Positions 1-64,000 of a stretch of DNA of 64,000 nucleotides are shown one piece after another. The position numbers and the translations under genes are program-made. The DNA is from Acanthochlamys bracteata (taxonomy: Eukaryota; Streptophyta; Magnoliopsida; Pandanales; Velloziaceae): assembly GCA_019914995.1 (NCBI GenBank), contig CM034134.1, positions 6,394,463 through 6,458,462 on the forward strand. Reading direction: 5' to 3'. Within the stretch, counting starts at the first letter, position 1. The number at the start of each line of letters is the position of its first letter. A model generated the notes under the pieces. The model made no database searches and had not been told where the DNA came from. It saw nothing but the letters and a program-made list of their open reading frames with translations.

Positions 1-1030
1 ATTCAAAATTTTATGAATTATAGAGAAATTAAACTCATGAGTCATACAATGAAACTATAAGAGAATTTAATGAAAATAGATTCAGATGTAATTCAAAATT
101 TTCAAATAATCAATTTGATTTTATGCTATGAAGATCTACTATACAAGTGATTTATCTATTAAAAAGATTGATGAAACAATATAAAGAAAAGGAGGAAGAT
201 TTATAAATTTTAAAGATTTAGGGAAAGCCTACGATAAAGTACCTAGAGAAGTGTTACGATGGATGTTAGAGAGAAAAAATATACTTAATATCTAGATATA
301 GATCATTAAGGATATTTACGATAGAGTAACCATTAAAATATACTGTAACCATTGATATTAGTAAAACGTTTTCTATTACTATAGGCTTACATCAATGCTT
401 AGTTTTAAGTTCTTACATATTTGTCTTAATAATGGATGAACTCATTCGACATATTCAAAATTAAGTATCATGATGTATGTTATTAAAGTCGATGACATAG
501 TTTTAGTTGATGAGATAAAAGAAAATTAAATTATAAACTATAATGTTAGAAGAGTACCTTAGAAGCTAAAGATTTAAATTAAGTAGGACTAAAATAAAAT
601 ATACATATTGTTATTTTAGTAAAGACAAAAATGAGATAATATTGTTGTTACCATAGACGATTGTGTTGTTTCATAAGAAATGAAGAATTGAAGAACATAT
701 TACGCATAAAATTAAAATAGGATAGATGAAATTGCGAGTTACTAATGTACTCTTGTGTGATAGAAAATTTGCTTTAAGATATAGGCTTATGTGGTTTGTC
801 TATGTCTTACGCAGATCTAAATACGCTGCAGTGCAAACGAGTGATGCGTTCTTTTGAACACTTTCAGCAAAAAGAGGTAAGCAAAATTAACTTAGCCTAC
901 GATAGTGGCGAAAGATATAGAAGAATTTGACATTTCACTAAATCTGGTTTATAATCCAATAAAATAGAGAAAACGGATTCATTTAGTTGATCACGCAAGT
1001 GGGATAAAGACTTAGTTTGTTGTTGTCGTA
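1..1030 (+). pseudogene. LINE (L1-type) reverse transcriptase relic, truncated at window edge
   Basis: Broken reading frames give a recognisable plant LINE reverse transcriptase. A GRST-like stretch lies near 127-150. The KAYDKVPREVL motif is near 224-265. A GLHQ-like block is near 385-400 and an MDEL-R-IQN block near 433-465. A degraded FADD catalytic box, reading VDDIVLVDE, is near 487-515. Further on, a WMK-R-VLCDR-like stretch at about 725-790 and a D-A-GIKT-FVVVV tail near 990-1030 match the usual C-terminal end of these elements. Stops and frameshifts occur throughout, so it is not functional. The 5' part lies before the window. No poly-A tail or target duplication was found, so the 3' boundary is approximate. 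Confidence 0.75.
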
Positions 1031-4000
1031 TAAATTTTGGTTTTGAATAGCTTTACTAAGTGCGTATTTTAATTATGTGAAAGTGAATTTCGTGAAGCAA
1101 GTTTTATAAAAGTGAAATGAGAAGTAAATTTTAGAGTGGTCATTAAAATCTGTGAAGTAAAGTTTGGATGTGAAAGAAACGTTAGAATTCAAAATATCTA
1201 GAGAGGAAGTAGAGTTATTTTGCAATTAAAACATGCCGTAAATGTTCTGAGAAAACAAAAAAAAAACAGTGTTCCATGATAATGTATATTCCTACAAAAA
1301 TTATTATATTTGAATACCAAAATTTACTCTCTTACAAAAATTCGGATGTACTAAATTAAAATATTCAAGCGAACTTAAAAAATAATCATTATAGAAAATT
1401 TTAGAAAAAATAAATGTGTTTTGACGCTCTTAGAGATTTATTAGTTTTGAAATTTTATGTTGATGGCCCGTTAAAATATACACCGATAAAGAAAAAAGAA
1501 TTAAGGGTGATTTCTATATTCCACTAGGTTCGATTTTTTTTCTTTTGGTCTCCATAGAACTTGTTAATTAATTTTGTATATAAGGTGACTTAACTTATAG
1601 CTAAGAAGTTATTTTCAGATAAGGGGACATAAAATAAAAGAAATAAAGGTTCCATGAACGTTTCATTCAAACTATCTGGTTACATATTTTTTAATAAATT
1701 TTTTATAATACTTTATAATTTTATTTAAAAATTTAAAAACGAAAAAATTATATTTCTATGATAATATTATTATTTTTTAAAATAAAAAATAGGATCTATC
1801 TTTTAAAGTATTTTAAAAATATTTTTAATTTTAGAAATTGTACTTTATAAGTATTTCTCGAGGTCTCCTAAATTTAAGTAGGGCGCACACAAAATTGGAT
1901 TCATTTTTGGACCACAATAGGATTATCAATAGAAAACAAAAATATATGCATAAGCTTTCTGGTGCTTTCCAATCTTACCAAGATAAGGTTTTGATTTGAA
2001 CCAACCATGATGATAATGCTAACTAAATTTGAGTCATTCCAAATGTTTCATTTTTGTTACTGATAAAAATAAATGGTTCTATATAATGGGCATGCATCAG
2101 TTGTATTTAACTGAGTCTCGGAAAGTAAATCATTTTGAAAATAGATTTTAAAAGTGAGTAAAATTATTTTGTATTTGATTATAGTTAGAAGTAACACTAA
2201 AAATAATGTTTTATGTTTGGTTGTTATCGAAAGTGAGAGTTTACCAAAAAGATGAGTTTCTAAAAAAATGATACGCACTCTATTGACATATTACTTAGAT
2301 TCTGAACAGAATTTTCAAAAATAAATTTTTTAAAAATAAGATTTAAAAATGAATTTAATTTTTATATTTATTTGAATTTAAAGTGAGTTTAAAATTAAAA
2401 TAATTATTAAATTTAAATATTAGAAGTAAATCTTTTCATAATTTAATTTAATTATGTATTTAATTTATTTTAAAAAAATTAGAAATATAATTTCGGATGG
2501 AATAAGTGAGTTAAAACTTTAACTAAACATGCTCTATGTGAAAAGCTCGAGATTTTATACTTATTTTGATAATACTTCAAATTAAATCTATTGGTTCAAG
2601 AGGCATTTGGTATGAATTGAGTTTGGTATAAATATAGTGAAATAAGTTTAATACCGATTGACTTTCGATGTGTGGGTTAAAAATATAACCACTGCACGTT
2701 ATACTTACATAGGTGTTGGTTGGAACTTTAGATACCTTTTAATTTCTTTTAATTTTTAATTTTTTATTTCATATTTTCTAATATTTTATGCAATTTATTT
2801 TGTTTAAAATACAAAAAAGTTTTATATAATTAAATTACTATTATTTATTTTTATTTTTAGATAAATAATAATTATTGGCAAAAAATTCCTAAATAGCTTT
2901 TGTTGTAAAAAAGATTTTTTCTAAAAGCATTACTGAACTTTTCAGAATGCATAAATCTCGAATGTTTTTTAGGTTTATCCTATTTGTTAAGATTCTTTTT
3001 ATTTCATAATCCAAATTTATAAAAGATAAACATCGACAAGTTAAAACTATAGTAAAATGATAATACTGTACCAAATAGAACAAATAGGATATGATGTAAT
3101 TTACATAGAAAATAAAAGCAGTATATTTTTCTTTACACTTGTATTCATAAAAAATATACCTCCTTTTTTCCCATTTATCTCACATAATAGTTATGGGATG
3201 AAGATGTTGTTTGGAAATTTTATGGGATGTCTTTTATTTAAGAAAAACCTCTTTTTTAGTATATCTTATATAATATTTATAAGTTTTTATATAAAATTTT
3301 ATTTTTTTAGATACAAAATCAATTTGACTTTACAAAAAATTTCTAAGCTCTTCATTTTAAAAGATCTTTTATTTTATAAACACATTTAAACATCTCCCAA
3401 AACGTCCAACTAGGACCGTTGACCTAGACATTGACCATATCCTTCTTTATTCGTTGACCTTTTGACCAAGTTTTGTATTAACTCTCTTGCTAACCAGTAA
3501 ACGTAAAGTTAAAAATAAAATTCAGTGCTTTTGCTTTTGGCCATGTTTCATTTGTTTAGAAATGAATCTTTGTAACCGAATTTTAAAAAGTAAATAGAAA
3601 TTATAAAATCAAATTCATGACAATTAAATTATAAAATTAATGATAAAAAATTCTTTTTGGATTATCTACGGTGAAATAAGCAAGTGTCTTTCTACTCCTT
3701 TCTCCAAATACGTTTTTTTTTCTCACATTTGGTCATTTCATTTTGACTAGACTTGCTTTTTACTATATACCCTGTAGTAAAACAGTGCAAACCAGGGGCG
3801 TTGATATTTTCAATATAAATTACTTTTTCAGATAAAAAAATTTTATTTTGAATTCAAATTTAAATAAAATTAAATAAAAATCATTTTAAAATAATCATTT
3901 GTTTAAACTCATTTTTAATAATTCATATAAATATTTACTTTTTATTAAACTTATTTCAAATTTAAAATTTTGTTAATAAACTAAAATTTAAGAAGTGAAG

Positions 4001-4800
4001 TTAATAATACGTAAACCGCTCTAAGAGCATATTTGATTGGGCTGAAAATATTAATTTTTTAAAAAAATTTTAAACTTTTTAATTAATTTTATGAATTTCA
4101 ATTTAGTTAATATTGTTTAAAATATAAAACAATATTTTAAACAATACGCAAGATTTTTTAAAGTCTGTTAGAGTGATTTGGAAGTATTTAAATAAGATAT
4201 CTTTGAAAAATAAATTTATTTTTGTTTATTTTCTAAATAAAAAATTATAAATACAAAACTTTAACGTATAATTTTTTTATATAACTTGAATTAGAAAAAT
4301 AAAAATATGAAATAGAAAGTTTGTTTAAAAAAATAGAAATTCAAAAAATAAAAAAAAAAGTTGAAATGCACCTCATAAAAACCCCTAAAAACAATCCCAA
4401 ATAAGCCTTAAAATATTAATAAAGCTATCACGACTTTATGACAATCAAATCTTATCTTACTAATTTAATGCGTCATTTGTTGGTGCTTTTTGGGAAGCTT
4501 ATAGAAAAAGCATATATCAATTTTTTTAATTTTATATTTCTTAATAAAATTTTCATAATATTATATAATTTATTTTAATAAATTATATAAAAATATATTA
4601 TTATTAATTATTATTATTTTTAACATAAATAAAATAAAACTTATTTTGTAAAATAAATACTTTTATTTTAAAATTTTGTTTTTATAAAAACTTTCAAACA
4701 CATTTTTTCTTGTTTTTTGAAGATATACCTTGAAGAAAACATTCACTAAAAAAAAATATCGCTATGCTTTTATCAGAAAATATTTAGATTTAAAATTAGA
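1031..4800. other. AT-rich intergenic stretch, no gene seen
   Basis: Very AT-rich DNA with long A and T runs. The few open frames (up to 110 codons, e.g. near 3057-3389) are rich in F, I, K, Y and L, as expected of AT-rich noncoding DNA, and match no family. A cluster of TTGAC cores sits at about 3417-3470. The last part is the upstream region of the ZF-HD gene. Confidence 0.6.
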
Positions 4801-4829
4801 AGAAGTTATCTAATACATAACTCTTCTGA

Positions 4830-5058
4830 CGCATTCACGCGGAGATCTCTCTCTTCAAGCCTCACTGTTCTTGTTCATCTTCTTCTTCTTCACTGAGCTC
4901 TCCCTTTCTCTCTTTGTTAACTCTTTACTTTTTCAGTTTGTTTCTGATAAAGAACAAAGTTAAGCTATCTAACACTTCCGTTATTTCTTTCTAACAGACA
5001 GTGAAACAAAGAGTGAAGACTCATCAAATCTTGGCATAGCTAGCTTCAGTAAAACAAA
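4830..5058 (+). promoter_or_regulatory. Probable 5' leader of the ZF-HD gene
   Basis: Just upstream of the start codon the sequence turns from AT-rich to strongly pyrimidine-rich, with CTCTCTCTT and TCTTCTTCTTCTTC runs at about 4845-4920. That is common in plant 5' UTRs and core promoters. I could not find a convincing TATA box, so the transcription start is not placed. The ATG context at 5059 (AAAACAAAATGG) is a good plant initiation context. Confidence 0.4.
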
Positions 5059-5793
5059 ATGGACTTTGACGACCACGAGGAAGCCGGAGATCAAGAGATG
5101 ATCCTCTCTCCCACAACTGTCGGGTCTACTGGAGTAACCGGAGAGAGAAAACTTATTTCAGTTGGTGGAGCTGGAGGCACCGGCGGCGGCGGTACTGGAG
5201 GAAAGTATAGAGAGTGTTTAAAGAACCACGCTTTGAGTATAGGCGGTCACGCAGTTGATGGGTGCGGAGAATTCATACCTGCGGGAGAAGAAGGTACCCT
5301 CGAATCGCTCCGTTGCGCCGCGTGTAATTGTCATCGAAGCTTCCACCGGAAAGAATCGAAAGTACGGCAAAATCAACAAGAATTTTCTTCCTATTACCGG
5401 AGTAGTACTACTGCTCTGGCAGCAAAAGCAGCAGCTGGGATCTGTCAGCGACATCCACACCACGTTACCGCAGCGGCACCAGGTCATCGAGAGCCAGCTT
5501 TGCCTTTAACATCAGCTGGTAATAGTAGGGACATTGAGCGAGAAGGCATGGGGGTGAGTATCGCCGGTGATGGTGCATCGGGATCAGCATCGGAATGGAA
5601 GAAAAGGTTCAGAACCAAGTTCACACAAGAACAGAAGGATAAAATGATTGCTTTCGCACAGAAGATTGGTTGGAGGATTCAAAAACAAGACGAAGCTGCT
5701 GTGCAGGAGTTCTGCTGTGAGAACTCCGTCAAGAGGCATGTTCTTAAGGTTTGGATGCACAACAACAAACACACTCTTGGCAAAAAACCGTAA
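5059..5793 (+). CDS. Zinc-finger homeodomain (ZF-HD) transcription factor
   Basis: A single uninterrupted 244-codon frame with both diagnostic domains, in the intronless form usual for the family. Residues 35-48 are Gly-rich. Residues 49-99 form the ZF-HD dimerisation finger: it opens with [10 protein letters not shown], contains [11 protein letters not shown], and has Cys/His ligand candidates at C53, H57, H64, C69, C86, C89, C91 and H96. A low-complexity Ala/His linker follows. Residues 180-240 are the homeodomain, with a KKRFRTKFT start, a GWRIQK turn and recognition helix [11 protein letters not shown]. Family knowledge: ZF-HD proteins bind ATTA-containing DNA in the nucleus as homo- or heterodimers and act in development and stress. 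The acidic MDFDDHEE start suggests the ZHD1/ZHD2 side of the family, but I could not run a phylogeny. The start is the first in-frame ATG and leaves both domains whole. Confidence 0.96.
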
Positions 5794-6732
5794 CCAGTTC
5801 TAACAAACAGTTTTATTTAGGGTTTCATGAAATTAAATTGTTCTTAGCTCCATTTTCTTTTTTCTCTTTGAATTATTAGTATGGGAGTTTTAAGTTAGTG
5901 GGTGCCTTTTTAGTGTGGATTTAATTCTGTTGGCAAGAAAGAAGAAGAAGGTGGCGGCATTATTGGATTTTAGCATTGGCGTTTGGTTTTATCTTAGTAA
6001 GAATTGACACATGGAATCAAAGCTTTGTGTTAGTTAAATTGTTTGGAGAACTTCTCATGATATTAGCAATTCAAACCACAAAGCAAGAAAAATTGGCGAA
6101 GTTTGTGTTATTGACTTGCTTAGCTTGCTCTACTGTTGGGATCTTCTTTTCTTCTTCTGCTAGCTATAGAATAACAAAACAAAGCATTCCACAACCCAGC
6201 TGTTCTTTCTTTTTTCGGCAATGTGTTCTACATGCATAGGTCTAGCTCTGTAGTTCGTTGCAGTCTTTTGTGAAAAAAAAAAGGAAACCTTAACGAATAC
6301 AATTTCGTTTGAAATTGCATTTTGCCAACGGTTCTATTTCACATTTTTTAATATAAATTTAATAAATATTTAAAAAGTTTATTTAAAAATTTAAAAAATG
6401 TAAAAAAATTTTATTTAATGAAATATTTTTATTATATATTTTTATTATTTTTTTAAAAAATGAAAATATTTTATATTTTAAAAAAACTATATTTTATAAA
6501 CACTCTGCGCCCCTTAAATGTATGTCTTGCTTGCTTTGCTGGCTTGATAGCCGCTTACAATGTTTTCATGTATGTTCTTCTTTAGAGCTTTTACTTCGCT
6601 TACTGTTCGTCTTCAGAGATTATTAACTGGAACGCCAGTACTCATCATTATCTGCGGAACAAAATAAAAGAAAGATTTTTTATGATGTCAAGCTGATGGA
6701 TATCAGTTGTTATAAAAAATCAGTTATCTTCT
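5794..6732. other. 3' flank of the ZF-HD gene, AT-rich
   Basis: The first ~450 bases are probably 3' UTR and downstream sequence. An 87-codon open frame at 5976-6239 has no recognisable domain and lies in likely UTR, so I do not call it a gene. From 6340 to 6500 the sequence is almost pure A/T. No repeat or RNA gene recognised. Confidence 0.5.
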
Positions 6733-6918
6733 CTAGCTAGTTAGCTTTAGCGATGGAGTTGGATCAACTTTAGACAGGGCTTTCTTAATTTGGTACTCTT
6801 TCTCATTGTTACTCTTTGTTTCTATTGCTGCAAGAGCTACAGAGGTAACATAGCTGGTGCAGTGTTGCAGGTTTCCACATTTATTATTACTTGTAATAAC
6901 TTCTTGTTCATCCTCCAT
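6733..6918 (-). CDS. Possible small hypothetical protein, 61 aa
   Basis: A minus-strand 61-codon frame starting MEDEQEVITSN. It has balanced composition, unlike the F/I/K-rich chance frames around it, a single pair of cysteines (positions 14 and 20), and an unusually ordinary codon mix for this AT-rich DNA. Upstream on the same strand (about 6950-7080) is a C/A-rich stretch that looks like a plant 5' UTR. No signal peptide or known domain. It could equally be one exon of a larger gene or chance; no homologue is recognised. Confidence 0.25.
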   Translation of the reverse strand: MEDEQEVITSNNKCGNLQHCTSYVTSVALAAIETKSNNEKEYQIKKALSKVDPTPSLKLTS

Positions 6919-8040
6919 ATTAGTAATAAATTAAGTGATGCTAGCTAGGGTTGTGTTTCACCATTAATGCGCAAAGCTTTCAACACTACTTATTACTGTA
7001 TCCACAGTTTCTGAAGAACAGCAGGAGAAGCAGAAGAAGGTGAAGTTGAAGGTGTTGTTGCCGTTGGGTGGCGGTGCTGTTTTGTTTTGTGCATAAAAAG
7101 TTTTGTTGTTTTATGACAAAAAGAGTAACTCTACTCCCGTGAGCAAATAGAACAAAAGAAGGAAAAGAGACCGTAACGTTGGCTGTACTAATTGTTCGAA
7201 TGACTGACTTGTTTTTTTATTTTAGAAAGAATCGCGAAGAAAGATGAAATTATTTGATGAAAAACTTAATTACTAATTTAAAAATTTTATATTATAATTA
7301 TTTGTATATATAAATAAATTATTTTGTGCTTTATATTTTATTTTTATAAATAATCTCAAATACTTCTAACACGTACGTTTAATTGTAACTGTTTATTTAT
7401 CTGTCCAGGTTTATCACAATTGTGCAGTTGATTTTCAAGATTTTGTATATAAGATGTTTGGCATTTTATTTCATTCTATTATAAAAATTTTATTTTATTT
7501 TATATTTTTTAATAATTTTTTAAATTTTTATGAAATTTATTAAAAATTTTAGAAAGTATAATAATTTTACATAAAATCTATTATTATTTATTTTTATTAT
7601 AATTTTAATTAATTTTTTAAATAAAATAAAATATTTTTTGTTTAAAAACAATTTCAGTTTTAAAAAAAATCTCTAAAGGTTTACTTTGTATAACACCTAA
7701 GATTTGAGTTATGGTTTACTTTGTATAACAAAGATCATTGGTTTTTATTTGTGTTAGCAGCCGCTGAGCTGAATATGTTGAAAATAAACTTTTGAAATGA
7801 GTTTAATTTTAATAATAATTAAACTAAAAAAATGCTTGTTCTAAATGCTGCTTTTCAGACATCGAATGCTAATATATATTGGTTATATAATGATAGGAAA
7901 ATAAGGGGAAGTGGAAGTATCAAGGAAGAAATAAAAGAAGCTAAACTATTGGGCCATGCTATCAAATCACGTCCAACATCAAAAACAAAAACCACAACAA
8001 GCATGACATGCGTATAGGTGAGCTAATAAAATAAAAACAA
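6919..8040. other. AT-rich intergenic, no gene recognised
   Basis: Mostly A/T-rich tracts. A 61-codon frame at 7832-8017 has no recognisable motif. Nothing else supported. Confidence 0.45.
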
Positions 8041-8660
8041 TCAAGGTTCACATGGCCAGGAGTCTCCTCGAGGGCATCTCCTAACGATGAACACTCAAAA
8101 CTCTATTCACCGAGATTTTTGGAGCAAATCTTCTCCACCCCATTAGAAGATTTCATCTCAAAATAAAAATCTTCATCACAAGATTGAGTGGGGGAGCGGA
8201 TTGCTGAGAGATTTGAGGGGAGTTTAACTGAGACGACAAACCTTATCTGTTCATCCAGCAGAGGCCACGGGGAGTCTTCAACAAGCAAAACTATTCAACT
8301 CCCCAGCAAGAAATTGATCTCCACCTAAAAGAATTCCAAATCTTTCTTCTTTCTATTTCTGATTGGAGGGAAGTGAATTTCTACCGGAGACGGGATTCGA
8401 ATTTGCTGCCGGAAGATCTATGAGGAGTTTTGTTTTGTTTGCTATTTGATTTTGATTTGGAGTGGGGTTCCGGAGGAAAGTGGGGAAGCTATAAAACCAG
8501 AGGAGAAGGAGCCAAGGAGGCCAGGGGACAGGATGAATTTGAAGGAGAAGATCCGGTCCAAAATCATTAAGCACAACAGAGAGCAACATTGGCATACACC
8601 AAATTTGGTTTCTTCTCTCATGTTTATTTTAATTAATTTTATTATTTGTAATATTAACTA
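8041..8660. other. Locally GC-richer segment of unknown origin
   Basis: This ~600-bp block is clearly richer in G/C than its flanks and has moderately long open frames on both strands (8446-8661 plus; 8353-8595 and 8103-8288 minus), none with a domain I recognise. A purine-rich run at about 8470-8560 encodes a charged peptide on the plus strand. It could be a gene fragment carried by a transposon or the first exon of a lost gene. Confidence 0.3.
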
Positions 8661-9500
8661 AATTTTTTTTGACTGAAATTTTAGATGAAATTCAAAGTTG
8701 AATTTATTTGATTCGTTGAACATTATTATGAGGAATAATTGTTGACCGTATCCTGAGTTGTTAATGTTGTGTTAATTGATATTTAAAATTTGAATTTTAA
8801 TGCTCGATCGATATTGAGTTTGAAGTTTGTTACGATAACTAATTAGAACATAATTTTAAGAGTTTAGAATTAATAATTATTATTACTGTTTTTTAAATTA
8901 AAGATAATATGATTGTATAATTTTTTATTTTTCAATTCTTAATGTATTTTTTATTTAATTTTATATTGGACCAAAGTTAGAATAAATTAAAAATATGTGA
9001 TTCTAAGGATAATAATTTGAAATCTAATGAAGAATTGGATCAAAATATTATGTACCAAATTTTTATAATAGTCAATAATAAAACTCACACTTATTATGGA
9101 TTCAAACAAATAACACTAGTGATGAATTATAAAATTTCAGTTATTTTGTCCTCTGTTGTTTAAAAGTTTCATTGTTTGACTTTTTGCTTTTGCTTTTCAT
9201 GCATAATTATATTTTGATAAACATTCTTCACTTAATTTACATATTTTATGAGATTGGTTTGATTTAGAGTTAACTTCAGTTCTTATGGATCGAACTTGCG
9301 TTAGTATACGGTAGATGACAACCGTGCGTTTGCGGAATAAATTAGAATAGAATCCTTAGATTTTCTTAGCTAATTTTAGAATCGTTGCCAAGGACTTCTT
9401 TTTGTTTAGCTTTGATATATTATAGTCTCTTTTAGATCATATAGGTTTTACATAGCATTTGATTTAGCTGTCCATGAATAGAGGGTTACTTTCGAGTGAC
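8661..9500. other. AT-rich intergenic, nothing recognised
   Basis: No long open frame, RNA gene or clear repeat seen. Confidence 0.4.
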
Positions 9501-9504
9501 TGAA

Positions 9505-9860
9505 TGTTGAGAGTATCCTGCACCGGTGTATTATGACAACATAATTCAAACAAGCAATTCAAAAGTGCTAAAAAATGCAACCAGTCAGCACACCAATAAT
9601 TTATGTGGTTCGGCACCGCGGTATCTACGTCCACGTCACTTATAACCGTAAGTAAAAACTACTAACTTTGTGCCAATATACAATCAACATGTCGAGAATT
9701 TTTACGTGGTTCACCATGGCAAGACCTACATCCACATCACTTGAAACTATAAGTGAAATTCGTTAACATTGAAGCAACGTCCAAACAATCGAGACTTGAT
9801 AGTTCTCAATGATTGTTTACTCTTATTTGAGGAGAATAACGCCCTCGGTGGTTGGCTCTT
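9505..9860 (-). repeat. Copia-type LTR relic, minus orientation
   Basis: The block aligns by eye with 26310-26500: both have a TATCCT-CACC start, a CCAGTCAGCACAC box (near 9580 and 26380), then a GTGGTTCGGCACCGCGGTAT-like box followed by ATCCACGTCA. The reverse complement of that box also occurs in the Copia LTRs at about 33567-33605 and 40657-40690. This is therefore a fragment of a related LTR family read from the minus strand. The ends are eroded and no target duplication was found. A weaker second copy of the ACGTGGTTC box lies at about 9703. Confidence 0.6.
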
Positions 9861-10124
9861 TTATTATGTAGTTTTTTATTATATTACAATAATATAATAT
9901 AATATTTTTATAAAATTTGAATTTGTTGTATGAAAACAATGACATAATCTAAATTTTATTTAATATTATTGACTATATTTTGTATTGGTTGAATGGAATT
10001 TAGTTTTGATAATATTTTATGTTGAATTATATTTTCCAATATAATAGTAATAAATAATTAATATAAAAATAAATCGCGACCAATAGATAATGGTTGCTGA
10101 TAGCACATTAGCAATCGACTATGA

Positions 10125-10132
10125 CTGGTCGG
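10125..10132. repeat. 5' target-site duplication of hAT element (CTGGTCGG)
   Basis: Matches 12889-12896 (CTGGTCAT) at 6 of 8 bases. The 8-bp length is the hAT superfamily norm. Confidence 0.65.
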
Positions 10133-12888
10133 TTGAGTTGCAAATATGAGCCGGCCGGCGCTGTCCGGTGAACAGTAGTAGGAACAGGCCGACCCGGCAC
10201 GATCCAGTAGGCAAGACGGGCCGAATATGCCGGTCCGTCCCGCTCGGTACTGTTTTGTTGACAAGTCAATATTGACTTTGACCTGATCAACATTGACCTT
10301 TGACCAGGTCAACAAAATAAACACTGTCATGCTGACGTCAGTATGACCGTTGGCTCAGCCAACGGTAACACTACTGTTGGCTGTAATCTGCAACGTTAAT
10401 TTTTTTTTAATTCAACTTTTCACCTATAAATATATTACATTCTCATTCATTTTTCACACAACTTTCTCAATTCTTATTTTCATTCTACTCAAACTCATAC
10501 AAAATTATAAAAATAATTTTTTCTTACTTTATTTCTTAAATTCACATTTTTTCAATTCTCAAAAAATTTTATTTATGATTTCAAATAGATCCAAATTTTT
10601 GTGCCATTAATCTTGATATGGATGACTATAGCATGGACGATCAAATTTTGGAGAAGATAGATGTTGCCCGTATGAAGAAAGGAGATGATATTCCTCCAAT
10701 ACAAAGAAGAAGTTTTCATCAAAGATGTAACGAAATCCTCCAATTTCAAGTGTTGGAAGTAGTTCGGCTTCAGGATCGACGTCGACAACAACAAAATGTT
10801 CAGAAGTCATAACTTCTGAAGTCTGAAACTATTTCACTACCTAATATACAGTGCAAACTGATGATACTAAATCAAAAATAGCGAAATGTAAATTTTGCAA
10901 ATAACTTTTAACTGCTAATCCTAGTGCAGGAACCCAACATTTAATAGCACATGGTAAAAATTGTGCTTTCAAAAAAAAAATTGGAAGGGAACCTTTATAA
11001 ACTCAACTTCAATTCAACACGGATGGTTCCGTAAGTAATTAGTTTTATGATTCTAATGTATCTAGAAAATCTCTTACCCGTATGATTTGTGCTATGTATT
11101 TACCTATTAATTTGTGTGAGTCATCTTTTTATGAAGAACATATTAAAAGATCATATCGTCCATATTTTTAAAAGTTAGTAGAACAACTATTAGAAGCGAT
11201 ATTATTACTTATTACAATAAAATACGCAATATATTAAATTCTAATTAAGTTAATTAAAATTTTCTATTGCGTTAACATCTGATATTTGGAGCGGTAGAGC
11301 TAAACAAGATTATTTAAGTGTTGTTCTATATTATTTAGATTCACAATGGATTATGCAAAAAAGAATTATTAGTCTTAAACTTATTGATTGTACACATGAT
11401 GCTAAAAATATTTCTGAGTGCATTATAAGTGTAGTTAAAAAATAGGGCGTAAGCAACCGCATTGTCTCCATCACCCTAGATAATGCTTTAGTTAATACCA
11501 AAATAATTCGATTTTTTGAGATGGAGCTAAGCTCATACATGGGAGGAATTTTACTACATCAATGTTGTGCTTGTCATATTATCAACGTAATCGTACAATC
11601 AGGTATGCAGTTGGTAAGTGAACAGACTAATGATATTCGCATTGCTATTTCTTGGATTACTAGTCCAAATTAACGTTTAGCTAAATTTAAGAGATATTGC
11701 ATAGCAGAACATCTAAAGCTCCGAAAGTTCAACCTTAATATGCCAGTAAGATAAAATTTTACTTATTTAATGTTAAAAAATACTTTAGATTATAAAAATG
11801 TACTTATAATTTTTTATAATATAAGAATGGGTAACAATATATTTACTGAAACTCATTGAATTATTACTGAAAAACTTGTAAAATCTTTAAAAATTTTTTA
11901 TGATGCTACTGTTTTATTATCTGGTGTTTACTATCTTACTTCTCCATTAATTTTATATTCAATTCTTAATATAGCTACTATGTTACATTCATATGTAACA
12001 GATGAATTAATTAGATCTATAGTTATAATAATGACTAAAAAATTAAAAAAATATTGGTATGATATTTCTCTTTTATATTATTTTGTATTTATGTTAGATC
12101 CTACATTTAAATTTGTGTATTTTTGTAATACTTTTAGATATATTGGTATATATTTAGATATTTCTGATATTCAATTGCAAATAACTAACGCTCGTAACAA
12201 GCTATACGAAATTTATGATTTTTATGAAGTTAGATTTGGTAATTTGCGGAATCAACAACAGCAAGCGACACCGGCACAAACACATCAAAGTAAGAAGAAA
12301 AAACGATCAATTGGTTTTTTATCTCCATCAAGTCTGACTCAAGTTCAACAGCATTTTCAACTTCAAGCAGCATGCAGTTTTCTTCGAACTTGAACAAATA
12401 TTTTGAAGGAGATACGGTCGTTGTAGAAGACGATTAAAACACAGAAAATTTTAATGTTTTGAACTGGTGGAAGACACATTCAATAAGAAATCCAGTACTC
12501 TCTCAACTAACACGTGATATTTTGACTATTCCTATCTCGACGATGTCTTCAGAATCGGCATTTAGTACAGCTGGAAGGATAATTGAAGAACGCAGAACAC
12601 AACTTACTAATGAGTTGGTTGAGGTGCTAACTTGTTTAAAAAACTGGAAACTTGTAGTCAAAAAAATGCAGCATACAATTTAAAATCAAGACATGACTGA
12701 ACAATTTTCAGAATTATTTTTAAATGAAAATATTCCAAGTATAGTTCAAATGTATAATTATATACATATTACAAATTTGTAATTTTTTTTATATTTAATA
12801 ATAATTTTTTTTTTTTATATTTTAAAAATAAATAAATATAACAAAGTAATGGACCGGGCCAGGCCGGCCGCCTGTTTTTACACATCTA
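10133..12888 (+). mobile_element. hAT transposon, Ac-like, degenerate
   Basis: About 2.76 kb. The 5' end TTGAGTTGCAAA and the reverse complement of the 3' end TAGATGTGTAAA form degenerate terminal inverted repeats, each followed inward by a GC-rich GGCCGGCC-type patch (10150-10215 and 12851-12872). That layout is typical of hAT elements with a TAGGGGTGTAAA-like terminus. An imperfect 8-bp duplication flanks it. The interior holds a broken transposase. A cluster of TTGAC cores sits at 10257-10312. The element appears to have inserted into the short-palindrome array that continues at 12897. Confidence 0.8.
10618..12683 (+). pseudogene. hAT transposase pseudogene
   Basis: Pieces in the expected order but in different frames with stops. 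A start MDDYSMDDQILEK lies at 10618. A BED-type zinc finger follows at about 10850-10960 (CKFCK, then H-IAHGKNC). RNase H-fold segments lie through 11270-12200, with blocks such as LDPTFKF and FYEVRFGN. A QQQ-rich linker is at about 12252-12290. The C-terminal hATC dimerisation domain is well preserved in one frame at 12459-12683, with the family hallmark WW-HS-RNPVLSQLTRDIL, the TMSSESAFSTAGRIIEERR block and a LTCLKNW end. No full-length product is possible. Confidence 0.88.
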
Positions 12889-12896
12889 CTGGTCAT
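12889..12896. repeat. 3' target-site duplication of hAT element (CTGGTCAT)
   Basis: Partner of 10125-10132, with two mismatches in the last two bases. The mismatches agree with an old insertion. Confidence 0.65.
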
Positions 12897-13170
12897 TGCT
12901 ATAGGACCACCTTCTCATGGTCGCTGATGTAACGATAGTGACCAAGAAAAGATGATCGCTGATGTCACTTAAGCGACCCAAGTGATGTGGTCGTTGATGT
13001 GAGATCAGCGACACATGTATATACTACTCGCTGATGGATCATCAGCGTCCTCCTTCCGCTGGTCCATGATAGTAAATCAGCGACCCAGCAAGATAGAGTC
13101 GCTCATATCACATGAGCGACCAGCGAACGGATAGTCACTAGTGTCATATCAGTGACTATCTTGCACTGGC
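12897..13170. repeat. Array of short imperfect palindromes
   Basis: Within about 270 bp at least seven 18-26-nt imperfect palindromes follow one another, mostly built on the arms GTCGCTGATGT and ATCAGCGAC. Examples are near 12988-13012, 13029-13050, 13096-13120 (GTCGCTC...GAGCGAC) and 13133-13158 (AGTCACT...AGTGACT). The same motif style occurs at 10075-10120 on the other side of the hAT element, so the array was probably continuous before insertion. Such arrays are known as subterminal repeats of CACTA or Mutator-like elements, but I find no CACTA terminus next to this one. Confidence 0.6.
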
Positions 13171-13397
13171 TGTGGATGGGAGATCATCGAATAGCTTGAC
13201 CCGATTGTTTTTGTTTGAATAGAGGCGATTGTTGTTGTGTGGAGCGTTAGTGACTGATATCTGTTGCTGGTCGCCATAGGCTTCAACAACCTGTCTAGAG
13301 TGATTGAAATATTATCTTGAATGAGATATTTAGCTAGCTTGATAGTTAATGATACCATGATAGTGGAATGGATGCTACATTTATCTTAACCAAATAT

Positions 13398-14517
13398 ATT
13401 TGGTTGTTGCATATACTTATCTTTGTTAGCCCTATGATGATTTTTGAGGGAATGTTGGCTATCCTTATTGGTCTGTTTTTTTAGTCATTGTGGGGTGTTG
13501 TCCATGCTATTCTTGCTGCCCTATTATGATTTTTGAAGGAATTTTTGCCGTTTACAATACTCAAATCAGATGCTATCCTTGCTAGCCTATTTTATGAGTT
13601 ATTGTGGTGATGTTGCCTATGATCAACCTTGCTATCCTATGATGATTTTTGAGAATTTTTGCCTTCTACTGAGATGCTATCCTTCATTGCCTATTTTTTG
13701 ATTTATTGTGGTAGTGTTGCCTATGTTACCCTTGATACCCTATGATGATTTTTTAGGGTGTTTTTGTCTTATACTGAGATGCTTTCCTTACTGGCCTATT
13801 TTTTAGTTATTGTGGTAATGTTGCCTATATTATCCTTTCTGCCCTATGATTTTTTTGAGGGATTTTTACCTTGTACTGAAATGTTATCTTTGCAGGCCTG
13901 TTTTTTGAGTTATTGTGTTGGTGCTGCCTATGCTTAGCCTTGCTATCATATGATAATTTTTGAAGGATTTTTTTCTTATACAATATTCAAATTAGATGCT
14001 ATATTTGTTGGCCTATCTTTTGAGTTATTGTGCTGATATTGCCTATGATCAGTCTTACTGTCCTATGATAATCTTTTAGAGTTTTGTCCTTATACTGAGA
14101 TGCTATCCTTCCTTACCTGTTTTTTGATTCATTGTGGTAGTGTTGCCTATGCTACCCTTGTTGTCTTATGATGACTTTTGAGGATTTTTTTGTCTTATAC
14201 TGAGATGCTTTCTTTGCTGGCCTATATTTTTAGTTATTGTGGTAATGTTGCCTATATTATCCTTTCTGCCATATGATGTTTTTTTAGGAATTTTTATCTT
14301 GTACTGAAATGTTATCCTTGTTGGCCTATTTTTTGAGTTATTGTGTTGATGCTGCTATGCTCAGTCTTGCTGCCCTATGATGATTTTTGAGGAATTTTTT
14401 GCCTTATACAATACTCAAATGAGATATTTTCTTATTGGCATATTTTTTGAGTTATTGTGGTAGTGTTGCCTATACTATCCTTGCTATCCTATGCTATTTT
14501 TTGAGAGATTTTTTTTT
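13398..14517. repeat. ~106-bp minisatellite with ~426-bp higher-order period
   Basis: Ten to eleven diverged tandem units. The core order is GATGCTATCCTT, a GGCCTATTTTTTGAGTTATTGTGGT-like block, GTTGCCTATG, then CCCTATGATGATTTTTGAGG and CTTATACTGA. Single units recur every ~106 bp. Variant-specific features recur every four units: CAATACTCAAAT-like at 13555, 13981 and 14409; CCTATGATCA near 13616 and 14041; CCTATATTATCCTTTCTGCC near 13824 and 14250. Four units therefore form a higher-order repeat of about 426 bp. It abuts the Harbinger-like ORF1 relic. Confidence 0.85.
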
Positions 14518-14523
14518 CATATG

Positions 14524-15460
14524 TTTAGATGGAATTTTCGAAATCATGTCGATCAAGAAAGGTGAACCCAATTAGGTAGACATATGCTGTCCATTTTAGG
14601 TTTCTTGAATTTTGTGAACAAGAGATATATAAGGGGAATAGGAACCCATATGCAAGGTTGGAAAAAATATCAAAACATCATTAGAAGAATTTTATGTCTA
14701 GGACGTTGAGCGAAAACAATTAAAAAATTATTGAGATGGTATAAAGAGTGATTACGACAATTATAAATCGTTAGTTTGTGAAGAGTCTGGTTTGGAATAG
14801 GATTATACTCGTAACACAATCGCTGTAGATGAGGAGTGGTGGGAAGAAAAAGTTCAAATATTTTTATTTATAGTATAGATTGATTATTATTATTAAATTT
14901 ATTTTTTGAAATAATGAATTCTTTCTTTCTTTAGGCATACCTTAAGTTCAAAAAATTTAAAGAAAAAGATTTATATATATACTGCGAATGGTACTCGGTG
15001 TTATTTGATGACCTTGTTGCCGATAGTTCGCGAGATTGGGCACCATTACAAGTCCAATAGGAGACTGCACTTTCAAACCCATTGGATTTAGAAGACAGCG
15101 GAGATAGCGATGACGGTTGAGCCAATGAAGAACCTTAAGCTGCATTTCAGGTTCATTCTCTTATGGTTATTGATAATGATCTCTTTTCACAGTCTTTTTC
15201 TGTACCTCAAAATCTTCTAAGATTAGGAAGTAGTGATAGAAAGCAAAAGAACTCTTGATCCTCTAGAAAGGAGCATATCGGTGAGATGACAGAGATAATG
15301 CGTCAAATACACAGAATGACGTTATCGATACTCTCCATCCGTCAATGTTTGTCGATATTGGACACTATTCCGGAGATAGAGGTCGGTAGCTCCTAGCCTA
15401 TTATGCAGCATGTATATTGACTAAGAAAGAAAATAGTGAAGTCTTTATAGTTATTCTAAT
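14524..15460 (+). pseudogene. Harbinger ORF1 relic (Myb/SANT-like DNA-binding protein)
   Basis: Broken frames align with the intact gene at 22369-23399. FLEFCEQEI-KGNRN at about 14606-14645 corresponds to FVELCEQEINKGNRP. The EEWWEEKVQ equivalent is at about 14833-14860, where the intact gene has DDEWWESKIE. After an intron-like gap, a KFK-KDL-Y and DWAPLQVQ equivalent follows at about 14946-15057, and an EIEVGSS equivalent at about 15378-15396. Both copies have an ATG directly after a TTTAG acceptor, so the intron position is conserved. It has many stops and is not translatable. Confidence 0.75.
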
Positions 15461-16049
15461 GCTGCAGCTCGTTATAATTGGTTGAATTTGTACTATAATT
15501 ATTTTGCACTGGACAAATCCTAAAGTAGTTATTGTATATTGTAATTTGAACATTATGAAATATTACTGTGCTAGTATTATGAAGTTAGTATATTGTAAAC
15601 ATTATTGAAATATTATTGTAGTTGTAAAATAATATTATTGTATGATGAGGTAGTATGATGTCGGTAAAATAGTATTATTGTGAACATTATGCAATATTAT
15701 TATGGTGGTGGTATGATGTTCATAAGATAATATTATTATAAATATTTTTAGAGTAATTTTGTGGTGGGCATATGATATTGATATGTTGTTACTGTGATCT
15801 AATTGAACAGTTTACAATGTTGTTTTGATAGTAGTATAATATTGGTATGTTATGTCATGGTGGTAGTATGTAATATGATCAAAGTTGTATTATTAGCAAA
15901 AATTTTTATATCAATTATAATATTATTGTTTTTTAAAATTGTGAGTTTATACGTATTTTATTAGTTGATATTGACAGCTTAAAATTAATTTCTACATTTG
16001 TAGTCAAATTGATCCGTGGGCTTGTAGTGATAGTGAAAAAAATGATAAT

Positions 16050-17312
16050 GAAGAAGAATAGACAGACTTATGTGAACTAGCAAATTATGCAACAATTCAG
16101 TACTACGATCGACATCTATGCAAACGTTCGTGTCGTACATCTATACGCACAGGTAGTATCTTCATAAATGAGATATTGGAAGGAAACGAAGTTCGTTTCT
16201 ATCAAAATTTTTGATTGAAGATATATATTTTTTTACAACTATGTGATGAGTTGACAAGATTGTACGACTTAAATGCAACACATGAAATGTCTGTTCATGA
16301 AAAAGTTGCTATCTTTCTCATAACATGTGCGCATGGTCTAGAAAATAGAGTAAATTAGAAATTATTTAATCAATGGGGTGAGACGATTCATCGACATTTT
16401 CATATAGTGCTTGAGTCTATGCTAAAATTAGTTGCAAATATTATAATGCCAAATGATAGATATAATGAGGGAGAGGCATTTCATAAACCACAGAACGCAC
16501 GTTATCTTGTATGGTTTAAAATAAGTGATCAAATCAAATTTCGACACTTCGATTATTATATTAAATAAGTTGAATTTTTTATTTTGATATCAAAGTTGAA
16601 TAAAAGATTGTATTGGAACTATTGATAGGACACATATCAAAGCAACTATACGGCAAGAAGATGTAACACCTTACATTGCACATAAAGAATATGTTTTTCT
16701 AAATATTTTGCCGGTATATCATTTTAATATGTGTTTTACATTGACATGGGCTGGATGGAAAGGTCAGCTCACAATTCACGTATACTGAACGAAGTATTAC
16801 GCAGGTCTGAACTGAAATTTTTTCATTCTCACGGAGATAAATATTATTTGGTGGATGCAAGATAGAAACATGCCTATAGATATATGGGTCCTTATAAAGG
16901 CCAGGAAGTAAGATATCATTTGGAAAACTTTCGTCGTGCCAATACACCATAAATACGGGCACCTAGATGTAGGATAGAAAAGTTCAACTTTCTACATTTT
17001 TCATACAGAACTATCATTGAACGTACATTTGGTGTATGGAATGAGCACTTTGCAATTTTAAAAAATATACCGCCATACTCAATAGAGGTACAACGTAATA
17101 TTATTATTGCGACAATGACGATACACAACCATATTAGGATTAAATGAGCATATGAAGCAGTTACAAATGATGAGCATGAAACTTATCTACCATCAGCATT
17201 TGAAGCATCTTCCAGTACATCAAACATTCAACCCGAGGATGAATTCGATCAGAATAATAGGTGGGCTGCATGTCGTGATGTAATTGCAATTAAAATATAT
17301 AGACATTTATGA
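16050..17312 (+). pseudogene. PIF/Harbinger DDE transposase relic
   Basis: Conserved pieces in broken frames: an acidic start, then LCDELTRLYDL at about 16240-16275 and the MSVHEKVAIFLITCAHGLENR block at 16289-16350 (typical reading MSVHEQLAMFL). IGTIDRTHIKA is at about 16614-16645, equivalent to GAIDGTHI with the first catalytic Asp. The second-Asp and third-acid regions are at about 16730-17100, with an RTIIERTFGVW equivalent near 17009-17040. The family ends like this in a nuclear-localised DDE_Tnp_4 nuclease; here stops and frameshifts make it dead. Confidence 0.8.
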
Positions 17313-17319
17313 ATATTAT

Positions 17320-18008
17320 GTTTTTGTCTGTTATTATGATTGTACTTTATTTTGCTACAATATGTATGACCGTATAATATATATATTAAGATTTGCTTGA
17401 TATTGTTAACAATTGATTGTATTAGTTGTTCAATATTATTTAATACTTTTACTCTATAAATTAAAATCTATAATTTATATAGATTTAAATACATATCCAA
17501 ATTATTACTAATTTACAGTAATAATTTTAAATTTACAAAATAATATAGAAAACTTGTAATAATTATTTAAATTTATATTTCAAATTTAATATTATAATAA
17601 TAATTATATAATAAATATTATTCAAATTTAGTTATTTATTGATATCAATATTATAATTTATTAATAAATTTATAAATATTGATATAAGTAATTATTTATA
17701 TAATTTTTACATAATAAAATTATTAAATTAAAAGAAATAAATATATGTAAAAAAGAATTAAAATTTTTATAATATATCAATTATTATATATTTATAGGCA
17801 TTTCAGTTATTATATATTTCATACAGAAATAAGCATAAGCTTAGCCAAACACTTCGTTATGCTTTTAGTATTAAAAAGCATGACATAGTCAAAATTTATC
17901 CAAATACTTTTCTGCATAAAATTACTGTTATAGCAAAAATCTGCAGCTGTTTATAATACTTTAAAGCAGCTTTATTTTAGAAGTACAAAAATTTTAGCAC
18001 ATCTAAAT
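17320..18008. other. AT-rich 3' region of the Harbinger-type element
   Basis: About 690 bp almost entirely of A/T with no coding potential. The last 200 bp (AAGCTTAGCCAAACACTT near 17838, GCAGCTTTATTTTAGAAGT near 17965) look like an element terminal region. No host gene seen. Confidence 0.45.
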
Positions 18009-18096
18009 GGAGCCTAAGAAATTATTGTCCTTACATTTATTTGATTGCATAAACGGAGCCAAAGAAATTATTGTCCTTACATTTATTTGATTGCAG
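18009..18096. repeat. 46-bp tandem duplication
   Basis: Two near-identical copies, 18009-18054 and 18055-18096, both starting GGAGCC-AAGAAATTATTG. The first GGAGCC is the proposed transposon end, so the duplication starts exactly at that junction. The unit includes host-side sequence, so it may have arisen during element insertion or excision repair. Confidence 0.8.
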
Positions 18097-18439
18097 ATCT
18101 TTGAAAATTTCATTATACATTAAAATTATGCTAACATGTACGACCCTAATTATTAGGAATGTTTTGTATATTTTCGCTACTTTCTCTAATAAAATTTTAT
18201 TATATATTAAATTGTGCTATTATGATTATAAAAATAATTTGTATATTCTTATTAACTTTATCGAGTGGATTTCTATTATAATTAAAACTATGCGGCCTTA
18301 TATATATTTTTTCAAAATTTATATATATATTTTTATCTGTTTGATGTTAAGTTTTTATTTGGATATGTAGACCGGCATATAGTATTTTTCTAGTAGTATT
18401 AGATTGAAATTTTTGAAGGATGCATTCAAAGTCCCATTT

Positions 18440-19238
18440 GTTGTCAAACTAGACCGAACCGTTTGGGTCGACTCAGAAATCGTTGATCTGGACGGTAAAC
18501 CGGTCTGACTTTGTAAAAAAATCGTCTATGCAATTGACCCATTTTGACCCGCTTGACCTGCTTTAACTCAGTCGATCCACCTGTCCAGATCAAACTGGAT
18601 TAAATAAAATTTTAAAAATATTAATTAAAAAAATTAAATTAATAATATATTTAATATAAAAATAATATTAATAGTTCTATGTTAAAAAGTAATATATAGT
18701 TTAGATTTTGTATTTGGATGTGATAATGCAAAAATCTAATTAATTATATCTTATTTGTAAATATCAATTATTAGTAATTTTGAAAAGTTTATATTGTAAA
18801 ATATTCAGACTCAAATATGTATACATAAGAAAGTTAGTTATATCTCTTTTGTGATTTATCTATTTATGATTTTATTTTCTTCTAATCTCCTAATTTATTT
18901 AAATATTTTTTATTGTAAATTTTCGTTGTTATTATTATTATTGGCAGTAGTAATGCTATGGTGGCAATATTTTAATTTTTACTATAATTATTATTACTGT
19001 TATTGTTGATAGTAATGCTATAGTAAAAATACTCTAATTTTTTGTTGTGATTACTGCTACAATTATTATTACTAGTGCCATAATAATAGTAAGTTTTTCA
19101 CTATAATAATAATTATTATTAATTAAAAATACTTTAATATTATTTATCCGACGGTTCAATCGGTTGATTTGATGGGTCAATCCGAAAATTATAATTTGGA
19201 CAATTTTTCAATTTGATGTTCGGTCCGGTTCTAACAAA
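18440..19238. mobile_element. Small non-coding TIR element (MITE-like)
   Basis: The left end near 18440 (TTGTCAAACTAGACCGAAC) and the reverse complement of the right end near 19238 (TTGTTAGAACCGGACCGAAC) are inverted repeats of about 20 bp. Both continue with related CCGGTT/GGTTCAATCGG-type sequence. The interior has no coding capacity and is A/T-rich with ATT/TAT simple repeats. The superfamily was not assigned because no target duplication could be fixed. Confidence 0.5.
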
Positions 19239-19349
19239 TATGTAAAATCCCGCTACCAAATTGAATGAAAATTCGTTTGAAATGTTAGAAAGAGTTAAAC
19301 GGAGACTATTTTGGTAATTTAACATTTAAGGAAAGTTTAGAGAACTTTA

Positions 19350-19722
19350 ATTGAGGGTTGGAAACAGAAGGCAAGATGACAGGAGGGTCGTTTCATAAGA
19401 AAACCCAATTTTCTTGTTGCTTCCTTTCTGGAACCTGCGCTGCCGGTGCTGCTTCTCCAATGGCGAACCGCCCTCTCCGACCACGGTACCTTTCCTATCA
19501 ATTCTTCAATCAACTACAATCAATCCAGTTTCTTTATCTTCTTTTCAATTGATTTCATTTATTTCATTTTTTCTCGATAGGTTGTTGATAGTGGAGATTG
19601 ATTAGGTTTTCTTTTCTGTTGTTCTTGATTTCATCTGCTGAGAAGGGCTTACATCACGGCCGGCGTTGGATTGACTAAGTAAACATCACCGGCCTTGGCA
19701 GCTAAATCAGGCGTCTCAGAGG
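19350..19722 (+). promoter_or_regulatory. Possible 5' non-coding exons of the Myb/SANT-like gene
   Basis: A GC-richer stretch with good plant donors: CCGACCACG followed by GTACCT near 19484, and CAGAGGA followed by GTGAGTAAAC near 19721. The coding exon at 22369 starts directly after a TTTTATTTTAG acceptor, so at least one upstream exon is expected and these are the best candidates. A short frame at 19358 (METEGKMTGG) runs through here but matches nothing. This is inference from splice-site shape only. Confidence 0.35.
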
Positions 19723-20171
19723 AGTGAGTAAACCTTTTTTCAACTAATCGAAAACAATGATTTAGAAATTAACGAATTCGATTGTGTGAATTGCTCTACA
19801 TAGAGATTCGCTAGGATGAGTGATTTTGTCGGGTGTTAGAAGTAGTTGTTTGTTCGCTATGTTGGTTGGAAATAGGCTAATGCTGCACAAGTTTTGTTAT
19901 GGTTAATTGTTCTTTAGCTCTTTATCTATACATGTGTTGTTGTTATTGTTGGAGTTTGAAGTTGTTGCTTGTTTTGCTATATTGATTGGAAATACACTAA
20001 CCTTGCTCAAGTTTACTTATTGTTTAGTTCTTTATTTTTACATGTTCTGTCAAAACACTTCTACTTACCTTAAATCAGTTTTCTCTTCCTTCTTGGTTTG
20101 CTTAACTTATGTCTAGTAAATTGGAGGCACAGTGAATTTCCTGAAAGGAGCATTATTAGGATATGTGCAAA

Positions 20172-20926
20172 GTTGTCAGGATCGGGAGTTTATGTAGGAT
20201 CGTTTCGATTGTGTATGAAAGTAAAATCAAAATTTTAAGTAAAATCGTAAGATCTTACTTATCAATAATTTTTTTATAAAATTATTTAATGCTTTTAAAT
20301 ATTTAGATAGTACTTATTAAAATTGCTGAACATTAAAAATATAATTTTTTTTATATTTTATCTTAATATAATAAATTAATAATTTTCATATTTGTGGTTC
20401 AGATAAACTATATCTTTAATAATTTTTTATATTCATTTAGCTTATTATCACAATATCTTTACTGATTATGTCATTATTTTATAAATATACACTTATATAG
20501 TTATATCATATTTTAAAAATCTAATTTTATGTAATTAATTAATTAAGCGTCAAGCAATCGTTTTTATCGTCTTAAAATAAAGAGAAAAAACATAATTTAA
20601 AATACCACCATATAGAAAATATTTTGCTCCCACAAGAAATCCCTGACAAAATTAAACCAAACACAACTGCACCCGCTATAAACGAATGATTGATCTTCTT
20701 TAGCTATTCCAACTTCGCTCAAAATTTTCGAGATTATGAAAATTTCTTATAAGCTAAAATCGTAAGATTGTAAGTAAAACTGGAATTTTAAAAATTTAGG
20801 ATTAAAATCAGAATTTTACAGATTAGAATTAAGATCGAGATCTTGCATCAAGTAGAATCGTTTTGTTGATGTAATATCGTAAAATCGTAAGATTTTAAAA
20901 TTTAAATCGAGATTTTAACAACCATG
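20172..20926. mobile_element. TIR element rich in ATCGTAAGATTTTA motifs
   Basis: The left end (GTTGTCAGGATCGGGAGTTTA at 20173) and the reverse complement of the right end (GTTGTTAAAATCTCGATTTA) are related inverted repeats. Just inside each lie repeated TAAAATCGTAAGAT motifs (about 20238, 20755, 20878). About 750 bp with no coding frame, MITE-like or an internally deleted Mutator-like element. No clear target duplication. Confidence 0.55.
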
Positions 20927-21889
20927 AATATATGGGACTTATTTTGTTTCGTGATGTTTGCATCATTCGGATATAGGGAAATGAGTTTACTTCTTTCTGT
21001 ATTTAGAAAAGTTATTTACACCTCTTACTCTTTCTAATTATTAAAGAAAAAATTGTTTTCTTTCCTACAGTTTCTATTGAAAGGGAAAAGTTCTGTAGGA
21101 AGATTAGGCGGTTTACGAACATTATCGCTATTATATTTTGGTGTTCATGTAACCACTTTTCATCTAAGTATAATGGTTTTACGATAAAGAGAAGATGTGT
21201 TATAAAAGTGAGACAACATCTATATGTTGGCTTCTTATGGTCTTTGGTCTTAGTATAAAATTACTTGTTAAAAGGAAATAGAGAAAAAAATATTTTGGCC
21301 ATCAATTTCTTGGAATACTTGATATGATAAAAATTTGCATCCAAATTGCTGCAACAATATGCTGCTATGTTTGCTTGTTGAACCTATTGAAACACTTGGA
21401 ATATAAACATGAATAAAAGCTCCAAAAATGAAGAAGAATCCGATAGTTGTATCCTTGCAAATTGGAATGGTGATTCTTGCAGGATATATCCTTCATAGTG
21501 GTTGTATTTTTCAAAAGCTGATGAATGTAGTAACTAGCCTATAAGCAGTAGCATGTCCCTTGTATGGCTTTTACTTCTACTTGTCTCTATGGATCTACTT
21601 ATAGCATCTTTTTTCTTAATTTAATCAAGATGTCGTGGTAGACACATACACAGTTTGTGTATTTATACAAGTTGCATTGAACAATGTTTCTTGACGCCTC
21701 TCCAGTAGTTTGTGTTGTAGGCCGGCTTGTGAATATTGTGAATCCATGGTGCATGTTGCTGTAATTAATTTTGTCTCTTCACCATAAATCTAGAATATGG
21801 TCAAGATGATGTAACTCGCACAGTATTTCATCCGATGAGGTCATATTATTTTTTCTCTCTCCCTAACCCTATATATGGTTGCTTAATTA

Positions 21890-22230
21890 TGATGCCCAAG
21901 AGCAACCATTAACACTAAACCCCTCAAAATCCTAAACCCCCAAAACTTAAACTCCTAAGCACTGAATTCCAAAGCTTAAACCCAAACCCTAAACCCCAAA
22001 CTCCAAAATGCTAATCCCAGACTCTAATCCCAAAACCTAAAACCTTAACCTTAATCTCCAGGCCTCAACCCTAAATCCTAACCCTCCCCCCTAAACCCTA
22101 AACCATAGCCCCCACCCGAAACCTCAAAATCTAACCCCTAAGCCACACCATAGGCCCCAAACTCCAAACCCTAAATCGAAATCCCTAAACCCCAAATTCC
22201 AAACTATTAATCTAAACTCAAAATTCAAAA
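21890..22230. repeat. Degenerate telomere-like (CCCTAAA) tract
   Basis: About 340 bp built from variants of the plant telomere unit, e.g. CCCTAAACCC near 21980 and 22092, and CCAAACCCTAAA near 21975 and 22163, with interspersed CCCCAAA, CTCCAAA and CCTAACC. It is an interstitial, heavily mutated array, C-rich on the plus strand. Confidence 0.75.
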
Positions 22231-22368
22231 CCCTTAACGATGCTAACACCCTTATTCTAACCTTATACCTCAATGATACAAAGTGGGAATTATGCATCGA
22301 TGTTTAGTTTGCTGATGTTTGATGTTGCATAGCTTTTAACTGTATGAACAATTATACTTTTATTTTAG

Positions 22369-23399
22369 ATGCATTCGCCAAAGAAAAAGCGTCCGGCCAG
22401 ATGGTCAGGCTCTATCCATCTGAAATTTGTTGAGCTTTGTGAACAAGAGATAAATAAGGGTAATAGGCCAGGATCACATTTTAATGCAGAGGGTTGGGCA
22501 AACATCATACAAGTATTCAAGGATGCCACTGGGCTTAACTTTGAGCGTAAACAAATGAAAAACCATTGGGATAGCATGAAAAGTGAATGGAAAGTTTATA
22601 GGTCGTTGATTAGTGGTGAACCATATTTGAAATGGGATTCTCGCAACAGAATCATTGCAGATGACGAGTGGTGGGAGTCAAAGATTGAGGTATCTCCGTC
22701 CATCAATATTGGTTAATGATATTTCTATAATTATTTCATTTTGATGTTCTTTGCTACTTTTAATAGGAAAACAGCCAGTATAGGAAGTTCAAGGATAAAG
22801 ATTTATCCTTATTGCGCTACCGTTATGATGCCTTATTTTCAAATGTTGCTGTCATGAGTGAGGTGGAAAGGGCACCACTACAAGTTCAAGGAGAGAGTGT
22901 TTCTGATGATAGAGCCGTAAGACGTGAAGGTACTTCAGCTGCTGGAGAGGAGGAAGACAGTGAGGATAGCAATGAGGTTTGGGGTACTGATGGTATTGGA
23001 TTTCAAGTGCCACCTGTTGCCGTAACTGATAATCCCCCTTCTACCTCTAAAAGCCAAAGATCCAATAGAACAACAAGCAATGGACGGAAAAGAAAGAAGC
23101 CGGCTGCCACAGCCACTATAATGAGGGAGGATATTCATTCACTGGTAAATTTAATGAAAGACAAAAACACAGCCTCGAATGCATCGGATGGAGGACCACC
23201 TATTCCCAGTATCAAACATTGCATGGATATACTTAGGAATCTTCCCAGTATCGAGGTGAGGAGCGCACTTTGGAACTATGCTTCTACATTCCTAATGAAG
23301 CCTGAAAGTCGGGAGGTCTTTTTTAACCAGCCTGATGATGAAGCTCGTTATTCTTGGTTAAAATGGAATTATTCCACATTTGTTTCGGGTCGTCGTTAA
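22369..23399 (+). CDS. Myb/SANT-like DNA-binding domain protein (two coding exons)
   Basis: Exon 1 is 22369-22689, intron 22690-22766 (GTATCT...AATAG), exon 2 22767-23399; the junction is in phase 0 and gives about 317 aa. Residues ~8-107 form a Myb/SANT-like domain: RWSGSIHLKFVELCEQEI, GNRPGSHFNAEGW, K-MKNHWD-MKSEWK, and DDEWWESKIE. That is the trihelix-like fold found in L10-interacting MYB-type proteins and in ORF1 of PIF/Harbinger transposons. A basic GRKRKKP stretch in exon 2 is a likely nuclear signal. An acidic EEEDSEDSNE segment follows the first block, and the C-terminus (SRE-FFNQPDDEARYSWLKW) is conserved-looking. The exact start is uncertain: the ATG lies directly after the acceptor and upstream exons may add residues. 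No transposase is adjacent, so it may be a host gene derived from a transposon. Confidence 0.85.
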
Positions 23400-24391
23400 A
23401 GCACTCAAGCTCTGTATTATTTGTTAGATTGTTATGTTGTAGTGTTGTTGTTGTATTTGGTGTTGTTTTTCAACTCTGTGAACAAAACTTTTATGAATGC
23501 ATGTTTTTCAATTATCAAGTTTGTACTTAGTGTTTTAGAAATGTTATACAGTAGAAATTGTTGGTGATGAATTTTTCTTTTAACTTTTCAGTTTAATTGC
23601 AGTATTTGGTGTATGATTATTTATCATCAAATTGGTTAGCAGGTTATTTAAATATGTCACTTTATATTTGCTATTAAATGGACTCTTATGATATTATTGA
23701 TTTATGCATGCTGCCTAATGTTATGTATTGTAGTAATTGTGATCACTTTGTTGAGCAAACCAATACAACCAACTCACTTTAAAGTGAGGGATGAATTCAG
23801 TCTGTACTAAAGATTCAAATACAAAATTTTTGATAGAGTAGAAGCAATGTAGTCAACTATAATGAAGCTGGTTCTCAAATCAAGAGGAGTATTTGTTGGA
23901 TATAAATTTGTTAGGAGTAGTAGTGATATGGCTGGCTAGGAAGTGACTATGCTCTTTCCATAAAATCGTTGGAATTTGTAATACGATTTAAATACAAACA
24001 GAAACAAAAAACCGTCACCACACGAACACAAAAACTTATATGGTTCGACAAACAACTTTGCATATGTCCATGCTCACTTATTTGTCAATAGTGAAATTCA
24101 CTAATTTTATCATATTTGCTGATTGTACTTCGAGAAGCACTTGAATAAGCCTTCTCAATGAAGTTGATTCTTATATGGTTAAGTAGCCAGAGAGATAGTA
24201 TTTAGGAGGCTGTTGGTTAGTACGTCTTGAGGAGAGACCCTATTGAGGTAAGAATGTTTACCTAAACATATTGTCTTGATGTTTGGTTTACAACTTTTCT
24301 TTTCTCAAATATAAATATAAGATTTTTGTCAAAAAATGAGTCAAGCTCAGTGCAAAGTCGGTAACATCTTAATGCAGGTAAGCAGAATATC
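23400..24391. other. 3' flank of Myb/SANT gene and LTR-like debris
   Basis: The first ~250 bp are likely 3' UTR. At about 23990-24270 a weak match to the LTR relics at 9505 and 26310 appears (CACAAAAACTTATATGGTTCGAC, then CTTGAATAAGCC...). No coding region. Confidence 0.4.
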
Positions 24392-24905
24392 CACTACTAC
24401 AAATAACACAATTACGATTGACGAGAACAGTCGGTATTTGCACAAACTCGGTTGCTAAAGACAACTACTGACTGAAAATGTGTTAGTTGGCATTCGATCA
24501 GTAAACACTTTGCCGTCTAACACTAAAATCAATCGGTAAGTAATAATACTTTAACGACTGATTTACTAGTCGTAATTTAGCGATTGCGCTAGTAGTCAGT
24601 ATATTACTAACTAGAGTTGTAGTTTGAATGTTACCAATTGGCATTCTCTCGGTAACTTACCTACCTAATCGGTCAAAAATTTAACGGCTAACAACATAAC
24701 CGGTAATTTTCCGACAACTAAGTCAGTCGATAATTACTGGTTGTTCTTTCGGTCGATAATTTGCCAACAACTAGCTCAGTCGATAAATTGCAATGATCTA
24801 TCCAAACTTCTATCAATTGCTTCTTGCGGTCTGGAATCCTCTAAAACCGACTAGCTATTCAGTCGGCAAAATCGTCAACGTTGCACAAAGCAACCACTGC
24901 TTTCA
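24392..24905. mobile_element. CACTA (En/Spm-type) transposon terminus with subterminal repeats
   Basis: Starts with CACTACTACAAATAAC, a CACTA-type terminus. The next ~500 bp are filled with short direct and inverted motifs of the form TCGGTAA, GTCGGT, TACCGA and CGACTGA (e.g. near 24431, 24535, 24656, 24723, 24775, 24862), as expected for transposase-binding subterminal repeats. The opposite terminus and a transposase were not found, so this is probably a truncated or internally deleted copy. Confidence 0.65.
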
Positions 24906-26160
24906 TTCAATATGGCAGTAGAATAACATTTTACTAATTCAAAATTGCATTAATATAACACTTGATATTTGAAAATGATATATAATACAATATGTAATAG
25001 TCCAACTATACACATGATACAATAATCAATGTTCTAAAATCTATATAATATCATTCAACATTTCGAAACTATAATATTACAACATTCAATCATTCGTCGA
25101 GCATAACATTCAACCAACAAACAAGAATGTACTATGGTGTCATAATAAACCCTGACATAAAAAATAGCATGAAATATAATGTTCAGTTAACTCTAAATTA
25201 ACTCAATAAACACTTATCGATATTGAGTTTTCAATTAGCAGTCTTCTATTGAAATTGATAATGTCTATGAAGATAAATTAAGAGAAGCATCTACAACTTT
25301 AGTTTCAAAAAAATAAAATAAATTGTATTAGTATCCAATTGTATCATTAATAAATAAATAATTTATAAGAGTTGAGATAAAATCTCACATGTAATTTATA
25401 ATTCAATTACATTCTCCATCACTATGTTCTTCTTGTATTAGCTCTAAATATTTTCATCATTTAGTGTAGTGTCTCAATGTAGTTCAATCTTATATTGTGT
25501 TGTTGAAGCATAATAGTTGAGGATGTGTATGATATTTTCTTCTAACCTGATCGGTGACTTGTTGTTGAATGAAAATCGAATTACAAAATTTGGACATAAA
25601 TCTAAGTTGTTAGCAAAATGACTCTAACGATACATGAATATTTAATTGTTTTGATTTTGTCCAGTTCTTAATGTCGAACTATATTGTTGTTGGTATGATG
25701 TTTAATGTGTATTCAAACTCTAACTTTAAGCGGATGAGAATTGAATCAAATTACATTTGATAGTCAACTCTAGTATTGCCTGAATTACTTCAATTCACTA
25801 TTTTTTGAGTTCTTCTCCAAACTTCAATGAATGTGTAGACCATGATTTAAAGAGCTTTCATGCCAATGTTACAATATGCATGATGCTTTAGCTCGGATGT
25901 TACTTTATGATCAAAATTGTTTCTGAAATGTGGATTATAGTTATGACTCTCAAAAATTGTTGTACATTAGCAAAGTAGCAGTAAAGTAATCAATTGTTTT
26001 TTTTCCGAATCCTTTGTTTTGATAAGTTCCTATGTGCTTGCTTTATTATATAGGTTTTAACTTAGCCAACTTTTACAATCTTCTAAAAAATGAATAATAG
26101 CTCTAAAAACTTGCTATTATGTAGGAAGAATTTGCATTTGTGAATTAGTAAGAAATAATC
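24906..26160. other. AT-rich, unassigned (possible CACTA interior)
   Basis: No open frame of note and no recognisable protein family on either strand. It could be non-coding interior of the CACTA element. Confidence 0.35.
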
Positions 26161-27475
26161 GTGGTAGTGAAACCTAAAGAATATTAACTCAAAAAGGGAG
26201 GTGAATTGAGTTATAGTAAGATAAAAACTAAATACTCCACTGTTCTGAAATAGTCACTAATTAGTTAGTAGTCAATCGGAAGGCTACAAACTAGTGACTG
26301 AAAGTTAACTATATCCTACACCAAAGTGTTAGCACAATATAATTTATATTAAATAATTAGAAATGCTAAGATATGCAAACCAGTCAGCACACTGAGATTT
26401 TTTACGTGGTTCGACACTGCGGTATCTACATCCACGTCATTTGACACAGCAAGTGAAATTCAGTAACGTTGAAGCAGCATACATTAATCGAGACTAGATG
26501 TTTCGCAACCACCTCTGCCTCAATCGAGTCTCCTCGCAAGGACAATTCCAACCAACCTTCTAGACTTCGCAACGTCTTTCCGACTACAACCGTGTGACTT
26601 CGCAAAGGCCTAACACAAACCCGGCCCGCTGACTTACATCTAGGCTAGCAATTTGACAATTCGCAAGTTCTCCAACAACCTGCTCACAAGATTACAAGTA
26701 TTTGAAGAGGTTATGCTCAAGTGATCTCGCTAACAATAACTTCTAATCACTCACAATATAGCTCAAAACATCTCACACCAAAAGAAATAAGAAGAACTAA
26801 GACTTCAGAAAGCGCTTGATTTAGTGTTGTTCTTGTTAAACGGGCAGCAAGATGATGGCTCATTTGAGTGCTCTGAAAATGTGGTGTATTGCTGTCCTCA
26901 ATGTTGCAGCTATATAGTGATGTTTCCTCCTCAATCATAGGATCATATTTGCTGCAACAGATGAACCTTCCAATGGCTACGAAGAATGTAGGGCAAAGAT
27001 TAATAGAAAACAGCTAGTAGACATATTCTTGCGGTTGCGTCTTCTTCTCTTAAAACTTCTTCAATTTATTTCCTTGGCTGCCCATTGCTTGCTGATGTGG
27101 ATGTCTTCTACTATGACTCAGGAGCACGACTTCAAAATCTGAAGCTAATCGGACGTCATATGATGCTTCGAAACAATCCAACGATGCTAAGTGCTTCCAA
27201 GGATTTATGCTATTCTGTCATTCGAATATTATGGTAGATTTCTTCTAGTAACCAACACGATTTCTTTCCATATAATTAATCTCCATAATTATGTTGTTAG
27301 TAGAAAAATATGCTCGTATAAACTTAACATCTCAATAAGGTCTCAACACTTGGGACAAATTTTGCAGGATGTTCTGTCCAGCTCTATATGCTACTCAAAT
27401 CTAATGTAGACATATTTAAATTTTAGCAATGATTTTTAAATACGTATTATCATCAAATATTTGGTATTTCCAACA
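26160..27475 (-). repeat. Copia LTR relic, minus orientation (possible solo LTR)
   Basis: Reading the minus strand, the block begins at 27475 with TGTTGGAAATACC, then TTTGATGATAATA, matching the start of the Copia LTR at 32162 (TGTTGGAAATACAAGAAT, then TTTTGATGATAACA). It ends near 26190 with CCTCCCTTTTTGAGTTAAT, matching the LTR end at about 33757-33775. The CGTGGATGT/GAACCACGT box is in the right place near 26400. About 1.3 kb long versus 1.63 kb for the plus-strand relative. No internal domain follows, consistent with a solo LTR. The exact low-coordinate end and target duplication were not found. Confidence 0.65.
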
Positions 27476-28156
27476 AATCAACTAGTTTCTAGGGACTTCT
27501 TTGTTTTGTTGATTTGCATTTTTGCATAGTTTAGTCCTTGTTATTATTAAAATCAACTTTAGGATACCAACAATCTCTTCTTACTTTGATAATGATAAAA
27601 TAATTAAAAATTATTGATTTATGCTTTCTAAATAATCTTAGTTAAAATAATGAAACAATCTTGTTACCAACATAGAGGAGTTATAGATTTCACTGCATGC
27701 TACTAGATATGCTCCCCCTTAGCTAACACTCTTCATATTTTATTATACACATTAGTTTTTCGGCATTCAGTAATTCTTATATCTTTCTCTCTTTTTATCC
27801 AATCACCAAAGGAATAGGAGAAGGTTATAAAGCATGTATCATAATTGCTGTAAAGATACTCATCTAGCGTTAATGTGGTCATAATGACATATCATTCATA
27901 AACCGTAAGGATATATAAAGCAAAAAAGTGACGTGCCTACATGTTTTAGCTAACTTTACCTTTATTGTTATTTGCGTTGCAAAATAAATAAATAAATGCT
28001 TCTGTCAACATCTTGCTAATGAAGACTTCTTCCTCTTCCCTGCCACTAATCAGAATACCTTTTATCGGCCTTTAGTTGAAAAAGTGCAGTAAATATTGAT
28101 AGACATTTGCCAAGATTTCTTAGTAAATTCTCAAATGCTATTTCAAGACATAAAAA
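27476..28156. other. LTR-like debris and unassigned sequence
   Basis: A second LTR-start-like sequence in minus orientation ends near 27573 (TGTTGGTATCC, then TTTTAATAATAACAAGG on the minus strand). The rest, to 28150, has no recognised gene. Confidence 0.4.
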
Positions 28157-30543
28157 TGTAACACCCCAAGCCTTGCTGGTGGGCGAGTCCAAGGGCATAT
28201 TACCTTATGTTTATGTTTTTATCTTATATGTTCTTCCCTAATCTTATCTCTCATTTTATTTTATTTTTATTTCTTTTCTTTCCCACATGCCCTCCTCGCG
28301 ACAGGAACCCTCTGCTCCCCTTCTAGGTGTGCTAATAGGCCCCCCTCGGACGACGAGCATCACTTCTTAGCCTTCAGGCCTTCATCTTCCTCCTTGCCGG
28401 TCGTCGCCGTCACGCGTCCATCGATCTTCACCGTGCGGGTTAGAAATTAGGATTTTCGCCGGTCCTCTCCGCCGACCGTTTGACCGCGATAAGTAACCAG
28501 AATCCATCTCCTCAACTTGGTAATTCTTTTCCTTTGTCAATTGGGTTGAATTTTAGCTTGGAAAGTGGAATTGCATTGCCGGCCGTGAATTTGATTTTCC
28601 GATTCGGCTGCCAGCGTGCAGTTGGCTTGACGGCGGTTCTTCCTTTAAGCTCAATATTGCCATTGTTCCTCGCAGCAGCTTAATTTTTCTTTTCGGTAAA
28701 TTTCCTTACCAACTAGTACTATTCATCACCGAAATCAGGCAAGCAAGCTCGCCCCGTCTTGTGGGTGAGTTATAATATGTCCATTATGTACCTAAAAGCT
28801 ACTGTTGGATGAATTATTGATTCATTCTAGGTAATCGTTAGATTGAAAATAGGAAGTTGTTGCCGATTCAATTTGTTTTGGAATTTGATTGTTCCGTTTT
28901 GTCGGTAAGCTTCTTGAACTCGTTAGCCTTAGTATTTTTGTGTAGTGATAGGATTTTGATGAGTGGTTGAAAGGATGAAATCTTAAAGTGGTCCACCGTG
29001 TGGCTAGTAGGTTTAGACTTTAACTTGGTTATGCATTTTATTACGAGTATTGGGTTTAGCTTCCATTAACGTATTTGTTTATTGAATGTGCCCCTATGTG
29101 CGTTATGTTGTACGAGTAACTTGAGCCAGGTGCTGTGGCTTAGAGTTGTCAGTTGATCTGAAAAATTGCTTGAGCTACAGGTGAAGATTACCTTGCCTTT
29201 GTTTCTATATCATTAGACTTTTAGCATAGGTAACATCTGATTTGAAAATTCGGTAGACCTTGCCACTCTCTGTATGATTATGATTGATATTTCATGCTAC
29301 ATGTGTCTGTACAAAGTATGTTTACTTTTACATTATTTTATAAACATGATAGCATCTTAGTATATTATAATTTTAGGTTGCATAATTATAGATATAATTG
29401 ATATATATGCCAATGCTTACACATACATGAGTGTAATTATGATAATATTGAATGTATGGATTGGTATGGAACACTATTCATTGTGTGAAAACATATTTCT
29501 TACATCTACTTGTTAAGGGCTGGATTAGTATGGAACAATTTAGAACCTGACAAATATTGTCTGAATATAGTATAATATGCATGCTTGAATGAGATATTGA
29601 TACCGGTGGGTTCCAAGGCATACTGGGTACTGAGCTACAATGAGATGGATTGGCAGTAGGTCCAAAAGCATCGATTTGCTAAGATAGATTGCTGGTGGGT
29701 TCTAGGACATACTGAGTATCGAGCTTACTTATGATCTTGATATATTAAGGGATTATGTGTGTATGCTTGTCTGATACATAGCAGCATGATGCGAGTTAGA
29801 AATATGATCCCACTTGACCACCTACGTTGCATGCCTGATACTATTGATGTATTCGCATACATTATTATATATACTTGTTTGTGTGGATACACTATACATA
29901 TGTATATATTTATAGCCTTGAAAGTGATACATGAGATTGTGTTTCATATTACCATATCTTATCTATTTTTTTGATTAGTTGCATATAGATAGTACTAAAT
30001 ATCTAGATAAACTGAATTTTCTGCTACTTTACCTCACTGAGATTAGGGTTACCATTTTTTCTTTTTCTTTGATCTCTCTTATACAAGTCAGAGAGTAGTT
30101 GGTGCTGATTAGACTTGATACTACATAATAGGGAGACATACTGAGGGTATAGTCGTAAATCTTTGTCAAGTAGTTAGCTTTGCTAATCTCGAGGGGTATG
30201 GACTTTTCTTATACCTCATTGTATATAGTACTGATACTGTTGTTTTGCTGTAAAAGGTGTTATGATTGTTGGTAGCCACTAGTCATGTTTTGGGTGTAAG
30301 GGGTCTTTCATACTGGTAGTTTTCTTTTCTCTTGGTAATTGGTGATAAGTATGATCATTGCTAATTGTACAGGTCTCCTCTTATTTAGGTTTTAGGAAAG
30401 TTCATGTTGAAATTTTTTTAAATTTGGTAATTTACCGGTTTGATCAAGTTTTGGGTCATTCGTACTAGATTGAGCAGAGTGTTGGCCTCGTCAAGGCTCG
30501 GTTTAATTTAGTGCCGATCAGGGTCTGATTTTGGATCTTGACA
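28157..30543 (+). repeat. 5' LTR of gypsy element (2387 bp)
   Basis: Starts TGTAACACCCCAAGCC and ends CTTGACA just before a degraded initiator-Met primer site. Collinear with 41537-43314 except for roughly 600 bp present only here (about 29175-29760). An open frame at 28480-28683 lies wholly in the LTR and is not a gene. Confidence 0.88.
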
Positions 30544-30560
30544 ATATAGTATTAGAGCGA
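30544..30560 (+). promoter_or_regulatory. Degenerate primer-binding site of gypsy element
   Basis: TAGTATTAGAGC at 30547-30558 corresponds to the TGGTATCAGAGC site complementary to initiator methionine tRNA, with two changes. It lies three bases after the 5' LTR. Confidence 0.65.
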
Positions 30561-30629
30561 GTCGGTCTTAAAAGGTTACGGAGCTTAGGTTAATTGCATT
30601 GCATACTTTCATTTCATTTCGTTTTATCA

Positions 30630-31022
30630 CTAGGATTTTAACATGCTTTACGATGCAGCTTACATTTGGTTTTGTCGTTTTATAAAGGGACTGAACTCTG
30701 AATTATTTTTGGCTATTTGTGGATCTTCCATACAAACGGTTGCTCAGACTTTTGATGCTGCTAAAGCAGAGACTGGACTTATAGCTCATAGTGAAATGGA
30801 ACCTAAGTGGACAACTTAGTCATGCTACCTCAAAGAGGCGAAAATGGGGCAGAGACAGGGCTAGAGATAAAGCTAGAGGTAGGTTCAATGTCAAATACAA
30901 ACTCAGGAGTGCCATATTGTAGAGGTTGTGGACGTCATCATTTTGGACCCTATCCCTCATGTAATGGTTGTTTTAACTGTGGCTTGGAAGGCCATCATAA
31001 ATATGAGTGCTCTTATCTATAG
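30630..31022 (+). pseudogene. Gypsy gag relic with zinc knuckle
   Basis: Broken gag: FIKGLNSELFLAI at about 30684-30722, then an alpha-helical A-K-AETG stretch. A CX2C-type knuckle reading CFNCGLEGHHKYEC is at about 30970-31012, preceded by CRGCGRHHFGPYPSC. Frames change between the parts. Protease and most of the reverse transcriptase are missing between here and 31225, so there is a large internal deletion. Confidence 0.75.
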
Positions 31023-31224
31023 TACAAGCAGGACACAATATAGCACCTAGGTTAGCGTGCTCCATATGGAGGTGGATGACAACAAGGCGGTCGTATCTGA
31101 CGATTTCGACGAGGTCATCAAATTTGTAGTTGTTATTGAGCTTATAAAGAAGGATTTGCCTCGGGACAATCTGTTGGTACACTTGCTGCCACTTCACCTG
31201 CAGTAGCTATATTGTGCATTGTGA

Positions 31225-32156
31225 CTCGTCAGGACACTCAGGCATCAAATGCTGCGAAGTTCGTAGCTTTTTTGGACTAGCTGTGTACTATCGAAGATTT
31301 GTTCAGGACTTCTCTAAAGGTGTAAAGTTCCTTTGGAGTGACAAGTGCGAGTAGAGCTTCCAAAAGTTAAAACATGTTTATCCTCAGTGCTAGTCCTTGT
31401 GCTACCTGTCAGTAGGGGTGGTTTTCAAACGTATTTTGATGGATCGGGAGTTGGGTTGGGTTGTGAGTTAATGCAACAAGGCCTTGTCATCACCTACGCC
31501 TCTAGACAACTCAAGAAGCACGAGTAGAACTATCCATCACATGATTTAGAATCGGTAGTCGTTGTGTTTGCACTTAAGATCTAGAGACATTACTTGTATA
31601 GTGAGTCGTGTGAGATTTATACTGATCGTAAGAGCTTAAAGTACATTTTTGATACGAAAGAACTAAATTTGAGGTAGAGGTGTTGGTTAGAACTGTAGAT
31701 GGATTACGATTGCACAATTCTCTATTATCCGGAAAAGGTCAACATGGTGGCAAATGCTTTAAGTCGCAATTTCTTAGAGATTTTGGTGTATCTTAGTACC
31801 TCGACCTCTAGCATAGAAACTAGGTTGGCTTTCGGTTGAGTGGCATGATATTAGAAGTGAGACGTAGAGCTTGTTTTGCCCACTTGGCAGTATGCTCTGT
31901 TTTAAAAGATAAGATTATTGCTGGAAAAAATGTGACCTACAATTAACCAAGTTAATCGGCCGAGTTAAAGCAGGTGTTCTCAAAAAATTCTCTGTTGACA
32001 CCGCTAATGCTGTTTGGTGTGGCTCCAGAGTATGTGTTCCTGATGATGACTTGCGTTGTGAGATTTTAGAGGAGGCACATAAGTTAGCATGTTCATTTCA
32101 TCTTGATTCTACTAAGAATGATGTATTATTACTTAAACCAGTCATAATGGTGGAGT
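31225..32156 (+). pseudogene. Gypsy RT/RNase H and 5' integrase relic
   Basis: Recognisable blocks across frames: YYRRFVQDFSK at about 31286-31318, WSD-KCE-SFQ-LK near 31336-31368, GVGLGCELMQQG and YASRQLKKHE at 31456-31525 (RNase H start), ETCEIYTD-KSLKY near 31605-31650, and N-VANALSR near 31740-31770 (end of RNase H). The start of integrase, RCEILEEAHK, is at 32051. The reading then stops abruptly at the Copia insertion and resumes at 40897. Confidence 0.82.
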
Positions 32157-32161
32157 GTTTT
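32157..32161. repeat. 5' target-site duplication of nested Copia (GTTTT)
   Basis: GTTTT directly before the LTR TGTTGG; the identical GTTTT is at 40892-40896. Confidence 0.85.
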
Positions 32162-33791
32162 TGTTGGAAATACAAGAATAATTTTGATGATAACAAAGAA
32201 TTAAGAACTATAATTTATATAAGACTAATAATCTGAAAACAAGTCTGCAGGATTAGACAAACAAAGATCATTTAATTTACAAACAGACAAAAAAAATGCC
32301 ATTATACAAACCAAATCATTATGCTACTACATACTGGACAGAGGACAGCACATGGGACAGAGGATGCCACAGCCACATCACAGTCAGCTGCTCGACTGCT
32401 TGAAGCGGGACAGAGAACAGCATACGGGACAGAGTATGCCACAGCTAAATAACAGCCAACTGCTATGCTGCTACTGAAGCGGGACAGAGAACAACATACG
32501 GGACAGAGGATGCAACAGCCACATTACAGTCAGTTGTTTGGCTACTGAAGCATATGCAGACTTCTCTGTTTCGGGACAAACCCATATGTTCAACGGCAAC
32601 GAAGTTTTCCTTGCCTTCAAAAATCACCTGCACTCACAACGGACTGAAGGACCTCAAACAGAAGATTTACAAGAGCTAGAATCATCTTCACTTTCACACA
32701 AAAGGGAAGCTCAATAATCAAGGAAAGAAAGCAGTCAAAGTCCTTGATCAGTCAAGCGGTCAACCTGCACTGCATTTATTATGGACATACCATATCAACT
32801 CATCACCACACGAGATTCAAATGAAGCTTAGCTGAATTAAGTACTCAACCGTTGGCGAAATTCAAATCTCTTCACCGCATTCAATGCAACAAAGACTTTG
32901 CACAAACACAAATTGAAGAACCACTCTGGACAACACCATTCATTCTCTGACGTGAAGAACTGAAAGGCGCCAAAGAACGCGTTCCTCAACGGCTCTGCGA
33001 CAGAAAGATGTTCTATAAAAAGGAGTCACAAAGAACGAGGCGGTGTGGAGAAATAGAGAAAACAGGAGAGAAATATAAAGAAAATGTAGTAGAGAGAACC
33101 CAAGCAAAAACAGAGATATACAAGAACTCTACCACTCTACACAAAAAACCCCCACTGCGGTCCACGAACTTGACTACTCCACACAAACAAATCTTGCTGC
33201 AAATCATATCAAGAAATCTCTCAAGAATCTCTCCGATCATCTCATCCAATCATTGCTTAAACACTCAACATTCATGAGATAGATCCTGCGCTCAATACTT
33301 GTTTATTTTCTTGTAACTTGTCACCGATTTTAAAGGTGGTCTTTGCACACCGGTAAAAAAGCTCAGTGTAGAGTTTGGTGTAAGCTCTTAGATCTTGTAA
33401 TAGTGCTAGCAAATCAGCCCCGGGGACAAAGCGTGTCGGGAGGTAGTAGGGGTTGTCTTGGCGAAGAAACCCAGGTAGAGTATGTATGCTTGGCGAAGCA
33501 CTTCGCTCTAGGTGTATTTGTAGCTTATTAAAGGTCTAGTAAAGCTTTGGCTCTGGTGATAGAGCGACCGTGGATGTAGGCAAAGGGGTTTTGCCGAACC
33601 ACATTAAATACCCTGGGCACTACTACTTGTGTTACATCACAAGAAACACACTAACTCTTCTATTTGCGGTGTTTCAAGATTGACACACAGGCCTACCGCT
33701 GGCTCTCTGCCAAAGAGGATAACAAACTTAACGAAAATTTTTATAGACTAACTCCTCCCCTCTTGAGTTAATCTTGCAGGAATATCTAAAA
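32162..33791 (+). repeat. 5' LTR of nested Copia (1630 bp)
   Basis: Begins TGTTGGAAATAC and ends GAATATCTAAAA; the right LTR ends in the expected CTAACA. A TATA box (TATAAAAA) lies at 33014-33021, with the equivalent at 40105-40112. Three related GACAGAG-containing segments repeat at about 32336-32370, 32408-32440 and 32470-32510. Frames at 33008-33277 and 33343-33531 are inside the LTR and are not genes. Confidence 0.92.
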
Positions 33792-33793
33792 AT

Positions 33794-33805
33794 TGGTATC
33801 AGAGC
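33794..33805 (+). promoter_or_regulatory. Primer-binding site of nested Copia
   Basis: TGGTATCAGAGC, the perfect complement of the 3' end of plant initiator methionine tRNA, two bases after the 5' LTR. Confidence 0.93.
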
Positions 33806-33853
33806 AGGTCTCCAAAAATCAAAGGTCTAATAACCTTGAGGTAAAAGATCCTT

Positions 33854-36800
33854 ATGGCTAACCTTGTTCCTATAGCTTTTGAAGGTAGATCCTCCAACAG
33901 ACCACCACTCTTTGATGGAATAAATTATGGCTACTGAAAAACCAAGATGACAATCTTCATTCGAGCACAAGACTTCACACTATGGAAGATCATACGGGAC
34001 GGACATATCCTTCCAACCAAAACTGGTCCAGATGGGATACGTATCCCCAAGGCTAAACGAGAATACAATGATGAAGATAACAAGCTCATATCAATGAATG
34101 ACAGAGCTATGAACCTTCTGTATTGTGCGCTGGATCCTAATAAGTTCAACCAAATCAGTGCTTGCAACTCTGCCAAAGAAATATGGGGTCAGTTGGAGGT
34201 AACGCATAAAGGAACCACTCAAGTCAAGGAAACCAGAGTGAATCTGCTCATGCATGAGTATGAAAACTTCAGGATGAACCGAGGTGAGTCCATTTCTCAG
34301 ATGTTCACTAGATTTACTAACATTACAAATCCTCTGAAGAATTTAGGAAAAGTATTCAAACCTCAAGAATCAAATGGAAGATATTGAGAGTCATCTTTGC
34401 CAACATTTGGATCTAAAGTAGATGCCATAGAGGAAAATCTAACTTTTCCTCAAATGTCACTGGATGAACTGATTGGCAAGCTAATAGCCAAGGAACTATC
34501 TCTGAAGAAAACTGATGAACGTCCTGAAAGGATTGCATTAAAGATCAACGACCAGCAGGTAAGTGATTCTTCCTCTGATAAAGACATTGCACTCTTAACC
34601 CGTAAATTTAAAAGTTTTCTCAGAAGAAACAAGCTTAGAAAAAGAAGGGTTCCTGGAAGAACCAATAGAGGAGAGGATAGACAGGACACCAACTGCTTCA
34701 ACTGCAACAAGCCAGGACACTTCAAGAACGATTGTCCACTGCTCAAAAGATCTAAATACAAGGACAAAAGAAGAAAACGAGCTATGGCAACCTGGAGTGA
34801 TGAAGATGAAAGTTCATCAGAAGACAGTCAGACTGAGACAGAGAAAAATGAAAAAATCAACTTATGTCTGATGGCAGATCATGAAGATAACAATGAGGTA
34901 AATTCTACTGATTATGATGATTCTAATGAACGATTACAAGATGTTTTTGATGAACTGTATGCAAAATACCTACATGCCAAAACCGACTGCAAAACTATGA
35001 AGGTATGCATGCATAAATTTAAGGATGAAAACGAATGTCTGAAAAAGGAAATACTTGTGTTAAAAAATGTCTTAGAAGACAAACTTGATGCTATGAAAGA
35101 CACACTCCATGCAGATTATGATCATATTAACTCTAAACTATGTGCATTGCATATTGAAAATAAACGCTTGACTCAAATAAATGAAAAGCTTCATGTTAAA
35201 CTAAATGAATGTAAGACTGGAGAACTGACAAGATGCACAGAAAGCTCAAGCATAGACATGATAAAGAAAATTGCTGAGCTTGAGGAGTTGAATGAGGCAC
35301 TGAGTAGAGACGTGGATAGACTGTCATACCCCACCATTCCAGATCTTAAACCATTCATGACTGATTATACAAATATACACATAAAAGAAACTAAACTGAT
35401 GGAAGAAAATCAAAGACTGCTTCAAGAGAACAAAGCTCAGCAGAGTAAGAACCTCGAATTAGAAGCATCACTGGCAAGATTTGTTAATGAAAAGGATAGA
35501 CTAGATGCAATACTGGGAGCTCAACGCAGCCCATACAGAAAGGAAGGAATAGGATTCATTCCGGCATCTATGGCAACTGGTAAAGAAATTTCAAGGTATG
35601 ATCAGCCTTCCACAAGCCAATTAGGTATGGCAACAGCAAGGATGCAAAACAAAAATTTAATGTCCAAAGCACATACAGCAAACATATCTTACTCCATAAT
35701 ACCTTTTGTTAAATGCTTTCATTGTGGCAGAAAAGGGCATAATGTTTATTTATGCTGGTATAAAAAGAACACTAATAAAATTAAAATGATATGGGTTCCA
35801 AAAGGAACATATAACAGCACTAACTCTTGAGGACCCAAAGAAATTTGGGTACCTAAGCACTAAAGATTTTTTTTGCAGGAAGGAGAGGAGCTAACCCGAC
35901 TGACAAATAAATGGTACTTGGACAGCGGGTGCTCAAGACACATGACAGGAAATGAAAAATATTTCAGCAGTCTATAAAAACATATTGGCGGAAATGTGAT
36001 TCTTAGAGACAACAGTAAGTGCAAAGTAATAGGCGTAGGTAAAATAGGTAATCCCTCTTCCTTTTGCATAGAAAATATTCTTCATGTTAAAGGATTAAAA
36101 CATAACCTAATAAACATAAGCCAATTATGTGATAATGGATTTAAAGTCAATTTTGACAATCATTGCTGCTCAATTGTCAATCTGTCATCTGGAGAAGAAA
36201 TATTGAACGGAAAAAGGGAAGGTAATGTCTATGTACTCTATATTGATGACCTTCCTAACAACAAAATGTGTTTAGTAGCAAGTCAGCAGGAAAGTAGCTA
36301 GCTCTGGCACAGACGCTTAGGACACTGCAATATCAAGATCCTATCAAAATTGTCCAAGTTAAAACTAGTAAAAGGACTGCCTGAAGCCAACTATAGCTTG
36401 AATGAATTATGTGATGCATGTGCCAAAGGAAAACAAGTGAAGTCATCATTCAAGCACAAGCAAGTGATAATAACCAAGCAACCATTACAACTGCTACACA
36501 TGGATTTATTTGGACCAGCAAGAACAGCAAGCTTGAGAGGTAAGTATTACTGTCTAGTAATGGTAGATGATTATTCTTGTTTCGGTTGGGTTTACTTCTT
36601 AGCATACAAGAATGATGCACTGAAAATATTTATATGCTTTTTCAAAAAGATTCAAAAAGAACTAAACCTAAACATCTGTGCTATTAGAAGTGATAATGGC
36701 AAGGAATTTCAAAAATTTTATTTTAATGAATTTTGTGACTCTAATAGCTTAACACATAACTTCTCTGCTCCAAGAACTCCCCAACAAAATGGTGTAGTGG

Positions 36801-39007
36801 AAAGAAAAAATAGAGTGGTAGTAGAAATGGCACGAACCATGCTCATAGAACAGAACCTACCAAAATATTTTTGGGCTGAAACTGTTAATACTGCATGTCA
36901 TATTATTAACCGTGCATTCATTCGACCCATTCTTAAAAAGACTCCATATGAGCTTCTAAAAGGAAGAACCCCAAATATCAGTTATTTAAGAACCTTTGGA
37001 TGTAAATGTTTTATTCTCAACAACGGGAAAGATAATCTTGAAAAGTTTGATGCAAAAAGTGATGAAGGTATTTTTCTCGGTTACTCTTCTGCATCAAAAG
37101 CTTATAGAATTTTTAACAAACGAACCATGATTGTTCAAGAATCTATACATGTATTATTTAATGAGTCTAACAATGGGACGAGAAGAAATCGAGAACTAGA
37201 TGCAGGATCAGAAGAAGAAGAAGAGCTGTTCCCATCGACAGAAAAACAACAGATTATAGAGACCCAAACAGTAGACGAACAGTCAGTTGAAATAACAGAG
37301 GAAGGACAGACTCCTGGAATTCTACCTGATCAGACAGAAACTCGTGAGCAGACCAGCAAGACTTTCAAGTACAGATCCAGCCATCCACAAGAAAATATAC
37401 TAGGTGAAGTAAATGAAGGTACAAGAACCAGATCTTACTTTAAAAATAATTTCATGGAATATTCTGCATTTGTATCAAATCTAGAACCAAAATGCATAGA
37501 TGATGCATTGACAGATAGTTCATGGATCACTGCCATGCAAGAAGAATTAAATCAGTTTGAAAGAAATAATGTATGGCATCTTGTTAGAAAACCTCCAAAC
37601 AAATCCATCATAGGAACAAAATGGGTGTTTAGAAATAAATTAGATAAAAATGGCATCATAACTAGAAATAAAGCTAGACTAGTAGCTAAAGGATATAATC
37701 AGGAAGAAGGAATAGATTTTGATGAAACTTATGCTCCTGTTGCACGTCTTGAAGCCATTAGAATACTACTTGCTTTTGCATGTCACAAAGATTTCAAACT
37801 TTTTCAAATGGATATTAAAAGTGCATTTCTGAATGGTCTTCTGAAAGAAGAAGTTTATGTTGAACAACCTCCCGGGTTTGAAAACACAAGCTGTCCAAAT
37901 CATGTTTACAAATTGAATAAAGCTCTTTATGGTCTGAAACAAGCTCCCAGAGCTTGGTATGAAAGATTAAGCACATTTCTGATTGAAAAAGGTTTCAGTC
38001 GAGGTAAGATTGACTTAACCTTGTTCACATTGCATGAAGAAAATGACATGTTAATTGTACAAGTCTATGTAGATGACATAATATTTGGTGCCACTAATGA
38101 AAGACTATGCAGAAAATTTTCTGGCTTGATGAAAGAGGAGTTTGAAATGAGCTTGATGGGTGAACTAAATTATTTCCTTGGTCTACAAATTAAACAACTG
38201 AAAAATGACATCTTCATAAGTCAAAGCAAGTAAATTAAAGAGTTGATCAAGAAATACAGCATGGAAGGAAGTAAGGAGATGACCACTCCAATACCTATCT
38301 CTTGCAAACTGAACCGAGATGAGATAGGTAAAGTAATTGATCAGAAATTATATAGAGGTATGATTGGATCACTCCTTTATCTTACTGCCAGTAGACCGGA
38401 CATTCAATTCAGTGTATGTCTATGTGCTAGATTTCAAAGTGATCCAAAAGAGTCTCACATGATAGCTGTAAAACGAATCATTAGATACTTGGTAAGAACT
38501 AAGGAATTAGGATTATTCTATCCAAGAGGCTGTGAATTTAACTTATATGCCTATGCTGACGCTGATTTTGGTGGATGCAAGCTTGATAGAAAGAGCACAA
38601 ATGGCTCTTGTCAGTTTTTAGGAGGTTGTCTGATCTCATGGTGCTCTAGAAAACAAGCTTCAGTGGCGATGTCAACTGCCGAAGCAGAATACATAGCCGC
38701 TGGAAGTTGCTGCTCTCAGGTACTTTGGATAAAACAACAACTTCTTGATTTTGGCTGTGATTTTAAGAATGTGCCTATATTCTGTGACAATACAAGTACC
38801 ATTAAGTTAACCAAAAATCCCATTCAACACTCACGCACAAAGCACATAGATTTAAGACATCATTTCATTAGAGAGCATGTTGAATGCAATAATATAATGT
38901 TAAACTTTGTTAATTCTGAGAATCAACTAGCTGACATCTTCACTAAACCTTTAGGACTTGACTCGTTCACAAAAATCTGCCATGAGATAGGTTTATGTGT
39001 CATATAA
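33854..39007 (+). pseudogene. Copia gag-pol polyprotein, one frame with in-frame stops
   Basis: All segments share one reading frame from ATG 33854 to the stop at 39007 (about 1717 codons), interrupted only by stop codons at about 33933, 34385, 35828, 35861, 35974, 36299 and 38231. Domains in order: gag with PPLFDGINYGY (33890s) and a long coiled coil; zinc knuckle CFNCNKPGHFKNDC at 34694-34735; second knuckle CFHCGRKGHNVYLC at 35714-35755; aspartic protease LDSGCSRHMTG near 35918; integrase HRRLGH near 36310, HMDLFGP near 36498, RSDNGKEF near 36688 and [11 protein letters not shown] near 36780; reverse transcriptase [11 protein letters not shown] near 37672, [12 protein letters not shown] near 37804 and YVDD near 38068; RNase H with ADADFGG near 38555 and TKHIDLRHHFIRE near 38841. 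The first stop looks like a Trp codon changed to TGA. It cannot make a full protein. Confidence 0.95.
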
Positions 39008-39261
39008 CTATGCTCGCTCGCGTCTCTCAGACGCATTTAGATTTCATCATGATTACAATCGCCTGACAATGATTTGCGGTCGATAGAACTATAGTAAGCG
39101 ATCGTCACGTCTTGAGCACATGACCCAAATGACTCATACTAGGTCAGTATGCGCGTATAAGCTAACCCGATCAAGCTCCTCACAACTCGTCGTCTTCATT
39201 TCAAATTTCCTCTCCTCTCGAATCCTAAATCTCAAACCCTAAGCCAAATCCCAAAACCTCT

Positions 39262-39923
39262 GCAATGGCCAAGAAAAATCGGGAAACTCGCAAGAAGCTC
39301 GAGAATCGCCCACGACCATGACGAGAGATTCATCGGCAAGGAGAAATTCGAGAAATACAATGGGCAGCTAGCAATTCCACCGACGACAAGTGTTAATTTC
39401 GGCGACTTCAATTACTACGGACTTGAAGTGGATGAAATTTTTGAGGCACAAAGATGGACAAATGTTGATGATTGGTCGGAGAATTTTCGAGAGGAATGTG
39501 TCGAATGTTCTACGCCAATCTTCATCCGGATCGGAGGTTCCTCCGCTCGCACCATGGTTAATGGAATCGAGATCAACCCGAAGCGCGATCCATGTCCTTA
39601 ATGCTCGATCTACCTTACCGGGAGGAGATGCCGCCTGCCGGTGACTCCAAACTGAATTACCTCAAGCAGGCACTAGAAACAGAGGTTGTAACAAAGCCCC
39701 AATATGAGTCGGCTGCCAACTTACCTCTGTTGCCGAGAGCTCTCTGCCATGTCATCTCTAAAGTAATAGTTCCTCGGTCTGGAAGCCGCAACATTATCAC
39801 CAACTACGACGCCTTTCTGTTATGGAGGTTGATGAAGAAATTGCCAATCAACATCTGTGCGGTGATGTTGCACCACATGACGAGAGTCTCCAAGTCTGGG
39901 AGTAAGCATTTCCCATATCCTCA
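39262..39923 (+). pseudogene. Downstream ORF relic of Copia (putative plant transposon protein domain)
   Basis: Starts with an ATG at 39265 (MAKKNRETRKK), then frameshifts. HDERFIGKEKFEKY is at about 39315-39360. A FEAQRW block is near 39442, a FYANLHPD-type block near 39508-39535, and a long better-preserved frame at 39592-39923 carries ALCHVISKVIVPRS, FLLWRLMKKLPINI and SGSKHFPYPHV. These resemble the Transposase_32 / putative plant transposon protein family seen as an extra ORF in some plant elements. The last frame runs straight into LTR sequence at 39924, so its C-terminus was replaced by LTR-derived codons. Confidence 0.65.
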
Positions 39924-40891
39924 TGTATTAAGCACTCAACCGTTGGCAGCAAATTCAAATCTCTTCAACGTATTCAATTCAACAAAGACTTGCACAAACA
40001 CAGCTGAAGAACCACTGGACAACACCATTCCTTCTCTGACGTGAAGAACCGAAAGCAAGAATAAAGAACGCGTTCTCAACGGCTCCTGCACAGGAAAGAT
40101 GTTTTATAAAAAGGGAGTCACAGCAACGAGGAAATGGTGTGGAGAAATAGAGAAAAACAGGGAGAGAACATAAAGAAAACAGAAGTAGAGAGAACCCAAG
40201 CAAAAAATAGAGATATACAAGAACTCTACCACTCTACACAAAAACTCCCACTGCCGGTCACGAACTTGACTACTCCACACAAACAAATCTTGCTGCAAAT
40301 CATACTGAAGAAATCTCTCCGATCATATCATCTGAATCACTGCTTAAATACTCAACATTCATGAGATAGATCCTGCACTCAATACTTGTTTATTTTCTTG
40401 TAACTTGTCACTGACAGTTTAAAGGTGGTCTTTGCAGGCACGTAAAAAAAAGCTTCAGTGTAGAGCTTGGTGTAAGCTCTTAGACCTTGTAATAGTGCTA
40501 GCAAATCAGCCAGGGGGACAGGCGTGTCTAGGAGGCTGGTAGGGATTGTCTTGGCGAAGAAACCCGGTAGAGTATGTGTGCTTGGCGAAGCACTTCACTT
40601 TAGGTGTATTTGTAGCTTATTAAAGATCTAGTGAAGCTTTGGCTCTGTTGATAGAGCGACCGTGGATGTAGGCAAAGGGGTTTTGCCAAACCAAATTAAA
40701 TACCCTGAGCACTACTCTTTGTTACTTCTATCAGTAAACACACTAACTCTTCTCGTCATCAGTTACAAAGATTGACACACAAATTTATTAGCTCTCTCGC
40801 CAAGTAGGGATAACAAACTTAACGAAAATTTTTATAGACTAATTCAATTCACCCCTCCCCTCTTGAGTTAATCTTGCAGGAATATCTAACA
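39924..40891 (+). repeat. 3' LTR of nested Copia, 5'-truncated (968 bp)
   Basis: Aligns with 32838-33791 of the 5' LTR from ACTCAACCGTTGGC onward. The first ~676 bp of the LTR and the polypurine tract are absent; ORF relic sequence joins directly. By eye the two LTRs differ at roughly one base in ten to twelve. The end GAATATCTAACA is followed by GTTTT. Confidence 0.9.
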
Positions 40892-40896
40892 GTTTT
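40892..40896. repeat. 3' target-site duplication of nested Copia (GTTTT)
   Basis: Identical to 32157-32161. Confidence 0.85.
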
Positions 40897-41518
40897 GAAG
40901 AGGGATGTTGCTAATTGTCTCTCGTTGCCTCACTTGTCAATCTGTAAAAGTATAACACCGAAAGCTTGGAGGATTGTCACAGACGTTACCCATTCCTGAG
41001 TGGAATAAGGATCACATTTGTAGGTATTTTGTGATAGGACTACCTCGAACCACGCAAAGTGATGATATCATTTGGCTGATTGTGGATAGATTGACTAAAA
41101 GTGCGCACTTCCTACATACGTGGACCACTTACGATGCGGCGCGATATACACAATTGTACGTGAAGGAGATAGTTAAGTTACATGGTATTCCCTTGACATT
41201 TATTTCAAATCGTCGAGCAAAGTACACTTCTCACTTTTGTGGTAAAGTCCAATAGGCACTTGGCACCCAGTTGAGCGAATTGTAGGACAGATTTATGACG
41301 ACTTAACTTACGAGGAGTTTTAGAGGATATTTTAGACCGTCAGATATATCGGTTACGAAGACGGGAATTATTTTTTGTATTGGTTTTATGGAAGAACCAC
41401 TCGAGCAGGAAAGCGGAGTGGGAGTTAGAAGTTGAAATGGAAGCAAAATATCCCTAGTTATTTACCTCTTGAGGTATAAGTTCATCTCTTTGCTATTTAA
41501 AATTTGAGGACGAATTTT
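40897..41518 (+). pseudogene. Gypsy integrase and chromodomain relic (continuation)
   Basis: Continues the gypsy pol interrupted at 32156. LP-PEWN at 40980-40998 and a D-IWLIVDRLTKSAHFLH block at about 41059-41115 carry the first integrase Asp region. LYVKEIVKLHGIPLTFISNRRAKYTSHF at about 41153-41235 should hold the second catalytic Asp but has SNR where SDR is usual. The tail LWKNHS-EWELE-EM-AKYP at about 41388-41450 matches the chromodomain end of chromoviral pol. Confidence 0.8.
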
Positions 41519-41536
41519 AAAGAAGGGAGGTTATAC
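41519..41536 (+). promoter_or_regulatory. Polypurine tract of gypsy element
   Basis: AAAGAAGGGAGG at 41519-41530, six bases before the 3' LTR; the usual plus-strand priming site. Confidence 0.7.
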
Positions 41537-43314
41537 TATAACACCCTAAGCCTTGCTGGTGGGCTAAGTCCAAGGCCATATTAGCTTATGTTTTTATCTT
41601 ATATATTCTTCCCTAATGTTATCTTTCATTTTTTTTCTTTTCTTTTCCCCATCCCTCCTCCACACAACAACCCTCAGCTCCCTTTCTCGGTGTGCGAAAA
41701 GCCCCCTTCGGTGACGAGCATCCCTTGTTCGTCTTTAGGCCTTCATCTTCCTCCTCACTAGTCGTCGCTACCACAACCATTGTTCTTCATCGTGAGGGTC
41801 AGAATTAGGGTTTTCTCCGGACCTCTCGGTCGGCCGTCCGACAGCGATAAGCAACCAAAATTTATCTCCTCATTTTGGTAATTCTTTTTCCTTTGTCAAT
41901 TGAGTTGAATTTTAGCTTGGGGAGTGGAATTGCATTGCTAGCCGTGAATTTAATTTTCCGATTTTCAACTGCCTACATGCAATTTGCTCGACGTAAGTTC
42001 TTTCTTTAGCTCGGTGTTGCTGTTGTTCCTTGCAGCAGCTTGATTTTTGTTTCCAACAGATTCCTTTCCGGCCAGCACTATTCATCACCAAAATTGGGCA
42101 AGTAAGCGAGCCCCGTCTTCCGGGTGAGTTATAACACGCGCATTGTGCACCTAAAAGCTATCATTGGATGAATAATTGATCGTTCTAGGTAATCATTGGA
42201 TTGGAAATAAGTAACTGTTGTTGCTGGTTCAAGTCGTTTTGGAATTCGATTGTACCGTTTCGTCGGTAAGCTTTTTGAACTTGTTAACCTTAGTATTAAT
42301 TGTGTAGTGGATAGGTTTTTGATGAATGGTTGAAAGGATGAAATCTTAGAGTGGTTTGCCATGTGGCTACTTGGTTTTAGACTTGAATGTGGATATGCAT
42401 TTTATTACGACTATTGGTTTCAGCTTAGTGTATTTGTTTATTGAATGTGACTGTATGTGTTTTAGGTTGTACGAGTAACTTGAGCAGGTGGTGCGACTTA
42501 GAGTTGTCAGTTAATCTGAGAAATTGTTTGTACGAAGGTATTATGTATATATGATTGTCTGATATATATAGCAGCATGGTCTCACTCGATCATCTTGCTT
42601 GTATACACTATACATATGTCTATATTTAAGCCTCGAGAGTGATGCTTGGCATTCTGTTTCATATTACCATATCTCACTGCTAAGAACTTAGTCGGTATGG
42701 GGCGTTTCAAGATTTAGTATAATTGCTCTGATCTATCTTTGCATTTGTTGCATATAAATAGCAATATAATACCTAGGTAATGCATTAGTTACATTAATTG
42801 TGTATGCTGCTACTTTACCTCAATGAAATTGCGCTCATTTTTTTTTCTTTTCTTTGAACTCTGTCAGATAAGTCAAAGATTAGTGGGTGCAGATTAGACC
42901 TGGTGCTGCTGAATGGAGAGACGTGCTGAGGGGATAGTCGTAAATTTTTTCTCATATAGTTAGCCCTGTTAACCTCGAGGGGCATAGACTTTTCTTGTAT
43001 CATACTGTATGTGGTATTGATATTGTTGTTTTGTTGGAAAAGGTGTTACGACTGCGGTAGCGACTAGTCATATTTTGGGTATAAGTGTAATTCATACCGA
43101 TTTTGATAATTGGTGATAAGTATGGTTATTGCTAACTGTACAGGTCTCCTCCTATTGAGTTTTTAGGAAAGATCATGTTGAGATTTTCTTAAAATTGGTA
43201 ATTTATCGATTTGATAAAGTTTTCGGTCAGACTTATTCGATTGGACAGAGTTTAGTCCTCGTCTATGCTCAGTTTAATTCAGTGCCAGTTAGGGTTTGAT
43301 TTTAGGTCTTGATA
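41537..43314 (+). repeat. 3' LTR of gypsy element (1778 bp, internally deleted)
   Basis: Begins TATAACACCCTAAGCC and ends GGTCTTGATA; collinear with the 5' LTR but lacks about 600 bp around 42530. Many point differences from the 5' copy, so the insertion is old. Confidence 0.88.
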
Positions 43315-45289
43315 TAAAACGCATACATGATGCATAAATCTTCTAAGTAAGACAGACATCATTTATTCACTAGAAGGAAACCCATTTAGCAAAGCAAATT
43401 ATCAGATCAACATTTTGAAAATCCAATTAACTTTTTGTGTACATATAAAGATATAAAGCACAAAAATGAATCATTATCAAACTCAACAGGTTGTTTAGTA
43501 TATGCATGCAACAATTAGCCAAAATGAGTTAGCATCATTAGTGAGGGAGAGGATGAATCATACATAACTCCTCGTTTTCTATTTGATTTTGTGGTCATAG
43601 AGATTTTCCAGCAAGTTTTTCCCCTAAATAAATTTGCTTCCCCTTGGCATATGCTCAGCTGTTTACTGACTTTCCTCAACTATTTTGCTCCTATATTGTT
43701 AAGCTAATTTCACTAGGGTTGAACAGTGGTATTCACTTTCGATATTTTCTTTCAATTCTTATGCATATAGATCCTCATTTTCCATGCAAGATAGCAGCTT
43801 ATATTTTTCAGCATTTCATAGAGTTTTTCTAATTGTGATCTAAGTTTTATCCCTTTATTTGTGTTAAACTACTGATGATTTCTTATGGGGATTACTAACC
43901 ATATGCTTGAATGGATGAGGCACATCTGGAGCAGCTCCTAGCTGTTATGAAGTTTCAACTGAAAGCCATTCGCTCCCTTTTTTAATTTCAGCTAGTTATT
44001 AATCTGCTGTTTTCTTTTGGAATATATATTTCCTCACTATGTTTATTCGAACATGAAATAATAGCTGAATTCTTTTTCGTCCTACCATTAGCTCATCAAA
44101 TGCAATATGAATTGATTCCTCAATAGTTGAGGTTCCTTAAAAAGGTTATGCTTTAGGTGTTGTTGAATAGGCAAAGACTTCTTTATAGCATTTGGCAGTA
44201 AACTTGCCTTTTATAAAACTTGAAACCACTTTAAAGTCAACAATTTTTAAAAGACAAGAAACTCAACAAACCGCGAGTAATCATTAACTATCATAAGGCA
44301 ATAGCAGTTACCTCCTAGTAAGATTGCATGTCTAGGTAAGCCAAACGAGTCGATGTTCAATACTTGGAGTGGCTTGATTTGTCCTAATGGCTAGCATTAA
44401 TATGAATGAATATCTTATTTGTTTTACCTTTCATGCAACACAAAGTTTTTCAAGACTGAAGTTCAAGTCGTGTTGACCTTTGACTAAATTGAATATTGAA
44501 AGTTCGGAAAGAATTTATGCATGGCAATATCTAAATTTCTGTACCATAGCCAGCTACGTTCCTGCTGGTCTTAAACTAAATAGATTTTATGGCTAGAAAA
44601 TTATTTGTATGACACATACGTCTTGTCTTCTCTCTTGCCATGAAGTGTTTTTTGTCCGATGCTAAATTGATAATGGATGGTTATCGATTTCATTTTAGAT
44701 CATTACCAATAACCTTGCACTTGCTCTTACCCAAGAGGAATACGTTTCCACTGAAGTGTTCTTACAGGTGACTACAACCTTCTTGCATTCATGTCATGTG
44801 TCTGCTGATAAGTTCTTTTTGGAAGTAACAAATGTAGCAATTCAATGTCCGCAAGTGTTCAGCAAGCAACATTTTGATAGTTTTTGTATTTTCAGGTAAA
44901 GCATGCATCCAGAACATGCAAGAGCAAATAGCAATCTTCTCCTTTCCTTTTTAGAATTTGTTTCTTCAAGGAATGTTAGATTTTGATTGTAGCAACTTTA
45001 AAATGTGTGCTATCTATAGAAAAAATTAGATCTCTAAAAGCTTGCCCGTGTAGAAAGATATTGCATTTGAAATATGTTGTCCAGCTGATCCAGTAGAGTT
45101 AGTACGAGCAGCCAACCTCATCAATTTTTCATGTCTACGATACCTGATTGATTTTCCTTCCTTCTTGTCTTGATTTAATCCTTGACAAACCATCTTTCAA
45201 GTGCAGTAAAGAAATATCCATTTGGTTCAGTGAGTTGAAAGATATTTGAGTGTAAAGTACGCTTTCTGATAAGCTTCAATACCTAGTGA
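43315..45289. other. Unassigned AT-rich region, probable degraded minus-strand Copia
   Basis: No gene supported. Several stretches (e.g. near 44090-44400) resemble antisense pol or LTR sequence of a Copia element, but are too eroded to define. Confidence 0.3.
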
Positions 45290-46010
45290 AAATTGATCAA
45301 GTTCTGTCCAACTCCAATGTACACATCCAAAGCTTAACAAGAATTCCTAAATATGTATAATCATCAAATACTTGAGATATCCAACAAGCATGAATCAGAT
45401 TCCTTCTAATTTATCCTTTTGTTTAACAAACTTAGCTAAAAAAAGCATACAGGCCAATGTTCTTAGCAAGCAGTGTTTCACCTTATCTTTCAGCAACATG
45501 CATTCAGCAGCATAAGAAATTTCATTGACTTAAACAAGTTCAACACTCAAGCAATCACACTCAGTATGCAAGTTAATATTGGCATATTTCAATTCATTCA
45601 TCTTGTCATGCAAAATTTCAAAACTAGAGGCTTAAGCAAAATCAGAAACACTTGGGGTTCTTAGTAGAGATGTTTGCCTTCAGTTTTACGTTTCGTCTGG
45701 TTCAATCAGATTTTGGTTCTCGGCACGTAATGCACAAGCTTCAGCACTCATTGGATCATAAAATTAACTTGCAAGGTGTCTTTGATGGCGACGATTTTAT
45801 CAGCAAGTATATGTTTTGGAGAAATCACTTTGTTTGACAGCTGCTCATTGTTTTTTTAAGCTCTTTCATGTAGCATTTAGTTGAATGATAGTACTTTTGA
45901 GATTTACATACTTATCCTACAATTCATGAAGGGCATTTTCTATTTCATCATAAGAATATTTTAATTTCAGCTGAACTTACCTCCCTGCATGGATTATTGT
46001 CAGCTATAAG
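45290..46010 (-). mobile_element. Minus-strand Copia fragment: LTR start and gag-like coiled coil
   Basis: 45290-45394 matches 27370-27475: GTTCTGTCCAACTCC, then ATAATCATCAAATA and ATATCCAACA. On the minus strand this is the first ~100 bp of an LTR beginning TGTTGGATATC. Higher coordinates, read on the minus strand, give pieces of a gag-type coiled coil such as AEACALRAENQNLI near 45720 and DEIENALHEL near 45940. The two together suggest an internally deleted element. Confidence 0.45.
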
Positions 46011-46988
46011 ACAGGTTTGGTGATTCGAGTTGTATTTTGATTTCCTTTGACGACGTTGTGTTCATAATCAAACTTAATCTCTTAATATTTGATGAGGTTA
46101 ATAAAGAAAACCCAGAGATTCTATACTAGTTTTTTCTAATAAGTATATGGTTGTCGTCTATTGTATAGCAAATAGAAGCTAACTCTAACTCAAACCAATC
46201 TCACAAAATTTATAAATAGAATGAAGATTGTTTATCAAACTACAAATATATATTTAAAACAAATAATCAAACAGTGAAATTTTTCAGAAAACAGAGGTGA
46301 TAAGATAACTAGAATTCTACAATCCACCACTAGTGTTCTTTACTTGAATCCTTAAACAAGTGCAAATTATTATTGACTAATGTGAAGATTTCGTATCTAA
46401 TACATTGGTTCAGTCCTTAGGTTAGATTTCAATTATGATCCTAACCTTTGTCAAGTTTAGAATCACCAATCTCCAATTAATTCTAATTTTAGTCCAATTT
46501 AAAATTAAATAAAAGATGGATTAAGAATTGTGAAAGTAGAATTCATGCAATCATATTATCTTTGATCCATAAAACATTAATCACAGTTATTAATTCTTGG
46601 CTATTTTATCACGGTCCGATTTGTTCTTGTAAACACAACTTGACAAAGAATTCAAACTTCAAACTCAATATTGATAAAGTATTTATTAATCAATGTCTAG
46701 TTTTCAATTAATATAAAAATTAACAAATGACAGTGCATTTAACAATTATTGATCACAATAATGTTCAAAAACTTGAACAAATTCAACTAGAGTTTCATCC
46801 AAAATTTCAATCACGATATTTAGCTACTCCTGTTAATAGTACACAAGTCAAGTTGTATAAAATAAACATGAGTTGGTTTGGTCGATTCTCCAACTTCTCT
46901 AATCTTCCTTTGTTTGGATTTCTGTAATCACTGCAACTCCAGAGGTTGCAACGGTGCTTCTCTATGTCCACTCTGGCCCACTGTGGTG
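46011..46988. other. Unassigned, no gene seen
   Basis: AT-rich; a 66-codon frame at 46727-46927 has no recognisable domain. Confidence 0.4.
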
Positions 46989-46993
46989 CTCTG
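46989..46993. repeat. 5' target-site duplication of second Copia (CTCTG)
   Basis: CTCTG directly before TGTTGAAATATC; the same five bases follow the right LTR at 51733-51737. Confidence 0.7.
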
Positions 46994-47174
46994 TGTTGAA
47001 ATATCTCATTAGATATTCTTGCTATCTAATTAAATATTATTCCTAATGTAGATATAAAATATATCTAATTAGATATTCTTCCTAATTGAGATACTTGTAT
47101 TTTCTATATATATTGTATCTCTTTTCTTGAGAAGAACAACAAGTAATATCGACTTGTGATTTTATCATTCAATT
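46994..47174 (+). repeat. 5' LTR of second Copia
   Basis: TGTTGAAATATCTC...ATCATTCAATT. It is built largely from inverted AATATCT/AGATATT motifs. A TATATATA-like element lies at about 47106-47113. The right boundary is set by the target duplication; a conventional TG...CA end would put it at 47171. Confidence 0.85.
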
Positions 47175-47186
47175 TGGTAGCAGAGC
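47175..47186 (+). promoter_or_regulatory. Primer-binding site of second Copia
   Basis: TGGTAGCAGAGC, one base different from the initiator-Met tRNA complement TGGTATCAGAGC, directly next to the LTR. Confidence 0.8.
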
Positions 47187-47245
47187 TAGGTTAGTTTTAC
47201 CATCGTTATACCACAAAAAAAAGGAGGAAGGAGAGGACAGCGGTT

Positions 47246-50200
47246 ATGTCTGGAACCACTTCAGTTATCATTTAATCAGTAGATGTATTCAACTCAAGAA
47301 TTATTCTTAATGAGACTAATTATGATATTTGGTCTCAATTAATGGAGATGCATATTATTGAAAGAGAGAAGTTCTCTTATATTAGTGGCAAGACAAAATC
47401 ACTTGATGAATCAGAAGATGGATACGAAAAATGGTATGCTGAAACTCAGAAAGTTAAAAGGTGGCTACTAATGTTTATGACTCCATACATTATGAAGCAT
47501 TACTTGCGCTTATCCACTATTCGTGAAATTTAGAATGTTTTGTCGATGGCATTTTATGATGGAAGTGATGAACTACAGGTATTCTCCTTAAACCAAAAAG
47601 CCTTACCACCAAGCAAGGTGGAAAATCTCTTTTTGAATATTATGGAGAATTGACCAAAATTTTTCGAAAATTAGACCATCGTGATAAGGTGGTAATGAAA
47701 GATTCTGATGATATTGTGGTGTACAGAAAGTCCATCGAGCGACTAATAAGTCCACATATTTTTTGCTGGATTGGACAATGATTTTGAACAGATTCGTGGA
47801 GAAATTCTTCGCAAAGAATCATTTCCAGATTTGGAAGAATGCTACTTATTGGTTCGTCGTGAGGCTGTGCGTCAATCTACTCTGAATAGTGAGTCTGAGA
47901 ATTTTGAAGTTTCCACTATAGTGATACGGAATCGGCAGGATCGTACAAAGTCTAAAACTGTACATGAGTCAACCTATAAATGCACTCATTGCAATAAGTC
48001 TGGCTATACCAAAAGTAAGTGTTTGAATTTATTGGATATCCAGACTGATGGGATTATAACCGTGATCGACAGAAGAAAGATTCCAAGAAAATCCATTTTG
48101 TTGCAGTAGCTGAGACAAAGATAGAGGACGATGATGGCACTAAACAGGCCTCAGCATTAGTTGCGGCTGCAAATAATTAATGTACGATTTTACACACTTC
48201 AACACCTATTTTTAATAGTACATGGATAATTGATTATGGTGCTACAGATCATATGACATTTGATTTTGAACATATTGTAACCCTTAAACCATCCCTACAA
48301 AATTTTGTTTCAACCGTAAATAGTAATTTAAACTCTATTATTGGTGAAGGATCTATATCCGTCACTAATACTTTGAGTTTAGATTCAGTTTTAGTTGTTT
48401 CTTCCTTGGGTTATAATCTTTTATCTGTCTTTTAAATAACCAAAACTTTGTCTTATGTTGTAATATTTTGGCCTGAATCTTGTGTATTTAAGGATATTCG
48501 AATAAAGCAGATGATTGGTTATGGTACTAAGCAAGGGTAGTTGTATTACCTGGATTTAGTGCCAAAGAGTTTTGATAAATTAAATCAAGCTTTGACTATG
48601 GATGGTTTAAAGGGTGAGAAGATAAAGTCAGAAGTCTTATTATGGCATCGACGATTGGGGCATGCTTCTTTTGGTCATTTGAAGAAATAATTTCCTAGTT
48701 TGTTTACAAAATTAGATCTTTCTAGTTTTCAGTTGGATGTTTATGAACTAGCAAAAAGTCATCGTACTTCTTTTCCTTTGAGTTTGAATAAAAGTCCGTT
48801 ATCTTTTATGATAATACATTCTGATGTTTGGGGTCCACCTAAAGTTACTATTAGGTGGATCATGATGGTTTGTCACTTTTATTGATGATTGTACCAGAAT
48901 GACGTGGCTTTATTTGATGAAATTTAAAGGTGAAGTGAACTGCTTACTTCAAAGGTTTGATAAAATGGTTTAGACTCAGTATAATTCACAAGTTCAAGTT
49001 CTTCGTAGTAATAATGGTGGTGAATATCAGTGTTCCGCACTTCAGCAGTATTTAGAAGCACATGGAATAATTCATCGAACAACATGCCCTAATACATCTC
49101 AACAAAACGGAGTTGCTGAGAGGAAGAATCGACACTTATTGAAGGTGGTTCGTATTTTATTGATACAAGGTCATATGTCGTTAAGTTATTGGAGGGAAGC
49201 ACTTGTTTCTGCTGTATATCTAATTGGGTACCATCGGGTATTATAGATTTTAATACACCATTGGTATCCCTTTTGAAAGTAGTTGTTGCGGTGGTTCCGA
49301 ACTTGCCTCTCAGTGTTTTTGGCTGTGTCACATTTGTACATCTTCATCATCACCAGCGTAACAAGTTGAGTCCTCGAACTTTATGATGTGTATTTCTTGG
49401 ATATGCTGCCTCTTAAATAGGGTATCGTTGTTATCGTCCTCCAACTCGTCGTATGTTTATCACAGTGGATATTGTATTTTATGAAGATACAACATATTTT
49501 TCTTCGGGTGCTGAACTTCACGGGGAAAATTTTCAGGAAGTTAAGAGATTAAATTATGATTCTCATACTTCTGAAAAAGGTTCATTGTTAGAGTTTGTTA
49601 ATCGAGAAGTTGACAATTTAGATCTGAGCAACAGTGGCGATAACTCCCAATCCGAAGCAATTGGTGAGGACTTGACTGATCTAGACTTGGATCAAAATTG
49701 GAATTAACATTCTGAAACTGAAGGTATGACACAAGCTCTCGCTCTACAATCAACTAATATACCGAACTAATCGCCTGCTGAGAATGTTCTTAATTTAGTT
49801 TCTGAACCATTTACAAGACAGTTACCATACCGACACAATAGAGGTATTCCTAAATCCACATATGAATCTGAACTTTCTAGTAAAGTTAGATACCCTATGA
49901 GCTATTATGTGTCTAACCATCAGCTGTTAGAATCAAATTTGTCATTTGTAAATTAATTATCTACTGTATCTATTCCTAACAGTGTGTAGGAAGTTTTAAA
50001 TAATCTAAGATGGAAAGAAGCTATGAATAAAGAGATGAAGTCCTTATAAAAGAATGAAACTTGAAAACTTGTTGATCTTCCTCCAAAAAAGATAGAAGTT
50101 GGATTTCGATGGATATATATTGTAAAGTATAAAGAAGATGGTACAATCGAACGCTTCAAAGCAAGATTGGTGGCAAAAGGGTATACTCAAACTTACGAAA

Positions 50201-51420
50201 TTGACTACACAAACACATTTGCTCCTGTAGCTAAAATTAACATAGTTCGAATTTTGTTATCTTTAGCTGTGAATTTAGATTGGCCACTATAACAATTTGA
50301 TGTAAAGAATGCCTTTCTACATAATGAATTGACTGAAGAAGTCTATATCCATCTTCCACCAGGATGTATCTTATCAGAAATCTATAGGCAGAACGTGTGT
50401 AAATTAAATAAACCACTTTATGGACTGAATCAATCTCCAAAAGCATGATTTGAAAGATTTACAAATTCTATGGTAGCATTTGGATACCGTCAAAGTAATT
50501 CGGATCACACATTATTTCTGAAAAAAATGTATGGCAAACTCACTACACTCATTATATATGTAGATATTGGTCATTACAGAAAATGATCAGGAAGAAAAAG
50601 AACTACTGCAAGATTCTTATCCAGAGAATTTGAAATGAAAGATCACTGTCCTTTGAAATATTTTCTTGGGATTGAAGTTTTCCGATCTAAGAATGGAATC
50701 TTTCTGTCTCAACGAAAGTATGCATTAGACCTTTTAGAGGAGACCGGTATGTCTATATGTCAACCAATTGATACACTAGTAGAAGGAGGTTTGAAGTTAT
50801 ACATTGAGGTTAATCAGGTTCCAGTCAATAAACGAAGATATCAAAGAGTAGTAGAAAGGTTGATGTACTTGGCACATACAAGACCTGATCTTGCATATGC
50901 ATTGAGTATTGTCAGCTAATTTATGCAGAATTCTAGAGAGCAACATATGAATGCAGTCATGTGTATTGTTAGGTATCTGAAGTCTGCTCCTGGAAAAGGA
51001 ATTTTATTCACAAAAAAATGGATTATCAAAATATACATGTAGAAGTAAAACTGATACTGATTGGGTTGGAGCAATTGATGATAGACGGTCCACCTCAGAT
51101 TATTTTATGTTTGTGGGCGATAATCTAGTTATATGGAAAAGTAAAAAGCAGAATATTGTAACACGCTCAAGTGTAGAAGCTGAATTTAGAGATTTAGGAC
51201 TTAGACTTTGCGAAGCATTATGGTTGAGACTTCTTCTGAAAGATTTAGATTTTTCAGCTAAGCAATCAATTCGATTATACTGTGATAATCAAAGTAGCAT
51301 GTGATATAGCACATAATTCAATGCAACATGATCGCACAAAATATGTTAAGGTAGACAAATTCTTCATTAAGGAGAAGTTATATGGAAAAATATTAGAGTT
51401 GTCTAAAATTTGATTGGAAG
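47246..51420 (+). pseudogene. Copia gag-pol pseudogene
   Basis: Gag begins MSGTTSVII at 47246 and is quickly stopped; NETNYDIWSQLMEMHI (about 47310-47358) and YDGSDELQVFSLNQKA (about 47556-47602) are typical gag blocks. The zinc knuckle CTHCNKSGYTKSKC near 47982-48023 has Tyr where the metal-binding His belongs. The protease motif reads DYGATDHMT near 48232, so the Ser/Thr of DSG is lost. Integrase: WHRRLGHASFGHL near 48642, HSDVWGP near 48820, QQNGVAERKNRH near 49099. Reverse transcriptase: [13 protein letters not shown] near 50153, [18 protein letters not shown] near 50290; the YVDD box near 50560 is broken by a small deletion. RNase H: RSSVEAEFRDL near 51164 and a D-LADI-TK end near 51420. 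Many stops and frameshifts. Confidence 0.9.
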
Positions 51421-51511
51421 ATCAATTGGCCGATATTCTCACCAAAACAGTTTCAAAACATATATTCTCAAACTTCTTAAACAAATTAGGCGAGTGTGAT
51501 ATCTATGCACC

Positions 51512-51525
51512 AATTTGAGAGAAAG
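51512..51525 (+). promoter_or_regulatory. Polypurine tract of second Copia
   Basis: TTTGAGAGAAAG immediately before the right LTR TGTTCAAATATC. Confidence 0.7.
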
Positions 51526-51732
51526 TGTTCAAATATCTCATTAGATATTCTTCCTATCTAATTAGATATTATTTCTAATTTAGATATTGAATAATATCTC
51601 ATTAGATATTCTTTCTAGCTTAGATATTAGATATTCTTTCTAATTGAGATACTTGTATCTTCTATATATATTGTATCTCTTCTATTGAGAAGAACAACAA
51701 GTAATATCAACTTGTAATTTTATCATTCAATT
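51526..51732 (+). repeat. 3' LTR of second Copia
   Basis: TGTTCAAATATCTC...ATCATTCAATT, followed by CTCTG at 51733-51737. About 27 bp longer than the left LTR because of extra copies of the AGATATTCTT motif. Confidence 0.85.
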
Positions 51733-51737
51733 CTCTG
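51733..51737. repeat. 3' target-site duplication of second Copia (CTCTG)
   Basis: Identical to 46989-46993. Confidence 0.7.
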
Positions 51738-54700
51738 TTCTAATTTGTTCTAGCTCACCTCTATAAATTCAACCCCGGTCTCCGACTATCTATACTCCCT
51801 TAAATCTTTTCCACCCAAAGAATTTCACTCCCTTTCCTCTTTGCGTTCCCAGCAAAATTTCCAAACTAATCTCCTAAATTTTAGGATTCTCTCAAGAGTT
51901 CCAATAAAGAAAGAATCCAAGAGAAGATTAATTCACCGAGAGACTCTTATGTTGAGTGGATAGAAGAAGACTTTGATTTGAAGAAGGATTGATGGTGGCG
52001 GTGTGAAAATCTTCGTCGCTGACATGAAGACTAGGGATTCCTTTGAGTCCCACCATAGAGCATAATGTTTTGAGCTTGATCACCTCTATAAGTATGTCTC
52101 CCCTATGTCATTAATAAGATTAGACTCATTTAGACTTGGATTTTTTTTGAAAATTTCAAATATTTTGATGATAATGTATATTTGAGAATCATTGTTAAAT
52201 TTTGAACATATCGATATTAAATTTGAGTAACATATAGAGCTGACCAGAATAGCATACAGAATTTGGCTCTAAGTCTCCTATTTTTGCTTCAAATCTCTTA
52301 CCTCAAAGTATCACTTCGAATGCCTCTCCATTCGCCATTAACCACCTCCGTAGAAACAACCACGACTACCTTACCTGTACTAACATATACAAAAAAATGA
52401 GAAAAATCCTACATAACTGATTCAATAGCCAGCATATTTGATCATTTACATGTGGTAAAGACGTTAGGCACTAGATAATATGGTGGTTTTAAAGATATTT
52501 TTGTTTGAAATACACACTCCCCAAATCTAGTTTCCTTACTTTGCAGAAATAAAGTTCGAAAAATGTATTTTCTCTACATCTTTACCAAAGTGGGAAAGAT
52601 CTATAGCTATAATAAAGTGCTTTCAATCTAAAGGCACGGTTGTAATGTTTATTTGAGTCTTAGCTTTATAGCACTAAATCTTCGTAGTTCCAGAGATCCA
52701 CGGCTTCGAGGGTATCTAGAACAGTAACACACACCTCGCTGCTCCTGATGAGTAGAGCTCTCTCAATGCACACTGGAATGTTTAGAGAAATCGTTGAGTG
52801 GCCTATCGGTTATTGCTTCCATCAATGACCTTAGCGATGGACGTTCCAGTTGTGTCCTCGCCTCTCCCCAGCGGTAGAGCAGCCACCTTGTAATAACAAT
52901 GGATTTGAAAGACTTTACTCTTGCTGTACTTAAACTGAACCTAATTCAGTATAACAACTTGTTTCATAAAAGTTAAAATTAGTGAATTATTCATATAATC
53001 GAAATGGCATTTCAACCGCGAAGCTTGGAATTTATGAATTACTAAGAAAATAGCATGGCCACTAGAATTACATCTGATTTTAAGATTTAAACGTATGATT
53101 AAAGGTTTAATTCTAGGATTTAATCAATTTCTTTATTCGTTAGAGGTTAGAAGCTTCATGCTCCTAAAAGAGAATCGGACATGGGATATTTAATGGGTAT
53201 ATAACTAGATATATTATAGGGATTCAAGTAATATGCATTTTTCTACTTCTATCATATACATTTTTGTTCGAAAAGATGTCTTTCATTTTTAGAAACTTAT
53301 TTTTTAAAAAGACACTTTCCGTGAAAAGATTATGTCGGTGAAATTTTTTTGGTTAAGCTACGCCAGATTAGCCCTTAGTAGTAGTAGGATATAAGTGATG
53401 GACCATTCATCGACGCACGCAAAGGGGGAGGCATTGGACTTGTTTATTAATCCATCAAATTCAATTATTTTTTTCAAACTTATTTTTAATATAAAATAAA
53501 TAAATAATTTAAAATAAATTTTTTATTAAAATTTATTTTTTAATATTTTTATTTTTAAATTTACTATTAAAATAGTGAGTTTATGTTCAAATAAACACAT
53601 CCATTGTATCCTAAAATAAGTTCAGTGATAGCACAAAATTTTGTTTGGAACTAGCAACTAAACAATCCCACTTTTAAGAATTCGCTTAGAAAAGGTATGC
53701 ACATCTTTCAGCCAAGCCAATGTTTGCTGAAGTCTTGTTATCATTTTCAAGTTTAGGAAATTGTTGAAGTCAAACATGAACTACAAAATTTTGGTACATT
53801 ATAGGAAGTCAATTTTTGCCAAATCATGTTAGGTAGAAAAACACTTGCTAGCTGCATGCACGTTGTTGTCGGCATTCTGTGTAGTCTTTAAATTTGCCAA
53901 ACTTGTGAGGCCAGTTCTTTCACATTTAAATTATTTTGGAGATCCTCCAAACATGGACGGATTGACGGATCTAAGTTTGAACACTTGATTTAAAATGTTA
54001 ACATGATAACGTGTGTATATATACATATATATAATCACTTGATCAAATGGCAACTTCATGTGCAAAATACAAGGCCAGTTACGAGAAATCATCTTTGCAC
54101 GAAACGTTTTGATTGTTTAATCAGATTACTTGATTCTACTCTTAAAACAATGTTTTAATTATATGCATTGAAGCTAGTTATTTAATTAATCTCTAGATCT
54201 CTTTCAAGGGTAAGTCTATTGTGAATTGTGCACATGAGACTACGATGACTAGTTAGAAGTTTTGGAGAAGAAAAGCGAGGCGTTGGCTACTACGAAAGAA
54301 GTCAATGAAATTGAGTGTTATTCGTTCATTATATATAGAATTAATTCACGGGATTTTAGAAAAATAAATTATCAAGTTGGAAGGTTTTGCTTCAAGAAAA
54401 TAAGATATTAGAGGTTATTCTGATAAAAGTTTTCATTTCATTTCAACTTATGCTTTTATAATAAACTTTCTACAATATTTTAAATTTTATAAAAAAAATA
54501 TGACAAGTATAATTAAATTATATGCTATAAAATTATTATATATATAATTTTATTATTTTAGATAAAAAATATAAAGCTCATATTTTGAAAATTTTAAAAT
54601 AATTCTTCTTAAAAAAACGATTTTTGTTTTAACCACTCTCAAAAACACCCTCAAACATCTCAGTTTGATATAGAGTAGTAGCCACCTAACTTAGTTATAG

Positions 54701-54800
54701 ACTTAAAATGAAAGTTCTCATCCAAGCACTAATGTTTGTGGAAAAATAACTGAACTTTTTTAAATGAATATCAATTATTCTAAGTCAAATGGAACAGTAG
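51738..54800. other. Intergenic, no gene recognised
   Basis: About 3 kb without open frames above 60 codons or recognisable motifs on either strand. AT-rich tracts occur at 53450-53590 and 54430-54640. It is the upstream region of the GT61 gene. Confidence 0.5.
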
Positions 54801-54853
54801 TCAGAGATCCAACATGTATCTGCCCACTTCAATAATATACTATCAAAGATCAG

Positions 54854-54862
54854 CTATATAAA
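54854..54862 (+). promoter_or_regulatory. TATA box of the GT61 gene
   Basis: CTATATAAA about 85 bp upstream of the start codon, followed by a CT-rich leader (54880-54905). Distance and context fit a plant core promoter, with transcription starting around 54885-54895. Confidence 0.65.
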
Positions 54863-54944
54863 CATTTTTATTGAAACCTCAAAAACCTCTCTACTCTGTT
54901 CACTAAATCTATTAATATCATTCACAAAATATTTTCTCCCATCC

Positions 54945-56526
54945 ATGGGAACCACTGGTTTATCTCTGAACCATGAACCATTCTCCAAGTCTTCATTAAT
55001 GAAGCATCAGCAAAGAAACCCTACTACTAGTTTTTTCTCTTGCTGCTCTGCTAACCTTGCTGTATCTCTTCTCACAACCTTCATCACTCTACTAATTCTT
55101 TTCCAAATTCAAACCATCAATCTCCCTTTAAGAACTCTTCCAATCTTCAACAACATCGCTGCAGTGTCGTCGCCGGCGATCAACCAGACAACAACCTGCA
55201 GTTGTTGTGATGATCTAGAATATGCGAGGTTACGTCTCCGTGATACCGCTGCTTTCCTGCCAAACAGAGATGAAAGCCTTGGAAAGAAACCATTTGACAA
55301 CAACACATTCTTCTTGAGCTCAATTAAAGATACTCATTTCGAAGACGGCATGCAGTATTTGTATCTGCCTTCTAAAAATGAGAGTAGGCTGCTTTGCCTC
55401 ACCGGTGACAACCGTTACGCGCTTGCGTGGCCTGACGCGCTCCCGCAGAATGCGACTCTTGTCAAAGGATTAACATATATCTGCGATACTTATTACCAGT
55501 ATGTTAATCTGTGGCATGTTTTATCAGCAATCAATCCGTTCGCTTCATGGTTAAGTCGCAAGTGCGAAAGGCCTGATAGATGGATCTTGTTCCACCATGG
55601 ACACTTGACGACAGATCTCGGAAAATGGGGAAGACATGTTATGTCGGCCTTTGCGGGGCGGGAAGTTGTTCTTGTCGAAGATTTAGGCGAAAGCCCGAAA
55701 TGTTTTGAGAAGGTGTTGGTGTTTAGGAACAACGAAGGGAGGATGCAGAAGATGATAAGAAGACAAGGGTATGATATGGTGAGGTGTAAGGCCAGGAAGT
55801 ACTGCAGCGTGAAGCCAGAAGATGTCGCTGGACATTCACCGGAGAATATCAGACTGACGTTGTTGATGAGGATTGGGGCGAGGAGTTTCAAGGACGAGAA
55901 GGCGGTGATCAACATTTTTAAGGAGGAGTGTCGCAAGGTTCCGGGATGCCAGTTCAAGTTCGCTTGGGGCGATAACATGACCTTCTGCGAACAGGTTCGT
56001 TAAACTCTTAAAAACCGCTTGCTGGCAATTGGATATATTCATGCTGCTCATTCGGTGTTTTGCCTTCCATTCAACAGCACCCAATTGCTAATACAATGTT
56101 ATAGAACTGAAGGAGTATTTTGTTGTTATACTGATCCAGGTGAGTCTACTAAGCATGACGGATGTGCTGGCGACACCGCACGGTGCACAGATGACGAACT
56201 TTGTGTTCATGGAGAAAAACAACAGCCTCTTGGAGATGTTTCCAAAGGGATGGCTGGAGTATGGTGGCTCGGGGCAATACGTTTTCCACTGGATGGCTAA
56301 TTGGGTTGGAATGAAGCACCGTGGAGTCTGGAGAGACAACGTCGGCCCGACGTGCCCGCACAAGGATCACATGCAGTGCTTCTTTTTCCACAAGAACGGT
56401 ATGCTCGGGCATGATGAGGCTATGGGCAACTTTACTGCAAAGGTGCTCAATGAAGCAAAGGCATACAAGGTCAGCCAGGCAACTACAGAAGGCAGCCAAA
56501 TTCAAACTTCATGCCCTTGTAGTTAG
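54945..56526 (+). CDS. GT61-family glycosyltransferase (two exons)
   Basis: Exon 1 is 54945-55994, intron 55995-56139 (GTTCGT...TCCAG), exon 2 56140-56526; phase 0, giving about 478 aa. It is a type II membrane protein: a short basic cytoplasmic N-terminus, then one hydrophobic segment at about residues 35-57, a CSCC-containing stem near residue 85, and a lumenal catalytic region. Exon 1 carries GRHVMSAFAGREVVLVEDLG, then RLTLLMRIGARSF. Exon 2 carries SMTDVLATPHGAQMTNFVF, the hallmark D-L---HGA-LTN of GT61 (formerly DUF563). Known GT61 members are Golgi enzymes adding xylose or arabinose to xylan and related cell-wall or mucilage polymers. The exact donor and acceptor here cannot be told from sequence. 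The start is in a good context (CATCCATGGG). Without splicing the frame stops three codons past the donor. Confidence 0.92.
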
Positions 56527-57181
56527 ACATGGTTTTTCTTCCTTGATGATACACGAGATTTATTTCATAATATTTCTTAAACATAGAAATTGAGAGTTAA
56601 CTATTTGTCTACAACATGTAAAGATGTTCAGAATAACTGTTACATTTTTGTTATATCATACATTAGATGTCATACTTGCAGCTAGAAATATGTAATGCAG
56701 AAAGTATGAATGTAAAAGTAAAGCAGAAATATCATTCTGTTTTCAAGAAGCAAATCAAGAAGAAAGTGCAGAAACATTTCATGAGATTCACTAGTATTTA
56801 CTGTAAAATTGGTAAAGGCACACGCTCCTCTAATTTAAGCAACTTATAATTAAATCAGTTACCATCCACAACAAGATGTAATCTCCAATTGCTAGAGTTC
56901 GGACCTTATCAAGTATAAGGGCAGCAGGAGACATACCTGAATTAGAAATGTAACCAGGAAAGGGCAAACGAGCGATATTTACGAAGGATGTATACGCAAA
57001 GAACTTCCTAAGTTAAACTAACAGAAAGAGTGCCCTTGGAATCGAGGTGAATTGATCTCGACCTTGGGGGATGACACATTCCAGCTAACAATATTATCAG
57101 GTACTATAGTACAGCACATTTCCTTGTTAGGTCAATGTTCTCAGCAGAGCCACTTCATGGTTATATCATGTATATCCAGAC
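56527..57181. other. Converging 3' flanks of GT61 gene and kinase locus
   Basis: Probably 3' UTR of the plus-strand GT61 gene followed by 3' UTR of the minus-strand kinase locus. A 60-codon frame at 56667-56849 has no recognised domain. Confidence 0.45.
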
Positions 57182-58004
57182 TTAAAATGCAGCGCAGCGG
57201 TAAACCTTCAATTTAGAAGAGCACTGCTGTTGAATGGGACTGGCAGAGACACAGACCCTGCTCCTCTTTGGTTCAGATATCCTTACACGTGACATTACTG
57301 CTGGAAGAACATCCACTAGATCATACTCATCGGCCTCTCTAGACTTCTCAATCGAACTTTCCAGAGAGGAGGAAACACGCAGCCTCTCAATAGTCTCGAC
57401 TCAAGTCTGGGAACTACCGCTTTGTTTATGGCTAATGCCTTTGATAGAAAAGAATCCAAGGATGTCCTATGATATAACAAACAAAACAGATTACTCTAGG
57501 TTAAATAAAGTAAATGAAGCAATATGTCATTCAAGAGAAAAATCTTAGCACAGACTTACAGAGGAAGTAACTTTAAAATCATAAACCACAAAGAGTATCT
57601 TAATGGTTCATTACTCATGATCACAACTATATGCAGAGAGCAAGGTAAGAAAAATATGTGAAAGATATCAGAACCTCATGAGAAGAGTAAGATATCTTTT
57701 GAACCAACTGTAAAATGCAAAGTTGAAAGCAAGTTGCCTCTAACTTCCACTTGTTCAGAGCAATACGCAAGCAACTGAGTATGTAATCGAAAATAGAAGC
57801 ACATACTTAGAACATCGTCTGCAATCATTCTTCTTGCAACATCACCAGTCAGCATTCGACAAATTGAAATTCTGTGCGAGTACTGATACCGACTCCCATC
57901 GCCCACTGTTGAAATCAAGCTCCACCTTAATTTATAGCTTCAAACACAGCTTCATGTGAGTTTCTTGAAATGGAAGTACACCAAGAAGCAGTACATGGAA
58001 GAGG

Positions 58005-58009
58005 ACGCC
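58005..58009. repeat. 5' target-site duplication (ACGCC)
   Basis: ACGCC directly before LTR TGTTACG; identical to 62923-62927. Both lie in kinase exon sequence, and removing the element plus one copy joins the exon. Confidence 0.92.
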
Positions 58010-58380
58010 TGTTACGATATGGGCTTCTAGGAGAAAGACTTGGTCCAGGATTGGGTGATATCTGCAAGTTGTCATACCAAGGCCAATGCTTGCTTTTGAA
58101 AGAGTTTAGAGTTTAAGTCTCATTAGGAGTACTTGAGTTACATTAGAGAATTAGTGATAAGTGTCCAAATTAAGTTGAAGTCCTAATTTTAGTAGAGTTG
58201 TACTAGAACTAAAACTTTATTCATAAAAAAAAAGCTCTAGCTATAAATAAGAATGCTTGTACTCATTAAAAATTATAAAAGAAGAATTGAATTAGTTATT
58301 TTATTCTAGTCTTATCTTAGTTTTTTAATTTATCTAGTATAAGAATAGTCTTGCGGTTCGTGTGATCACGAATCATAATA
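58010..58380 (+). repeat. 5' LTR of gene-carrying retrotransposon (371 bp)
   Basis: TGTTACGATATGGGC...ACGAATCATAATA. TATA box TATAAATA at 58242-58249. Same length as the 3' LTR. Confidence 0.95.
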
Positions 58381-58382
58381 AT

Positions 58383-58394
58383 TGGTATCAAAAT
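58383..58394 (+). promoter_or_regulatory. Primer-binding-site-like sequence
   Basis: TGGTATCAAAAT two bases after the LTR; the first eight bases match the initiator-Met tRNA site TGGTATCAGAGC. Confidence 0.75.
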
Positions 58395-58432
58395 AGTCGA
58401 TCTATACCCTTAACTATTGCTGCTAGCTACGA

Positions 58433-58951
58433 TGTCCTCATCGTACCAACAAAAATTGCAATATCCACAATATTATCAACAATACTATCAAGGAGTTGCA
58501 TTCGCAACAGTATTGTAGTCATGATCCTTACCGGCAATACAATCTGCCACATGAGTTGTATCCACAATATTATTCTCATGATCCTTGTCAACAATATTAT
58601 TAGCAACAAGAGCCATATTCGCATCAGTATCATCAAGATCCTTATGAGCAATCCTATCAACAATATCAACATCAACATTTGCAATATCATAATTATGATG
58701 TTTATGAGCAATCCTATCAACCGTATGATCAGCATTCGTATTATGTTCATCATCAAGACATAGTACGGCAAGATTTTAGTGCACCACCACCACAAGCATA
58801 TACGATTTAGCCTGAACTTGAAGTAACTCCAGAAGGAAATGTTAACAACTCAGTAACTATGGAGAAAATTGATGCATGAATTGCTAGACTCGATTCAATA
58901 TGGGCTCGATATGAACGAGAACAGAGGCTGCTACAACGAAAACACCTTCAA
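58433..58951 (+). pseudogene. Q/Y-rich leader ORF relic (gag-like position)
   Basis: Starts MSSSYQQKLQYPQYYQQYYQ at 58433 and stops after 24 codons. The following sequence continues, with shifts, to encode Gln/Tyr/His-rich peptide with repeated YPQYY, HDPCQQYY and DPYEQSYQ blocks, then a charged stretch (ARLDSIWARYEREQRLLQRK at about 58884-58943). Plus-strand frame 58362-58763 and minus-strand frame 58427-58795 are low-complexity shadows of it. It occupies the position of gag N-terminus; function unknown. Confidence 0.5.
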
Positions 58952-59650
58952 GTGGCTTCTTCACAAAATTCTCTTCCAACTCACAATTTTCTTCCCACTC
59001 CAGCCACTCCTTCCATAGACGCCATCGTCTTCGCGCCGAAGCTTGATGAATTCAAACTTTCGCTACATCAGGCATCACTGCCGCCACCAACTGCTGACCC
59101 CCTCACCTCTCCTGCTCCCTCTACGGCCGTCCCTTTCATCACCACCACTTCGGAAGGTCCTGGATTCGAACTCTCAAAACTGCAATCACCGCCACCACCA
59201 CGAACGAGCAAAGCTAAGAATAACTATGGGGAGTCGAAGTCTTCAAGCCAGAAGCAAGCTGAGGAGGAATCTATTAACATACCGGTTAGCAAAATCTCAT
59301 CCAAAGCAATAAACGGCCACATGAGGAACCTTAAATTTGAATTAACTCGGGCGAATTCTGATATCTTTGACTGCTGCAATTCCGACTTGCAATACTATGC
59401 TCCGGCGGTCTCCTCCTTCTCAATTGAGTCGGAAGATCAGATCTCTGTTACATCTCGACTCACTTCACGGAGATCCAAGAAAGCACGGTCGAAGGTGAGT
59501 GTTTCCTCCACAGTGCTATTGAATCTGTCGGAGAATGTTAAGGAGGTGGATATAGCCCCCAGAGATGCAAAAATTTTTTTTGGAAGAATTACTGAATATG
59601 CAGAGCTGGAGACGATAATGACTCTTAGGGGTACTCCAGGTTCTAGAATA
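58952..59650 (+). pseudogene. Unidentified captured or leader coding segment
   Basis: The longest frame in the element (58952-59731) begins here. Residues 1-85 are Pro/Ser/Thr-rich (LPPPTADPLTSPAP, LQSPPPPRTSK). Residues ~95-215 (from about 59270) are ordinary globular-looking sequence with SSKAINGHMRNLKFE, FSIESEDQISVTSRL and VKEVDIAPRDAK, which I do not recognise. The frame then reads into the ABCG fragment without a stop, so the two are fused. The source is unknown; it may be a further captured gene. Confidence 0.4.
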
Positions 59651-59654
59651 TCTC

Positions 59655-60345
59655 CTTGGCTAATAACCGTAGCCGGGGAGAACTTGATTGGACTTTCATT
59701 GTTAAGTGACACAAGGATGCACTTTGCATAGCTTCGACTGCATGATAGGATGCGAATGGAGGAGACGAAAACTCTGGTTGAGTGCACAATTGTGAAGGCG
59801 GGCCTTCGAGATTGTGCTAATATGGTGATTGATAACGGGCATTCTATCTTCAGTGGAGGAGAGAAGTAGGGAGTTAGCACTGCTTTTGAGACCCTTATGA
59901 AACCAAGAAAATTGTTCCAAGATGAACCCACGAGTTCTCTTGATAAAGCATCAGTATTCTTCGTGAGACGAACATTGGAAAGTCTACCTAGAGGAAGAAA
60001 TTATTTTGGGGAATTTTCAGAGGATTTTGAGTTCTTGACGCAGACTAGCTTTCATTGCCCCTCTTTGCGGAGTTCAGCAGATAAGTCTTTGTGGTACATC
60101 AACTTTGATAAAGGTAATGACTATCTGCATTGTTGTGACTGTCTGCAGGAGAAAGATTTATCTACACATGGGAACTAGGCATACCTCAATTCTAGCAAGA
60201 ATAGCAAATGCTCTCCTTGTCTTTAGGCTTTGTTGCTTCCATGTCTAGTGGCAGGTTTCCTTCAATTGTAGAAGGCTGTCAGAGGCCGTCCAATGTCATA
60301 CGTCAGCTTCCACTATTGGGCACTTAGTGAGCTGAGACAATACTC
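59655..60345 (+). pseudogene. Captured ABCG half-transporter fragment (ABCG11-like)
   Basis: Nucleotide-binding domain pieces: GENLIGLSLLSDTR (for DDNLIGTLTVRET) at about 59673-59714, LRLHDRM near 59733, then the ABC signature region SGGEK near 59853 followed by a stop, and KLFQDEPTSSLDKASVFFV (Walker B and D-loop) at 59908-59964. The segment between the D-loop and the YFGEFSE block (60003), normally carrying the H-loop and HQPSSE, is missing. Transmembrane-domain pieces follow: a TVC-IYL--GT--SILAR equivalent at about 60135-60205, a SGRFPSIVEG equivalent near 60247, and MSYVSFHYWAL at 60293-60325. Plant ABCG11-type proteins export cuticular lipids at the plasma membrane. It is only a decayed mosaic. 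Confidence 0.85.
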
Positions 60346-60855
60346 GATTTCTGTTACATTCAAACTCTATATGCCGGGAGCGAACAGAGGAAACAGCCTC
60401 CTTTCATTCGATAATTATGGCATTTGCAGCAAGCATACTATTACAATTGATAGTCTAATCAGTGGAAAAGTTAAGGTCAGTAGCGGAAGAATTACTAAAG
60501 TGACCCAAGGAGAGTGTCAAACTAAATCATCATACAGGGACCTTGTTGCGAACCTTGGAGGTGCTTGGCTTATGCCTCGATTGATAGTCAAGCTCATCTT
60601 GGTGAACCTGGAAGAGTCGAATGGGGAGGATTACATTCAGGTACTAACGCTACTACTGCTGCAAAGGAGAAAGCTTACGTTGATCATGGAATTTGGGGAG
60701 GCTTAATCCCAAAAAATACCTTGAGTACAAGTGAGTTGGGAGGTCTTCTAGATACAGGAGTACTTGCGCTAAAGATTTTCATGTACCCAGTGAGAATGAA
60801 TTGACTTTCCTATGACATATGCAACTCATGTCAGCGAGAGGATAAATTTGCTGCA
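60346..60855 (+). pseudogene. ALN: Captured allantoinase fragment
   Basis: NSLLSFDNYGICSKHTI at about 60392-60442 matches the region after the N-terminal signal anchor. ISGKVKVSSGRI is near 60459-60495 and WLMPRLI near 60567-60590. After a shift, AHLGEPGRVEWGGLHSGTNA follows at 60589-60648 (usually HLDEPGRTEWEGFPSGT, metal-binding region). The frame then jumps directly to YVDHGIWGGLIP at 60676-60711, omitting about 30 residues (GGITTLVDMP... in the family). LLDTGVLALK is near 60747 and a DFPMTYATHVSE equivalent at 60803-60838. The family enzyme opens the allantoin ring in ureide catabolism. Dead fragment. Confidence 0.88.
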
Positions 60856-61610
60856 ATTTGGGACTATGCATAATGAGTATTACTTCACAGATCCGAAGGA
60901 ACCTTATGCTGTTGAGTCTGTGATATACCATACTGAAGCCTATGATGTCACCATAGTCTGCGAGAGCACACCATTATTTAGGAGATCTTGGAAGATTAGT
61001 GGCCTTGGAGTGAAGATCATCATCTCGGAAGGAGGCTCTGTTGAAATCTCTCCAGAAGGCACTTGTATTTCCACAAGACCCCAAACAAGGAAAAGTCTCA
61101 CCGAGGAACTTGCCACAAGATTGAGGTAATTCAACGATATGAATGCTTGAGAGCTAGCAAGGCAACCTCTGCATGGGGTCTGGAGGCTCACGTTCCTTTC
61201 CTGGATAAGGACTTCATCAATGCTGCCAGGAGCATTGATCCCGAAGAGAGCATGATAAAGTCTGGTCTCAGAAGGATTGAGAAGTGGATGCTAAGGAAGG
61301 CTTTTGCTGCTGAGGAAAACCATCCCTGACCAAGCATATCCACTGCAGACAGAAGGAGCAATTTAGCAGTAGTGTTAGCGATAGTGGGATTGAGGGACTG
61401 AAGATGCATGCAGCAGATAAGATAATGCGGCATTCCAAAACTATCTATCTAGATGACATGTCAACAACAGAAGAAGCTTACTACTACAAGATGATCCTTG
61501 AAAGGTTTTTCCCTAAAAACTCAGCAAGACTGACAGTCCCAAGAGGACCAAGTGTGGCTTGTAACACAGTTAATTTTATTAAATGGGGCATCTGCAAAAT
61601 TTAAAGTGCA
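60856..61610 (+). pseudogene. Captured asparagine synthetase fragment (synthetase domain)
   Basis: FGTMHNEYYFTDPKE at about 60857-60901 and VIYHTEAYDVT at 60919-60951 are the family's LGTVHHEFHFT and VIYHIETYDVT blocks. GLGVKIIISEGGS near 61003-61040 stands for the SLGVKMVLSGEGSDE loop but lacks the conserved SGEGSDE motif. In another frame, CHKIEVIQRYECLRASKATSAWGLEAH and VPFLDKDFINAARSIDPE lie at 61108-61240, and RIEKWMLRKAF at 61269-61301. C-terminal pieces AYYYKMILERFFPKNSARLTVP at 61464-61530 and GPSVACNT at 61539 complete it. The N-terminal glutaminase domain is absent. Confidence 0.92.
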
Positions 61611-61624
61611 GTCCTTCATGATTT

Positions 61625-62000
61625 AGGAACACAAGGTCCCTGGCGTGAATTGAATACTTACAATATACATGACACCAGAAGATGGAAGGATTTAAACCCA
61701 AAATGTGTGCTCCATGTTTATAGGGATTTTGCTGCAACATGTGACAGGTCCTTAGGCAGGGATGTTTATCTAGTTGTGTGTTCTGTTATTTGAGTACATG
61801 GAGCAGTTTGATCCTGATGATAATTATTTTAGAGAGTGTGGTGATCTTCTTGATCAAACCTATGAATCTTGGATAGTCCATGGAACTGGTGCTTGCTGCT
61901 GTTGCCTCTGGCCTACTGTACTCCAAGCTACAACAGCAAGGGCTCAGCAGCTTAGTGACCATCCTCATGCAAGTAAATGCAAAACTAAAATTTCTAAACA
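61625..62000 (+). pseudogene. Captured non-lysosomal glucosylceramidase (GBA2-type) fragment
   Basis: [20 protein letters not shown] (across a frame) is at about 61650-61708 and VYRDFAAT at 61716-61740; the family reads [29 protein letters not shown]. Then EYMEQFDPDD at 61792-61820, LLDQTYESWIVHGTGA at 61846-61892, and CCCLWPTVLQATTARAQQLSDH at 61896-61960. The family hydrolyses glucosylceramide at the cytosolic face of membranes. In this copy the DGLIENDGFPDQTYD catalytic-acid segment is altered. Dead fragment. Confidence 0.85.
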
Positions 62001-62300
62001 GCAAGCATTCACCACTGCAGAGGTAATTTTTCTTGCTGGTTGCTCAGATGAAGGAATTCGGAATTGGTTTCAGACCCCTGAGGCTATCCTAGTTAGATTT
62101 TTTATGCATGAACTCTTTATTCATAGAGATATGCATGAGCTTGTTTTACAGGTATGCTCCTCATTCATTGAAAGCCTTCATCCTGATGGGTTCCGAGGAG
62201 GCTCACAAGGACAGCAAGATTGTCAACATGCTTATGATGCAAGAGAGTTCCACGAGGAAGCAAGCATTACTTTTGCTACGTAATACCAGGATGAGTTGCT
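62001..62300 (+). pseudogene. Unidentified captured segment with intron-like junction
   Basis: Open in two frames. One continues from the glucosylceramidase fragment to 62283; the other (about 62149-62280) reads YAPHSLKAFILMGSEEAHKDSKIVNMLMM. The junction GCTTGTTTTACAG at 62142-62154 followed by GTATGCTCC looks like an intron acceptor, so part of the segment may be retained intron. The source gene is not recognised. Confidence 0.35.
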
Positions 62301-62551
62301 ACCATAGGCCTCTTCAGACAACACATTCCATTGCTCAGAGCCCTTTTCCCTCCCTTCCAGAAATACATCACCAAGGGTTTTCTTTTTGGTCTATAAAGTG
62401 ATGACATTGGTGGTAACAACTTTTGTTTATGTTTTGTTGTAGATGTTTGGGTGATATCTGGTCAATGTGCTTTGGTGTTAGGTACTCCAACAGGTATCCT
62501 AACCATTGCCGTCAACCTTGAGGACAAGGTTGGTTTTCAGGAGGGGTGGAA
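62301..62551 (+). promoter_or_regulatory. 3' non-coding region and polypurine tract of the element
   Basis: Ends with CTTGAGGACAAGGTT (62517-62531) and the polypurine tract CAGGAGGGGTGGAA (62538-62551) directly before the 3' LTR. It is the element's own replication sequence and not captured DNA. Confidence 0.8.
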
Positions 62552-62922
62552 TGTTACGATATGGGCTTTTAGGAGAAAGACTTGGTCCAGGATTGGGTGA
62601 TATCTGCAAGTTGTCCTACCAAGGCCCATGCTTGCTTTTGAAAGAGTTTAGAGTTTTAAGTCTCATTAGGAGTACTTGCGTTATATTAGGGAATTAGTGT
62701 TAAGTGTCCAACTTAGGTTGAAGTCCTAACTTTAGTAGAGTTGTACTAGAGCTAAAACTTTACTCATAAAGAAAGAGCTCTAACTATAAATAAGAATGTT
62801 TGTACTCATTAAAGATTATAAAAGAAGAATTGAATTAGTTATTTATTCTAGTCTTATCTTAGTTTTTTAATTTATCTAGCATTAGAATAGTCTTGCGGTT
62901 CGTGTGATCACGAATCATAACA
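62552..62922 (+). repeat. 3' LTR of gene-carrying retrotransposon (371 bp)
   Basis: TGTTACGATATGGGC...ACGAATCATAACA, with TATAAATA at 62785-62792. Followed by target duplication ACGCC. Confidence 0.95.
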
Positions 62923-62927
62923 ACGCC
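62923..62927. repeat. 3' target-site duplication (ACGCC)
   Basis: Identical to 58005-58009. Confidence 0.92.
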
Positions 62928-63021
62928 TGCACACGATATATCCATTTCTCTGAATAATGCCCAGTCAAAACTTCTGGAGCAACAGAGGTAGGGCTTCCAG
63001 CAATCCCAGACAGTTATTGAC

Positions 63022-64000
63022 CTATAAAATAAATTTTGTTATCATATAGTAGAAAAGCTCCTATCGAAGTAACACATATTACCTCAAGCTACACGTGTCA
63101 AGCAGTAGTACACCTTGCACAGGAAATCCTTAATGATATACAGAAAATAAAAAAGGTAGAAAACCAACTCGAAATTGATCTTTCATGAATCACAAGGAAG
63201 AAAAGACAGTAGATATTGACGAATTAACATACACTAATCGCTGACGATATCCCTAAATTCCATGTCAATATTAGAACATTCACTATACTGAGATCATAGC
63301 CACAGAAAATTTGCAAGCTTCCCCGCATGTTATATGGAACAGCCCTGGTGAGTTATAAATTTTGGAAAGCATGATTTAGGTAGACCATAAGAGTATGCTC
63401 ATCCCCAGCATAGTGAATTCCTTGCATCCACATTAATCTATGCTCTCAACAGGCTAGAGTATAGTTGTATTTAACCAGTCCAACATCGAATATCTAGTTA
63501 TTCTGATGACTGTCCAGACTTACTTCACTTTAAATTCCAAGTTTTCCCAAACTTAAAACAGGCAGATGCAACATTAGACAAAGTGTAGATTTATTAAAAC
63601 AAACCTTTATTGACAGGTGCTTTGATAAAAGATACAAGGCCATCAAAGATGTTATTTTCATTTACTTTTTACAAGCGAACTCCTACTCATTGCAATTTTT
63701 CATAAAAGCAATTTCAGCTCTCTGAACAATTAATTTCTTGATTGACCTAGCAAACACAAAACCTCTAAATAGCACCAGTTAGCCCACTCCATAAGGTTTC
63801 CTTTAGAAAACAGCAGACACCATTAATCACCCTGTTAGTCCCCTCCGCCAGTTAGAAATCACACTTTACAGAGCAATTAATCACCCTTGTGGTACACTTC
63901 ATTAAACAGCAACCTAGATAATAATGCACAACATAACAAGACATCATATTGTTATTTCACCCTTCTTATCCGAGAAACCCAAGGTTCCTAACTAACTTGA
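63022..64000 (-). other. Probable intron of the kinase locus
   Basis: Upstream (on the minus strand) of the 63021 exon, starting with a TTTATAG acceptor. No coding blocks recognised to the window end; the remaining kinase exons would lie further along. Confidence 0.45.

Follow-up and report, generated by a model that had tools for sequence, protein, structure and literature searches.

The window, that is, the whole 64,000-nucleotide stretch of Acanthochlamys bracteata DNA that was analysed, contains at positions 58010-62922 a non-autonomous LTR retrotransposon, an identification that our analysis confirmed. Five unrelated host genes are represented in its interior, all in sense orientation: those for an ABCG transporter, allantoinase, asparagine synthetase (AS), the GH116 glucosylceramidase GBA2, and protochlorophyllide reductase (POR). 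From left to right, the features are as follows.

58005..58009, no strand: target site duplication ACGCC, left
58010..58380, + strand: 5' LTR, 371 bp
58383..58394, + strand: primer-site-like sequence TGGTATCAAAAT
58432..59570, + strand: the element's own 5' region, with a degraded Q/Y-rich N-terminal frame plus a P/S/T-rich frame
59570..60323, + strand: ABCG transporter fragment, spliced, up to 8 exon pieces, borders approximate
60324..60852, + strand: allantoinase fragment, spliced, assigned by Pfam, borders approximate
60853..61585, + strand: AS fragment, spliced, core without 5 introns
61580..62089, + strand: GBA2 fragment, intron absent at 62060/62061
62090..62178, + strand: linker between the GBA2 and POR pieces, without a matched source
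62179..62382 (about), + strand: POR fragment, the fifth host gene
62383..62538, + strand: 3' tail common to family copies
62539..62551, + strand: polypurine tract
62552..62922, + strand: 3' LTR, 371 bp
62923..62927, no strand: target site duplication ACGCC, right

An initial reading of the sequence alone (the sequence-only reading) had reported the two 371-bp LTRs, the 5-bp target duplication, the primer-site-like sequence, and the polypurine tract, all of which are present at these positions. The LTR pair is 94% identical (20 differences over 370 sites, K2P 0.056); both LTRs begin with TG, CA closes the 3' LTR, and the 5' LTR terminates in TA, one change away from CA. The primer-site-like sequence is one that we take to be of the initiator-Met tRNA type (tRNA-iMet-like). 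The Q/Y-rich and P/S/T-rich frames of the 5' region are common to the window element and its sister copies, and the frame is broken in the window.

The same reading had named four captured genes, for an ABCG transporter, allantoinase, AS, and glucosylceramidase; these were recovered in sense as described, but the count did not hold, since POR is to be added. Allantoinase, Asn_synthase, and GH116 (DUF608) scored above the Pfam cut-offs in the window ORFs, the ABCG piece was identified by aligning its exons with those of a host gene that matches ABC_tran and TIGR00955, and the POR piece matched a host LPOR gene at 81% over 194 bp (E = 1e-46). A match to the LPOR profile was absent from the window ORFs and was obtained for 3 of the 107 sense ORFs of the family. 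The exon-by-exon matches to source loci, together with sister copies that are 87-90% identical elsewhere in the genome (among the best 40 of 72 candidates scored), indicate that the host-gene pieces are not chance resemblances.

Abutting BLAST pieces revealed that 12 source introns are missing (5 from AS, 6 from ABCG, and 1 from GBA2), and spliced alignment gave 15, including 2 from allantoinase. For all four of these genes the source introns are absent at GT/AG positions, and the same signature was observed in copies C14 (a 215-bp gap in the source) and C9_3.52 (a 632-bp gap). These missing introns imply that the pieces derive from spliced mRNA, upholding the capture of host mRNAs proposed in the sequence-only reading. 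The source loci of the window element are dispersed (C1/C2, C15/C10, and C2), and those of other copies lie on C5/C3, C19/C20, C18, C6/C4, and C4. An ordinary duplication of neighbouring genes, the alternative raised at the outset, was not borne out, as no intron-bearing block of these genes was present among the best 40 of 72 genome candidates scored. Multi-gene chimeras are common in Pack-type and Helitron-like elements, which lends some precedent to capture at the DNA level, whether by Pack-type elements, Helitron-like filler, or segmental duplication, with LTRs bracketing the fragments later. However, this scenario is contradicted by the absent introns, and given also the intact LTR ends, target duplication, primer site, and polypurine tract, as well as the movement of sister copies with fragments inside, we regard it as scarcely credible.

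Genome-wide, 36 pattern matches were found for the 5' end and 40 for the 3' end, compared to 0 for controls, and the proposed search by LTR did uncover a paired-LTR family, in which at least 12 two-LTR copies carry host-gene mixtures that vary from copy to copy. Rather than being parts of unrelated repeats, the LTRs define a single repeat family whose members occur as pairs with target duplications (best 40 of 178 genome candidates scored). Exact 5-bp duplications flank the LTR edges in 8 of the 12 copies, with 1 doubtful and 3 having none, and the primer-site sequence TGGTATCAGAGC is exact in 5 of the 12. The lowest LTR divergence, that of copy C16 (K2P 0.006), marks it as the youngest. A thirteenth copy, C9_6.67 (L051), whose LTR match pair measured just 137 bp, was excluded from the twelve, and the single-LTR loci L046-L049 and L053, for which ORFs of at least 110 aa were listed, lie outside the Pfam scan. 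Gene pieces in other copies include SecY, FGAM synthase, EF-1alpha, nucleotide-sugar transferase, U-box, and RRM (U-box, RRM, SecY, and nucleotide-sugar transferase being profile names), as well as two that we take to be methionine S-methyltransferase-like and aldehyde-dehydrogenase-like. Across the 12 copies, the 107 sense ORFs matched 9 Pfam host families, while the 92 antisense ORFs matched none, their sole match being to a marginal phage model (E = 0.002). PDB searches with P0001, P0002, and one L020 ORF returned 0 matches.

Intron-free pieces would likewise be expected from processed pseudogenes, that is, LINE-made retrocopies inserted serially into an LTR element. Such retrocopies should be randomly oriented, whereas host matches occur in sense ORFs only, and each should have its own poly(A) tail and target duplication, whereas the window fragments abut without poly(A); moreover, the joins keep frame (see below). 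We therefore consider this origin highly improbable.

The allantoinase-AS fusion is common to the window element, C2:7.24, and C18:3.05, and the GBA2-POR tail is also present in other copies, but no second copy carrying an ABCG piece was detected among the best 40 of 72 genome candidates scored, a distribution that indicates stepwise capture. We predict that POR and GBA2 were acquired first and allantoinase-AS after them, with ABCG the latest arrival. The GBA2 piece in the window has an internal coding deletion of ~340 bp at 61997, and this in-frame deletion is shared with C14, C6, C9_2.96, and C13. A retained intron in the GBA2 pieces of C8 and C3 was considered as an alternative and rejected: the source there is a single 425-aa exon, and it follows that five copies bear a deletion and that C8 and C3 bear no intron.

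As the sequence-only reading had claimed for polymerase and integrase, no Pfam match to gag, protease, RT/RNase H, or integrase was found in the 199 ORFs (107 sense plus 92 antisense) of the 12 copies. The autonomous partner that it anticipated, sharing the same LTR, did not emerge. A copia element elsewhere in the window (about 32.8-40.9 kb) was rejected as helper, its LTRs of ~970 bp showing no match, and so were long paired elements: when the 36 and 40 pattern matches were paired by eye, there was no pair of at least 8 kb, the longest being ~6.5 kb (C9:3633900-3640403). Because no gag/pol partner was found, helper enzymes are assumed only.

We favour, with a probability of roughly 0.85, helper-dependent reverse transcription with template switching into spliced host mRNAs, the pieces accumulating over time. 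Packaging and reverse transcription of the element RNA would depend on enzymes provided in trans; while the minus strand is being made, the enzyme would switch to a co-packaged spliced host mRNA and then back to the element RNA, which would leave a sense, intron-free piece between the LTRs. Products retaining the LTR ends, primer site, and polypurine tract could replicate again, so that pieces would accumulate, to be trimmed through internal deletions and recombined between copies. The helper enzymes, the co-packaging, and when and in which direction the jumps occurred are what we infer here. The shared-string test between both sources was applied to one join, AS-GBA2, which falls inside a 6-nt string, AATGGG, found in both sources and lying within exons of both genes. 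The sequence-only reading had allowed for either template switching or read-through; the dispersed sources and the presence of AATGGG in both sources at this join favour the former. Read-through transduction would involve insertion beside each gene in turn and packaging of a spliced run-through transcript, for which there is precedent in plant LTR elements (PMC13317346), and three of the sources, ABCG, POR, and allantoinase, share a stretch of about 135 kb on C1. Yet the fragments consist of internal exons truncated on either side, they come from several chromosomes and lie one after another inside the element, a non-exhaustive search found no copy adjoining a source gene, and the AS-GBA2 join is exonic on both sides, all of which make read-through very unlikely.

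Multi-gene capture by plant LTR elements has so far been treated as a rarity, with the low-copy maize element Bs1 as the example; Bs1 is the closest known system, and the new family is a variant with more genes and more copies. Bs1 is described as a non-autonomous LTR element that has a hybrid frame and carries exon-only pieces of ATPase, glucanase, and xylan endohydrolase genes (PMC13317346, PMC4717578, PMC7264820). The window element likewise holds exon-only, sense fragments of several unrelated host genes, but Bs1 is one element with three genes, whereas here a single copy has five and the gene sets vary across a family of at least 12 two-LTR copies; the host differs too, and the sequence probably does as well. 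Like TRIM and LARD elements, the family has LTRs, a primer site, and a polypurine tract without pol; unlike TRIMs, whose size limits fall below its LTR and interior lengths, it has longer LTRs and interior, multi-gene content, and long chimeric ORFs. Capture of kinase gene exons without introns is described for one soybean TRIM (PMC4717578). Host-gene fragments inside LTR elements, as seen here, are recorded for 425 intact maize elements (PMC2774510) and as 672 captured genes in rice and 1343 in sorghum (PMC3726574), but the maize survey, under its conditions, describes none in which two or more standard nuclear genes are represented (PMC2774510). Triticeae Veju and BARE-2 chimeras are attributed to abnormal template switching in the particle (PMC13317346). 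Their partners are other retrotransposons or unknown DNA, whereas here they are a series of host mRNAs. From a limited literature search, we know of no described family of this kind. Here a whole lineage of such mosaics occupies a compact genome. As source genes, introns, and joins are all readable from one assembly, the mechanism of capture is open to test, by examining the joins for shared strings, frame, and order and by dating the captures relative to the source paralogs.

Of the 10 joins between named fragments that could be scored, 9 keep the native reading frame, compared to one third expected (~4e-4 by hand arithmetic, with joins taken as independent). In each of the 12 copies the longest sense ORF was longer than in any of 300 shuffles, under a null that ignores the open frames host fragments bring. 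In the GBA2 piece of C14 and C6, which are 97% identical and hence not independent in this test, there are 0 stops in 289 codons versus ~6 expected (P = 0.001); depletion was not significant in the seven other copies tested (P = 0.13-0.63). The first POR stretch of the window element is one frame off, the U-box and GBA2 pieces of C8 are in different frames, and stops and frameshifts occur in several copies. Purifying selection on the Q/Y-rich 5' frame (dN/dS 0.28-0.57) was considered and discarded upon failing a shifted-frame control, the frame's dN/dS not being below that control (median 0.62 versus 0.55 and 1.14).

The same anatomy and mRNA origin could have arisen with no frame filter, the long ORFs reflecting young age and the open frames of captured exons. 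To this we give slightly less than even odds: for GBA2, dN/dS shows relaxation in each of the nine element copies compared (0.32-1.03 versus 0.08 between host paralogs), and the stops and frameshifts, along with significant stop depletion confined to C14/C6, fit it as well, but the frame preserved at 9 of 10 joins speaks against it. A less secure part of the favoured template-switching mechanism is that RNAs whose open frame extends towards the 3' LTR may be at an advantage, for example through escape from nonsense-mediated decay or translation that aids packaging. If the frame bias holds, it would link RNA quality control to gene fusions that retrotransposons can spread. Taken furthest, the family might be a mobile exon-fusing machine, a helper-dependent LTR lineage that repeatedly adds host mRNA pieces in sense and in frame, keeps openness while leaving amino-acid content nearly free, and has a Q/Y-rich N-terminal frame that may gather RNA; in-frame fusions would result because an RNA would escape decay or be packaged only if its frame is open towards the 3' LTR or into it. 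We hold this reading as tentative and somewhat doubtful; if true, long new chimeric proteins would be spread around the genome. The frame is broken in the window element, and chimeric ORFs of 621 codons in C9_2.96 and 986 codons in C9_3.52 were found.

The window occupies C9:6394463-6458462 in a genome of 195.5 Mb and 557 contigs. Its element at 58010-62922 has an interior of 4171 bp bounded by two 371-bp LTRs (20 of 370 sites differ; K2P 0.056), and its target site duplication (TSD; ACGCC), primer-site-like sequence and polypurine tract were all recovered as the sequence-only reading had described them. All four genes named in that reading were found, but the count rises to five, because a piece of protochlorophyllide reductase (POR) had been overlooked. 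From 5' to 3', the parts are as follows.

Parts of the window element
58010-62922, + strand: complete LTR element with two LTRs, TSD, primer-site-like sequence and polypurine tract
5' end of interior, + strand: element-own 5' region, common to sister copies
to about 60323, + strand: ABCG transporter piece, named via host gene L054
between ABCG and AS pieces, + strand: allantoinase piece (Pfam ALN_composite, 1.3e-7 in window ORFs)
between allantoinase and GBA2 pieces, + strand: asparagine synthetase (AS) piece (Pfam Asn_synthase, 1.4e-15)
61580-62089, + strand: GH116 glucosylceramidase (GBA2) piece (Pfam DUF608/GH116, 1.2e-18)
between GBA2 and POR pieces: linker without assigned source
62179-62382, + strand: POR piece, named via host gene L059
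downstream of POR piece, + strand: 3' tail, common to the family

The ABCG name rests on matches of L054 to TIGR00955 and ABC_tran, and the POR name on a match of L059 to LPOR, with which a PDB match agrees.

Lost introns point to an origin from mRNA: where BLAST pieces adjoin in the element, the source has 79-91 bp between them for AS (five times), larger gaps for ABCG (six times) and 732 bp for GBA2. Spliced alignment placed GT..AG introns at 15 positions (ABCG 7, allantoinase 2, AS 5, GBA2 1), a count that excludes its over-extended outermost pieces. Intron loss was seen again in two other copies, C14 (215-bp gap in source C5:7.943) and C9_3.52 (632-bp gap in source C1:1.34 Mb). A gap of ~340 bp in GBA2 at 61997 was ruled out as an intron, since the source is one open exon at that point, indicating a deletion inside the captured piece. 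The string AATGGG is common to both sources where AS joins GBA2.

Compared over the shared part of GBA2, the window piece differs from the C2 paralog by a dS of 0.19 and from the C1 paralog by 0.43; the paralogs themselves are 0.44 apart, indicating that capture postdates their duplication. The capture also precedes insertion of the window element (LTR K2P 0.056). A profile search located the allantoinase source in two pieces (C1:4489892-4490261), and it lies with the ABCG (C1:4356272-4359452) and POR (C1:4406438-4406631) sources inside ~135 kb of C1; three of five sources are thus close together, whether by chance or through a local effect on capture, although capture times seemingly differ.

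The LTR search of the genome that the earlier reading had proposed yielded further copies and hence a family, with the best 40 of 178 candidates scored as matches. Pattern matching found 36 5' ends and 40 3' ends (controls, 0). Among twelve two-LTR copies examined, LTR K2P ranged from 0.006 to 0.204, and eight are flanked, right at their LTR ends, by a perfect 5-bp TSD. Captured pieces are shared between copies in nested fashion: eight of the eleven remaining copies match the GBA2-POR sequence of the window (C16, C9_3.52 and C15 do not), and, among the matches listed, the allantoinase-AS fusion occurs also in C2:7.24 and C18:3.05 and the window ABCG piece is absent from every other copy. The fetched stretch of C2:7.24 holds no 5' LTR and C18:3.05 no LTR matching the family's, indicating that both are truncated or relic copies. 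The latter (C18:3053000-3057000) also carries a 153-bp insertion matching other small repeats in fetched loci.

Nine Pfam families matched the 107 sense ORFs of the twelve copies at E <= 0.01: DUF608 (6 ORFs), SecY (3), Nucleotid_trans (2), U-box (2), Asn_synthase, RRM_1, ALN_composite and, weakly, TTI1 and TIP49. NCBIfam adds LPOR (3 ORFs), EF-1alpha and FGAM synthase. One of 92 antisense ORFs matched (a phage scaffolding model, E 0.002). The scan covered ORFs of at least 60 aa that extend no more than 60 nt past the interior, plus three others.

Fragments that are spliced, sense and dispersed, and that lie between intact replication signals, are as predicted by template switching, one of two routes proposed earlier alongside read-through; reverse transcription would switch template into co-packaged host mRNA. 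As the same reading had stated for polymerase and integrase in the window element, no gag-pol match was found in the scanned ORFs (107 sense and 92 antisense, 12 copies), and the search for an autonomous partner likewise returned no long paired element of the family. We therefore infer a helper acting in trans. Elsewhere in the window, a copia-type element (~32834-40890) has gag with a zinc knuckle, integrase and RT frames at 34388-39007, and its ~970-bp LTRs, 86% identical, are unrelated to that of the 58010-62922 element.

The nearest described case is Bs1 (PMC13317346, PMC4717578, PMC7264820). We place the window element in the Bs1 kind, with the difference that it belongs to a family, whereas Bs1 is a single element. 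In a maize survey, 425 intact LTR elements hold gene fragments, none of them, under the survey's conditions, combining two or more standard nuclear genes (PMC2774510); 672 captured genes are given for rice and 1343 for sorghum (PMC3726574).

Joins were scored for reading frame where fragments on both flanks could be named, allowing unnamed segments to intervene. In frame were four in the window (own 5' region-ABCG, ABCG-allantoinase, allantoinase-AS, AS-GBA2), two in C9_2.96 (SecY-GBA2 and GBA2-POR, inside one 621-codon frame whose POR part was read by eye against L059) and three in C9_3.52, where a 986-codon frame spans the own 5' region, FGAM synthase, EF-1alpha and sugar transferase. With the out-of-frame U-box-GBA2 join of the old copy C8 (LTR K2P 0.185), the total is 9 of 10 against an expectation of one third, some short flanks (ABCG end, last 18 allantoinase residues, first GBA2 residues) being judged by eye against host translations. 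The first POR stretch of the window is one frame off GBA2. In all twelve copies the longest sense ORF exceeded those of all 300 dinucleotide shuffles, a null that disregards open frames brought by exons, and the frames of C9_2.96, C14 and C6 extend 97-98 nt into the 3' LTR. GBA2 dN/dS against the source in nine copies was 0.92 (window), 1.03, 0.76, 0.78, 0.51, 0.58, 0.32, 0.40 and 0.42, compared to 0.08 for the host paralog, indicating that constraint on the amino-acid sequence has loosened, more in some copies than in others. GBA2 stops are significantly few only in the near-identical C14 and C6 (0 vs ~6 expected, P 0.001). A filter for open frames in family copies is suggested by these sequences, but not proven; RNA decay or packaging may favour such frames.

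The family also has TRIM-like versions of very small size: at two loci (C9:5427809-5428535 and C4:7169037-7169794), paired 5'- and 3'-end matches lie just ~0.7 kb apart. Another multi-copy group has two family-interior pieces in common (~70-89%), the LTR not being shared, and its member L063 has short flanking repeats only; this group possibly represents related elements with other termini. Finally, Q/Y/P/H-rich N-terminal frames of two kinds, MSSLYQQQ- and MANSASVDPYL-type, start directly after the primer site and may belong to the element itself or stem from a far earlier capture.

Loci of the two side observations
Multi-copy group sharing interior pieces: C5:7270502-7271681 (L063), with similar match pairs at C2:10427017, C15:1198805, C1:4012279, C1:9619859, C3:5563679
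N-terminal Q/Y/P/H-rich frames: L027:1551 onwards, L020, L052, L034 (5' frames); L044, L043 (second type)
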